64,000 nt of DNA from Sialis fuliginosa (Eukaryota; Arthropoda; Insecta; Megaloptera; Sialidae). A program made the translations under genes and the position numbers. Location of the stretch: assembly GCA_961205875.1 (NCBI GenBank), contig OY540813.1, forward strand, positions 5,923,001 to 5,987,000, given 5' to 3'. Shown piece after piece: positions 1-64,000 of this stretch (its first letter is position 1; each line of letters begins with the position of its first letter). The notes under the pieces are model-generated. The model saw only the letters and a list, made by a program, of their open reading frames with translations. It had not been told where the DNA came from and ran no database searches.

Positions 1-218
1 TTACTTGGTGGTTCGCATCCAAATCGTATTCTAAAATTTTGTACCAAACTATACCAAGACATGTTATTTCTGATTCGTTCGTGTACCCAAACTGCAGACA
101 CAAGTTTTTCTTCTAAAGTAAATGAACCCACATCTTGTGGTTCTTTATGAATATCAATTTTATCTTCATCGTTGTATTGATCGGATAGATCGTCTTCAAA
201 TTCATCAAAATCACTCAT
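1..218 (-). CDS. 5' part of a gene with acidic N-terminus and helix-turn-helix-like segment (runs off the window)
   Basis: An open frame of 72 codons begins at the ATG at 218-216 and continues past base 1. In DNA this AT-rich an uninterrupted frame of this composition is unlikely by chance. Residues 1-30 are strongly acidic (MSDFDEFEDDLSDQYNDEDK). Residues about 33-72 read FTLEEKLVSAVWVHERIRNN, then MSWYSLVQNFRIRFGCEPPS. The spacing of FTLEE, a helix, VQ.FR.RFG and PPS resembles the N-terminal helix-turn-helix domain of transposon-derived insect proteins (DUF4817 type), usually followed by 'ti.r....F..tGsv'. That comparison is from memory of the family pattern and is tentative. The last bases, CCAAGTAA, could be coding or could hold a splice donor. 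It may be a host gene or a domesticated or live transposon gene. Confidence is higher that it is coding than in the domain name. Confidence 0.6.
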   Translation of the reverse strand, partial: MSDFDEFEDDLSDQYNDEDKIDIHKEPQDVGSFTLEEKLVSAVWVHERIRNNMSWYSLVQNFRIRFGCEPPS

Positions 219-973
219 GTTTTTCGTGTAAAGATAAATACTTTTAGGTCAACTTTATCAACAATGATGCAATGATTTTATGGTCAACTTTATAAAGATG
301 GCGGAGATATGTCAGTATTGTCAGTACGTCAGATATTTTGTTAATTTTTGAACTGTCAAATTGATCAAACTGGTAAACATGACAGATATAATTTTAAAAA
401 TTATAATTATAGTTCTCATATAACAGTTTATTCTAAACAAGTGTTTAGTCCTTGTATGTATTATAAAGTAATATGACTTGATATGACTCAATAAATTCAA
501 TTAAAATAAAAATGGTAGATATTGATAAGTGAAGTTGCAAACCAAATAAGTTCAGGAATCTATAGTTTAATTATAATTACTGTATTACCCACTCTCTTAC
601 AAACTATTTTATTATTCATTACTACCGCTAGATGTCAAATATAGTACCGATAAAAAATCGACAAATCAAAAACTTCCTGTTCAGAAAATTGTCATAAGAT
701 ATAATAAAAATAAATATTAATTAGAAATTTTTCTTAATACATGCTTGATTATTTTTTCGTATATTTTTACTTCTTATTAATTTCAAAATAAATCTAAATA
801 TTTCTATTATATTTAGTCCAGTGAAACTACGAAAAAAATGGGATACCCAATACTTTTTTTGGCCAAAATTATTGTAAAAAATACGGATGAACATATCAAA
901 AGCCCACAAAAACCCGATTATTATTTCTTTGCTTATTAATGTTCTTTAAATTCAAAATGGCGCTTGAAAATAG
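219..973. other. Intergenic, upstream of the left-edge gene
   Basis: No coding frame is supported. On the minus strand just upstream of the left-edge ATG there is a TATA-like 'tttataaag' near 290 and a 'ccgccatct' near 300, which could be core promoter sequence. The 62-codon frame at 721-909 looks random (Phe/Ile/Asn-rich). Confidence 0.4.
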
Positions 974-1009
974 AATTAATACCGACAATTATAATTGTCG
1001 GTATTAATT
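974..1009. repeat. Perfect 36-bp palindrome
   Basis: Bases 974-991 are the exact reverse complement of 992-1009 with no spacer. The centre is between 991 and 992, and each arm contains 'ataccgacaatta'. Symmetry stops at both outer ends (973 g, 1010 a). A perfect inverted repeat of this length without a loop could be the tip-to-tip remnant of a transposon, a cruciform-forming site or a dimeric protein-binding site. No function is assigned. Confidence 0.9.
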
Positions 1010-1524
1010 ATTTATGGGTATTGGTTTCGTATAGGTATTTAATGACAATTACTGAGTTAAATATAATAAGAAAAATCAAGCAGACATTTTGAAATTAAGA
1101 AATTAAAATTTTTCTGATTTCAGAAATGCTCACATCTTTCCTATATCTTATGGTAAGGAAGCAATAATCATAGTTAGTAAACAGACGATATACTAAGCAT
1201 ATAAAATCCACCATAAATCTCAAATCATCACAAATGTCTTTCTTAGAATATTCTCTTTATTATTAATGTAATAAAACACTCTGATGAAATTTCTATAGAA
1301 TTGTCTTCTTATATATTGTAGGAGTAACTGTAAATAATTTAATAAAGCACAATTCGAAGTGGTAAATTGACTCTCCAGTGGTTCGCGCATTCAGTCAAAG
1401 TTGGCCAAAACAAAACACAACTTTGTCTTTTCCACCCTCTCCCTTGTTTGTTGCTCTACTAGGGAGGATGTTATACAGGGCTGTACTAGCAATATTTGAT
1501 ATGTATTTTCATTTGGCATGTATG
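1010..1524. other. Intergenic, nothing recognised
   Basis: No open frame, RNA gene or clear repeat boundary was found. The GC-richer part at 1375-1500 has no coding signal. Confidence 0.5.
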
Positions 1525-2067
1525 CAAGGTATATAAAAACAAGGTAGTCTCATCAGCTCCTTGACCAATCAGCGTTGGCGCGGGAATTGACATCACCACG
1601 AAGCCATATTCAAATATTAAAAATGTATAAATAGAATATCAATTACAAAAATTCCCTTTATTTATTTTTTTCGTATTTTTTGATATTTTAACAACAAAAG
1701 TAAAGATTTAATATTGCAAAATCATGAAAAGCTGTCAGAATCACAGAACGTAATGACTCTTCCCGAATAGACCAGATTGTCTGTGACAGCTTTTTTATAT
1801 GATTTTGCAATGTCGAATTTGTGCTTCTTTGATTGTATTGTATGTGTTGTTAAAATATCAAAAATAAGTACTGGAAAAACGGAGAAACTAGTTTCTTAGT
1901 CACTTAAACTAAAAATAAGAAAACAATAATAAAAAAAGGATATTTTTGTAATTGATATTCTATTATACATTTATAACATTTAAATATATCCCCCGGGTGA
2001 CGTCAATTTCCGCGCCAACGCTGATTGGTCAAGAAGCTATTAATCTACCTTGTCTTTATATACCTTG
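1525..2067. mobile_element. Foldback MITE with arms of about 200 bp
   Basis: The element is an imperfect snapback. The left arm starts 'caaggtatataaaaacaagg' at 1525, and the reverse complement of the right end starts 'caaggtatataaagacaagg' at 2067. Both continue with 'gaccaatcagcgttggcgcg', then 'atagaatatcaattacaaaa', and further in with 'ttgttaaaatatcaa', 'attgcaaaatcat' and 'aaagctgtca'. The hairpin closes around 1745-1785. No internal coding frame is seen and no clear target duplication. The class is a non-autonomous DNA element, superfamily undetermined. A fragment of related sequence ('tttcttagtca.tt.aactaa') recurs near 17050. Confidence 0.85.
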
Positions 2068-4276
2068 GGTGCGTGTGTAAGTGATCACATCAGGCCAAAA
2101 CCACTGGTCGTATCGAAGCTATATCCATACCATATGTTCGTTTGGTGCTCCGATAAGTTTACATATTTTTTTGACCCGATAAGTGACGCTGGAGTCGAGA
2201 ATGTGTATTTATAGTCCGATTTGGCTCATATTCAAAATGTATGTTAGTTACGTGGAGAAAATGGACTCGATATGTGGCACTGGAGTCGAGATATTTACAA
2301 AAATGTGTATTTATGATCTGATTTTTAAACAAATTATTTTTGGGTAGAACAACGTTTACTGGGTCAGTTAAAACAACAATTACAACCCTCCATACGTGAC
2401 AAAGGATGCCGGGACGGGTCCGCTAGTCATATATAAAACGTTAATTTAAAAATGAATAATATAAGAACGACTTAAAAATAAGTACAAAAATTAATCGATT
2501 TGACTTTTGAACTATTCACAATGAAGAAAATAGTTTTATATTTTAAGTGTATCTACATCAGATACTCAATGTAACTGTTGCTGCAACAGCAGTTCACAAA
2601 CTTTCTGTATGTGGGACATGTGATTGATGAGGTGTCAATAACTAACTAATTGATACAGATTGTTCTTCACACTTATAGTGAGTAGACTTGCTTGCAGATG
2701 CTTTTCAAGTAGTAGTTCTTTTTACTAAACTAGTTGACTAGTATATAAATTTGTACTTAACTAGTTTTATTTTTTTGTTCATATATAATTAGAAATTATA
2801 CAGGATGTACCAGGTTCGAAGAACCAGGTACCTTTTTCGAAAACAGTTTGATAATTCAAGAATTCAATATAAAATATTCAAACAGTTGTTGACGTCAATA
2901 TTATTTTTGTCAAAATGCAGCCTTGACTTATTATTTTATTATTTTCCATAATAATAATTATTATCAGGAAATGGGAAAAATTCCATAGCGACTAAATTGT
3001 AAAAGTTTGATAAGGTATTACCTTAGACAAGGAAAGATAAAGGACAATTAACACATTACCTAGTGTTGTTACCATATCGCTCCACGAGTCATTGGCGTAT
3101 CATTTAGATTTTAAAATAAATATCAATTGTTTTGAATTATAAAATTAACTAATAATAAATGTTTTATATTTCAGTGATAATTGATTAACAGAGAAACGTC
3201 TATTTGGAACTATCATCTCTTATACAAAAATTTAATTATAATTTAAAGCATATTTGAATATTATAAATTTTCATTGGGATAATATGCGTGGAAATTACGA
3301 TAGTGACATTTAAGAAAATTAGGCGTTCCACAGATGCATATTAAAATACCCGCGTGATATGATAGATGCACCCCCCTGAAAGAAATCCTGCCGGCGCCCA
3401 TGGATATGGGTACTGTATAAAATATATGCACGGTTCTAGTAACTATAATTCTATTGATTTATGACTCAATTTCTGCATCTACAAATCTAAAATTATACGT
3501 ACAAACTTGACTTTTTCTTACAATGACCATTTATCGTGAGCAAATACAGGTAAGCGTATCTACATCTATCGGGACTGAGTTGTCTAAAGCGGGATGATTC
3601 CACTGGGAGCTCCACCGCTAGCGCTCCAGAATTCCATTATCTCCCCTAGACATATCGGCCGACTGATTTGGTTTTGGTATAAACAATTTACTTCCGGTGT
3701 CGAATCTGATATCGTTTCCGGGACTAGTTGAGTGACGCAGGTCCAGTGGGTCAGGATGTGGGGGAGGGGGGAGGTGCAACACTACCGTCCGGGCTCAGTT
3801 GTTGTTAGAAAGATAAATTGGGGGTACCTATGTTATTAACTGTTTTTTTAAGATGGATGGTTGCCTTCTAAATTAATGTGTGTTTAGAAAGTCGTTTTTT
3901 ATGTCCATGTATGGCAGTTTACTATCTCTTAAGGGAGGCTGTTATTTATTGTCGTAGAGAAAAATCTCTCCTTACGTATATTTATTTACAAATAATATAT
4001 TTGATTTAGTTACTTTTTTTCTGAGGTTTTGACTGCATATAATTCAAAATCTGTAACTGTGTCTTTTTCATTCTTATACAATTATATTAGAAAATGGCAT
4101 TTTTTTGTTATTATTAAAATCTTGTACACAATTTTAAATTTAAATTTAAATTTTAATAGTGAAAATAAAGTATTTATATTGTCAAGACAGAGACAATTCA
4201 TTTATAAGTATATTAGTAAATTAATTAACTTATTTTTTCTTCAAAATATGAAAAATAAGACAGACGTAGGTACATA
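2068..4276. other. Intergenic, no gene recognised
   Basis: No supported coding region. There is a G-rich run at 3755-3777 and a GC-richer patch at 3590-3800 without an open frame. A short hairpin lies at about 2810-2830 (GGTTC-GAA-GAACC). The 'tacaggatgtacc' at 2799 resembles the termini of TA-flanked mariner-type MITEs but no partner end is seen. Confidence 0.4.
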
Positions 4277-4465
4277 CAGTGAAATGCAGAAGTGGTCGTC
4301 CAGTTTTCATTCAAATTCGCGATTCACAAACTTAGTAGGCTCCTCTTATTTGATTATTATAATATTTAAATCATTTATCCATGTACCAAACAAAGACAGA
4401 TTTTTTGAATCTCATTGCTAGATAAAGAAATACTCTTCGTTTATAGTGCTCATATATATTTTGTA
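4277..4465 (+). mobile_element. Truncated copy of the Tc1/mariner-like MITE seen whole at 24253-24643
   Basis: The sequence from TA|CAGTGAAATGCAGAAG onward matches the copies at 36784 (+) and 24253-24643 (-) over about 190 bp. Shared blocks include 'ccagttttcattcaaattcg', 'tgattattataatatttaaa', 'caaacaaagacagat' and 'atactcttcgtttatag'. Similarity ends near 4465, so the right half is missing. The 130-codon frame at 4029-4421 runs through this repeat and is not a gene. Confidence 0.75.
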
Positions 4466-5251
4466 TTACAAAAGTTTTTGTAAGCCCTGACATGTTAAAA
4501 TCTGGTCACCCTACTCCTGAAAAATCACAATTTTGAGTTATGTTAGTGTTGCAGCTAATGAGCGATATGTACTGTAAAATGTCGTCATTAAATTAATGTA
4601 ATTAGTTCTATAAAACCAAATTCATACTTTCAACTTGCTTATAAAAACATAAACTTTTTAATAAAAAAATATTTTAACTAACTCATTTAAAATTACTGGA
4701 AATCTTTTTTTAAAGATACATCTTATTTTTCCATAATTGTTTATATATATACCTAATACAAAAAAAAATCTTTCTTTTATTCCACAGAAATATCTATTAA
4801 AATCAAAAATATTCTTTTCAATATATTTTTTTTATAAAATAATTCCTCTTTTATTGTTATAACGAAATAAATATATCTATTAATGTTTTTCATTTCACAT
4901 TACATATTCTTTGGAAGGATGAAATGACGAGATAATAAGGGTTGTTCTCAAACACAATAGAACGAAAGAATAGAATGAATATTTCTTAATAAAACGAAAT
5001 ATTTTACATGTTATGTCAACAATAGTATTTATTATATGCGGTATAAACGAAGTCTTTGCAATTTGAGATAAAATCTTTTAGAAAATTCTCAATATATTAA
5101 AATCAAAGAATAAACACACGAAGAAATATATACAAAAAGCTAAAGAAAATTTCATATCTTCCATAAGTGTGTACACTATGTACATATATTTGTATATGAG
5201 TGTGTATACACATGTTATATACAGTAGAACATCTACTCAAGCACATACATA
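4466..5251. other. Intergenic, very AT-rich, nothing recognised
   Basis: Simple AT-rich DNA with tata/tgta microsatellite-like tracts around 5160-5225. No frames or RNA genes. Confidence 0.5.
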
Positions 5252-5747
5252 AGGTACTGGCACCAGTCTTGGCCGCTTTAAGAACAAGATTTACTGTTTT
5301 TTGAGATTGATAGACTTATTTTTTGTAATTTTCATTTAGTCATGTTACTAATAAAACAAGTACCTCTTTATTAAGTGGTTTATGTTTTTTTTCTCCAGTA
5401 ATGGATATAGTAAAACCGGTAATGGACACTCAGTGATGGTCACTTGCCAATGTTTACAAAATGATAAGTACTACGACACACAAGTTATAAAATAAAGAAT
5501 TGTAACATTTTAATCAAATTAAAGCAGATGCTATGATAATATAATAATTAATAAATAGAATACACTAATAATTAGTTTAAATATCCACCATTTTGACACC
5601 CATTGGCCGATTGTTATCAAATTAAGCCGTTTTACTGTCAAATGTCTATAGATTATAATTAAATATCAACAAATATTTCTAATTTAGTACATTTAATTAA
5701 ATAAGAGTCCAACACTGGGGTTTGATCCAAGACTGGTGCCATTACTT
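5252..5747. mobile_element. Mariner-like MITE with 'ggcaccagtcttgg' inverted ends
   Basis: The left end TA|AGGTACTGGCACCAGTCTTG at 5250-5271 is mirrored by the right end, whose reverse complement reads TA|AAGTAATGGCACCAGTCTTG from 5749. The flanking TA on both sides fits a Tc1/mariner-type insertion, length 496 bp. The same left part recurs at 15949 and 63626 with the 'ctaataaaacaagtaact' block. No transposase frame is present, so it is non-autonomous. Confidence 0.75.
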
Positions 5748-6309
5748 TATTCTATTTGTGTTAATTAATTTACCTTATGGGCACGGACCGTGAATTTCTC
5801 TAATCATGTCAAGACATAGCCAGATCTTGAATCGTGAGCGTGCGTGATAATTTCAAAGTAAAACAATCGTATGTGACTGTGCGTGAGTACATTTTTGTCG
5901 TTTTTGAGTTAAAAGAATTTTGAAACAATTAGCTCACCCTTAAAATTAAAATCAACTGTACATTTGGTTGTATTTCATCAATGATCAGTTTCTCATTTGC
6001 CTGAAGTTCTACTGTATAGAACATATGTACCAAGTTGTATATTTGTATGCCGTTTCGACGCAGTACATATCTCTGAATGGCGGCTCTGAAATTCAATAAT
6101 ACTACTTTATTTTAAAATCTTTTATTGCGAAACATTGTGTATTTATTTATATATGTGTATTTCTCTACAATATCCAAGAAACGTTGCAGTGTTTTTCAAT
6201 GAATTTGTGTTTACCCAAAAAATTATAAATGTTTCTATGATACGATGATATAGAATCTGTACAATTATTTGTTATAAAAATGTATTTTTGTATTAAATAT
6301 ACTGTACAC
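5748..6309. other. Intergenic, nothing recognised
   Basis: No coding frame or repeat boundary was found. Bases 6302-6309 are the left target duplication of the next element. Confidence 0.5.
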
Positions 6310-6677
6310 CAGTGCTTCTTAAATTTTTAAATGTTGCAGCTCTCCTGCAACTCAAATTGATTCTTCATAATTTTTTTTTAGGAACCCTGTGGTGCTGCAT
6401 CTAGGATTCGCTCTAACAATTTAAAATTCTCGAGTTAGAGGAAAGACCGCGTGAAATCAATGCGGTTATATTATTTATTTTATAAAAAGTTGTAAAAATA
6501 TAATCATTTTAATTAACATTTCAGTACTTTAACAAAGTTTCATAAATTCATAATTAAAATTTAATTTTAAGTAAGCACGTATTTTAAACTTATTTAACGA
6601 TAATATATTTATTTGTTATATTCGCGGCTCTTCACGGCCTCCTAGGAGGCCGCGTCCCACCACTTTAAGAAGCCCTA
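6310..6677. mobile_element. hAT-type MITE with 8-bp target duplication
   Basis: The left end CAGTGCTTCTTAAA (6310) and the reverse complement of the right end TAGGGCTTCTTAAA (6677) form the terminal inverted repeat. The 8-bp 'ctgtacac' is present at 6302-6309 and again at 6678-6685. Length is 368 bp. The 8-bp duplication and the CAG..CTTCTTAAA ends are typical of hAT elements. It has no coding capacity. A GC-rich hairpin 'ggcctcctaggaggcc' lies near the right end. Confidence 0.85.
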
Positions 6678-9348
6678 CTGTACACTATCGTCCAAAAGTT
6701 TGAAAGCAGGTATATTTTTCTGTGTATCAAAATGCACTTAAATAGGATTTTTTTCACCGAATCGAATGAGATCAATTACAACCCTTCATCTGTGACAGTC
6801 GGCTATATGTATATAATCCAATGAAAATTAGCTTTAATTTTGTATGCTAATAGATTTAAGAGTTTACGGATGGAGGGGGGTTAAAAGTAATTATTTTATA
6901 AAATTGATTATATAAGCTATCTATTGGCTTTTTATTTATTGCTCTATGATTATTAGTTCCGGTGATATAAGCTTTCAAAGTATGACATATTTTCGTTACA
7001 TTCGTGTTTCCGAGATTATTCCCTAATATTACCGGGGAAGACGTAGTTCTACTTAAAAAAAAAGAAATTGATTAGAAATAAATTCAAAACCGAAAAATCT
7101 GAATTTTTTTACAAAATTTCTTATTTATGTGCGGTCCTCGGAAAATTTTAGGTCGTCAATGCGGTCCGCGATGCAATTTGGATTGGCCAGGCCTGTTCTA
7201 ATTTATTATTAAAAAACTTAAATAACAAATCTTTTGAGTGCAATAGGCAAAATATTTTATGCGACCTCCCTAGGGCATTGGAGGATAATTTTATTATCAA
7301 ATTGCGAAAAAAACCTTAAAATATTATAAATAATACAATATAAAATAATATACAATAAAAAAATCTTTTCTATGGTAGAAAATTATAAAATTGGTTATAA
7401 TAACACATACAATGTTTGACCATTCTACAAAATAACAATTTATTTCCTTTTCTACATCTCTTACAAAATAATCCGATTATACTCTTATATGTAGTAGTTT
7501 TATTTAATCAAGTTGGATTTAGAAAATAAATCTGTAGATTTAAAATCGCTGACGTTTCGCAACGGACGGTCTCGGATATTGGCATGGAAGTTATATGTGT
7601 GGCAATAATACATGTTATGAGCTATGAAGTGATCTAGCTCCGCGAGCTATGGGCGTAACGGATGAGCTACACACCACGCTTCGGTGACGCATCGTTGCTG
7701 GTCAATTCAAGTGGATTGTAGAGTTCTAGTCTACAACGTTTATAGATTGTTATAATGTATTAAATAATACCTACTTTTTACTTTTTTATACATACATGAA
7801 ATGTACTTTATGTCTGTAATAAAGTAATGTCAGGGCCGACAGAATAGATAAATTTCGAGCGTCGAGTACAAAAGTGGGGGAGAGGGGAGTTGGAGTGTTT
7901 TTTTTTAACATTAAAAATATAGTTATCAATGAATGTAGTTATACAAATGAAAATTCAAATTAGATTTTTATTCATAAAATATGACTCAATTATTTCGAAG
8001 TATATTAATTAGTTCTTAGATAATGCGAAAACAATTGCAATGCTTTTCCAATTTCTGGTAGGTAATTTGACATACGAAAATTTTTCGAGTCTCTACTTCT
8101 GGTATAACATACCGAAGACTGATATCGGCCCTGAGTATGGTATGAAAAAAATCCAATTTGAGATTTCAATGAAATTATACGTTTTTAATACATGTATATG
8201 TGTCCGTCTGTCTGTAAACGCTCTGTTGATACATACAAACATAAAAATTGTAAATTATATGTTCTTGTGTACAACAGATGTATTAAAAGTGTGTAATTAA
8301 AAAAAATTAATTGAATAAAAGTTGTAGAATTGTAGACTATTTAATATTTATTAAAATTATGTCTGTCTGTCATAGCCTTTTAGCACTAAACCGTTTGGCC
8401 TATAAAGCTGAGATTATAGAAAATAATGGGCCAGTAATAGACGTGAGTTATAAAAATAAAAATTTAAGTTTTTAGTGCGTTTTGAAAGGGGCAAATGAGT
8501 TACCAATTTTTTAAATTTTCAATCTTAGCGACTATGGGGTATCTTAATTTAAGATTAAATATCTGACCGTTTTGTTTGTTAAAAAAAACAAAAATATTTT
8601 GTTCGTTGCCTTTATTTCCAATATTTGAAATTAAGTGGAAAAATTTGGGAATACTAAAACCTAATGCAGTGTATTGTCAGGATTCGCCATATATATAGTA
8701 AATTTTAAATAGTACGTTGGGCCCGGTGCGAGAAGTAATTTTATTTTTAGGAATTAAAATTGAATGACCGAAAAAAGGTCATTAAAACAAATGCATGAAA
8801 TTTTTTTCTATCAAAAAAAAACCTGGACGAAAAAAAATCAGCTCGGAGGCTCGTGATAGGATATGGGGGCCATGTATCCTTCATAATCAAAACACACTAC
8901 AAAAAAAAGTGAAGAAGAATTCTTAACAGAACTAACACAAGATAAACTTATATTAGACCCAACTTGATACATATAATATTACAAACCCCATTACAATTTT
9001 AATATATGAACTTTCACACTTTCTGATCGAATAAAATCCATAACATGGTATTGCCTTGGTTACATCTGTATGTGTTATGATGGCACATACCGAGTGCCGT
9101 TTGCGAGAGTGTGAGGGGTGGGTGTGTGTGGGTTGGCGTGTACGTGCGGAGAAGGGGTGTGGTTAAGGGATGCGCTGTCTCAGCACATCGCGAGAATTTG
9201 ACAGTGGTGAGCCAGACCCGAACTTTATTATTACGTTTGTTAAGTACAATTGCATCTTGAAACAATCAAGGGTTCATAATATCATGTGTCGGGATGCACA
9301 GTCGAAGGAATGACGTGAATACGTAGAAGTGGGGTTAAATAAAACTCA
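6678..9348. other. Intergenic with fragments of repeats, no gene
   Basis: Bases 7125-7200 ('gcggtcctcgg', 'ggattggccaggcctg') look like one end of a hAT-type element whose partner I cannot place. Bases 7550-7720 and 9060-9260 are GC-richer. The 83-codon minus frame in the second (9014-9265) is Thr/His/Pro-rich and not protein-like. Bases 8725-8810 resemble 15035-15125 ('cccgg.gcg', 'aaaaaggtcatt.aaaca'), a two-copy repeat fragment. Confidence 0.4.
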
Positions 9349-9629
9349 GTTTTTATTTTTTTATTCAATTTAAAAATATTAAATCAAAAACCGTGTAGAG
9401 AATATATTTTAGTATACGGATATTTAAAAAAAAATCGATTAATTAATATTTACAAGCAAAATCGTGGAAATACAAAATTTACTTTTTATTTTTTTATTCA
9501 ATTTAAAAAACTAAAAAAATTATAAACGTTAGGTCGTAGAGAATATATTCTAATGTACTGTTATTTTTTGTTTCAATTAAATAAATTAGTATTTACAATC
9601 GTAATCGTGGACATACAAAATTTAATTTT
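9349..9629. repeat. Diverged tandem duplication, two units of about 135-145 bp
   Basis: Unit 1 (about 9349-9481) and unit 2 (about 9482-9629) share, in order, 'tttttatttttttattcaat', 'gtagagaatatatt', 'agtatttacaa' and 'aatcgtgga.atacaaaatt'. Both units are diverged and no third unit follows. No coding potential. Confidence 0.7.
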
Positions 9630-10825
9630 TTGATGTTGTTTTTTTGTAATATTAAATTTATCACTCATTAAAACTGGTTAAGTGTTTTGATTTTTACTTG
9701 CACCTCATAGCTCTGGGGTCGAGATACACTGATTTTTAATTTTTAAATAAAAAAAATTATTAAAATCTTGACACTGAATGATACGAACTAATTTTTTTTC
9801 GAAACTTTAACACTAAAGTTTGGGCGGATCAACCCTTCCCCCGTACAGTACTATGTGTACCCATACACAAATTACAAGTTTTTTTTGCAATTTTTGATAA
9901 TTAACCATATTTTGCAATTTATATTTATTATTATTATATTTTGCAATAATAGTTTTTTTATTTATTTAAAAAAATTTATTTATTTATTTAAGTACGACCA
10001 TTTCAACCATTACGAGTGTACCTCAAATATTATTTATTTTTGCTCTAGAAATATTTTAAAGACTGTTTTTAAAATATGATGCAAATTTCTTCATATGTTT
10101 CTTCATAGTAGTTCATCATTGAAGACATCTCAAACATTGAAAGTTACAGTACACAAAGTCTTATGTACATTTATTAAACAATAACACAATGAATACTGTA
10201 TTTTTCAAATTTGAACTTCGATGTAGTATGAAACTAACAAAAATGGCTAGATTGAAGGCGTTTTTATATATAAATATTATATTATATAAATGTATATGTA
10301 TTAATATTTTCCCACAATATTAAAAATATTTATAGAAATTAAAGGGCCAAAAATATTATGTAAAGAATAAAGACAAGCTTTTTTTATAATAACGCAACAT
10401 TTGTCAATTTGTTTGCTTAGCAATTATATCAAAATCTTGAAATACATAATTTCAACTGATTTTTATGACCTACATACATATGTAAGTAGTAAGGACCTGC
10501 TTCATATATGATGATAAATCATCGACCTAACTTCAGAAGAGGATGTTGAATGACGAGAATAGATCAGACACATTATATTCCGCTATTTGTTTTGATTAGA
10601 AATAACGGAATTGAACGTGTCGGGCCTAATCTCTGTCTATGGCCTGCTTCTCTTGACGTTAGTTTAACGTACGTTGTTGGATAATACATAAAATAAAATT
10701 TAAAACGGAATTTATTAAAAATTTCCTTAAATTCGCAAAACGGAGGGGTAAATTCTCCCCCCCCCCCTCCCCCGTAATGTTGTTTGGTTCGGGCCCCATT
10801 GAAGCTCTCTCTGGGTCTGCTAGAG
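9630..10825. other. Intergenic, nothing recognised
   Basis: AT-rich. The frames at 9855-10079 and 10659-10862 are low-complexity or overlap the next element. Bases 10818-10825 are the target duplication of the next element. Confidence 0.5.
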
Positions 10826-11150
10826 CATAGGTGTCCAACCTTTTGAACCTTCTGGGCCGCATAGCAGAAATTTTATTTAATTTTATTTACTAAGGACCGC
10901 AAGCCAGAATATAAAACTGAAGACCTTTTTTTTTTGGGCGCGTCAATTTCAATTCTTAATTTTATTGAATAAATAGAGAGTTAAATAAGGAAAAATAAAA
11001 ACTGAAGACTTTTTCTTTTTTAATCGTACTAATTTCAATGTAAATTTATTATTATAAAATTTTTAATTTTTTTAAAATTATCCTCGCGGGCCGCACCAAG
11101 GATCCTCGAGGGCCGCATATGGCCCGCGGGCCGCGGGTTGGATAAGCTTG
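10826..11150. mobile_element. hAT-type MITE with perfect 8-bp target duplication
   Basis: The left end CATAGGTGTCCAACC at 10826 pairs with the right end, whose reverse complement is CAAGCTTATCCAACC, ending at 11150. The 8-bp 'tgctagag' is found at 10818-10825 and 11151-11158. Length is 325 bp. The internal 'gggccgca' and 'gggccgcgggttgga' runs are usual for this hAT MITE type. No coding frame. Confidence 0.85.
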
Positions 11151-13990
11151 TGCTAGAGGACTTTCCTCTTTTCCGACAAATTCTAATATGTCAGATTCCA
11201 ATTGAATTTTTCTCGACACTCATATGGATATAAAGCTATACAGATAGCTAAAGGGTTAAGTACAATTCTGTTCATAAAGTACGGGCCTGTGTTTTGATGC
11301 AGGAGACAGCGCTCAATGTGGCGTGTGATGAAATAATAACAATAAGTCATCGGCCGGTTAGATGCGGCGGTTCCGGTTTTTCGCTGAGATTTCGCTTATG
11401 AGCAGCGCCGCCGTTTTATTACCGCGATGAATAGCTGCTCGTGTCTCGCTCCCCCACACTCACACATACCCCATCTTTTGGTCAGCACCCGTCGGAGGGT
11501 CATAGACTTCGCGATCGGTTTTGTGGATAAATCTAGATGTGTTAATATCAGTTCATTTATTTATTTAATAGTTATGAAAATTATGTTAAAACATGGGGAA
11601 TCGGAAGTTATTGTAATCGGTCCGAAAATCAAAATCAAAAATTTCAACACTATAGTATATTTACACTATTTTCAGAAAGATGTACATATGTATGTGTGTA
11701 TATGTACGTACGTGCGTGTCATTTTTTCATGCACGAAATCTCGCAAATAAAAAATGCTACTGACTTTGTTTGGGTACCAATCGAAGCGTCTTGATCTGAA
11801 TATGATCTGGAAGAAAGGATTTTTCGAAATTCAACCCCTACGGGGGTAAATAGGGGTGTAAAAGTGTGTGAGTGAAAATATTTTTTTGGTCGGATTGTAT
11901 TTCAGTATTTTTTATACGTGCCTAAACAGCTATTGAAGGGGTGAAAACCACCCTAAAAATATGAATTTTAAATACTAGTAAATACGTTTACTAATTCATG
12001 TTGCCTTAATTGGAAACAAACGCAATTAAATTCAAATTGTCGGATTAGTTATTCTAAAAATATGTACTTATTATATTATTGACTTAAAGAAAATCAGGGA
12101 TTACTTTACTGATCCTAGAGTAGATTTAAGGGGTAAAGCTACCTTTGAGAGCTAAAGAGTAAAAAAATAAAATAAAAAAATATATAATATCTGATTTAAT
12201 AGCTTGAATAAAATGCAAAAAGTAGCAATTTAAAAAAAAAGTTTACTCATAAAAAATAGTCTTGTTTATATAATAAAAACTAGGGCAGAAAACCATGTAA
12301 ACTGACTTTTGTTTTAAATCTCTAAATAAATCCATTTTCGAAATAAATAACTGTATATACATATTTTATTTTCATTCACATTATTTTTTTTGTACACAAT
12401 TATATTTATAGCCAAGAACACAAAGGTTTGTTTTAAATATTTAGAAAAAGAAATATAATTGAACAGTAACCCTGAACGTCTCAAAGAAATAACCGTTTTC
12501 GCTTATAACGAGCACTGTTCATACAATTTGTCTAAGACGACAGCGTCGCCTCTCCTACACCTGATTGAGCTAATCAAAAACAATTCACGTATTTTTTCTT
12601 TTCTTTAAATACAGCACATCTCTTTTTCTTCTTCTTCACCTTCTGTGAACAAGAGTTTCTTTAATTTGATTTATAATTGGAATCTTCTGAATTTAAAGGA
12701 GACAAAAATATGTAAGAGTGGTTGTTCTTGGAAGTTGAATTTGTTAATGACGATTTTGTTATAAGTGACGGATGTCTTTAATGATTTTTAAATAAGTTTG
12801 TTTCTGTTGATTGTTCCACGTTGCGAATTGTAATGATTCATTAAAAAAGTTTTATAGGTAGGGTAAAGGTTTTTTGCTCATAACTTGTCTGTATATTTAT
12901 TTTTTGTGGATAATAATACACCATTCGAAAGAGGACCTTAATAGCTATAACATTGCTGGAGAAATTTATTGAATACTGTGATCAGAAAAAAAATATAGCC
13001 ATTTTTCTGAAGGGGTTGAAATCGGCTCCAAAAAAATTTGGCATGTAAGATGGACCCCCTACAAAACCACAGAAAAATCAGAAAAGCTTGAGTGTATCTG
13101 CCTGATTTACGGCTTGCCATTCCAAAAATTAAAAAAAAAAATACCAAAAAATTCGACGCAAACACCGTATAAACACAGTTAATTCAATGATAATTCCAAA
13201 AGTCAAAAAGACATAATAAATGGTTTCGGCATGTAAATAGAAAAAAAATATAGGTGCCAATCTTACAAGCACAAAAGGTGTTAATCTAACAAATTCAACG
13301 CTTTTTTGCGAAACTCATTTTTTAGTTTGTACGATATGTTTGAAAATCTCTTTATATAACATCTTTGAAAATAGTAAATGAAGAAAATAACCGTTAACAT
13401 TCGTAAATCGTAAAACAAATTATTAATGCTTTCAATGAAATTTATATCAATGCATTTTATTTACATATATGTGACATAATAAAATAAAGAAAATAAAACA
13501 TATGCACATAAAACACAGAAAATATTTTGGCGTAAATTTATTCAGGGTATAAATTAAATGAAATATAAAAAGAGATAAACTTAACTTTGAGCCAAATTAA
13601 CGCAACATCTGCACAAAGGCAAGTGCTGTTTGTATCCTGTTTAACTTTTTTATTTCCGGTTTCCTGTGTTGATGGCACGGACGGGTGCAGGGGTTTGGGG
13701 GTATTTGTGTCCCCCAGCACTACTTTAAAATAATTGTCTGCGGTTTACGGCTCAACTTTGTAAGTGCCTACATTTCATTATGAGTACAGATTTAAAAGTC
13801 AACTCCTGCCGCCTTTTTTCCAAAGTGGTAAAATTGTGGGAAAAGAAAAAGATGAGGTAGATTTGTGTACGTGTTTGTGTTGATATTTGGAAAAAATTAG
13901 AGGTCTTTATTTTCATTTAATGGCGTGGAGAAATTTAATGTGATAACTTTTCATCTTACTTTTGAATTAATTATTTTAATAAATATTATA
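11151..13990. other. Intergenic with one GC-rich island, no gene
   Basis: Bases 11330-11530 form a GC-rich island ('gcggcggttccgg', 'gagcagcgccgccg', 'gtcagcacccgtcgg') that is open on the plus strand from 11427 but not protein-like. Bases 11800-11960 hold a dispersed-repeat motif ('caacccctacgggggtaaat'). Bases 12480-12610 are mildly GC-richer. The minus frames at 12938-13165 and 13538-13720 look random. Confidence 0.4.
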
Positions 13991-14250
13991 CAGGATGATT
14001 TCTAACTAGTGTAAAAAACAGTAGATCGAGGATGTTATTTTTAGCAAAAAACGAACATGAAATTTTTCGTGCCTTCCAAAGACTTTACTCAAAATGAGTG
14101 TTTATTTAATAACTAGAGAATCCATTGTGGTGCAGTTATGAAATTTGATAACTGGTTTAGTATTAATAAGTGTTATCTATGTCCAGTATCAAACAATAAT
14201 AATTTAGACCAGGGGTGTATGGGGTTAGTGGGCCCGCCGATTTTTATCAC
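13991..14250 (+). mobile_element. Fragment of a TA-flanked MITE (family Y), copy 1
   Basis: It begins TA|CAGGATGATTTCTAACTAG at 13989. Bases 14060-14250 match 16150-16345 ('gaaatttttcgtg', 'agttatgaaatttgata', 'atagaccagg..tgtatg', 'agtgggc') and, reversed, 40680-40873. The CAGGRTGATT terminus next to TA suggests a mariner-type element. The right end is replaced by the ribozyme-bearing sequence at 14254. Confidence 0.6.
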
Positions 14251-14275
14251 ACCTTAACCACAATAAAACAATGTC

Positions 14276-14319
14276 ACTCGACACGTGTTTCGACTTCACA
14301 AGAAGTCCTCATCAGGAGC
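14276..14319 (-). ncRNA. Candidate minimal type I hammerhead ribozyme (Penelope-like)
   Basis: On the minus strand the parts occur in order. Stem I 5' strand GCTC is at 14319-14316 and core CTGATGA at 14315-14309. One extra G follows (14308). Stem II is GACTTC/GAAGTC with loop TTGT. Core GAAA is at 14291-14288. Stem III is ACAC/GTGT with no loop. The cleavage position is after C at 14280, then stem I 3' strand GAGT (14279-14276). All invariant core bases are present. Such minimal motifs with almost no stem III loop are known from Penelope-like retroelements and can act as dimers. The extra base before stem II may weaken activity. The downstream 'gacattgttttattgtgg' is shared with the copy at 17.1 kb. 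Confidence 0.6.
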
Positions 14320-15948
14320 CTAACAGTTCCAAAGTGGTTAGTTTTGGTTAAGTTTAATATAGAAAATCACAAAAGTCATAATAAATATATCAAAAAAATG
14401 CAATAAATAATCATCAAAAAATCACATAGATAATATCAAAATATCATTCAGTGCAAAATATTAGTTTTTAGTGCAAAGTATTAAAATTTATGTTTGAGTG
14501 TACAAGGTGCATGCTATAAAATTTTTAGTGAAAAGCTTTATATTAATATATAATTTAAAAGTTGAAAATCACTATACTATATAATTTGTACTATAATACC
14601 TATACCTACAGCATTATTATAAATTTAACTCATACAAAATTTTCGTATAAATTATTCAACAGTGTAAATAGGATTTGGAATTCAAAGTCGGACATATTAC
14701 CTCACTTCTATATTTATTATTAAACCATTTTCTTATAATCTCCATAAATTTTAATACAAATCCGGCTATTTTACCTCCGCTTAGCGGATCTAATCTTTCA
14801 GCAGACACCTGACAAAAATCTCTTCACTAACTATAAGTAGATTCATTTTACAATTCATGGGAAAAAGTGCTCCGATTTCGTATGTCGGATTTATCAATTA
14901 TGAAAATATTTGATTGCCATCATATTTTATTTATTTATAAAAATAAATATATCTCACTTAATTAAAAAATAATAAATTTAAAATATATGAGTCAGTTAGA
15001 TCATGGGGGTAGGCTGACAGAATTCTAGTCGTGACACCCGGCGCGGTGAACAAAAAAAATCATTATTAGTATTTACGAATTAAAAGAAATACCTTTAAAA
15101 AGGTCATTGAAACATTCCTATAAAAAATTTTCATTTTCACTTACCGAAAAAACTTATTAGGATGCACAAACAATTTAAGTCTGCTGTCAAAATTGAATCA
15201 AAAATATTTGTAAAACATACCCAATCAAAATAACGAGAAAAATGATTATTGATTGTTAAATATGTAATTAAAACGTAAAGTAGAGTTTTTCATTTTGTAA
15301 ATTAATTTGTATAGTAACTACTGTTTAAATTTGTTAACAATTATGCCCATTATTAGGTCCCCAAAACTGAAGCACTTATCGATTCTACATATTCTATTTG
15401 AAAATAAAATTTGTTTGATTTCTTATAAAAATAAAAATACGTAGCTATACAAAATGAAACAGAATTATAAAAATGAGTATTTTTGATTTAGGCTCGTATT
15501 TGTTCGATTTGAATTTTTTATACAAAAATTAAAACAATTTTTTCCGTTTGTACATTTGTACAAATTAAAATAATTATAAAAATACTTTCTAATTACAAAC
15601 CCATTACAATAGTACCTACATAATAAATCAAATTCTGTAGTATGGTTTATAACGGACGCAGAACGCCACACCTATAATTAATTCATTAATATGCACGTCG
15701 CATTTAGCGGTCTCAAAGTCGCTCGAGAATAATAAGGAATCTTTAAGAAAAAGTGGTCCATGTTGAGTCTAAAGAAAATGTTCATCTCAGGGTCTTTATC
15801 CTTTTGATTTTGTAGATATTTGAATAGAACTACGTAATTTATGTGAGATTAATTCTAGTTGTTAATTTTACGTTGAAATTGTTTAGATATTTAATTTAAA
15901 CTGGATTTTAATACTGAATTATATCCTATTTAACTATGAAAATATATA
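14320..15948. other. Intergenic, nothing recognised
   Basis: AT-rich. Bases 15035-15125 are a repeat fragment also seen at 8725-8810. The frame at 15465-15671 is low-complexity. Confidence 0.5.
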
Positions 15949-16130
15949 AGGTAAAGGCACCAGTTATGGCCACTATAAGAGCAAGTTTTCGTTTTTTTGG
16001 GTTAATGGGCTTGTTTTTTGTAATTCTCATGAACTCATGTTGCTAATAAAACAAGTAACTCTTTATTTAATCAATTTAATTAACAAAGTCCGCAAAAAAA
16101 GTTTGTTTTTTAAATTATAGCCTTTGTGAT
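15949..16130 (+). mobile_element. Left part of the 'ggcaccagttatggcc' mariner-like MITE, copy 2
   Basis: The start TA|AGGTAAAGGCACCAGTTATG (15947) matches the ends at 5252 and 63626, followed by 'ctaataaaacaagtaactct' and 'tttaatcaatttaatta'. This copy carries the uninterrupted 'acaagtaact|cttta' junction (16051-16065), which is the empty site for the insertion at 63741. No matching right end was found, so it is probably truncated. Confidence 0.7.
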
Positions 16131-16149
16131 TTTTTTTATATTAACATGT

Positions 16150-16345
16150 GTCTGGAAATTTTTCGTGAGGAAGCTACAGACCTCCAAAAATTAGTTTTTA
16201 TTTAATATCTTCAGAATTCATTGTGATACAGTTATGAAATTTGATACAGGATTTAGTATTATTTTAATAAATGTTATTGATTACCAATATCAACTAATAA
16301 TAATAGACCAGGGCTGTATGAGGCCAGTGGGCTCTTCGATTTTTA
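16150..16345 (+). mobile_element. Family Y MITE fragment, copy 2
   Basis: It aligns with 14060-14250 over about 190 bp ('gaaatttttcgtg', 'agttatgaaatttgatac', 'agaccagggctgtatg', 'ccagtgggctc..cgatttt'). Both ends are lost. Confidence 0.6.
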
Positions 16346-17099
16346 TCCAGTATTTTTTTTGTTTTTTTAATTTTTTTCCGGAATTGGATACTAATATAAG
16401 ATAACAACACAAAATATATTTTGTTCATTTGTCATATGATCAACCGTTTATAGGAAATACTTATTGATACAAAAAAAGTACAGAATTTTCCTTAATATGG
16501 TTGCTTCAAATTATACTAAATAAACTTATAAAGCTAATGTATGTTTTGACATGTTCAAAACTGGATACTTTGTAAATCTGTATATTTTATAGAAATGCAA
16601 CAATTTCTTTTAAAATTATTTATTATCTAAGCAAGCTTAGCTCTGATATGTTTTCTTTTAAAAACCTCTTTAAAAACGAATAAAAATATACATGAAAATG
16701 TTTTAGTAATAATATATATAATAATAAAAACAGTATATACAAGTTATATAAGAACACTGTTGATAGTTTATAAATATATTATCAAATTCAAATATATCGC
16801 TATAGTTTGAGTATGAAATAACGTAAAACTTGTTTAGTACTACTGGTTGATGTGAGTTGAATGCACAGACTATGTTTATATCAAAACTTTAAAACGACAA
16901 ATACATGTACGCTGAAAACTACGAAACTTTATTATATTAACATATTTTTATTTTACAAACTTTCACACTATTTATTAAGTTCATAAAAATATTGCTTCAG
17001 ATATTACATTAGCAAAAATATTACAGGAAAACGGATAAACAGTGGTTTCTTAGTCAATTCAACTAAAAATATATACCTTAACCACAATAAAACAATGTC
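16346..17099. other. Intergenic, nothing recognised apart from repeat scraps
   Basis: AT-rich. Near 17025-17075 a stretch ('aaaacgga.aaac', 'ttcttagtca.tt.aacta') resembles part of the foldback element at 1870-1915. Confidence 0.4.
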
Positions 17100-17143
17100 A
17101 CTCGATACGTGTTTCTACTTCACAAGAAGTCCTCATCAAGAGT
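17100..17143 (-). ncRNA. Decayed hammerhead ribozyme motif
   Basis: This is the same arrangement as the 14.28-kb motif: stem I ACTC/GAGT, loop TTGT, GAAA core and the same 3' flank. The core reads TTGATGA, so the invariant first C is lost. The closing base of stem II is A instead of C, and stem III has a G-to-A change. It is expected to be inactive. It belongs to the same repeat as the copy at 14254-14345. Confidence 0.5.
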
Positions 17144-19161
17144 CTATAACAGTTCCAGAACCCTTGTTTTAAGATAAAATGATTGTTTTAGAACAATAAA
17201 AATATTAATTATAAATGGGTAGTATTTAATGAACAAAAAGTATTTTCTTAACGCTAGTTTATATTAACTATTGCTAAAACACAAAAAATCCTATTTAGTA
17301 TTAGAATAGTTTATTTAATAATGCTCTTCGCTATTTCTCATTTCATTTAAAATAGTACGTGTATTTGTTCTTATTGTAAATTGGGGTTTAGAGTTTACAA
17401 TAAAATATATACATAATTATTGAATTCTACTATATCAAGTTTTGAAAACAGCTTTTCCATCATAAAATAAAATAAAGAAAAACAACATACCATTCCCCCA
17501 TACCAGCATACCAATAACAGAACTGCAGACATATTTTTAGTTTTTAGAAATAAATGTTATTTCAATACTTCGCACTCAGAAACACATGTTTTTCATTAAC
17601 TTATAAAATATTTTACAATCTTGTTTTTATTGCAAATGAAAAACTAATAGATTGACAATTTATACTCCAGCAATTTTTTTAGACCCGTTCAAAGAAAGCT
17701 CCGATACTTAACTGATTGCTTAGTAGATTTTTTATTTATGAATACTTCACTTAAACAATAGGTATATTATTAATCAACTGATAATTTTCAATCGCGTTTT
17801 TATCAAAAACAAATGCCAATCATACTTGGAGAGGGTTGGTTAGAATAAATAATTGGCGATAACCTCAAAAATGTAAACAGTTTTTTCCTGGGAATGTTTA
17901 TTCAAAGAATGAATGGGTAGAGTTAAATTATAATACAGGTATCTAATAATAATAAACACTGTTATGGACTTTAGCAAAATGTTTTATATAAATAAAAGTA
18001 CATTGTTCTTGAACAATGAATGACTGTATTGAAATTTTGAAATATTGAAATATAAACAACTTTTCTTATAAATATCCTGTCATTAAAGACTATTTTCTGC
18101 TAGGGATTTTTATAAAGCTTCTAATTAGCATTTTTAATATGGATGTATTATAACATAGACTTTTATCTTTATTGATTAAAAAATCTAAATAGGCGAATAC
18201 GAATACGAGGGTTATTTTCATGCAAAAACCGAAATTATTTCAACACGTTATGGTTTCGATATATCTTAACCTAAAAGTTTAAAAAATGACGAATTTGGCA
18301 ATATTTATGGAAAAGTATATTATTATTAAAAAAATATGATTAATAAAAAATAGTTAAATCTAAAATACAGCACCCTGTAAAAGAATTACTGTTAAACATA
18401 AATACACACAAGCTAATTGTGAGTTAAAAAAACTAAAAGTTTCATCTACCAGACAAAAAATATTAATTAAAAACAAAATAAAATCCAAACTAATAGTATA
18501 AACGCGAAAGTAAAGGTATAGTTTTTTGAATTGCTGGAAATATTATTGCAGCATGTGGTTACTCGGCGAAGCAATTTCATTGCCTGCTAATAAAAAAAAT
18601 ATTGCTGGAATATAATCGCTGTCGAGTGTGGTTGGATGACAAGCAATATTATTCGTCAGCGGCTTCGTCCGCGTTATTTTCGTTTTTATGAATATTAATA
18701 TAATTTATAAAATATAAAATTATTTGTACTGTAAATCTGAAACAATTTTTTAACCTTATTGGGGTTAATTTATACCTAGGTATATCTTCTCACGGAAAAA
18801 ATTATATGTAAAACGTAATGAATGATTTTTAAGAAGTAATCGTATATCAAAAACAGTGAGATATTATTCTGGATGTGAATTAACTTGAAAAAATTACAGT
18901 TTCCCGCCCGGGGGGTCGAGTTTATTATTATACAGTGTTAAACTGTAAATAATCGACAATTTTTGATGAATTTTTCTTAAATAATTTTTTCGTGTAGTAA
19001 TTAAAAAAGTAGGAAGCCTTACGTAAGAACAAGGAAAGGGGCTAAATATTACGAACCCTTACAATGGCGAGGGGATTGTCGAAAATTTCTAATCTCATCC
19101 TTGCGTCATTAAACAAAAATAAAATTTCGTATCAAAATTTCATGCGTCTATTACCTTAAAT
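17144..19161. other. Intergenic, nothing recognised
   Basis: AT-rich without supported frames. A short GC-richer patch at 18540-18680 repeats 'attgctgga'. Bases 19154-19161 are the target duplication of the next element. Confidence 0.5.
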
Positions 19162-19591
19162 CAGCGTTCCTCAACCTTTTAGTATTTGGGACTCAATTTT
19201 CAATCACAATTCTAATCCCCTCCCCACCTTCATACAATAATTTTCACTGAAATCTTGCTGCAATTGTAATATAAGTTTCTATTTAATTTAATTGTATTTT
19301 CTTTCGAAAAACTTTCATCTGCAAGACAGACCCAAGGGAGTCACTAATAATTATTAATCTTGTTTTTAGTTTAATATTGATAAATCAATTATTAAATAGA
19401 TTGTGAAGTTCTGATACAATGCTAGTTATAATTGTATTATATCAGTGTAAATGTAAACGTGTATTTTATTTTTTATTATGTCAGAATGTATTTTATTGCA
19501 TTTCTTTCACTAAATTTAATAAATTTTTTAATAATATTTTTTCTCATTTTTTCTCGATATGCTCGCGCCCCTCACAGGTTGAGAATCGCTG
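19162..19591. mobile_element. hAT-type MITE, copy 1 of a two-copy family
   Basis: The ends are CAGCGTTCCTCAACC and, reversed from the right, CAGCGATTCTCAACC, which is the classic hAT terminus. The 8-bp 'ccttaaat' flanks it perfectly at 19154-19161 and 19592-19599. Length is 430 bp. The interior aligns along its length with 38603-39065. The frame at 19419-19655 lies inside and is not a gene. Confidence 0.9.
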
Positions 19592-19712
19592 CCTTAAATT
19601 GATAATTTTATATTGTGATTCTCGGCATAATAATAAATATTCCAATCGGCAATAAAAATATTGCTCGTTCTGGCCCGGCAGTAAGCAAATTTAAAAATTC
19701 AAGTCAGAATAA

Positions 19713-19905
19713 AAAATACTCTGTGTAACTGTCTGTCTATTAGATATACCTTTTCACGGCTAAACCGCTGTATCGATCTTGATGAAATTTGGCAGGTGGA
19801 TAGCTTGTATCCTGAAGAAGGACATAGGCTATTTTATATCTCAAAAATTGATCAGATAAAAAATACAAATCCACGCGGGCGAAGTTGAGGGTAACAACTA
19901 GTTCT
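19713..19905 (+). repeat. Dispersed lepidopteran-type short repeat, copy 1
   Basis: It contains 'cacggctaaaccgctg', 'atcttgatgaaatttggca', 'ggtggatagcttgtatcctg', 'aaggacataggct' and a terminal 'cgcgggcgaagttg..ggtaacaactagt'. Other copies are at 25027, 25448 (reverse) and 28055. It is non-autonomous. The class (SINE, Helitron-like or other) is not decided from sequence alone. Confidence 0.7.
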
Positions 19906-21059
19906 AAATAATATTAATAGTCTGCAGCAAAGGAAGAGGAGCTTAAAGTGGTTCATGAGTGGCAACAGGTAAAGAAAAAATAAACGTTAAATTCATGAAA
20001 ACAAATTATCATGAAAACATCTTGAGAACTTCTTTAAACATTTATAGCGTTTTATCAAATTAAATAACGATACATCCGATTCTAATAAAAATAAATTATA
20101 TAAGTAGGTGTGATCGTTGATGCGATCGCGATGTGTTCAGAACTACACCAAAACAGAACCGACCGCGCCCAGGCAATCGCCAATAAGTGTGTTCGCGTAA
20201 AAATCAAATATGATTGAAATTGATTACGTACTTCCTGTCGGAAACGGAAGCCCGTTGCTACAGTGGCGACGGCGGCGATCGCTCGCACTAATGGAAAACG
20301 ATGAATCCAGATTGTGATATGAATAAGTGAATTTACCTACAGCCAGGAAACTTTTGGATTTCGACGTAGATTTATGTTAATGCATTTTTTAATGAGTAAT
20401 GCGTGTAGGACGTTTATGGCAGTCATTAACAAATTGTATGAGATTATCGGGAACGGTGTAAAATGTGATTAATTATTTTTTAATATTCGTAAGGTGCAAA
20501 CATTAACATAATATATTTTTGAATTAATGTAAATTTTAATTAACCTACATTATTTTTGACCTGATCATACTATATTGAACATTATATTTTGAAGGGTTAT
20601 AAATGTACTATATTATATAATATTATCCTAATTCTGCAGAAACCTTTTTAAAGTTGTTCGGTCGCAACCCAATGTTGCCTGTATATTAAAATGGGAGCGG
20701 GCCATGTGTTTGGAAAATATAAATGATAGAAAAATATATTTGCTATTGTAGGATTTAAAAAACATCTGCCAAGTAAACGCACAGTGCTTCCTCGTGCTAA
20801 ATTCACCAAAAGGTAGTTAATTATTGAACAATTTAAATAAAAACCGATAAAGTCTTCAGATAAATTGTCTGGTATTGGTTAACCATTTAATTTTTATACA
20901 ATTTTCCAAAAAAATATGATGATGATTTTTTCGTATATTTTAAATTTCTTAACAATTTCAATTTAAATCTAAATTTATAAACAAAACACGATTTGTTAAA
21001 GCAAATTGAGATAACTCTTTTTAAGGAAATATTTTACAACAAACGTTATAAACCTATAT
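19906..21059. other. Intergenic with a GC-rich island at 20085-20295
   Basis: The island carries 'gcgatcgcgatg', 'ccgaccgcgcccagg' and 'gcgacggcggcgatcgctcg'. A 68-codon minus frame across it has no recognisable domain. It could be a regulatory element or an untranslated exon. The rest is AT-rich with nothing seen. Confidence 0.4.
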
Positions 21060-21415
21060 TATAGAAAATTGAATGGTCTATAAAAAAGATTCTATAAAAT
21101 TTTCACGTAACATGTGTCGTTCTTGAGATATCTTGAAAAAATAAATATTTTGGGATGTCACCTTTCCCCCTTACACACGATTTTGATGATTTTGGAATGA
21201 GACCGATCTCAAGCCAGACCCAACCATCCAACCAAGTTTTATTAATATTAGTTCAGTGGTTCATGAGTTATAGGTGTGACAAGGATTCAAGGGACAGACA
21301 CGAATCGAAAATTGTTTTTCTTGACCTGAAATCGGAGAACATTTTTTTTGTCTCAATCTGAAACGATCACAAAGCTTCTCGTATCTTCGATATTGCGAGG
21401 AAGCAAAATGTTTTA
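21060..21415 (+). mobile_element. Non-autonomous repeat family B, copy 1
   Basis: It shares with 59805-60245 (reverse) and 62110-62510 (direct) the blocks 'tgtcgttcttgagatat', 'cacacgattttgatgatttt', 'caagccagacccaaccatcc', 'gtggttcatgagtta', 'gtgacaaggatt' and 'gatcacaaagcttctcgtat'. The 68-codon frame at 21155-21361 is inside the repeat and also occurs in frame in the 60-kb copy. It has no recognised domain. Confidence 0.75.
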
Positions 21416-24252
21416 TTTAATTTTAATTACAAACAATTTAACAACAGTATAAACGTATAAAATATTTTTTTGATTATTACCTATCTTTCCCTACTACTAC
21501 TTTTAAACAAGATTAATATTTATCTTCAATAAAAATGAAAAGAAATATTAATTTTTATAATTTTTAATAATTTTTTTTTTAAAAACAGTGTGATTTAGAT
21601 TTGATTTAATTCAACCAATTCTGATTTTAATAAATCAAATTATTATTGAATTTTTACGTTATTTAATGAATATGTTCCTTTTTTTGTAATTTTTGTTATT
21701 AAACCATAATGGCATATGAAAATCAGAAGTTAATGATGTTTCTACAATACTTTCAGCAAATATATCATATTACACGGAAGTCCTCACTCCACTAGCTCAG
21801 TACAACGCAAACATGTCGATATAGATTTACAGTACATTGTTTAATAATTGGATGGCTCATTATCAGCGTTGACATAAAAACAATGCACTAACAAATAGAG
21901 TGTTGAATAATAAACAATAACGTACAATTACTAAATTTAGAACTTCGTTCTCGTCAATATGGGAGGGGTTACAAGTGATGTATACTTATCTGTGCCGGTT
22001 TGATAAATTTAATGTATGTTAAGGGTTAAAATGAAAACTTTTTGTTGATAAGAATTAACGACATATTTTTCAGGTATGAAGTTCACAACATGTTTGTATC
22101 ATGAAGCATTTTTACGATGTCTGGAAAGTTCACTGCAAACAATTCACCACCGAAAAATTTCACCGCTCAAAAAAACAGACTATTTATTAGATTATGTAAG
22201 ACAGCAGTTCTTAAACTAGGGTCCGCGAAAGTTTTGCGGGGGTCCGTGAAACATGTTTGGCATAAATTAAAGTACTTTTACCAGTGATTAATTTGTATCT
22301 AACGACCAGGGACATAGGACATAGACAATATTTAAAAAGAATATTAATATCATCTCGTCTCGCCTGGAAGCCCTATAATAAATAATAAAAAAAAACTACT
22401 GCGAACAATTTTATTTGTATAACTTCATATACTGACCTTTTTTTGCGTGTCGCAGTTTGGCAAAAATACTTTTATATTTATCAATCTTATTGATTATTTT
22501 GAAAAAATTCAATAGTATAAAGCCTTAACTCAAATTGTCTATATACTTTACATAACTCGGTTTTTATTATCCACGCATGTAACTATCTGTCAAAAACTCA
22601 TATAAGTTTGATACCCCATTTTGTTAACTAAGCTGTAATACTGGACATCGTATAAATATGTATATAGATTATTATTTTTGATATACTATTAGTAGACAAC
22701 ATTCAAAAATTCGATTTGTTTTTTGCAAATTAAAAATGAGAAATGCACAGTGCACATGTCAGTGAGCGACAATCAAAACTCAATGGGTTGATACAGACGG
22801 CTTGTACCTCTTGACATCGACGTTGAAATCACTTATGTTAACAAGGCACAACTTGTATGTACAATTATAATCGTTAAAACTTGGTATAGATAGACAATGA
22901 GGGTGGTGTTATGAATTTGCGTCGGAGATAAAATAATTTTGTTTGTGTTTAAAATATATATATGTATAGTCAGGGTTGAACTTTGGTGTGTGACCATAAC
23001 TAGTTACCACTTCTTTGTAAATTTTTTTTTATTTGTTAACTTTACCTTTTCTTGCAAAAATTGGTTTTTTTTAAAAAGAAAAATAAGAAATAAGGCTGAA
23101 TTTTTTTTAGGATTACATTTCGAAGAAAATGTTTAAATAATCTTGTAACTAATTTTTTTCTAAATAGTTTGACTTTAGCTTCATGTTGATAGGATAAATA
23201 GATGCTGAGATATTACAGTTTCCGTAAACCCTTTAAAGTGAAAAAATGCTGCGCCCTGTAAAACAAATGTGGCCGTGGCGGCAAAAACAAAAAACAAAAA
23301 AATCAAAATTATAAAAAAATCAATTTATTTAAGAATGGTTAAGTAACCAGTGTTGGACCACTGATATTGATTGACCCATAAATAATTAAATAATTATTAG
23401 CAATATTTTTTTAATGAAAAAGATTAAAGTTCTTCCGATTAGAAACTCAATGAAAAAAGTCCTATGAAAATCCATTCACTATAGACGGGTTCCGATTATT
23501 TTACAAAAGTATGAAACATTTTTCATAAAAACCAGACATTTAAAAGAAAAGTTAGGCATCATTGAATAAAAAAAAATCATAAATATGAAGAAATATAACA
23601 AGATAGACAACAGACAAAGTATCTATTTATAAACAATAATAAAATACATTGAAAAGACAATCGATGTAAAATGTATTAATTGAATAAAAAAACTCAAAAG
23701 AAACAAAACTGCGATAATGATCAGAGTATACAAACATTAATTAACGAACATGATCATAAAATATACAATCACATTTTTTCTTTTTAATTATACATTTTTC
23801 AGACATTCTAAGATGTCATTAGATATACACAATTAGTAACGAATTATTATAAATTTTTTACAAACAATACTTCATTCTTTTTTCAAATCAATTCACCATG
23901 ATCCCACCCGGATTATTTGTAAAATAAAGCTCACCATATCTCAAAAATAAATTCACAACGCCATCACATTTGTAACAAAATTCGTCTGCTATTTCCCTCT
24001 AGCAAGTTAAGCGTCTCACTTCATTAGCTAAATTTGCTAAAACCATGATTCCCATTAACGGAAACACATATATTAATTATAAATTCACACAATTGTATGT
24101 CATTGGATGATTGACATTTGTAATAGCACTTGTTGAAATGACAATTAAGGTAACAATCTGATTGTTGATTATACAGAGAGCTGTCTTAATTGGATAACAT
24201 CATTATTGTATAACCTGACTTGTATAAACTGTCCAGTCTCTGCGTCAATGTA
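21416..24252. other. Intergenic with an isolated hAT-like end, no gene
   Basis: 'cagcagttcttaaactaggg' followed by 'tccgcgaaag' at about 22202-22230 looks like the left end of a hAT element. No matching right end was found, so it is probably truncated. The rest is AT-rich. The frame at 22939-23136 is Phe-rich and not protein-like. Confidence 0.4.
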
Positions 24253-24643
24253 CAGTCGCCTGCAGAACTCGTCTGGCACCCTAAAGGCTAGAATCGCTTA
24301 CAACAGATTCCAAATTTAAAGACAAACATCATCGGTTATCTTTTTCTATCAACTTAAATATATTTAAAAACTAAAATTCGGAATATCAAATATTTATTGC
24401 CACAAAATTTACGTATACAATTTTCAATAGATTACATAATAATTTAATTGCACAAATATATATGAGTACCTATTATAAACGAAGAGTAGTTCTTTATCTA
24501 GCAAATGAATTTCAAAATATCTGTCTTTGTTTGATACATGGAGAAATTATTTAAATATTATAATAATCAAATGGGAGGAGCCTATTAAGTTTGTGATAAA
24601 CGAAAATGAATACAAACTGCAAGACCATTAATGCAGGCGACTG
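24253..24643 (-). mobile_element. Complete Tc1/mariner-like MITE
   Basis: Both ends carry CAGTCGCCTGCA as an inverted repeat, immediately inside a TA (24251-24252 and 24644-24645), as expected for Tc1/mariner insertion. Length is 391 bp with no transposase. The reverse complement matches 4277-4465, 36784-37220 and 39690-40112, including 'tgattattataatatttaaa', 'tgtaatctattgaaaattgt' and 'ctgttgtaagcgattct'. Confidence 0.85.
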
Positions 24644-24724
24644 TACATATATACCTATATAGATATTATAACAAACATACTGGGTGTATATAGTAAGTAC
24701 ATTACGATACATAGGGATTTCAAT

Positions 24725-24968
24725 CAGTGGCGTAGATAGCTTTTTGCGATGGGGGGCGATATGACCGGGCCCCGGGGCAAGTGGTGGCTGAGGGGCCTCT
24801 AAAATATGCGAAATAAAAACAATTATTAATGTAATTTTAAATTGAATGACCTTTTTTTTACTCTTAATTTACCAAAATTTTCCTATTTACTTCTACTATT
24901 TTGTTTATACTTGGGAAGTTAAAAAAATGATTGATCATCTTCCCCCCCCCCCCCTATCTACGCCACTG
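24725..24968. mobile_element. hAT-type MITE with 'cagtggcgtagatag' ends
   Basis: The left end CAGTGGCGTAGATAG and right end CTATCTACGCCACTG are perfect inverted repeats of 15 bp. They are flanked by 8-bp 'atttcaat' (24717-24724) and 'acttcaat' (24969-24976), one mismatch. Length is 244 bp. There is a C-homopolymer run near 24945. The 62-codon frame at 24846-25034 crosses the end and is not a gene. Confidence 0.85.
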
Positions 24969-25026
24969 ACTTCAATGATATTTCAGATACATCCAATATT
25001 TTCTCTCCTGTTAATATTACTAAATC

Positions 25027-25360
25027 CATACTAATATTATAAATGCGAAAGTGTGTCTGTTTGTTACCTTTTCACGGCTAAGCCGCTTAACCGATCTTGA
25101 TGAAATTTGGCATGGAGATAGCTTGCATCCCGAGGAAGGACATAGGCTACTTTATATTCCGAAAAATGTATCAAATAAAAAAAATGTGTATGTGACATTT
25201 GTATACGTGCGACCTGTTTTATCGACTATAACAGGAATTTGTATTACCTAATCTTCTTCGCTGGTGACAGATTATGCCTAACCTAAATTCTACGCAAATC
25301 ATATACAACTTATTATATATATATATATGACGCGAACGAAGTTACGGGTAATAGCTAGTA
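25027..25360 (+). repeat. Dispersed short repeat, copy 2
   Basis: It runs from 'actaatattataaatgcgaa' to 'cgggtaatagctagta' and includes 'cacggctaagccgctt', 'gatgaaatttggcatgg' and 'gaaggacataggctac'. It is the most complete copy in the window and carries a tata microsatellite near 25316. Confidence 0.75.
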
Positions 25361-25447
25361 TTTGTAAATAATTTTTTTCATCAACAGAAGTTCTTATAAA
25401 GAATTAATAAATTGTAGAAAACAGCATCCCTTGAACTTGAAATGAAA

Positions 25448-25685
25448 TGTTACCCGCGACTTCGTTCGCGTAGAATTTAGGTTAGTGAAAACAACACCAT
25501 GAAGTTAGGTGCACAAATGTCACACACCCATTTTTTTATCTTATAAATTTTTCGGGAAACAAAGTAGCATATGTCCTTTCTCAGGATGCCAAACTTCAAC
25601 AAGATCGGTTCAGTGGTTTATCTGTAAAAAGGTAACTACTAGACAGACAGACACACTTTTGTAAGAACTTTTATTAATAAGAATA
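25448..25685 (-). repeat. Dispersed short repeat, copy 3, inverted relative to copy 2
   Basis: It reads in reverse from 'tacccgcgacttcgttcgcg' to 'cagacagacacact', with the diagnostic 'gtcctttctcaggatgcc' and 'caagatcggttcagtgg'. It lies 87 bp from copy 2 in opposite orientation, so the pair could form a hairpin in a transcript. Confidence 0.75.
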
Positions 25686-26468
25686 ATAACATGGGTACCC
25701 AAATGTTATGTTATATTTAGCAATCCAATTTTTAATCGTATTTTATAAAAGTTTGAATTTTGGATTTTATAAATAAAGTAATTCTTTAAAATCTTGAATC
25801 ACATCTATCCGCAGTTAATTTCTTGACGTTGCTATTTTACGTTGGTGTTGGAAGAGGGTCGTAAATATTGCCGGCTGGTGTCCGTCTGTTCGCGTCGAAT
25901 ATGGTTTTATCGTGTAAGCGACACGCCGTTTTTATGTTATGAACACTCAGCAGTCACCCGGAAGGACCGTCATATATACACTGTATCTACGGAGTTTGCG
26001 AAAAACTCGCGTTTATGTTACTGTTTCAGACGTTTGTTCCTTGCACCATCGAGTGACCAGTGGTGTGCTACTCTCTCTCTTTTATTTTATTGATGGTTAT
26101 GTTATATTCGTGACTATTTGTTAAATGCATTAGTATCATATGTCTGTTGGTTGGATAGGATGATGGTATTTTAGAGAATTATTTGTTCCATATATTTTTA
26201 AAGGTATTGTAAAATTTGTCAATATGTGTATACTCTGTTTTCCACTGAGTTATTTTTTGTTATTTTAAATATTTGATAATTTGAATATAGTATATGCAGG
26301 CTGTTTCATATGTTCAATTTTCTATGGGTGTGTAGATACAGATTAACGTTACCCATACGAAAGGTGTTAAGGAAAGACAAATGGTCGTAATTATTGATTA
26401 TTATTTAAATACTATAAAATACACTAATAATTTGCAATATTTCAAAAATCCTACTGTTATACATTCAT
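25686..26468. other. Intergenic with GC-richer island at 25840-26090
   Basis: Two plus-strand frames (25842-26093 and 25939-26124) overlap here. Neither shows a domain, so the island is more likely non-coding (regulatory or untranslated exon) than a gene. Confidence 0.35.
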
Positions 26469-26551
26469 TGGTCACTTAGGTTTCCTGACTTTACTTCTAT
26501 TGATTTTTGTCTGTTGGGATGGTCACTAGTATTACGAATAGCACTGTCTTC
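26469..26551 (+). pseudogene. Degenerate DDE transposase fragment
   Basis: In the frame starting at 26469 the translation reads WSLRFPDFTSIDFCLLGWS, then a stop about 27 codons in. This fits the pattern W..RSPDLTPLDFFLWG found at the end of the catalytic domain of mariner-type insect transposases. Only this short block is recognisable, with nothing convincing on either side. It is a relic; the assignment rests on the motif spacing alone. Confidence 0.4.
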
Positions 26552-28054
26552 ATAAAATAATGCCAAAACGACCTCAGAAGAGTTACACCTACAACTGCCA
26601 ACAGAGAAATTCGGTGGTAGGATTTTTGATTTATTATTTTAAGCCATTGCAAATAATTCATATGTTTTATTTATTGAAATAACCAATAAATCATTTGTCT
26701 TTTAAATATAAAAAAGAATAAAATTTACTCAACATTTTTTTTTGTTGATTTAAGATCTAAATAAAAACATTAAAAGACTGAAAAGATTCTATATTATTTT
26801 GTTACGAAAAATAAATCATGAAATAGGTAAATTAAAATTTTAGGTCTCACACTGCAATACTACCATAACCCATTTACGCCCTTACACTTGTGTAAACCTC
26901 ATTTTATAATTCGTGCTGCTTTCTATGGATTTTAATTCACAATATTTCCTTAAAAGTCAGGTGCTAGTAGTGCAACAATTAAAAAAACGTATTTTAATTG
27001 TTGTGAATAATTTGTATATGAATAAAGGTACGTTTTATGCTAATATATTTTATCCAACTGAAGCATGTGATTTCGAATTTTGTTTAAATCATATGGAATA
27101 ACTTAAATATACATATAACTTGATTTTTAAATGAAATTTATCTAAAAATAAATAAATGATATTACTAAAGCAGTCTCACACAAAATAGACTTCATATCTG
27201 CCAAATTTACTCGCTCGAATACACGTCGTTATTTTTTTTCTAAATGTTAAAAAAAAGTTTGTATTGTAATATTTAGTTACATATCATAATATATTGTATG
27301 TGTACTTAATTTCATTAAAAATAATCTTCAGCATGTTTTTGTTTTCTTTTGGGCATTAATGGGTTAATCAATGTTGTGGAATATAATACAAATATAATAT
27401 AAATATTGTCTTGAGAAGAAACACTACAACCCTGTATATGCAAATATGTACATATATACAGTATACCTACACTTGGGTACATATGTAGTGCATTTAAAAT
27501 TCTAATACATTACTATTATTTATTTGTAAGTTGTTTAGGTGTGCGCGTGGGCACGTCACTGTAACAAGATGACGACACAGCAGCACGCAGAGAGACGAAT
27601 GGGCGACGGAGGTGTAGGGTAGAGTCGGGCAAGGGCATAAAGGTGACGAAGGATCCGCGCCCCTCGGCAACCATTACTCATATTTTATGAGGCGGCAAAC
27701 GGTCCCACTTGGCGGCTCTTCCGCTCCAAAGGATTTTGGCCGCAGGACCAAGGATAAGAATTGCTCGCGAACGTGTTCTCTTGTAGGTAGGTAATAATGT
27801 AAAGTGAGTCGATGCTGATCACTGGTTATATCGCCACTGTTTGAATAATGTTTCTCTTTTTTGTCTCTCTCGGGTATTTTTGTGCTGATTTATGGAATAT
27901 AATTTAAGAAATTGAATTTGGTTAATGAAATAATAAAATGTTTTGTTCTAACCTAACCCAAATATATTAATATCAATGATGTAATTTCTTAAATTATTAT
28001 TTATTTCTTTACATTAACCCTTAACCGACCACGTGAATTTTTGATGCACATCTA
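26552..28054. other. Intergenic with a marked GC-rich island at 27540-27800
   Basis: The island includes 'gtgcgcgtgggcacgtcac', 'gaggcggcaaacggtcccac' and 'ggcggctcttccgctcc'. No long frame crosses it. It could be a promoter, an enhancer or an untranslated exon. The 62-codon frame at 26913-27101 has no recognisable feature. Confidence 0.4.
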
Positions 28055-28290
28055 TTATTCTATTATTATCATTAATGCGAAAATATCCATGTCTGTTTGT
28101 TACCTTTTCACGACTAAATCGCTGAACCGATCTTGATGAAATTTTGCAAGGAGATAGCTTGCATCCTGATGAAGGACATAGGCTACTTTATATCTCAAAA
28201 TTCTACTAGATTTATAAAAAAGTGTTTGACATTTGTACGCGCGTTGACATCTAACCTGCAAATGTGAAACTGAAAACCTGTTTTATCAAC
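28055..28290 (+). repeat. Dispersed short repeat, copy 4 (truncated)
   Basis: It matches copies 1-3 at 'cacgactaaatcgctgaacc', 'atcttgatgaaattttgca' and 'gaaggacataggctac'. The 'gcgggcgaag' tail is absent, so the right side is lost or diverged. Confidence 0.7.
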
Positions 28291-29079
28291 TAAACAGAAA
28301 TGAATGAAGTAAATACAAATATCTGTTTAATTGGGCATGACTGTTCGAAATCATAAAACATTAAGATAGTACTAAAAACAATTATTAACATTTCACTTAT
28401 TTTGGTATAATTTAAAACAAGTTATTTATGATGAGAAATCATGACAAACAACTTTTTTTACAGTATCTACTGATGCATTGTAGAATATAATACGGTCATT
28501 CTATAAATAACACTTTTTTGGCTGTAGTCGCTGATTTTTAAAATTTTTACATATGTTTTAGTACTAGTTTAGAGAAGATTTTTAACGGTACTTAGAAAAC
28601 GAAATATTTCAAAAACTATCAAAGATAGGGTAAAACTACAAGAGATAAATTTTGTGGAAAAAAGTATGAAATTTATTTTAAAAAATATTTCGCTGCACAA
28701 AATTTTTGTTTAAATAATTTTTATTTATTTACAAAATTTAAATTGAAAATTTATTTAAATATAAAATAGACATACACGACTTTTTTTCATGATTTCTCAT
28801 TATTTACTTGTTAATAAATAATATAATAATAATTTGATAATTTACATTCATATGTAAGCAAAAAGTTATAATATTTATAAACAAATCGTTTCCATTATTT
28901 TTATATATATAGTTCTGCAAAGTACTCGTAAACATATGTTTTAGTTGCTTTGCTCACTTTTTTAATAATTTAGATTCTAGAGTGACAGGAAGATGGATAA
29001 GGGTAAAACAGAATTTTTAGTTATTTTTTGAAAAACAGTAATAACCATACATATATTTTGTGGATTTATATATATACTA
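28291..29079. other. Intergenic, very AT-rich, nothing recognised
   Basis: No frames or repeat ends were found. Confidence 0.5.
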
Positions 29080-29955
29080 GTAGTGCCCACGCGGCTTCGC
29101 TCGCGTAGATTACGGAATTATTGTTTAGGATTTTTGAAAAATATAGTTTAATTAATTAAGTACAAACACGATTAGTTATTATTGTAATAATAATTTATGA
29201 ATAGCTAAATTACCTAACAAAAACGAATCAGAAGAAAAAAGTACAAATAATTTGTGTTCTGTTTAAATTTAAATGTTAATTATTGAAAACAAAATAAACT
29301 CAGATGTTCAGCCGAGGGAATCCGAATATCTACCAAGCGTAAGCGAATCAAGTCTGTTGTACATCGCTTCGATGCGGCACGAAACCATATATTTAATATG
29401 TTACCTTTATAAATTTATTTTAAGATATTTTCTAAGCTGTACGACCAAATTGGATGCTGTAAAGAGCAAATTATATCTACATTAAGTACTTATGACGATG
29501 AAATCATTTATTTCGATAAGGATTAATGTTTTGCAGGTCATACGTCCATGTAAACAGAACTCAAATATTTTTAGTTTTCTTTGTAACATAAAAGCAGTCA
29601 TTGTGGCTTAAATATAAAAGTTAGACATATGGCGTCGCTGACTTTATTGTAGATTTTTTGATTCTACACACTTCTTTAATACAGTATTTTGTTCAATATT
29701 AAACGGTTTAGGCAGCGTATTGCAAAACAGTGCGCCGACGGCAAAACTTGTTTCGACTTGATTTACTATTATCGCCACTGCTTAGTTGTTATGTTACCTA
29801 ACGTAACAAAATATAGCCTATAACCTGACCAGAGAATGTACCTATGAATTAAAAAAGAAACCACGTAAATCGGATAAGTGGTTCTCGAGTGATAAGCGCA
29901 CTAACGGACAGACAGACAGAGAGACGTTGAGCTTTATATATATTATAAGGATATA
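29080..29955 (+). mobile_element. Non-autonomous repeat family X, longest copy (about 0.87 kb)
   Basis: It runs from 'cccacgcggcttcgctcgcg' to 'cggataagtggttctcgagt' and 'gcgcactaacggacagacag', ending in a tata-rich tract. Family members are 31495-31978 (reverse, internally deleted) and 33556-33907 (left part). The 70-codon frames at 29273-29485 and 29842-30054 fall inside it and are not genes. There is no reverse transcriptase or transposase. Confidence 0.7.
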
Positions 29956-31494
29956 TTCGGTACAGGGTATAGTTTTTAATCCATTTTTCTCCATGTACCA
30001 TCGGACACAAAATACAGTTTTCCTTCTAGCACGTGAGTAAAGACAAGTTTTCAAAAACCAAACACAACCTAGTTAAATAGCCATTTGAACGTGTACTGTA
30101 ACAAACTGTGAGGTGGGTACTTTTTCTCTGTTAGTGTGGTATGAGTGTGCAGTGATGGTGCGATGTCGGGCAGTACATCAATAACGGGCCGGCAGGTTTT
30201 GTGCAGGGCCAGATGGTACGCGTTCTTGCTAAGTTTGCCGCAGTCTTGTTTTATGGCTGTTTTCCGAAGAACTTACGTCCGACAACCCGGTGTCGGCTCA
30301 TCTCTTCAGTTACCACATAAGGGTTTTGTTGAATCAATCATAAAGTATGGGGCGGTATTTTTGCATTTGTTTAACGGAAGGAAACATGCGGCTGTCGTCG
30401 GTGGTTTTAGTTTCATTTTATGTTAAACTACACAAAATAAAAATTTTATAAAAGCTGCCAAGTATATACTCCTAATAAAATATTATTATATGTATTATAA
30501 ATCTTTTTGTTTTAATATATATTTTTAGAAAATATCAATTGCGAAGGGTCGAAAAATTGTCAATGTTTTTAATTTTTGTTTTCACAGGTATAACTAATTA
30601 TTTTAAGATCAGGTAGAGGGCATTTGATTAAGTATATATTCAACTAATTCAATATAAATTTTTCTTGGAAAATATTAAAAAAATATTATTATTAGCCTCA
30701 ATGGAGAAAAAAAAAATGTTTTTTTCATATTGACATATTTTATTAATATCTATATGAATGTTTGTGCAAACAAAATGACGATAGTTTGAATTTTATTTTT
30801 CATTTTTAAGATCTTTTTTTTATTCAAGTGGTCTTAAAAAATAGTAATTATTAAAATTTCAAAAATTGATTACGTACAGACTTGCCCACTGCGATTATGA
30901 AAATTATAAAAAAAATTAAATCGGTTCATGTGACTTTGAGGAAACGCTAAGTGGTATTAGATTTTATAAATTATAAAAAAATTCATAACGAATTTAATAC
31001 GGGCAAAGTCGCGTATAGAATCTGCTATAGAATCTACTCATTTCTACATCATATATTATGTTTGTATTCAATATACATAGATATATAAAATAATTAAATT
31101 TTTATTTTTGAAATTCTTAAAAGGGGAGTATTTACCGACATAATAAAAACAAAGAATAAATAATTCCGATGCTGTAACACCTTTGTCCTCATCAATAGGA
31201 ACTATTTCCATATCAGTAAATACACATGTTCTTCTGGATTATTAACTCACGAAGCTAATCAAACTTGACATGTCCATCAAGATACAAGAAACAAGAAGTG
31301 ACGGTAAAAATCGAACCACTAACATTTCTCCCGAAGGCTAAAAATCACCTTCAGTTCGTATTTCCTTCAAATACCACCATGCAGGTGGGATGGCGGTAGG
31401 AAGAGTAAACAATGATGTGGGGGCCGCGTGAAGTAACAGGGTCGCTTAGGAGAATGTGCTTTGTTAAGGGTGTTCGCACACGTTCTAATTTCAG
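29956..31494. other. Intergenic with GC-richer island at 30090-30430
   Basis: A 93-codon plus frame (30145-30426) covers the island. It is Arg/Gly/Leu-rich with no domain I recognise and no sign of splicing, so it is not called a gene. Bases 31310-31460 are mildly GC-rich. Nothing else was seen. Confidence 0.35.
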
Positions 31495-31978
31495 TAGAGT
31501 AGAATCCTTAATATATATATAAAGCTGTCTGTCTGTTAGTGCGCTTATAACTCGAGAACCACTTATCCGATTTACGTGTTTTTTTTTTTAATTCATAGAT
31601 ATGTTCTATAGCCAGGTTATTGAATATATTTTGTAACGTTAGGTAACATAAGGAATACGCAGTGATGATAATAGTAAATCAAGTCGGAAATAAGTTTGCC
31701 GTCAGCGCGTTCTTTTGCAATACGCTGCCTAAACCGTTAACTATTGAACAAAATAATGTAGACTAGAATTGTGTAGAATAAAAAGATCTAAAATAAAGTC
31801 CATGATACCATATATCTAACTTTTATATTTAAGCCACAATGACTGTTTTTATGTTACAAAGAAAATAAAAAAATGTTTGGGTTCTGTTTACGTGGACTTA
31901 CATATAACCTACAAAACATAAATCCTAAACAATTTCGTAGTCTACGCGAGTGAAGCCGCGACAACTGCTTGTAATTTA
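31495..31978 (-). mobile_element. Family X repeat, copy with internal deletion
   Basis: The reverse complement matches both ends of 29080-29955 ('gcggcttcactcgcgtag', 'cattgtggcttaaatataaa', 'ggtttaggcagcgtattgca', 'cggataagtggttctcgagt'). It lacks about 400 bp of the middle. Confidence 0.75.
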
Positions 31979-33555
31979 TAAATGAAATTAGACGAAGTAT
32001 GCTGTAAGCTGGGAAATCCAACTTAATGTTAAAACTGGTTGTTTGAAATGTTTTATGAACATTTAAAACTGGAATAAAGAAAAGTGAACGTTTGTTAAAG
32101 AGGGTATAAATAAGAGTAAATAATGATAAAAGTTAAGAATTAATTAATTTAAACTTATTTTTTGTCATTATTAATGTTTCTTCTTGAATGTATTCTAGAA
32201 ATTGAATAAGTGAATGTTTTACGCAACTATAAAACGTAGACTAGACATGATGATAATTACCTAAACTAATGCTAAGGTATTGGTTTTTTTAACAGTGAAA
32301 GTCTCACTATAATCGGTTCAGAGTCAGCAAAAAAAATCTAAAAACTATCAAATTGGATTTCATTATATGTAGTTTGAAAAGATTCAAGTTTGTATATTTT
32401 ATTTTTTTATTTTAACTGAAAAATATTTAATTGTTTTTGTTCAGTGGCGTAACTATGTAAGAAATATGAGTTCACGAGTCAATATCTGTTATAACTTTAC
32501 TTCTAACAGATTAAAAAGAACTCATGTAACAGTTCCATAGTTAAATTTTTTTTTGCTTTTTAAAGTTTTTTATCATCTTTTGAATAATGTGCAGTCTAAC
32601 CCCTCAAAAAATTGGTTTCATGCCACTTGGGCTTTATGCATGCTCCATTCCGACTGCTACTATATTCAGTGAGATTAATGCATGAACTACGCGAAGAATA
32701 ATATACAGTTTTTAATTTTATTCGACTATGTTTAAGTATGTAATTATTGTAAAAAACTTCCAAGTACGAACCAGACTTCATTTTCTTATTTTGAAAACAA
32801 CAATACAGGGAAGCCCGAAAAAAATACTTACTTTCTGAGAGAATATTTTTTTATAGTTTTTAGGAATTTTTGATTAACTGTTTATGGTATTATTGTTATT
32901 ATTTGATACGGACGGACACACAAATATATAAAATGAATAAATATATTTTACCGAATAAGCTTCATTTACAGAAAGGTTCCTCACCCCTTGTATGTAACCA
33001 AAATATTTCCTGTAGAAATATTTGGAAAATCAGTGTAAATTATTTTATATGTCAGTAAAATTTCTTCACGTTCTAAAGTTGGCTACAGCACTCCAAGTTG
33101 CAAACCAATCAACAGTAGATTAGTGGCCGTGTGTGTTCACCCCATAGCATTGTTACCCGACACAACTCCGACACCGCGCGCGGCGTTTCTTCGTTTCGTA
33201 ACTTCATTTCTTTCACATCTCGTTATTTATATGTGGATTGACAGTTATGACTTTTTCTCTTTTTTTACCTTTTAGTTTGGAGAATTCATTTCCCTTGTTG
33301 GTTCGCGCGCCTCACGTACAAGGGTTGATAGAATAAGTTGCACGGAAGTCGAAGTGTAGAAGGAAAACTTTTTCTTATGGTTGATGATTTTTCCCCTAGT
33401 AGGCCGTTGTTGTGTTGTTTTCAGTAGATATTTGTTGCTATTATTATTATCTATCACGTTGTCTTAAATTATATCAGGTGCATTTTTTCTTCTATTATTT
33501 TCTCATTTTATCTTGTGAGGTACCTATGCAATACTTTCTTATTTGTTTTTTTATA
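31979..33555. other. Intergenic with GC-rich patch at 33120-33345
   Basis: The patch contains 'ccgacaccgcgcgcggcg' and 'ggttcgcgcgcctcacg'. Frames at 32596-32781, 32870-33058 and 33272-33457 look random. 'cagtggcgtaac' at 32444 resembles a hAT end without a partner. Confidence 0.4.
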
Positions 33556-33907
33556 ATTTTACTAGCTGTGCCGGCGGCTTCGCTCGCGTGGAGTACGGAA
33601 TTATTGTTTGAGATTTTTGAAAAATATAGTTGAATTAAGTACAAACCTAACAAAAACGAATCAGAACAAAAAGTACACATAGTTTTTGTTATGTTTAAAT
33701 TTAAAAATTAATTATTGAAAACAAAATAAACAATTGACGATCAAAAGACAACGACCGAGCCGAGGGAGTCAAAATACTGCCCAAGCGCATGCAAATCATT
33801 CTCGCGCGTTAATAATAATATTTTACCGTATATAACATTTCAATATATTTCCTAAACTATACGACCAAATTGGATGCTGTAAAAGACAAATTATATCTAC
33901 ATTAAGT
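33556..33907 (+). mobile_element. Family X repeat, left part, cut by another element
   Basis: It matches 29080-29490 ('gcggcttcgctcgcgtgga', 'cggaattattgtttgag', 'gaaaacaaaataaac', 'acgaccaaattggatgctgt', 'aaattatatctacattaagt'). Similarity stops exactly where a hAT-like end begins at 33908. Confidence 0.75.
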
Positions 33908-33965
33908 CAGAGCCGGCCTTAGCAAGCCTGGCGCCCTGGGCGGGATTTATTTTTCCGTCCTCTCT
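33908..33965 (+). mobile_element. Left end of a hAT-like element
   Basis: 'cagagccggccttagcaag' followed by 'cctggcgccctgggcgg' is a common hAT-MITE terminus, placed directly after 'cattaagt' of the interrupted family X repeat. I could not find the matching right end or target duplication, so the extent is unknown. Confidence 0.5.
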
Positions 33966-35649
33966 CTCCTTAAATAATGTTCAAAAATCACCGAAAATGT
34001 CAATTAAAATTGATAAATTAACAAATAAGTTAATATCTCAGGTTGGTGCGATCCTACAGACTCCAACTTTTTTTTAAATATAGCTTACATCATTAACTTT
34101 AAAACTATCAAATGTCTACGACCGTCGAGACCCCCTTCCCCTGTTATTAATTGTACTCCCCCCCTTCTTATGATTCCTACTGAATTTTCAAATTAATAAC
34201 ACAATTTTTAATATAACTGTATATTGCTAGTTTTGGCCAATAGTGTCTATACATCATATCGAATACTGTACCTATTTTATATTTATGGGCATTTAAGTGT
34301 TTACTTTTTATGAATGTCCCTGATACACGTATCTCTAGTAATCAAAACGCGTTTTGTAAACAAATACACAGCACTAATTTTGATTGATTTTTGTTACTGT
34401 TCTAAAAATCAAACAATTGGTTTTGGTTGTTTTGTGTCAACAATAGGGTAGAATTCACATTTGGAAACAACTTTTATAAATATTATTTGCTGTGATTTTT
34501 TATAGTTTTGCCACATAATTGCTTTTTTATTGTTCTTTGAAGTAAACAATTTTTTCATTTATTTCTAGCGTAGTTTATATACATAGATGTCGGAATGTTA
34601 CCTCACATATCCTAAACTAATAGTTTTGATATATGGTAGTTTTGTCATTACTTATGTATAGCTAGAAGATCGGTTAAATGGGTAAAGTTCTTGTATCAGT
34701 AATTTTTCTGGGATGAATAATGGCGGTCTCAAAAGAAACAATTGAATGTCGAATTTCAAAGATATATTGAAAAATAACGTTTTTTTTTAAATGGAATATC
34801 CTGTACATTATTATTGAATTTTATAGCTAAGAATGTTCTCTTTATAAAAGTCTTATACATGTATGGTGGTAAAATTGATATAAAATAAGATAAACCATTT
34901 CAGTAATAAATAAATAGAAAATATAAAAAATAGTGTGCTATGTAAATTTAATATAATACAAACAAATGATTAAAATTTTTAAAAACAATTAATTTAAGTT
35001 TTTAAGTATAATTGATAAAATATTATAAATTAATTATAATGAATAATATATTTTTCTTTATCAATAAAACTCAAAAACGTTCAAGAAATATTATATATGT
35101 GCTAGTTTTACCGGTGAAAATTAAAAAAGGTTCTAAAAAGAAATAAACCGTGCTAGTCTTCTCAACAATTATATACTCAAAACTAATTAAACAAGTTTTT
35201 ACAGTATTCTACTTCATCAAGAATACTACATATTATTATTTTACTTTGATACTGCGAATTTTGTTTGATATAAAAAACAAAGTATTTGAATATCAAAATC
35301 TCAGCGAATTATTAATCGTTTATTCCATCATCGCAAAATTAGCATCGATTTTCATAATTAAATTCTTTACCATAATTACGACTGTATTTACCTGCCGGGG
35401 TGAGAGTTAACAAAGCTGTGTTTAATTTTATTAATTGGCGAACGTTTTTTTTTTAATTAATTTATTTGAAAAGATAATAAATGTTTATATTATAAATTCG
35501 AGATGAACATTTTTAATAGACATGATTAGCTTATTTTATTTATGTAATTTTAGAACTAGAATCCTGCAATAACTTAATTATTAAAAATTGTTAGCAATTC
35601 AGAAATAGCTAATATAATTCTTAATGCTAAAAATATGAAATAATCCAAA
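33966..35649. other. Intergenic, nothing further recognised
   Basis: The first 250 bases may be the interior of the element starting at 33908 (C-rich runs near 34130-34165). 'ggaatatcctgtacatta' near 34793 resembles a mariner-MITE end in reverse. The frame at 35150-35410 is Ile/Phe-rich and not protein-like. Confidence 0.4.
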
Positions 35650-35872
35650 TATATACAGCATGGATCGCGCATTCTGTATTAACATATTGCTGTAACATTT
35701 CTCCAAAACAGTGAGAGAGATGGGGTGGCGTTTGGGATATATCTGTCTCTTTTTCTAATAAGAATGAAATAGACACTCCTGTTTAAATAAGGATAAGTAT
35801 ATCCCAAATTAGTTTTTTCTTTTGATACGGCTCTGTTTTCGAGTCAAATGCGCGGTCCATTCTCTATATCTA
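35650..35872. mobile_element. Short MITE with 'gcgcggtccat' inverted ends
   Basis: 'atggatcgcgcattc' at 35660 is mirrored by the right side, whose reverse complement reads 'atggaccgcgcatttgac' from about 35860. Flanking TA-rich sequence leaves the exact ends and target duplication undecided. Length is about 220 bp, with no coding. Confidence 0.6.
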
Positions 35873-36673
35873 TGGAATAATCAGATTTTTAATAACAATT
35901 GGATTTTACCTCGATTATTTTAATGGTTTTAGATTTTAGTTAGTTTGGGGTCAAATAAAAATTTTATACCGGGTGTTTTTTTTAAGATTTTCCAGCGGAT
36001 TATTTCCAAAATAACGAATTTTAAGAAAAAAGTGTTTTTTTAATCTTGTGATTTTTCTTAAAAATTGATAGTTTTCGGGTAAAAAAATATTGAAAATCCA
36101 GAAATTTCTATTTGGTTTATATCATAAAAAATTGCATTTTCAGAAAAAAATACGTAATATAAAACTAGATATCATTCTAATGAACGAAATATCATGTAAA
36201 CAGGAAAATTAAAAGTTTGTATACTACATAAACAATATTATTAATTATACGAGAACCATTATTTCCCATTTAAAAATGTTTTTTAACCAAAAAACTTATA
36301 TGTATCAACAATATAGGTATATGTTTATTTTGTACCAAAAAAACATTTTTTCTTTTACATTTAGTTATAAATCAACAGTCTTACAATCATATATTCACAC
36401 ATATTACATATATTTTTTACATACAAACGTATTTCAAGTTAAACAAATGGGCTGCCATATTTCACTTACTTTCAAATAATACGTATCCTTTTCCTTACAT
36501 CTAACGACAACGCGCAAAAAGCATCCTGACACCTTTAAATGGTAGCCACACGGTATAATATAATCAGTAACAGGTCAAGTTAATCATAATATACTACAAT
36601 CATGTATAGTGATTTCTTCGAAATTCCAATATAAAAATATAAATCCCTTATATGTTCTATGTGAATAACCTAA
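35873..36673. other. Intergenic with one mariner-MITE end
   Basis: TA|CCGGGTGTTTTTTTTAAG at 35967 matches the terminus of the element at 50932, but no right end follows. The rest is AT-rich. Confidence 0.45.
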
Positions 36674-36782
36674 GTGACTCCCAACATAACTCCTATAATC
36701 CTGGCCACCCTGTTCGTTGTAACCTGCTATGATTGGCCCATCAGCAACTTCCCATTCCATCTTGTGTCCCTGCGAAGAATGT
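36674..36782 (-). pseudogene. Relic of a LINE reverse-transcriptase C-terminus
   Basis: On the minus strand the sequence reads '.gatggaatggga', then 'gcaggttacaac', 'ggtggccaggattataggag', giving AGYN...QDYRSY in one frame. This fits the AG..W...AQDR..W ending of the open reading frames of many insect non-LTR retrotransposons. The critical Trp codons are lost and frames shift. It stops at the MITE that starts at 36784. Confidence 0.4.
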
Positions 36783-36783
36783 A

Positions 36784-37220
36784 CAGTGAAATGCTTAAGT
36801 GCTCGTCCAGTTTTCATTCAAATTCGCTTATCACAAACTTATTAATTAAGCTCCTCTCATTTGATTATTATAATATTTAAATCATTTTTCCATGTATCAA
36901 ACAAAGACAGATATTTTAAAACTCATTTGCTAGATGAAGAATACTCTTCGTTAATAGTACTCATATATATTTGTGCGATGAAATTATTATGTAATCTATT
37001 GAAAATTGTATAAGTAAATTTTGTGGCAAAAAATATTTGATATTCCAAATTTTAGTATTTAAATATGTATGTTAAACTTGATATAAAATTGTTTTTATTT
37101 AAAATGATGTAACTATAAGCTCCGTTCTAGAAAAAGATAATCGATGGTGTTTGTTTTAATATTTCGAATTTGTTGTAAGTAAATCTGACGTTTACGGTCG
37201 CAGATGACTTCTGAAGCCCA
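36784..37220 (+). mobile_element. Tc1/mariner-like MITE (same family as 24253), copy 3
   Basis: The left end is TA|CAGTGAAATGC at 36782 and the right end 'gacttctgaagccca|TA' at 37220. The interior matches the 24.25-kb element throughout. It carries the uninterrupted 'gtttgttttaatattt' (37150-37165), the empty site for the insertion at 39750. Confidence 0.75.
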
Positions 37221-37335
37221 TATTTAACAAGAATATATTATAAATAATATAGAAAATTAAGTTATTTATATCTTAAAATAATGATTTAAAACAGAAGCAC
37301 TGTTCATTTATTTGGCAGATATTTTTCTTCAATTA

Positions 37336-37705
37336 AGGGTCGATTACATTGAGCGAGTTTACAAGCTAACAAGCCAGCTTGTTTACAAGCGAGCGAGACA
37401 GATAGTACGATAGTGATGATGACACACAAAACTTTCCACTCGCTCAGTAGCAAACTAGCTAGCGAGTAAACCACGTGTTGTGAATACATTTTATAGACAC
37501 TGAAACCAGGAATCACCGAGATACTCGCAGCTAGTTCACTAGCTACTATGATGATACACGGCTACTTTACAAGCTAACAAGCTAACAAGCCTACAAGCCA
37601 GAGAGTAAAGTATCCCGGCTTTCAACTTTTGTAGCAGATTGTTTACATGCAGCTTGTAAAAAAGCTGGCTTGTAGCTTGTAAACTTGCTCAATGTAATCG
37701 ACGCT
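37336..37705. mobile_element. Harbinger-like MITE with TTA target duplication
   Basis: The left end AGGGTCGATTACATTGAGCG and the reverse-complemented right end AGCGTCGATTACATTGAGCA continue as 'agtttacaagct'. TTA (or TTAA) flanks both sides (37333-37335 and 37706-37708). Length is 370 bp. The interior repeats 'acaagctaac', some in tandem near 37570-37590. The minus frame at 37304-37516 is part of it. Confidence 0.8.
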
Positions 37706-37835
37706 TTAATCAGTATCTAAAATTATACAAAAATTAAATCAACCAACAGTGAAGTATTGTTTTGATTCTGAACTACTCATTTAGTGAAATTTTGAGTTAA
37801 TAAAACCCCATTTTACATGGCCGTGAGTTTCTGCA

Positions 37836-38033
37836 ATGAAATTTGAACGACAGCTACTTAGTATGGAAGAAAGAAATGTCGCATCGGTTGAAACAAGACG
37901 GGCGTATTGGCAAAACAAATTCATTTTGAAATATCCGCTTCAGAATGACTTTAAAAACGCCTGTCAAATGTTTAAGACGCGTGACGAAGAGCTGCCGTTC
38001 ATGAAAAGTAAAATGTGTGTATACTCGAATTAG
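37836..38033 (+). CDS. Small hypothetical protein, 65 residues, or a lone exon
   Basis: An ATG-to-TAG frame with clearly higher GC than its surroundings and mixed charged, polar and aromatic residues: MKFERQLLSMEERNVASVET, then RRAYWQNKFILKYPLQNDFK, ending MCVYSN. It has no signal peptide or membrane segment. It looks like a soluble, basic, helix-prone protein, unlike the low-complexity frames nearby. A polyadenylation-like 'aataaa' lies about 100 bp downstream (38133). I do not recognise a family. A 'gtaaaa' near 38009 could be a splice donor, so this may be an exon of a longer gene. It could also be a retrocopy. No promoter was identified. Confidence 0.45.
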   Translation: MKFERQLLSMEERNVASVETRRAYWQNKFILKYPLQNDFKNACQMFKTRDEELPFMKSKMCVYSN

Positions 38034-38602
38034 CTTTATTGATATCTCAAATCATATTTGTAAAGGAAAAATTTACATATATTTTTAGGACCTGTCAGTT
38101 TATTTTTAAAGTAACGGAAATGTAATTTATATGAATAAAAATATAAATTATTAAAATATTTTTATTTTTGTTTCAAGTTATCATATTTATAGCAAATGTT
38201 TAAAAAAACTAAAAAATGTACATGATTCTTGTTTTGATTTTTTTTATATTTTTTTTTGTAGTGGCGAACTATGGGAATGGATTTTACAAAGAAAAAAGTA
38301 CTTACAGGGTTTTCCAGCATTCAAGGAACAGGCATTTTAATGAAAACGGCTTAACTTAGAAATCTGACACAAATGTAATTTTTTCTGTCCTACTTCGATG
38401 ACATGAATTTTTTTATGGTGTTTAACAGGACCTGCAACAGGAATCAATTTTATTTTTTCAAATAGCACTCTTCGACTTTTGAAACATGAATTTTTTTGCT
38501 GAATACAACTTTTATTTAAATTGGATACTTAAGTTGTAAAGACACTTTCAAAAATTTACAAAATTATACATACATATATGCTCTTTCAAAAAGTTCTTAA
38601 TA
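38034..38602. other. Intergenic, nothing recognised
   Basis: AT-rich. 'aataaa' at 38133-38138 may serve the small frame upstream. Bases 38595-38602 are the target duplication of the next element. Confidence 0.5.
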
Positions 38603-39065
38603 CAGCATTTCTCAACCTTTTAGTATTTGCGACCCAATTTTCAATCACAATTCTCATCCCCCCTCCCATACAATAATTTTCACTGAAATCGTGCTGTAAT
38701 TGTAATATAAGTTTCTATTTAATTTAATTGTATTTTATTTCAAAAAACTTTGCTCTGCAAGACAGGCCCAAGGGAGTCACTAATAATTATTAATCTTGTT
38801 TTCTTATTTAATATTGATAAGTTAATTATTAAATACATTGTGCAGTAAGTACTGATACAATCCTATGTATTTATAAGTGTATTATATCAGTGTAAATGTA
38901 AACGTGTATTTTATTTTTTATTATGTCAGAATGTATTTTATTACTTTTCTTCCAGTAAATTAAATAAATTTTTTAATAATATTTTTTCTCGACATGCTCA
39001 CCGCCCCTCATTTAGTTTTATCACGCCCCCCTAAGTGGGTGCGCCCCACAGGTTGAAAATCGCTG
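38603..39065. mobile_element. hAT-type MITE, copy 2 of the 19.16-kb family
   Basis: The ends CAGCATTTCTCAACC and, reversed, CAGCGATTTTCAACC are flanked perfectly by 8-bp 'tcttaata' (38595-38602 and 39066-39073). Length is 463 bp. The interior aligns with 19162-19591, and this copy keeps an extra 'acgcccccctaagtgggtgc' segment near the right end that copy 1 lacks. Confidence 0.9.
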
Positions 39066-39689
39066 TCTTAATAGCTTTAGTTAATGAACGTTCATAAAGA
39101 AAATAGTCGTACTAATTCGATTCAAAAATCCTCAATACTTAAATTATTAAAAACTCAAGTTCTAAAAATAAGATACCTTCATTTCATGTATATATACACT
39201 TAAATAAACTTGTTTTATCCTTTATGAATCAGTTTATCATTCAAATAAAATAAAAACTAATAATAATGTTCAAAATGTTACATTCACAATACATTTTAAA
39301 GCATCATTGATTGGCTTTGATAAAATCCAAGACATAAAACTGTTTTAAAGAAATGCTAATGTAGCACATCACAAAGGAATTGTATATATATGATGTATAT
39401 CTATATAAATCCACACTACATTAAACAAAAAAATGATCGCTCGTTAAGGTCTGGCTTATACATCCCAGAATGCACGAGTTGATGTATATAATAAAAACAT
39501 CAATACAGCACGAATATCATTGACAGAAACAAGTGCAGGAGCTCGTTTGTAAAGGAATACCACCTTTTTCAGTGCCGTACATTGATATTTTGTATAGAGG
39601 AGGAGGAATTATTTTATTATTTTACAGAAAATAGTTCAATTTTTTTTTTATTGATATAAAAATAATTAATGAAATGGACGTATATTTGT
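39066..39689. other. Intergenic, nothing recognised
   Basis: AT-rich. No frames and no repeat ends. Confidence 0.5.
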
Positions 39690-40112
39690 GTAATGATGTA
39701 ACTATATAAGCTCCGCCCTAGAAAAAGATAATCGATGATGTTTGCCTTATGTCCGGTATTACAAAGGAGCTAGCAAAATTTGCTAGCTAGCAAGCACTTT
39801 AAAATGGGGTATTAATTATGTACTAGTATCTATGGATTAGCTATGGAATTTAGAGCAGTGACACTTCAACTAATTGTAACACAGTTGGCATCTTTCACCG
39901 TACAAAATTATTTTCATATCACCACTGTTTTAATACCGCGAAACTTGTCAAAGTCTTCAACAAACTCCAAAATAACTGTCATATAAGTTTGATATCTCAT
40001 CTGAAAGTGCTTGCTAGCTAGCAAATTGCTAGCTCCTTTATAATACCGGACATTAATATTATTGAATCTGTTGTAAGCGATTCTGACGGTGGCAGACGAA
40101 TTCTGAAACCCA
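39690..40112 (+). mobile_element. Right half of a Tc1/mariner-like MITE (24253 family), interrupted
   Basis: 'gatgtaactatataagctcc', 'ctagaaaaagataatcgatg' and, after the insertion, 'gaatctgttgtaagcgattc' match the copies at 24253 and 36784. The two halves are separated by the TTA-flanked element at 39750-40052. Confidence 0.75.
39750..40052. mobile_element. Harbinger-like MITE nested in another MITE
   Basis: It has long inverted ends: TGTCCGGTATTACAAAGGAG then 'ctagcaaaatttgctagcta' on the left, mirrored on the right up to 'taataccggaca'. TTA is duplicated at 39747-39749 and 40053-40055. The related repeats at 36784 and 24253 show the undisturbed target, with TTA present once. Length is 303 bp, arms about 50 bp. 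The minus frame at 39914-40153 crosses the end and is not a gene. Confidence 0.9.
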
Positions 40113-40679
40113 TAAGTATAGATATGACAATAGTTACTAAAATAATTAATCAAATAAAACTATATTAATTTGTGATTATTGCATACAGGTGCAGGAAATA
40201 TAATAATGAAACATTCGAATAAGCATTCATCCTTTGGTTACGTCTCTGTATATTATCGAAAGTCTACAGTTGTCTCCGTTGTCGACATAGTCGCAGCAAA
40301 CGCAGCTTCGAACTGAAATAATGACTGTAATGTCTTCATTAGACAGCGGCCCGCGGTTGGTTTTATTTTTCCTCTTCTAGTGGAGACGCGTTATTCGATC
40401 TGTTGGAACAGCGTTTCCCAACAAAAGGTATTTTATCTATTGACGTATAGTATATTGGTTTATTATAGGTAGGTAGTAGGTACTATCTTTGATAAGTCAT
40501 TGATTTTTATCATACGAGTCATTTTATGAAAAAATACATAACAAATCTGTAAGCTATGTCTGTACAATGAATATATTTTTTTAGTCTATAGGTCGAGAGT
40601 CCTTTTACAGGCAATTATGGAACTGATGTTGATTTTTACTATAAGAAAGTTGAAAACTCTAGAATTCGTAAAAAATGAT
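40113..40679. other. Intergenic, nothing recognised
   Basis: The GC-richer 40255-40400 has no open frame. 'cagcgtttcccaac' at 40408 resembles a hAT end without a partner. Confidence 0.4.
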
Positions 40680-40873
40680 ATAGATTCAGGACTGGTGCGT
40701 CAAACATTAACAGTAGATCAATCAATGTATTATAATGGGTTCTCAAAATATTAAATAAAAACTCATTTTGGGTAAAATATTTCAAGAAAAATTTCCGGAC
40801 ACATGTTCATCAGTTCATATAAGGTTTATTTGCTAAAAATAACTTCCTTTGGCACGTCAAATCTGAATCACCC
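40680..40873 (-). mobile_element. Family Y MITE fragment, copy 3 (reverse)
   Basis: The reverse complement begins TA|GGGTGATTCAGATTTGACG and continues with 'gttatttttagcaaataaac', 'gaaatttttcttg' and 'aaatgagtttttatttaata', matching 13991-14130 and 16150-16210. Confidence 0.55.
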
Positions 40874-42543
40874 TATGTATTTAATAATATATAAAAAGAG
40901 GTAGGTATATTTTCATATTCATTGTTCATAACTTTTTCTGTTTTAAAAATTTTCTCGAACAACTGGAAATTATATAGAAACAGTATTCGCTATTTATCTA
41001 ATTCTAATAGATATAGTAGTTAATATTTATAAATCAGGCATTTAAAAGATAAATATTTTTTATTGGTTATGAAAATATACATGAATACTTCTTATATAAA
41101 AGAAAAATAGTTTTAATTTGTAACAACGTTATCTGTTTAGGACTACTGATTTGATTGCAGTCTGTTGACGTTGAATTACTATGGTTTTTCGAGTCAGATC
41201 GAATTTGGAGAAAGATTTATTACTCACTGGTTGCAGATTTCTTTCCTGGAACAATGTTTCTCTGAAATTTATTTATAGGCTCGAATTTCTGCTTAGCTAA
41301 TTAGGAGCAGCCAAAATAATAGTAATTGGGCACTGCTATCGGGTTACCCCGCTCTCGATTGTTAATTTATAAATACTTCTTATTTGCGCTGTCTTCTTAT
41401 AATTAAGAGCTATATGATGGAGAAGATAAATGTTATAATACTATATATATATTCCAGCTTCGAAAGGTAGTTTTTTCGAAAACAGATTTGAAACAAATAC
41501 TATTTTTATGTTGTTTTTTTGCACTGATTTTAAAGATAGATATGTATAAATATTTTTATGGATTTCTCAGGGCTGACAGCAAGTTTAACTGCTATTTCAA
41601 ATTGTTAATTTTTTTGCTGAATTCAATCCAGTTATTCAAAATCGTTGATACTTTATATTTACTTTTTTTAGATAAGCATACATTTTCTGATAATTATGTT
41701 TCTATTAGAGCCTGTGTACACTACAGATTTTTAGTCGGCCGATAGTTTGATCGATTTGTCAGAGAGATATAACAGTACACTGACTGATTCAAAGTCGGTA
41801 GACTAAATAATCAAAAGGGCTGACCAATTTCCATTCGACTAAAAAGGCGGGAAACTATCTGCCTATTGGCAATCAGTATAGTACTGTGCTATGAATGCGC
41901 ACCCAAACTGTTTTCTCTAATCTGATATACTTATGCAATTAATTCTCTAAAACTGTACAGTAGATCTTTTTCAAATTGCAAATATCAACGCATTGAATAT
42001 TGTTTTATGACATACTTTAAATTCACATTTTTATCTATAACTTAAATTAGACACACAGCAAAAATGTTATACTTAATAGCTAATATTGCTGTATATGAAA
42101 AATATGCATCGCCACTATTGATAATGTTAGTTTAGATAAAAAATATAATAGGTATACTGTTTTTGTGAGTTGTAGCCAATCAAAAACAAGGGTTTCTCTG
42201 TTTGTTTAAACAATAAACAATACAGTTATTGTCTTCTAACAATACGTAGGAGTATATGTGATTAATATCCAACGCCTATATGCACAATAATCTGAACAAA
42301 ACAAACACCTGCGTTCATTTGTATAAATAATACATATATACATAGGTGATAGAAATACAGACATACACGTCACATATGAACACATTTAATATGTATATCA
42401 GTGGCGTACTAATATTATAATGGATGTGTATAAATAATTGCAGTTGAGTGATGATAGCAAAGATGGCTAACTTCATTTTATAGGTACAATAAAATTTCAT
42501 TTTATAGGTCAATAAATTACAGATTATTTTTAACTGTTTGTTA
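40874..42543. other. Intergenic with a possible MITE at 41705-41900
   Basis: 'gcctgtgtacactacagatt', 'tagtcggccgatagtttga' and 'gggaaactatctgcctattg' have the look of a Harbinger-like MITE whose ends I could not align well. The frames at 41488-41745 and 42315-42512 are low-complexity. Confidence 0.35.
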
Positions 42544-43039
42544 GGCGGCTATTACACTATCAAATAAATATGTCAAAGATCTTTGACAAAGATTTGATCA
42601 TATTTCTTTGATAAAATACGAGATTTTGTTCTATTACACTACATAAAATATTTGATAATATTTTCTTAGTATTATCTAGGAATATTTTCTTCTTTTTTGG
42701 TGCATTTTGATAATCAATGTGTGGATGTTCGTCAGTTGCCGCGTTCGAGGTTTGAATTTACAACTGTGTATTGCAGTTTTTATAATCAATAAGAAGATTA
42801 TCATATAATACTGGATTATGTTGATATTAATATATTAACTGTAACTGTCAGTGATAACTTGGTAGTCGCCATTTTGATTTATCTGTCAAAAAACATTTGA
42901 TCAAATATAAGAGACTGTCATTAACTATGATCATAGAAATATTATGAAGGTAAATATTATAAAAGTTGACTTATTACACTGTCATATTTCTTTGATCAAA
43001 TAAATTTTATCACATTTCTTTGATAGTGTAATAGCCGCC
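42544..43039. mobile_element. Harbinger-like MITE with TTA target duplication
   Basis: The left end GGCGGCTATTACACTATCAA is mirrored exactly by the right end, which reads 'ttgatagtgtaatagccgcc'. TTA lies at 42541-42543 and 43040-43042. Length is 496 bp. The subterminal regions repeat 'atatttctttgat' in both orientations. No coding. Confidence 0.9.
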
Positions 43040-43042
43040 TTA

Positions 43043-44489
43043 ATAAAAAAAATGCTTACACAATTTTTATATGCGTGGAGATATTCGCTTCTCATAGACG
43101 TCGGAAGGGCGTCGGGAAAACTCGCAGGAAAATTCTAGTAATTAAATAAAACGATCTGGATGATAACTCAATGTTAAAAAACTTGTCTTGCAAAATAGTT
43201 AGTTGACGGATTAAATTGACAGCTCATAACTCTCTGTATTAAAAACATTGAATGTGCACGGTATGGTGGTAACCATGGTAACAACTGAAGTAATACTTTA
43301 ATGTTTTTAAAATAGGTACGATAATTTTTATTTTTTAATTAGAAATTACAGGGCATGGAAACATCAAATAATATAATTTGCACACAATTTATAATAATAA
43401 CAATAACAACAATACGTAATATACCTTGGATTATGACAATTTAACAATTATATTGTACTAAAACTAACTTCGGCAATCCAAAATAGCTTGACCACAGGGG
43501 CTGTTTGTATGGTAAGATTTACATTTTTATCTCAACACTTGAAGAATTACTACTCACTTACTTACTCTAAGACAATTTGGATTCGACTGACTTGCTAGTA
43601 GATTATTTGGCCCTCATATTCAATATATTAGTAATTTGATAACTACGAATTACTAATAACATTGGAATATTCTGACTTAATGGTTTCACCATAAATTTTC
43701 CATGGTCTAATTAGAGTTTATTGCTTTCAGAATTTTGATCTATAAAAAGTATATATTTCGGTCTCATTGTTACGCTACTGGTTTCATATTTAATTAATTA
43801 ACATAATGTGCACGATGTGTGCATATTCGACCGCACGCCACTGACACTTACAGTGTATAGTAATTAACGCTAATGATGTAAGGTGGCAGCACAGGTACTA
43901 CATCTTCTTCAACGTCTCTGCGAATCGTGGGTTCGAATGGGAGAAATAAATAATAGTTGGCCATTATTTTCGCTGTTAACGTTTTTCGGTGGCGGTATCT
44001 GAGAAGGGGCAGAGGAGGGGGTGGCGGAAGCAGCCGAGCGCGGGAATATAAATGTAATGCGTCGTTAGCGCGCTACCAACCTGGGTACTGATAATTTTTT
44101 TTGTGTCTAAAGTTCATGCTCGTGTTGTATAGCGCTATTCAGATTTATGGTTAATTATGTTATGTGTATGGTTTAAACTGCGAAAACAGAGGTGGATTGA
44201 CAAATTTATAGTTCTATAAAAGAATTGACTTCGATTTCGTCAGAAGACTAAAAGCGAACCTCTAACTATATATAAAATTTAAACTTGATCCGAATATGCC
44301 ACTTGAAATGGTTCCTTGTAAGAAGAAACTGGTATAATTTGTGAAAAGGCGAGACAGAGACGATATCAATTTTATTTATAAGTTCGTAGAGAATTTCAGT
44401 TTTAAGCAGGGTGCGAAATTAACAAAATAATTTTAATTTTTGTTAATTATCATGAGAATTATCCAGATTCATGAAAATATGTTATTATT
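43043..44489. other. Intergenic with GC-richer patch at 43860-44100
   Basis: 'ggtggcggtatctgagaagg' and 'gcgcgctaccaacctggg' lie in the patch. 'gggttcgaat' at 43930 is B-box-like but no tRNA fold is seen. Otherwise AT-rich. Confidence 0.4.
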
Positions 44490-44572
44490 ATTTTCTAAAG
44501 AAGACTGGTCGAAACGTCAAGTGACATTAAAGTAAAACGCGGAATAAAACCCAATAATAAAAAGGTTATAAA
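44490..44572 (+). mobile_element. Penelope-like fragment with decayed hammerhead motif
   Basis: 'ggtcgaaacgtcaagtgaca' and 'aacgcgg.ataaaacccaat' match 63830-63880, the ribozyme-bearing insertion. Here the core reads CTAAAGA and stem II is collapsed, so a hammerhead cannot form. Confidence 0.5.
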
Positions 44573-47051
44573 ACCAAAATAGTTCACACACTAGTGACCC
44601 CATTACTGAAGGTGAATGTTGGGGAAATCCCGTAATAGCTGAGTAAGCTATGTTACTTATTCACGCATTAACGCATCTGGAGTGTTAAGAAAAATGAGTT
44701 TTTCACATTTTTTGAATAACTTATTTATTATTTGAATTACTATTAGACATATATTTTCTTATAGTACCTGTATGTACTTAATGGTGGTCATTTTCTAAAT
44801 ATCCATATTGACCTTCTCTGACTATTTTCACCATAATGTCTGATAATAAATGACCTAACTAGTCTAACTAAAAAACAACAAAACATAAAATAATATACGT
44901 CCTATGTTAAGAGAAAAATGACGACCGGAAATGGATGTTTATTTGTTATTTTCTGACGCTGATAATGAAATTATAATTAGTATTTTATAAAATATAAGAA
45001 AGTCTCGTAGTATCATTAACAGATATATAATTAATTTTTAATTTTATAAATATAATAAAAGACTGAAAATTAGATAAAAATCAAGGCATTTAAAAAGTAT
45101 TGTCTGAAACAACTTCGTAAAGAGGAACTGCGGTCCAGTGGTTGCCAAACGTTTGCTGCTTGTAAGTGTTAAATTACTTTAATTGGATGTTTATTTTATT
45201 ATTAGAAAACTGTAATTGTAAGAATTAATTAAATATTTTATAATGTCATCGCGAATACCTTTGAAGAAAGTAAAATAATTGATATGAAATATATATTACG
45301 TGAATGAATGGCTTTTAGGGTCAGTTGAATTTTTTTATGGATCTTTTTTACTTTTTTATATACACATGAAATGTCCTGTATAATAAACTTGAAATTTTAA
45401 CGGAAATACACACATTGAAGGTTCCTGAATCACGTACGATAGTTGTCTCAATTAATTTAAAAATAATTTTAATAATATGAATCTTCTAGTTATCTATGAA
45501 AATAAAAGCATTTATTATTACAACTGTTAATTAAATAGATGTATAGAAATAATAATATCTAAAACGTGTTGAACTGTTGAAATATCAAATATTAAGAAGT
45601 TTTTGACAAAAAAGCATTTTTAAATAGAAAAATTACTATATCTCAAACATTAATAAAAACAACAATTAATGTAATGTAGTTTATATTCAATTTCTTATCA
45701 GAAAGTGTTAACTTATGTAATTTCTTCTGTATCATGATGTATAAAAAAGTCTTGTGCTGATCAGTGCAATTTATTTTATTAATTGTGGAAGCTTATTGCA
45801 ATTAATATCGTGTATTAATTAAGTAGTAAAATGTATAATTAATCTACGTACTGATAAAAACACTGATTAATATATATGTAAAATTGCTCACAAGTACTTA
45901 ATTAACAAATGTAAAATTATAATTACAAAAATTAATAAGAAAGTCAAGAGTACTATTCTTGATAAAAACAATATTCAATGGCTCTTCATTGATCACTTCA
46001 TACTTTTACATTTCCCTCAAGTTCAAACCCACTTCCATTCTCTTTTTCTATCAGTAGCGCCGACTCCTATCTCTGTTCATCAACCATTACCCAAATTACA
46101 CAGTTTTGTAATTGACGGAAAAGAGACTGAAAGAAAGAGAGGGACGACAATACACAAGTCGAGGTGTGATTGCTTTTTCCACCCGTTGAACCTCCACCGC
46201 CTTCTTAGATTTCGGCATGAATTGCTTTATTTCGTTTTTGTTCTAGACTGCGTTTAAAATTGAAACGTTTAAGTTCGTTTTTATAACGCCCTGTCAGATT
46301 ATTCACAGCTCATTTTGGATACGCTCTGAGATATTTGGGGGATTTGCAACCGTGAGGTAGATTAAGGCAATGCGATTCAACGCTGATGAGATTGGGAAGT
46401 TTATTTGTATTTTTGGCTTTCTTTGTTCTTATGAGATTTCGGTTTTTAACTATAGGTAAATAGGTATTTATATTTATATAGTTATGAGATTAATATTTAA
46501 CATTATTTTCTATGTATAAATATTATTATTCGGAAGTTGTTTTATGCCAAAAGTGTATTTAGGATATTTTTGAGGAGAAACAGAACAAAACCGGATAAAT
46601 CAATTTTTGCAAATTTTATAGGAGAGGTTAAAATGTATCTACCTTATTTTTATGTACTTTTTTTAAAACTTTTGAGTACCAAATAAACTTTTTTTGTCTT
46701 TTTATACTGGATTTGTTAGCTTTTGTTCCGAGACACCTTTTTGAAGCCATTTTTAAAGGAGTCTTAGCAATATTTGATCCGTGATTTTTAATCAGTCGAT
46801 CCGGCGATGGTTGAAAATGCCGAATCGAAAAAAATCATCTCTGTTCAAAATGGATTTATCAAGTTTTGTTCTGCTGCTCTTCATTTATAAATGCATTATT
46901 AATTAGTATATTTTAATGTACATTAATTAATTAAATCAAGAATACTTACATATTTATTATACATAAGTATTATAAATTCCAGGTTATTTTTAAAAATGTA
47001 AAAAAATATTTTATTATAAATTAAACAATTTTAACGCTTTAATCATATGCA
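44573..47051. other. Intergenic, nothing recognised
   Basis: AT-rich. The GC-richer stretch at 46000-46230 has no open frame. Immediately downstream of the repeat-protein gene. Confidence 0.45.
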
Positions 47052-47057
47052 TTTATT
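47052..47057 (-). terminator. Polyadenylation signal of the repeat-protein gene
   Basis: AATAAA on the minus strand, 168 bp past the stop codon at 47226. It is the first perfect hexamer downstream, giving a predicted 3' untranslated region of about 190 nt. Confidence 0.5.
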
Positions 47058-47225
47058 AGTTTCTAACTACAAAAATAACAACATTTCTTAGAATAAATTA
47101 CTATCATTATTTTACTCACTCTCACGATTAGACATTCACTCATTCAAAGATTTCATTTAAAAATAAATACAACAAGAAATTATCAGTCTAAAGATCAATA
47201 AAATAATTAAAAAATTTATCTATTT

Positions 47226-50200
47226 TTATATATTATGTTGATGATGGTGTTGTTCCCCTTGGTCTTCATAGATTTCTTTAACTTCGTGGTGGTTTGGTTG
47301 TGTATGATAGGGGATTCCTACAAGCATTTTTACTGGGTAATAAACAGGATGTTCATAGGGGAAAGGGACCTTCTTTACAACCTCATACGGCTTATCTACA
47401 GGATATTTTACAGCATAAGGAACGGGTTTTTCAACAGTGTAAGGAATCTTCTTTTCAATATAATACGGTTTTGGTACGTATACTTTAACAGGGTAATGGA
47501 ACGGTTTCTGAACTTCAACTGGGTACGGCCTGTCTACTGGTACTTTAACATTATATGGTACTAGTTTTTCTACAGTGTACGGTATTTTCTTTTCAACGGT
47601 AACGTGGTACGGTTTTGGGATGTAAACAGGGTAAGGTTTATCAACTGGAACTTTGACTTCATATGGTACTTTCTTCTCTACATGATACGGGTGTGGTACT
47701 GGTACTTCAACTTTAACTTTGTACGGTATCTTCTTTTCAACGTAGTACGGTTGCGGTACATGTACTTTTACTGGGTATGGTACTTTTTTCTCGACAGTGT
47801 ATGGTTTTGGTACAGAAATCTTTACTTCGTATGGTCTATTAACGGGAACTTTTACTGTATATGGAACCTTTTTGTAGACATGATATGGTTTTGGAACGTA
47901 ATAAGGAACTTTAATGTATTCTTTAACAGGGTAAGGTACTTTCTTTTCTACGTAATAAGGCTTACCATATGGAACCTTTACAGGGTATGGGACTTTCTTT
48001 GTTACGGTATAAGGAATCTTTTTCTCAACTGTATACGGTACAGGCACCTTCTTTTCAATAATAATAGTTTTAATCTCTTCTTTGATTGGTTTGTGCTTAT
48101 TAAATTCCCATGTAAGTGCTTCAGTATGCTGTTCTTGTGGTTCATGATGCTCATGGGTTTCTTGCTGTTCAAAGTTATGGTTACTATGGGTTGTTTCAAA
48201 ATGAGGTGTACTAATTGCTGTCCATCCATTATCCAAAAAGTTTTTACCATCTAAATTATGACTGTAGTCATTTGTAAGTCCAGCTTGAGCTAAACCTTGG
48301 CTTGTGAGATCGTCAATTGATACAGAATGCGTTTGGTGTTCTTGTAAAGCTTCTCCACCATCGTGATAAGGGATTGGAAGTGATGACTTAAAGTCATGTT
48401 CGTTGTATGGAATAGAAGATTTGAATTCTTCAGTATTTAAGACTCCAGTTAAATCTATAACACTTGGTTGTCCGTAGTTACTGACATGTCCTTCACCGTA
48501 AGATGTAGGTATTTTCACGTTTTCATAGTTGTTGTGCTGAAGTGGAGACGCATGTTCTGCGTAGCCGTAATTCGAGACGACTAAGTTTGGTTCGACGTGA
48601 TTTTCAGGGATGTCACCGTGGGTTTTGTAATCGCCTAAGCCCCCGGCTGCGGGTGCTGTGAAACCACGTTTCTCATGTTTTTTGTTTATCAACTTGCTAG
48701 CGACTAACTTTTCGTTTTTTGCTTGTTCTTTTGGCTGTTCATTGAGAGCTACTGCTAATGCAATAACTGTGAAGAATATCTGTAAAAATGAAGTTATTTA
48801 TTTTTAATAGTTTCAATTTTTAAAATTCGATCTTATTTCTATAAAGTGGCTATAAGATATTGTATTTTGATAAATCATTTGATAGCTATTGGCTTGTAAA
48901 TTACTAATTAAATCAAGCATTTTAATTGTTTTTATCGATATGTAGTTTCAAGCAGCAAACAGTTTATAAAAAATATTAATTATTTTATCGTTTCTGTTAA
49001 TTTCCAAGTATAGCTTAAGAAAGGTTTATTCTAAAACTATTTAAAGTTATTTATTAAGTAAAATATTTACAAAAATAAGGAAGTGATAGTGGTCGGTTTG
49101 ACGTAAGTTTATTTTAAAATCGTAAACAACCAAGGTATCAAAATCATTTACGCTCATATTGGGTCACGACGTGATTTGAAAAATTAATAGCCCACACCTA
49201 GCTTTAATATAGATAACGGCCAATCAGCTTAATAACCACGGTGTTAAACGACAGATAGTAATCTTAATTTTTTTATTAATATCTGTATGTAATTTTACAC
49301 TACCAAATATAAATTTAACAAAAAAAATCATAAATTTTTCTTTTACATTTTCCTTTCACTTTCTTGTTTTTGCTGTTCCATACAAAATACAAACAATTCC
49401 TATTGAAAAGAATAACTGATCTCTAAACGATATAAAATACTTTTTTTGGTTAAAATACCAGCAATCATATATATGTTATGTATCATTATCGATTCTTATA
49501 TCACAAAACATGTATGTATAATGTAATCTGACTTTCAATACCTCTTACGCACGAGTGAACAGAAAAAAAGAGAATACATAAAAAGATTAAAAAGATACGC
49601 TTCGGTTATTGTCACGTACTTTTTTCTAAACATCTACTCTAAATACAGTTTAACATCATTGTGTTTATGTTTACAGGTAACATGATAAAACCAATTATAT
49701 TTACGCAAATAAGTTATAATTTATTTCGCTTTCACGATTTAACAAAAAAATTTATACGTATGTATTTTGTGTCTGTTTATATTTGTCAAGGTTGAGATCA
49801 CGCATATGTTATATTTAATTCATTTGGTTGAAGATGAACAATGTCCGCCATGTTAATGTATCTTATTATTATTGTAATTGCTGTTATTATTATAGCATTT
49901 ATATTTTAGGTTACCAAAAGAATAAAACTTATTCTGATGTTTGTAGTTTTTTAACTGACTTCATAAATAGGAGGAGGTTCTCAATTCGACAGTATATATA
50001 TTTTTTTGTATATCGGGCATAACTCCGACAAATATGAACCGATTTGGACGATTTTTGGTTGTTTGAAAGGGTCTACTCTCGAGGTGATCTCATATAAATT
50101 TTATCAAAATTTGACCATGGTCTTTGAAGATACGTTACTCAGAAGGAAAAAATAAAAAACTTTTTGAGAAAAAAATAAAACCGACTTCAAAAACTAAAAA

Positions 50201-51691
50201 CTTATATACGTTCTAGTGTTTTTATAATTTTTTTTCGATGTCAGATGTATTTTTTTCTTAATTTTTTTTATTTTGATTTAATTAAATGGATATATATATA
50301 TTTTTTTGGTTTCTTTTGATGTTATAGAAATGCAGAATGTTAAGTGTACGAGGCCCCCTTTTAAAAATAATAAAATTGAAACCCCCTAGAGAAAAACCTA
50401 AAGCTTTGATTGTACATTTAATAATTTATGATTGACTGTGCTCCTACGTAAATGAACCATTAATCCATTAAAATAAATATATGTTTCCTTTATAATTGCA
50501 TGTACTCTTATAAAAAGATTGTGTTTTCGAATAAATCAAAATTGTTAAACAAAGTGTTATTATGTAAAAAAACGTAAAAATCGAGAAATGAAAAAGTAAA
50601 TATTTTCTATGTTAAAAAATTGTTTGAAGATCACTGGCTGTTTTTATATTCTGACAATGAGTATATGTGTCAAATAAATTTTATGGAATATTAATTTCAT
50701 ATAAGTACGTTTTAATTCTTAGAAACGTATGAACTAAATAATTAATTAATTTTCTGTTGTTTTAAAATTAATTCTCATTAACATTTTAAGATGGACCAAT
50801 TTTAAATAAAATTATTATATCTAGGGTATTATAAAAGTGACAAAAACCTATGCAAGTATAACATTTTTTTAATTTTTACAATATTTTCAATCGATTCTTA
50901 TTTCATTTGTACTGAATTATACCGGGTGTTTAAATTGAAATATGAATTTTTATTTCGAAAGTTAAGTGGCTTACAGAATTTTTTATTTTTTGTATCGAGA
51001 TATTTTTTCTTGGGGGTGTTTTTACGTTTTTTATTGATACATTTTTTTATTTTTTTTTATTTCCATTTTTACCTACTTTTTTTTTAATGAGAATGTATGT
51101 TTTTTTTAAATAGCTTCATTGATATTTCAAATGAGGATCTGCATTTTTGGTTAGAGGACCTACGTGAAAAGATTAAACACTTTTTAATCCTCGAGCACTT
51201 TAAATTTCAAAATAAAAATTCGTAACATTTTATTTTGAACACCCGGTACATAGGTATTTAAAATTTAATAATAAGAGAAATTTAGTAAGAGCTATATTGT
51301 TCTAAGCATTTGTCCTAAAGTAAATAATTTAGTTATCATTTGAAAGGTCTTGGCTTAACGTTGTGGCTTTTTGGAGTTACAGGGTGACTTTGTAACCCCG
51401 AAGAGCTAGTTCAGTAGTTAACAATATTTTTGTTTTTTTATAGTTTACGGGCTATTTTAGTCTTAGGTATAGTAACTGCTGATTGTTAGTTATCACTATT
51501 ATAATAATAAATATAAAAAATAAGTAGTGCTTAGTAATATATGTATGTTATAATAAATGCAGTAGAGTAGCTGCGTTAGTATTGTCCATATCACATATAG
51601 TTTTACACATATCCAATTTGGTTTTGTATTCACTCACAAAATTATTTTAAAACATCACCGATTTAAAACTCACCAAAATCTTCTTCACCAT
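47226..51691 (-). CDS. Secreted PYxV/VPxPYPVxKKVPY-repeat structural protein, probably cuticular (2 exons, 523 aa)
   Basis: The exons are 51691-51674 (MVKKIL) and 48779-47226, joined in phase 0 with donor G|GTGAGT and acceptor TTTTTACAG|ATATTC. The joined N-terminus MVKKILIFFTVIALAVA is a clear signal peptide, cleaved about residue 17. A dibasic KR lies at residues 43-44. Residues 45-240 are His/Glu/Asn/Gly-rich with HEHHEPQEQH. Residues about 245-500 are a continuous array of Lys-Val-Pro-Tyr units such as VEKKIPYTV, KKVPYPVKVP and VPKPYPVY. The C-terminus is His-rich. There is no Rebers-Riddiford chitin-binding domain. This fits the low-complexity cuticular or extracellular-matrix proteins of Lepidoptera, where tyrosines and lysines allow cross-linking. 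A tiny first exon interrupting the signal peptide is usual for insect cuticle genes. Opposite-strand frames over 47235-48254 are shadows of the repeat. Confidence 0.9.
49947..50215 (+). repeat. Dispersed lepidopteran-type repeat within the intron
   Basis: It begins 'ttttttaactgacttcataa', 'ggaggaggttctcaattcga', continues 'aaccgatttggacgattttt' and 'ctactctcgaggtgatctca', and ends 'aaaaccgacttcaaaaacta'. The two ends are loosely inverted (gacttca / gaagtcgg). This type is very common in lepidopteran introns. It lies in the single intron of the repeat-protein gene. Confidence 0.75.
50932..51246. mobile_element. Mariner-like MITE in the intron, TA target duplication
   Basis: The left end TA|CCGGGTGTTTAAA (50930) and right end whose reverse complement is TA|CCGGGTGTTCAAA (51248) continue with 'gaatttttattt.gaaa'. 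Length is 315 bp. It has no coding and sits about 430 bp from the donor site of exon 1. Confidence 0.85.
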
Positions 51692-51733
51692 TTTCTTGAC
51701 AAATGAATGTATCCACTAAAATGTTACTGTTCT

Positions 51734-51769
51734 ACTGATGAAGGAATAGAGAACACAAGCCATTATATA
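51734..51769 (-). promoter_or_regulatory. Core promoter of the repeat-protein gene: TATA box and TCAGT initiator
   Basis: On the minus strand TATATAA lies at 51769-51763 and the arthropod initiator TCAGT at 51738-51734, about 30 bp apart as required. Transcription would start near 51736, giving a 5' untranslated leader of about 45 nt before the ATG at 51691. Confidence 0.75.
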
Positions 51770-52417
51770 GACTACTTTCACCGAATAATATAAATATTGT
51801 CGAGGTATGATTATTTTCATTTAATTAGTAAAAGAAGCAACCAAAATTATTCATCATATTTTTTTTAAGAAAAATTATACACTTTCTCGCAAAACTGACT
51901 GAATGGATGTGTCATGAACAAGGATGGTTATATGTGAAGTTATTATAATTTCGTATAGATATCTTTGTTCTTTTTGATCCGTATGGTCAACCAAGGATGG
52001 TTTATGGCTGTATATTTGATGAATTTGGCATGTTAAAAGAAGATTTCAGTTTTAGTTAATTGTTGTGCTCATTCCAATTAGTTTCAATCGATTAATAAAT
52101 ATTTAAGAACATAAGAGAGAAAAAATTTATGAATAGTAACTGGATTATTGCGTGTTCAGACATTTTTTGTGCTCGAGTTGTTAAAAATTATTCATTTTTA
52201 TATTTAAAAAAATACTGTAAGTTAAATGATTTGTACGATTTTTATTTAAAAAATCACTTATGTATTCAATTTGCAATTTAAAAATAAAGCAAGAAATAAG
52301 TATAAAAAATATTCGGTAATAAGATTTAATGAAGGAATAATTAGACTATTTGAAGTTATTGTTTTTATAAAAAAATTATGATTATCATAAAAATTAAAAG
52401 AATGTATATACTTAAAT
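51770..52417. other. Intergenic, upstream of the repeat-protein gene
   Basis: AT-rich. I looked for further lectin-like exons belonging to the orphan exon next door and found none. Confidence 0.5.
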
Positions 52418-52466
52418 AAAGGTTAAAATATAATAGAAATAAAGATAAAAATACTTTAAACTTCAT
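52418..52466 (-). pseudogene. Orphan copy of the lectin's first exon (signal peptide)
   Basis: On the minus strand the sequence from 'aactttaacagaa.aaacatg' translates as MKFKVFLSLFLLYFNLYLS, against MKSQVFVSLFLLYLNISFCS in the lectin at 54256. Nucleotide similarity covers about 65 bp including the leader, then stops. The donor site and all downstream lectin exons are missing. It is the remains of a tandem duplicate or a partial duplication. If still transcribed it would read only a hydrophobic peptide before a stop. Confidence 0.75.
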
Positions 52467-52472
52467 GTTTAT

Positions 52473-53347
52473 TCTGTTAAAGTTGTTCAGACACTTATTA
52501 AGTTACATAATCTTTATAAGTAATATATATTTTTTTTGATAATGTTTTAATAAAAACTAACAAAAAATTTTAATTCACACGATATCACGTGTAAAATGTG
52601 TGATATTATATTTGTCAAAGTTTTGACATGATATTTTTTTCAGGGTTCGGGTTCTAATTTGTAATTGAAAGAAAATTATTTTGTTCGAAAAAAAAAATTA
52701 ACAAATTAAATATTTTCTGAAGAAGAAAAAACATTATTGCCTTTAAAATATTGCTAGAAAAACGGCAAAACATAAAATTACATTTTAAAGATTGAAATCT
52801 CTATTTTTCAGATTTTTTTTGCAAATTAAAATGTAATCAGATATAGAATTAAAAAATAAAGTAAAAAAGATGTAAATTTTAATATGTAGTGGACTTGATA
52901 ACTCACATCATACCAAAAAATTAAAATATTTTTCGAGTTTTTATATCACTTTTAAAAAACATTGGAGAAAAATGTTAAAAATAATTTATTTTTATTTTTT
53001 TATTATTACATTTTAAAAATAAAGAGTTACCTGTTATCCATGAAAAAGTTCGGATTCAGATTCAGGTTCGTTCAGGTTCAGGTTAATGAAAAATACAGCT
53101 TTTTTTTTGGTTTCGGGTTCGGATTCAAGACTCTAGTTTTAATATTGGTATCTTTTATAATACTATACTAATATTATATTTTGAGCCATTTTAAGGTACT
53201 TATTATAACTAAGGAACTGTCCATAAACAACAAAATTATATTTCTTATTTTCTTATCCCTTCATATTTTTTCACGCTTTAATATATTTATTATTTGTAAA
53301 AATACAGATAATTATGCATTATAGTTTTAAAAATCAAATAAAATGAG
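52473..53347. other. Intergenic between orphan exon and lectin gene
   Basis: AT-rich. The frame at 52962-53171 is Phe-rich with a short 'attcaggttcg' repeat at 53050-53085 and is not protein-like. Confidence 0.45.
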
Positions 53348-53353
53348 TTTATT
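53348..53353 (-). terminator. Polyadenylation signal immediately after the lectin stop
   Basis: AATAAA on the minus strand starts one base after the TAA at 53356-53354. Another AATAAA lies near 53286-53291. The nearer one would give a very short 3' untranslated region; the farther one is more usual. Confidence 0.45.
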
Positions 53354-54256
53354 TTATAGTTCTTTTTCACACATAAAACTATAAACCTCTTTGCAGATGC
53401 CATCCCAAAGGGAACCATCAAAACGCATAAATCCACATTGTTGGTCACCTCCATCGGGTTGGCCTTTATTCCATTTTGTATATCCAGAATTACTCACAAG
53501 ACCACCTGAAAAACAACAACAAATATTTTTTTATATTGATACTTATATTTTTTTTAGATTTTGAACAATTTTTAACTCAGAAATCAACAAAAAAAGGATA
53601 TTTAAAAATAACGTTAATATCTTGAAATGTAAGTCATTTTTGAGAAGTTTCACTGTATTTGGTTATATATACCTGTTACAGTAACATATTCGCCTGGTTT
53701 GTACATGGCATGGATGCCTACAGATATATAATCATCATAGTCAACGTTTAGAGCCTTGGGGTACAATTTGATGATCCCAAGGACCAAATCAGCTTCGGAT
53801 TGAGAATTAATCACAACCAAATGGGCCCCTTCCAGTTCACAGATGTATTTTGCATTGCGCCACAAGGCCGGATAGTTATGGTATTTGTAAAAACCATGTC
53901 CACCGTGCAAGGTGTAATCATCACGGAATTTAAAATGTTTGCCTACTTCTTTATCTGCTGAAGAAATGATTACAAAAGATTTTTTTATTTATAAATCAAT
54001 TATATAGATTTATATAAAAGTTACTTACCTTCATTATGGATTGAAAAAATATTCACTCCGCTTGGTGGATCATTTTGGTTTAAAATATCATTTTGTTTTG
54101 TATTAATCTATAATATAACAAGTACAGATTCAATTTAAAATGTCAATATAGTTCTAACAATAATATATGAATACTTACATACAAGACAGCATGAGATGAA
54201 CAAAAAGAAATGTTAAGATACAATAGAAACAATGATACAAATACTTGAGACTTCAT
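53354..54256 (-). CDS. Secreted single-domain C-type lectin (4 exons, 197 aa)
   Basis: The exons are 54256-54179, 54107-54029, 53957-53673 and 53505-53354. All introns are GT-AG and short (about 70-170 bp), with the frame kept throughout and 198 codons including the stop. The signal peptide is MKSQVFVSLFLLYLNISFCS. The C-type lectin domain spans residues about 58-196: FRDDYTLHGGHGFYKYH, ALWRNAKYICELEGAHLVVI, SVGIHAMY (the WIGL-like block), KWNKGQPDGGDQQC, WDGICKEVYSFMCEKEL. The four cysteines fit the two standard disulfides. QPD is the motif that in animal C-type lectins usually goes with galactose-type ligands. The WND calcium motif reads WDG, so calcium dependence is uncertain. In insects such proteins act in haemolymph as recognition molecules in immunity. 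It is a neighbour of the repeat-protein gene but with its own leader, so no shared regulation is implied. Confidence 0.93.
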
Positions 54257-55359
54257 GTTTCTTCTGTTAAAGTTATTTTAATAAATTAATGTATCGACCA
54301 CATTAACTATAATGTAATGTAATTAAAAATTAATCTTAGATATAACTGTAATAAAGTTAAAAATACTTTTACTTCTTAGTTATCAGACGCAGGAAAAATT
54401 TAAGTTGCAAAATATTTATAGTTAACCTTATTAGTCATTTGTTTTTATTTTTGATAACATTTTAATTAAAAAAATAACATATCTACAACATTAACTGAAT
54501 TATCTCTGCCACGATTTAGTTAATTATTTAATAAATTATAAATTATTTACACCCAATTCTGTTTTTACAAGAATTTTTTTACATTAAATTCCAGGTTAAT
54601 TTGATATAAATTACAGGTATATTTTGAATTCTAGATTCGACATAGGAACAAGTGCTGAGTTACCGAAAGGAAAAACTACCTTATCTATTTTTAATAAATA
54701 TTTCAAAACATTACATTAAGTTCCAAGTTTATTTGGTACATTACGTTAATACTTGGCATACTAGATTTTTCCTTTGTTGACCTTTTAGACATATTTTCTA
54801 TTTCTAAATATCACATTAAATATTAAATAAACGCCACAAGCTTTTTAGTCATATAAATTCTGTAATACTTTTTGATAGCTGGAAAATACTGTGATAGTTT
54901 GAAAATTTATTTTTTACTTTTTAGTGCATATTATATATAATATATACTAAATATAAAAGCTTTTTTTTTTAAAGTTTTTTTCCTATTTTTATTATTGTTG
55001 AATTTTAAAATTGTAAGATTTTAGACTTAGCTTAGACTCTAACTATGCATTTAATTTAATTTAATTCTGAGAGATTTTGACTAAAATTCGAAAACCGAAA
55101 CGGGACATACCTGACTTTCGTCCCTTCTTTTGTGAGTAGTCCTATTTTTCTACCAACCACTAAATTTTCAAATTACCCCTTGAAAATAATAGACAGTGCC
55201 ACCATGTCATGATATAAGGCGCCGCCACTGGATGATCACTACCTAAATCCACTTCAAACCTAAAGACATTAAATGAGATACAAACAATTCAATAAAAATA
55301 ATTGCACCAAAACTAGAAGATCCCTGCAAATAAAATAAAAATAATTAAAGCTCTTTATC
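54257..55359. other. Upstream region of the lectin gene
   Basis: The leader 'aactttaacagaagaaac' precedes the ATG. A weak 'ttatagtt' lies about 60 bp upstream and no strong TATA is seen. 'gggacatacctgac' near 55105 and a GC-richer 55200-55260 are unexplained. No immune (kappa-B-like) site was identified with confidence. Confidence 0.4.
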
Positions 55360-55490
55360 GCAACGGCCGATAGCTTTACTGCTCCAAATCCCGCCACAAT
55401 TCGTAGAGCGCCGGAGCCGCGGCTACTAATTGGTTTCCGGGTCTTTGTACATCGTGGCTGCGGGTTCGAATCCAGCTGTGGTCAATCCGA
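55360..55490 (+). repeat. tRNA-like or SINE-like segment with pol III B box
   Basis: A GC-rich stretch in AT-rich surroundings ending in 'gcgggttcgaatccagc', which contains a good B box (GGTTCGAATCC at about 55464-55474). Upstream 'cgtagagcgccggagccgcg' resembles the D-loop and anticodon side of a tRNA-derived element, but I could not fold a full cloverleaf. It is probably a tRNA-derived SINE head or decayed tRNA. Confidence 0.4.
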
Positions 55491-56035
55491 TTAATTAAGG
55501 AATGATAAAGATTATTGGGAATAACATTTATTGAAGATTTAACTTGTGTTTATTTAAGCGTTTATCGACACAATGGAATAGCAAATAGAGATTACTAGGA
55601 ACTAATTATATTGATTTGTTCTATGTTATGTATGTTTAGTCTAGTTACACTTGCCACAAAGTCTACTAGGATATTAATAGCTAGTGTTATAACAAATAAT
55701 GACCAGTACAGAAATGGCTACTATCAAGGAATTTAGATAATATTATATATATTACAATATGAATATTAACATATCAAACGTAGATTAAAGTGACAGATAA
55801 ATAACTATATATACATATATACAGAGGAAACTAATTTAATAATTATATTATAATTAAATTTATAATGTTCATCTCATTGTAATATCAGTATCAGGTATTT
55901 AAATAAAAAATTATATACTTATCTATTATATCGAATTATGTATCATACAGTTTATATATTCAGAATGTAATTAAAAGAATATCTACATATATCTTATCGC
56001 GGGCCTCCGAGTCAGAATATTTATTGAAAATTTTC
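55491..56035. other. Intergenic, nothing recognised
   Basis: AT-rich, no frames. Confidence 0.5.
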
Positions 56036-56492
56036 AAACCGTAGGTCTGTATCTCAAACCGTTTTCGAGATATAGCCTATCAAAGTTTCAGTTTTTTTCA
56101 CAATTTTGAAGAAAAATGGCCCTAACTTTTGAACGGATGGTCGGAATTGATTTTAGTTGACGGATTTGGAATCAGCGTGTCAAAATCTATATAAATACAT
56201 GTATAATACCTTAAAACTAGAGAAAAAAAAATTCGCGAAAAATCGAAAAAATTCAAAGGGGTATACCTTAAAAAAAATGTCGATTTTTGACAAAATTTTT
56301 TTTGTCGGATTTTAAAGTATTATATATGTCATTATATAGATTTTGACACGCTGATTTCAAATCCGTCAACTAAAATCAATTTCGACCACGCGTTCAAAAG
56401 TTATGGCCTTTTTTCTCCAAAAATTTGAAAAAACTAAAACTTTGAGAGGCTATATCTCCAGAACGGTTTGAGATACAGACCTGCGGTTTGAA
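56036..56492. mobile_element. Foldback element with arms of about 180 bp
   Basis: The left arm 56036-56216 and right arm 56310-56492 are near-perfect reverse complements over 'aggtctgtatctcaaaccgt', 'gagatatagcct', 'aacttttgaacg', 'attgattttagttgacggat' and 'atcagcgtgtcaaaatctat'. The loop is about 90 bp. Ends and target duplication are unclear. A transcript would form a long double-stranded hairpin. Confidence 0.85.
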
Positions 56493-57704
56493 ACAAACAA
56501 CTTTTCACGTCCTTTTCTATACAATAAACATACTTTTAACGAAATCAAAAATTCTAAATTTTTTAGTGAAATTTCCTGCAATGAACTTCAATTCGCCATA
56601 CTAAAATACAAGAAAATAAGACGTAGAATCATTTAGTTACTATATAAATATATAAGAATTTATTTAAAAAAGTAAAAGCTTGAACTTAAGGTGTTTCAGA
56701 ACTAGTTTTTTTGTTAATATGAGGGGGAGGATTAACAAAATATGCTTCCCTTATTAAAAATTTCCCGCCTCGACACTGATTATCATATTTATTACAATTT
56801 GTATATTTACATACATATGTATATAAGGAATAGATTCACTTTTGTAAATTTTTTACCTTTTTTGATGATATTAAGTGATAATAAAGTATAGTAACCATAC
56901 AAAAATATCAACTGATAGAAATACTCAACAGCCACAATCTTCTTCACCGATAATACATTATATAAGAATATATATAGAGCACTGTATGTTGTTAGGTAAC
57001 AAACGGTAGCGCTATTACGTAACAGTTTAATTGAAATGGTTGTAGCTGGAGACATTCCAATCAGCCCCGAGTGTTGGGTGGGCCGTGCGGTGTGGGTCGT
57101 TATTGTCACTGATTTGCGACCGCAATTCTAAAAGTTACACAGCCAATTGGTCGCTGGATCTCATTGTTCCTGTTGTACCGTTGTAAATCTTTGTATCTAT
57201 CCGTTTAAGCCAGGTGTTTTACGTAGTGGAGTATTAACCAGGTTAATTGGAGGTAAAAATGCCTCTAATGTTTTATTTTTTAAACAGTTTGTTGAATTTT
57301 AATGGTTTCCGTGAACTATAATTGATTTAAATGTTTCAAATAATGCTTCGTCATCAGTGGCGTGTCATCTGAACCTTGTTGACCCAGATCTTAAAGGAAA
57401 GGTGAGAGGTGAGGGGGTTGTAATTTGTTTATAAGATAATTATAAAAACTGACATCATTATTAAAGGATTGTTAAAGCGACCTGAAAATACGAATCGCCT
57501 AATAAGTGATGTTTCACCCCTATAGATTTTCCTGTTAGTCGATGTCAAAACGTGTGAATTAAATTTTAATTCTTTGTACATAACTTTCTGTATAGCTCAG
57601 ATATTAATTAAAGTTATAATTTCACATTGATATGCCACAAAGAAGATAAGTCAAAATTGCCTTTGTAGCTTTTCTTTTAATTGTTCGAGAAATATTTTCC
57701 ATTT
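56493..57704. other. Intergenic, nothing recognised
   Basis: The minus frame at 56807-57109 has no recognisable domain. 'atcagtggcgtgtc' at 57355 resembles a hAT end without partner. Confidence 0.4.
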
Positions 57705-58350
57705 AATTAAAATTTTAAAATTTGGGAAAAAGTGAAACAGAAATATGGGAAAATATGAAACACAGCTGGGGAAAATGTGAAACAGTTTGAAGGGATATAA
57801 TACGCACAAAAGGAATATTCTAGAAAAGTGAAGAATTTGTTTCACTTATAAATGTTATAAATTGATGCCTCAAGTAAAGAAAATAAGTTACCAGTAAATA
57901 AATCTCAAGAGCGCAAGAAGAAAGTAACTAAGAAACCGAAGATATTCATATCGAAGATGATTCTGATGCCAGTTTAATTTGTGTAGCTTTGGAATCTGGA
58001 AATTAAATGAGGATGGGTAGTTTGGAGATTATATTACATATGTTTCCTATGCAGTTTTAATCGCTTGTTGAATTTTTACCCAGCAAATATCAATGTAACG
58101 CATTATATGGAAGTTAGAGGCCTGTTTCACTTTTTTCCTTACTTGTTTCACTTTTTCCCAAATTAGAGGTTAAAAATGAAACACACTTTTTTCATTTTTA
58201 AAATCCGTATTGTATCGAACAGTTCAAATGATGTAAGTATTTAAAGCGGATATTCATAAGTAGAAACAACTAAAGTATGAATTTGTAAAGTTATCTGTCA
58301 AAAAACATGAAAGATTTGTATTTTGTTTCATTTTTACCCCAGTTGACCCT
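57705..58350. pseudogene. Unclear repeat with 'gtttcactttttccc' units, possibly a decayed transposon gene
   Basis: 'gtgaaac...gggaaaa' occurs three times at 57725-57795, and its reverse complement 'tgtttcactttttccc' occurs at 58125-58165. Between them a plus-strand stretch reads IEDDSDASLICVALESGN and stops. The acidic DDSD followed by a Cys resembles the end of pogo/Tigger-type transposase proteins, but nothing else supports it. Low confidence. Confidence 0.25.
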
Positions 58351-59804
58351 ACTAATATGTAATTTATATTCAATAATTAGGTCAGAAATATATTACAATT
58401 GATGTATTTAATAGAAATGAGAAACTTTATATTAATTAGGACTACACATCAAATTGAATAGAACAGAATAGAAAGATTCTGTATTTAATGTAATTTAAAT
58501 TACATTACTACAAATTAAATATTTGCTATTAATATTTAAATTATATCAAAGTTTGTATTTGAAGCCACAGATTATAAAATTTGTGTGTTTTCTATTTCTC
58601 AGAAATCGAGTCTGTTATTAGTTACATATAGCGGTTCTTATAATTACGTAGTAAAATTTACTCATTCAAATTGTGCGTGAAACGAATATTTTTCAATTAT
58701 TTGTTTGAATACATTTTAAACTATTTGCTCGTATTATAATAGTATAATATATGTACACTTTTACTTAATTTTTTATAATTAAAATACTCATTTTGGCTTG
58801 ACAAAAATGGTCATATTTTTTATTCAAATGTAATAGGTACATTATATAATTTTATTTTTTATGTCTAAATATTTTATATTTTTTTATAATTACAAGTTCC
58901 TCATGCCTGCGCCAGCATTTTTCTTCAATAAATTAATTGCAAGAAAATATGATTTGTATTTTTTTCTGCACGTCTACATCTATTTTTTTTTAAATAATTA
59001 TAATTTTAATTTTCGCGTAGAGCTACAATTTTAAATAGTATTTTTTTAGTATAGCTAGGTTAAAATATCAATTACACATTTCCCTTAACACGGATCTGTC
59101 TTAATTCAATTATATTAAAATGAAAGTCTCATACAAATCGGTTAAGTAGTTTTCGTGTCAAGTCGAAACAATCATACAAAAACAACGTTTTTTTAAAATT
59201 GTATTAGACAGTCTACTGATTTTTATATTATTATTGATTTATAGATTCAAGTTATAACAAAACGATCATGTGGAATAATATTTAAAAAAAATATCATAAA
59301 TCTATGTGCTCTACAAGATAGAGGTGAAATGTTAAATATACACAGGGGGAAATTTACATTTTTATTATCTCTTGTGATGTGAATGTCAACCCAGTTCTAT
59401 TATCATATAATTCACGTTTATGTACATTTTTCTATATTATTTCCAAAAAGCAAATGTTACATGTTAAATTTGAAAGCATTCTTAAAATTAATATATACAT
59501 ATATAATTAGACAACATACATATATATGTAAGATATTGGGTATTGCAATGTAATGTAATATTGTTTCAACATAATGACTTTACCAAATAATAATCAAAGG
59601 GTATTTATTTAAAAAACACCACAGAGCTGTTGGAAAAGTAGTAATCCAGCCGACAAGAAATGCATCTCATCATCATTTATAAAAAAAATATAAAATTTTT
59701 AATTAATAAATTCAGAGGTTAACGTGCAAAAATTTGATTTAGAAAAATAATTTAAGTAAAAAAAAAATTGAAGAGAAATATCTATAAAAGTATGTTTATT
59801 ACGG
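58351..59804. other. Intergenic, very AT-rich, nothing recognised
   Basis: No frames, no repeat ends. Confidence 0.5.
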
Positions 59805-60245
59805 CTCGTGGAGGATCTCAAAATTAATATATATTTTGCTTCCTCGCAATATCGAAGATACGAGAAGCTTTGTGATCGTTTCAGATTGAGACAAAAAAAT
59901 GTTCTCCGATTTCAAAATTTTAAATTGATCTTTCCGTTTCACGTCAAGACAAACACTTTTCATTTCGTTCCGTGTCTGTCTGTCTGTCCGTCCGTCCCCT
60001 GAATCCTTGTCACACGCATAACTCATGAACCACTGAACCGATATTGTTGAAACTTGGTCGGATGGTTGGGTCTGGCTTGAGGACGGACCCATTTTAAAAT
60101 CATCAAAATCGTGTGTAGGAGGGAGGGGTGACACCCCAAAATATTTATTTTTTCAAGATATTTCAAGAACGACACATGTTACGTTAAAATTTTATAGAAT
60201 ATTTTTTGTAGATCATTAAATTTTCTATAATATGGGTTTACAACG
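59805..60245 (-). mobile_element. Non-autonomous repeat family B, copy 2 (longest)
   Basis: The reverse complement matches 21060-21415 and 62110-62510. The minus frame at 59799-60134 begins MSPLPPTHDFDDFKMG, parallel to MSPFPLTHDFDDFGMR in the 21.2-kb copy. The shared frame may reflect only sequence identity, since no domain is recognisable. An insertion of 'gtccgtccgtccc'-type simple sequence lies at 59978-59998. Confidence 0.75.
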
Positions 60246-60691
60246 ATTGTTGTAAAATAATCCCTTACAAAGATTTACCTCAATTTATTTTAAAAATGTG
60301 TATTTTGTTTTTCTAAATTGATATTTGCTTGGATATATTAAATGTCATTTTGACGTTTTAAATGTCACTGACGATGATTCTGTGAATCGAAACCTTGCGT
60401 TTATAAATTTTCTCAATATATAATTTCTGACGTTTAGACACAATCAATTTGTTTTTATTTATTATATTTAACGTCACCACTTGTGTAATATAACTTTTAT
60501 ATACATAGATCTAATCTATTTTCTCAAGGAAATTAGAATAATTATATTATATTACTGAAATAAGAAAATGATTTAATTGTTTTAATGTCTGAAGGTGCCA
60601 TATAGAGTATAGAGTGAATACACTTGTTAATCATCTTTATAAACAAGGATTGATTGTTCACCCTGTATTACACACTATAGCTACATATATA
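60246..60691. other. Intergenic with a hammerhead-like half motif at 60368-60392
   Basis: CTGACGA, T, GATTC-TGT-GAATC, GAAA occur in order at 60368-60392. No stem III or cleavage site follows, so this is a partial motif only. Confidence 0.3.
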
Positions 60692-61067
60692 AGGAGTTAA
60701 GAGTACTCCTTGCCTGAAGACTCTTAAGAGAATTGACTGCCAGTTTAAGTCTTGGGCAAATCTATTAGCGCCAGTGCTCCGACACTTGGTTGCAGCTGTA
60801 GCCCCGTGTACTTATGACGGTTTCCTGTGGAAATATTGGGGTGAAGTTGTTGATTTCTTCAATGTTCCTGATAGCGGAAGATATATGTCAGGTACTTGTA
60901 CAGAAGTGATGCCGCAGGGACGTGGAATGTATTTTTCTTTTCTGCAGGAAATAGTTGTCAGGTTTCCGGTGTTGGGTTCTTATATGTACACTTATTTATT
61001 TTTATTTAACATATATACGAGTATATTTCTTTGCAAAATCGTATTGACTTTCTCACTTATTTTTTAG
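60692..61067 (+). other. Coding-looking open stretch of about 125 codons, unidentified
   Basis: The plus frame is open from about 60692 to 61067. It reads CLKTLKRIDCQFKSWANLLA, then PCTYDGFLWKYWGEVVDFFN, VPDSGRYMSGTCTEVMPQGR and GMYFSFLQEIVVRFPVLG before turning Phe/Ile-rich. There is no good ATG, the first start-like codon being GTG at 60774. The minus strand is also nearly open here (one stop), so the true sense is uncertain. GC is well above the flanks. It could be an exon or a relic of a mobile element's gene. I recognise no domain. Confidence 0.35.
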
Positions 61068-62109
61068 ATTCGGTTTATTATCGGTATTTAAAATTTATCT
61101 CGAATTAATTTCTAATAGCTTTGTTTCTAGTAACTGTATTATAGGTTGTATAAAGATTTCAGTAATTTAATTTCAATATATAAATCAAAACCGTACATAT
61201 TTTGGTACCCTGCAAAAAGATTGTAATATTATATTATTGACATATGTATAATAAGACTAAATTTTTTGTTAGTTTTTTTTACAACGTTCAGAATTGCCCC
61301 ATTTAATTCATTCGTCATTACCCCACGAGCTAGATTTTTTTGAGGTTAGGATCATATTATAAAAAATACGGTGTCATCAAATACTATTTTATCGAGTTTT
61401 TCTTGAGCATTACTTAATCATATTTATATTAATTACATACATAGCTTTTATTATAACAAAACATTAGATGAAAATAAAGACTCTTTTTAAATTTATGTTA
61501 TCCTCCTGCCTCCTACAGCGACAAAAATTACCTAGTAATATTGAAATTGAATCATAGTTAATTTCTGGTTAGTTTAATATCGTCTTCTGTAATAAAAATT
61601 AAATGCGAGATGCGTGGTATTATTAATTTTAAATTAAATTGCATTTTTATAAAAATAGAGTAAACCTTTTTGTCATCCTCCTACATTGACGAAAATATCA
61701 TGATTATATAAATATATACAAAGAAATGTTTTTATAAAATAACCTTTAGTCAAATGTCAACTTTGTGTTAATTATTTCGGTAATACATATAAGCATATTA
61801 TTATTTAAATTCGTTCTATTTTTAGAGGGGATTTTCAACACTTACGTGGGTGCTATTTGTAAAGTTTATTTTGCGTTCCAAACAATACTCTGTAGAGACC
61901 ATCAGTTGTAAGAAGAAGAAGAACAAGGCACGCCTTGTACAAGACCCAAGATTGCCCAACACTGGAATCTCCCGAGCTTTTTTCTTTTTCAATAGAAACC
62001 CATATATAGTTGTCGTTAGTATGTCGATAAAAAAGTTTACTTTAATGTATACTTCGGTCAAAAAATTTGATGTTAACGACATCATTTTTTTTTAAATATT
62101 GGATTAATA
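61068..62109. other. Intergenic, nothing recognised
   Basis: Overlapping frames at 61822-62085 (-) and 61850-62095 (+) cross a short GC-richer segment (61905-61980). Neither is protein-like. Confidence 0.4.
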
Positions 62110-62510
62110 AAATTCAGAATTCAGTAAAAATATGTCTTGTGTGTAGTTTAGAAATTTTGGAACTTTTTAAGATGCGTCGTTTTTGAGATATATTAAAAAA
62201 TAACAATTTTGACATGCCAATTTTACCCCTTATAAACGATTTTGATAATTTTTATATGGGACTATCTACTAACCAGACCTAATTAAGAAACCAAGTTGCA
62301 TCAAAATCGGTTCTGTGGTTCATGGTTAATGCGTGTAACAAGGATTAAGAAACAGACACACACGGATAGAAAATTGTTTGTCTTGATCTGAAACGGAAAG
62401 ATCATGTAAGAATTCTAAAATCAGAGAACATATTTTTTGCATTCAGAAAAGATCACATAGCTTCCCCTATCCTCCAGGTATGGCGGGACAGCAAAAATTA
62501 CGATAATTGA
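62110..62510 (+). mobile_element. Non-autonomous repeat family B, copy 3
   Basis: It matches 21060-21415 with more divergence: 'gcgtcgtttttgagatat', 'cccttataaacgattttga', 'aaccagacct', 'gtggttcatggttaatg', 'gtaacaaggatt', 'gatcacatagcttcccctat'. Confidence 0.7.
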
Positions 62511-63625
62511 AAATCCAGGACGTAACAAACGCAATTTTCTAACTGTAGTATATCCCAAAGGTTCTTGTGTACATTTCTAGGTTTTTCTCGACACATCTCT
62601 GTCAGAGTTGATTTATACGAGCATCATTCAGTGACTCACGTTGAGGGACCTTGCATGTTCGCGACCACTGTTCCGGCACCGCCTATTGACGGTCACCATA
62701 AATGATTGAAACTTTTTGCTGTCTCCCTTTACAACAACCTGAAATGGAACATCTAATTTTCTTTTTATCAAGCTATCTCAGTTTTTTTTTAAAAACGATG
62801 TTAGAGTAAATCTATTTTCTTTCATTAGTGTTATGGTTCAGTTTTTGTGTGTGGGTTTTCTTATACAGGTTAAATCTGATAGGGAATTGATGTTTAGATT
62901 GAATTTAATGCTATATATCCTTTTCATTTTTATAAAATAACAATTTTCAGCTATTATATTTTTATTATTGTGTTTTGCGGAGATTTTATATAATGCAGGC
63001 TTTTATTTTATTATCTTTATATCATTTTTCTTTCTTTCTAGAATATACTTAATAAGAGATTTTTAGTTTTAAATTAAACAAAGTATAGCTTCTATACATT
63101 ACATTGTTACATTATGAAAATTTGCCGATTGGATATTTTAAAATTTCGAATCGTACATATATATATTGATCAAGAATCAATTTTACTATGTGCTTATTAT
63201 TTTCTCCCAGAAAATATCAACAATAAAGTTTATAATTCTATAACGCATACAATTTTTTAATTATTTATGAATTGAAGAGATAAAACCTTTAATATACACA
63301 AAAAGCAGGTTTGTTATGAAAATTCCCTTAATTTACTGTAACAAAACACGTGACCTTTGAACAGCATAGATAATTAAATTGAATTAATACATTAACCAAA
63401 TATTTTATAACACTGGGGCAATTATACAAAAGGTAAGCCCGTGCTTCTTGTACGCAATTAGTCAGCAGGTGGTAAAGGATTTTCGTCGACATAAATGGCG
63501 GATTAACTTGGAACCTACTGCCAGACAGTATCATCTTTCTAATGCTAAAACAATCACAACGCTCCACATGTATTGTATAAGAGAGCAGTGGCGGCTCGTG
63601 AAAAAAAGAAACAGAAATCTGTATA
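62511..63625. other. Intergenic, nothing recognised except a hAT-like end at 63588
   Basis: 'gcagtggcggctcgtg' at 63587 is a common transposon terminus but no partner was found. The frames at 63328-63567 and 63448-63726 cross repeats. Confidence 0.4.
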
Positions 63626-63740
63626 AAGCAAAGGCACCAGTTATGGCCGCTATAAGAACAAGTTTTCGTTGTTTTTTTGGATTAATGGGTTTGTTTTTTG
63701 TAATTCTCATGAATTCATGTTACTAATAAAACAAGTAACT

Positions 63741-63891
63741 AATTCTAGCAAACGTCAACGCTTATTTAATTAAGCAGCTACACCTTCTGTACTCAACACT
63801 TCACTTCTGAAGACGACCACGAGATGTTGGTCGAAACGTCAAGTGACAATATAGTGCAACGCGGTATACAACCCAATAATCAAATGTTTAT
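63741..63891 (+). mobile_element. Short Penelope-like (ribozyme-bearing) insertion with 10-bp target duplication
   Basis: It is flanked by 'acaagtaact' (63731-63740) and 'acaagtaatt' (63892-63901), one mismatch. The uninterrupted target is present at 16051-16065. The 151-bp insert contains a complete hammerhead motif and the tail 'aacgcggtatacaacccaat', also seen at 44530-44560. There is no reverse transcriptase, so it is a very truncated or non-autonomous copy. Confidence 0.7.
63802..63845 (+). ncRNA. Candidate minimal type I hammerhead ribozyme
   Basis: Stem I CACTT/AAGTG (63802-63806 with 63841-63845) is a perfect 5-bp helix. The core is CTGAAGA (63807-63813), where the only departure from CUGAUGA is at the tolerant position 7. 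One extra C follows (63814). Stem II is GACCA/TGGTC with an 8-base loop. Core GAAA is at 63833-63836. Stem III is only AC/GT. The cleavage position is after C63840. This minimal form with nearly no stem III is characteristic of Penelope-like elements, where ribozymes may act as dimers. Confidence 0.65.
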
Positions 63892-64000
63892 ACAAGTAAT
63901 TTTTTATTTAATCAATTTAATTACCAATGTCCGCAAATATAATTTTAAAATATAGTTTTTTCTCCAGTAATGGCAAAGGTAAAACCAGTAATAATAAATA

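What the first reader, a model, noticed from the sequence alone, without database searches (positions are those of the whole stretch)
63802..63845. Complete minimal hammerhead ribozyme inside a dated insertion
All conserved hammerhead positions and a perfect stem I are present, in a 151-bp insert flanked by a 10-bp target duplication. The host repeat at 15949 shows the empty site. This ties the ribozyme to a mobile unit far smaller than a Penelope element, so it may mark a ribozyme-carrying non-autonomous family.
Basis: partly seen in the sequence, partly recalled or inferred. Interest (0 to 1): 0.75.

Follow-up and report, generated by a model that had tools for sequence, protein, structure and literature searches.

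The report
Penelope retrotransposon fragment carrying a ribozyme
The small ribozyme-bearing insert is the cut-off end of a known kind of jumping gene (a Penelope-like retrotransposon), not a new mobile family, but its copies in this genome show an orderly pattern of how such elements insert themselves.

Summary
A hammerhead core (63801-63846) lies in a 151-bp insert (63741-63891) with a 10-bp, 9/10-identical target duplication; a related repeat near 15949 shows the empty site. Helix III is absent and one unpaired base follows A9; Rfam does not see it. The proposed small non-autonomous family is not supported. Longer relatives in the same genome run into RT/GIY-YIG coding sequence, and L074 joins such a frame to a 95%-identical ribozyme region: the insert is a 5'-truncated Penelope-like element (PLE). 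3' ends fall at two sites about 31 nt apart (the known PLE "tail"); 5' ends are dispersed.

Beyond the finding: 37 of 52 insertions examined are head-to-head inverted pairs. In all 33 with both outer ends resolved (29 by the preset rule, 4 on recheck), one arm is short and the other carries the tail; 22 of the 29 share an exact duplication of at least 9 bp. A sister lineage agrees (3 of 3 resolved). This fits target-primed reverse transcription from both DNA ends, each at a different RNA site. 75 of 86 arms span the ribozyme's cut site and 1 of 86 starts at it, so cleavage does not set insert ends.

The parts
63731..63740 (.). left copy of target duplication (ACAAGTAACT)
63741..63891 (+). 151-bp insert: 5'-truncated 3' end of a Penelope-like element (pseudo-LTR ending at the short 3' site); similarity to the family runs on to 63895
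63801..63846 (+). type I hammerhead-like motif without helix III; predicted cut after 63840
63814..63814 (+). unpaired base after A9: C here, A in 63 of 65 full-length family motifs; in the predicted fold this C pairs with G12
63824..63895 (+). presumed first 24 codons of the PLE open reading frame; ATG lies in loop II (MLVETSSDNIVQRGIQPNNQMFIQ)
   Evidence: read; the same frame in copies; continuation into an RT frame not shown
63892..63901 (.). right copy of target duplication (ACAAGTAATT); first 4 bases also belong to the element end
63622..63990 (.). host dispersed repeat that was hit (other copies near 5248-5365 and 15945-16104)
   Evidence: (families D3, D5, D18)
44506..44573 (+). second, more damaged fragment of the same PLE family; by eye it begins some 12 nt earlier with the ribozyme core and has lost loop II

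Best explanation
The insert is the 3' pseudo-LTR of a canonical (GIY-YIG) Penelope-like retrotransposon, copied by target-primed reverse transcription and truncated at its 5' end. The endonuclease opens the target with a stagger of roughly 9-15 bp; a target 3' end primes cDNA inside the element RNA, some tens of bases into the ORF, at one of two sites (short, or about 31 nt further, giving the 'tail'). Usually the other target 3' end primes a second cDNA at the other site, giving head-to-head inverted arms; here only one short-type arm is seen. The hammerhead sits in this stretch because it overlaps the ORF start; it is probably weak or protein-assisted, and the RNA that was copied here was not cut by it (or was rejoined). 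Shown: family membership, end structure, duplication, one-short/one-tail pattern in the places examined. Inferred: two independent primings, order of strands, role of the ribozyme.
For: RT-GIY-YIG frame directly upstream of a 95%-identical ribozyme region in L074; its 303-aa frame is 50% identical over 295 residues to the L078 frame, which matches RVT_1 at 1.1e-10. 3' ends at two sites. 37 of 52 places are inverted pairs (36, L020 added); 29 of 29 pairs resolved by the preset rule are short+tail, and so are the 4 more resolved on recheck. 22 of the 29 have an exact duplication of 9 bp or more around the pair. Sister lineage: 3 of 3 resolved pairs short+tail. 5' ends dispersed; 75 of 86 arms have one match spanning the cut site, 1 of 86 starts within 1 nt of it. 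Published: PLE ribozymes usually lack helix III (PMC6155905, passages); the Anolis PLE protein cuts and extends both strands, starts internally at two sites that explain the 'tail', and its ribozyme cleaves only with protein and is not needed for insertion in vitro (PMC11167929, section 3).
Against: Pfam does not recognise the family's own 303-aa frame and its GIY-YIG matches are below cut-off; the assignment leans on the 50%-identical relative. No copy of this subfamily with a full open frame was seen (best 303 aa; 150 of 706 candidates scored). 15 of 52 places show one arm only (9 tail, 6 short), so two-sided priming is not universal or one arm is too short or too far off to see. 4 pairs stay unresolved: in L013, L034 and L092 the second arm reaches neither end, in L041 an arm stops between the two sites. 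7 of the 29 pairs have no clear duplication.
Confidence: 0.93

Rival explanations
1. A discrete non-autonomous ribozyme-carrying family of about 150 bp, moved in trans by PLE enzymes.
For: 11 of 52 places have the 5' end of the longest arm within 953-964 of the reference, the zone of this insert; the short 3' end is shared.
Against: 43 distinct 5' positions of 52; many copies run further upstream in register into the endonuclease gene; the first query began at that zone, which enriches for it.
Confidence: 0.04
2. An animal retrozyme: tandem 150-450 bp repeats with a type I hammerhead spreading through circular RNA.
For: Size and ribozyme type are similar (PMC7229834, passages).
Against: In the strict motif scan of L001-L080 only L003 holds two motifs on one strand, and its second is a different type; pairs are inverted, not tandem; copies lead into PLE coding sequence.
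Confidence: 0.02
3. The inverted pairs come from self-priming (snap-back) of one nucleic acid strand, as proposed for rotifer Penelope elements (PMC3846280, passages), rather than from two target-primed events.
For: Head-to-head arrangement; palindromes reported at such junctions in that paper.
Against: A simple snap-back copy would repeat the same outer end, yet all resolved pairs have two different outer ends (29 of 29, 4 of 4); inner ends of the two arms are uncorrelated (27 pairs, Spearman -0.10, p 0.63; median distance 76 against 86 after shuffling, p 0.30).
Confidence: 0.1

Closest known systems
Penelope/Poseidon-type PLEs (Anolis PAc, PMC11167929; rotifer Pen families, PMC3846280)
   Same: RT + GIY-YIG frame, pseudo-LTR overlapping the first codons, ribozyme at the ORF start (PAc), optional 30-40 bp tail, inverted pseudo-LTRs, short duplications (8-10 bp in the rotifer passages seen; 9-15 bp exact here), AT-rich targets
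   Different: ATG lies in loop II here (in PAc at the start of stem II); the short/tail partition is counted here and without exception among resolved pairs, whereas the rotifer paper says the tail is optionally on one of the inverted pLTRs and the Anolis paper saw no strand difference in start site in vitro
Minimal type I hammerhead of PLEs and Terminons
   Same: core and stems I/II, no helix III
   Different: one extra unpaired base between A9 and stem II in this family and its sister; whether published PLE motifs share it was not checked (the 2014 paper on PLE hammerheads is not held)
Animal non-LTR retrozymes (PMC7229834)
   Same: type I hammerhead on a short mobile unit
   Different: not tandem and not a unit with fixed ends; helix III absent

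Membership tests
Penelope-like element | RT and GIY-YIG endonuclease in one frame linked to this 3' end | tested here: met
   L074 frame 4154-5062 then ribozyme region 5079-5233, 95% identical to the insert; 50% identical to the L078 frame with RVT_1 1.1e-10 and GIY-YIG 2e-4, the latter just under cut-off. Pfam alone: no hit on L074.
Penelope-like element | optional 30-40 bp 3' tail | tested here: met
   two 3' ends about 31 nt apart in reference coordinates; one arm (L041) stops between them
Penelope-like element | inverted pseudo-LTR arms and target duplication | tested here: met
   37 of 52 places inverted pairs; exact duplication of 9 bp or more in 22 of 29 resolved pairs. The window insert itself has one arm only.
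Penelope-like element | ORF begins within or next to the ribozyme and runs into RT | tested here: inconclusive
   ATG and open frame through the short end in copies, and through the tail in L027; no full-length copy read
Hammerhead ribozyme type I | conserved core nucleotides and stems I and II | tested here: met
   core intact in 51 of 65 full-length family motifs
Hammerhead ribozyme type I | helix III and match to the Rfam model | tested here: not met
   no hit at gathering or E up to 10; lack of helix III is usual in PLE motifs
Hammerhead ribozyme type I | self-cleavage | not testable with these tools
   family version (L004) does not fold to the hammerhead as its lowest-energy structure; the window copy does, but by pairing C63814 with G12
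Animal retrozyme | head-to-tail tandem monomers with the ribozyme | tested here: not met
   (L001-L080 only)
Separate non-autonomous family | copies share both ends | tested here: not met
   5' ends at 43 positions of 52 places

The most novel reading that the evidence does not exclude
PLE integration is two-sided and strictly asymmetric: the two 3' overhangs of one staggered break each prime reverse transcription, one always at the short site and one always at the tail site. The duplication at the short side tends to begin A(C/T)AAT, i.e. ATTRT on the priming strand, which matches the RNA at that start site and the ATT motif cut by the Anolis enzyme, while the tail side shows no such motif by eye. 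Cleavage specificity, or pairing of the primer with the RNA, would then assign each DNA end to its own start site, and the 'tail' is the footprint of the other priming.
Probability: 0.55. Interest if true: 0.6.

Novelty: new member of a known kind. Interest (0 to 1): 0.42.

Why it matters
As a ribozyme on a tiny mobile unit it is ordinary: a truncated Penelope-like element. The useful part is the insertion anatomy. How PLEs make inverted, tailed copies has been unsettled (self-priming proposed in 2013, cutting and extension of both strands shown in vitro in 2024). A set of natural insertions in which every resolved pair has one short and one tailed arm is a sharp, testable constraint, and the copies also indicate that ribozyme cleavage does not define the ends of inserted DNA.

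Tried and rejected
Rfam scanning did not recover the motif. Pfam GIY-YIG on the genome gave only 2 matches, so the family was followed with its own endonuclease fragment instead. tblastn of that fragment in the plasmid collection gave nothing (not expected to). A PDB sequence search gave only weak hits, the best to LuxS, discarded as chance. The idea of a fixed transcription start behind the 953-964 cluster of 5' ends was not pursued: the sampling is biased towards it. Correlated inner ends (self-priming) were tested and not found. Two more sister-lineage stretches (L095, L096) held no inverted arm. Genome-wide searches with the minus-strand motif at 14315 and with the sister lineage did not complete, nor was a search with the Rfam hammerhead family.

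Limits of counts. One search joined matches no more than 40 bp apart; on rereading for this report I checked its 7 unresolved pairs plus L020 and L037, not the other single-arm places. L035 (its stretch was cut; read in L048), L020 (arms 600 bp apart) and L009 and L021 (second arm split by later insertions) came out as short+tail; L013, L034, L041 and L092 stayed unresolved. Some second arms are only about 16 nt (L005, L015, L023); L023 has no clear duplication to back it. In one search, 24 places were given: 22 of the 29 pairs plus L001 and L008; L004 was dropped for lack of an anchor and its target agrees poorly with A(Y)AAT. The per-site counts there carry some bias, since the longest common substring tends to extend into matching ends; the tail-side statement is by eye, not tested. 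The 5'-end values of L020 and L037 are too short (L037's stretch was cut).

Full report
What is in the window. The hammerhead-like motif is real. Stem I is 6 bp, stem II 4 bp, all core positions are present, helix III is absent and one unpaired base separates A9 from stem II. It lies in 151 bp between a 10-bp duplication (9 of 10 identical; ACAA of it is also the element's end). A relative of the host repeat near 15949 has no insert. Chance is not an explanation: 0 hits in 60 simulated windows with the same descriptor. Rfam misses it.

What it belongs to. The window lies in a 392-Mb genome (20 contigs; unnamed). The insert as query gave 451 first-look candidates, of which 40 were scored, with 50 matches listed. 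Copies share the 3' part but extend 5' by different lengths. Upstream sequence of L018 and L029, and in broken frames L008 and L027, encodes a GIY-YIG-like stretch (AGIYEISCNCGSVYIGQTGRS; the likeness to PLE endonucleases is recalled). Pfam support for such pieces is weak: of 5 given, 2 match GIY_YIG_2 below cut-off (best 0.0034), 2 nothing, 1 an unrelated family. A genome search with one such fragment gave 151 matches, 150 of 706 candidates scored. L074 has a 303-aa frame with RYVDDTF and the endonuclease, followed at once by a ribozyme region 95% identical to the insert. Pfam finds nothing in that frame, but it is 50% identical over 295 residues to the L078 frame, which matches RVT_1 (1.1e-10) and GIY-YIG (2e-4, just below cut-off). 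So the insert is a truncated Penelope-like element. No complete frame of this subfamily was seen; other PLE lineages in the genome have frames near 1,000 aa, one of them checked and matching RVT_1 (L076).

Ribozyme. In the 52 places 67 motif-sized copies were found, 65 of full length; 51 of 65 keep all core bases; the base after A9 is A in 63 and C in 2, one of the two being the window copy. Two sister-lineage loci (L065, L071) keep the core and most of stem I but have stem II GACTC/GAGTC instead of GACC/GGTC, so one pair has changed on both sides and one is added; most other sister copies printed are damaged in the motif. ATG in loop II opens a frame that runs through the short end (L008, L027, L029) and the tail (L027), so coding constraint overlaps the motif and the stem II change is not pure evidence for RNA structure. 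The lowest-energy fold of the family version is not a hammerhead. In the Anolis element the ribozyme cleaved only with protein and was not needed for insertion (PMC11167929, section 3).

Ends and mechanism. I scored 52 places: 38 from the first query and 14 new ones from a second, shorter query of which again 40 of 452 candidates were scored (L022 left out as the same place as L012, L033 as that of L020). Outer 3' ends fall at two sites, the short one varying by a few bases. By the preset rule 36 places are head-to-head inverted pairs; 29 have both outer ends resolved and all 29 are one short, one tail; 7 were unresolved and 16 places had one arm. On recheck L020 proved to be a pair with its arms about 600 bp apart, and L009, L021 and L035 (read in L048) could be resolved; all four are short+tail. 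That makes 37 pairs, 33 of 33 resolved being mixed, 4 unresolved (L013, L034, L041, L092) and 15 single (9 tail, 6 short). An exact duplication of at least 9 bp flanks 22 of the first 29 pairs, so each of those is one insertion event. Three resolved sister-lineage pairs (L047, L065, L071) are also short+tail, a fourth (L057) is unresolved; their duplications, read by eye, are about 12-14 bp. If ends were drawn independently at about one half each, 29 of 29 mixed pairs would have a probability near 2e-9 (arithmetic). Inner ends of the arms are uncorrelated (27 pairs). The simplest reading is two target-primed events per break, each at its own start site. The rotifer paper describes the tail as optionally present at one of the inverted pLTRs and favours self-priming (PMC3846280, passages); the Anolis paper reports cutting and extension of both strands and two start sites, with no strand difference. 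A strict rule was not seen in the passages and sections read, nor in the listings of searches; older subscription papers were not available.

Target. In 23 of 24 places examined, the copy of the duplication away from the short end, opposite the element's ACAATT, reads mostly A(C/T)AAT (A 21, C 8, A 18, A 21, T 17, T 9 of 23 match). The 24th (L004) agrees poorly. This resembles the ATT preference of the Anolis enzyme and may also reflect pairing with the RNA; the two cannot be told apart here. The window insert (ACAAGT) fits.

Ribozyme and insertion. Of 86 arms with a body match, 79 have their 5' end upstream of the cut site and 75 have one match spanning it; 1 starts within 1 nt of it. The templates were therefore mostly uncut at this ribozyme, or rejoined.

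Verdict. Observation confirmed; non-autonomous family not supported; ordinary as an element, with a noteworthy insertion pattern.

Noticed in passing
window 14251-14322 (-) and 17075-17146 (-): Two 94%-identical copies of a different hammerhead-like motif with a CACGTG-type helix III; the first scores 17.7 bits (E 0.085, below gathering) with Rfam Hammerhead_1. Their similarity stops alike after GGTTAAGGT, suggesting another PLE-type 3' end; the second copy has core damage.
   Followed up: partly
L003 near 839 (-): Another hammerhead-like motif of the CACGTG kind in the flank of a family copy.
   Followed up: no
window 63731-63740 and L005 around 1360-1400: Two insertions of this family (window insert and L005) hit nearly the same spot (AACAAGTA.CT) of what looks like the same host dispersed repeat.
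   Followed up: partly
L047/L080 beside L021: An inverted pair of the sister PLE lineage sits inside one arm of a copy of this family (nested insertion).
   Followed up: partly
L076 397-3414 and L077 1046-4042: Other PLE lineages with open frames of 1006 and 999 aa (the first with RVT_1 and a sub-threshold GIY-YIG match).
   Followed up: no
window 47226-48797 (-): Open frame of 523 aa rich in KKVPYPVKV-like repeats, resembling insect cuticle-type proteins (recalled).
   Followed up: no
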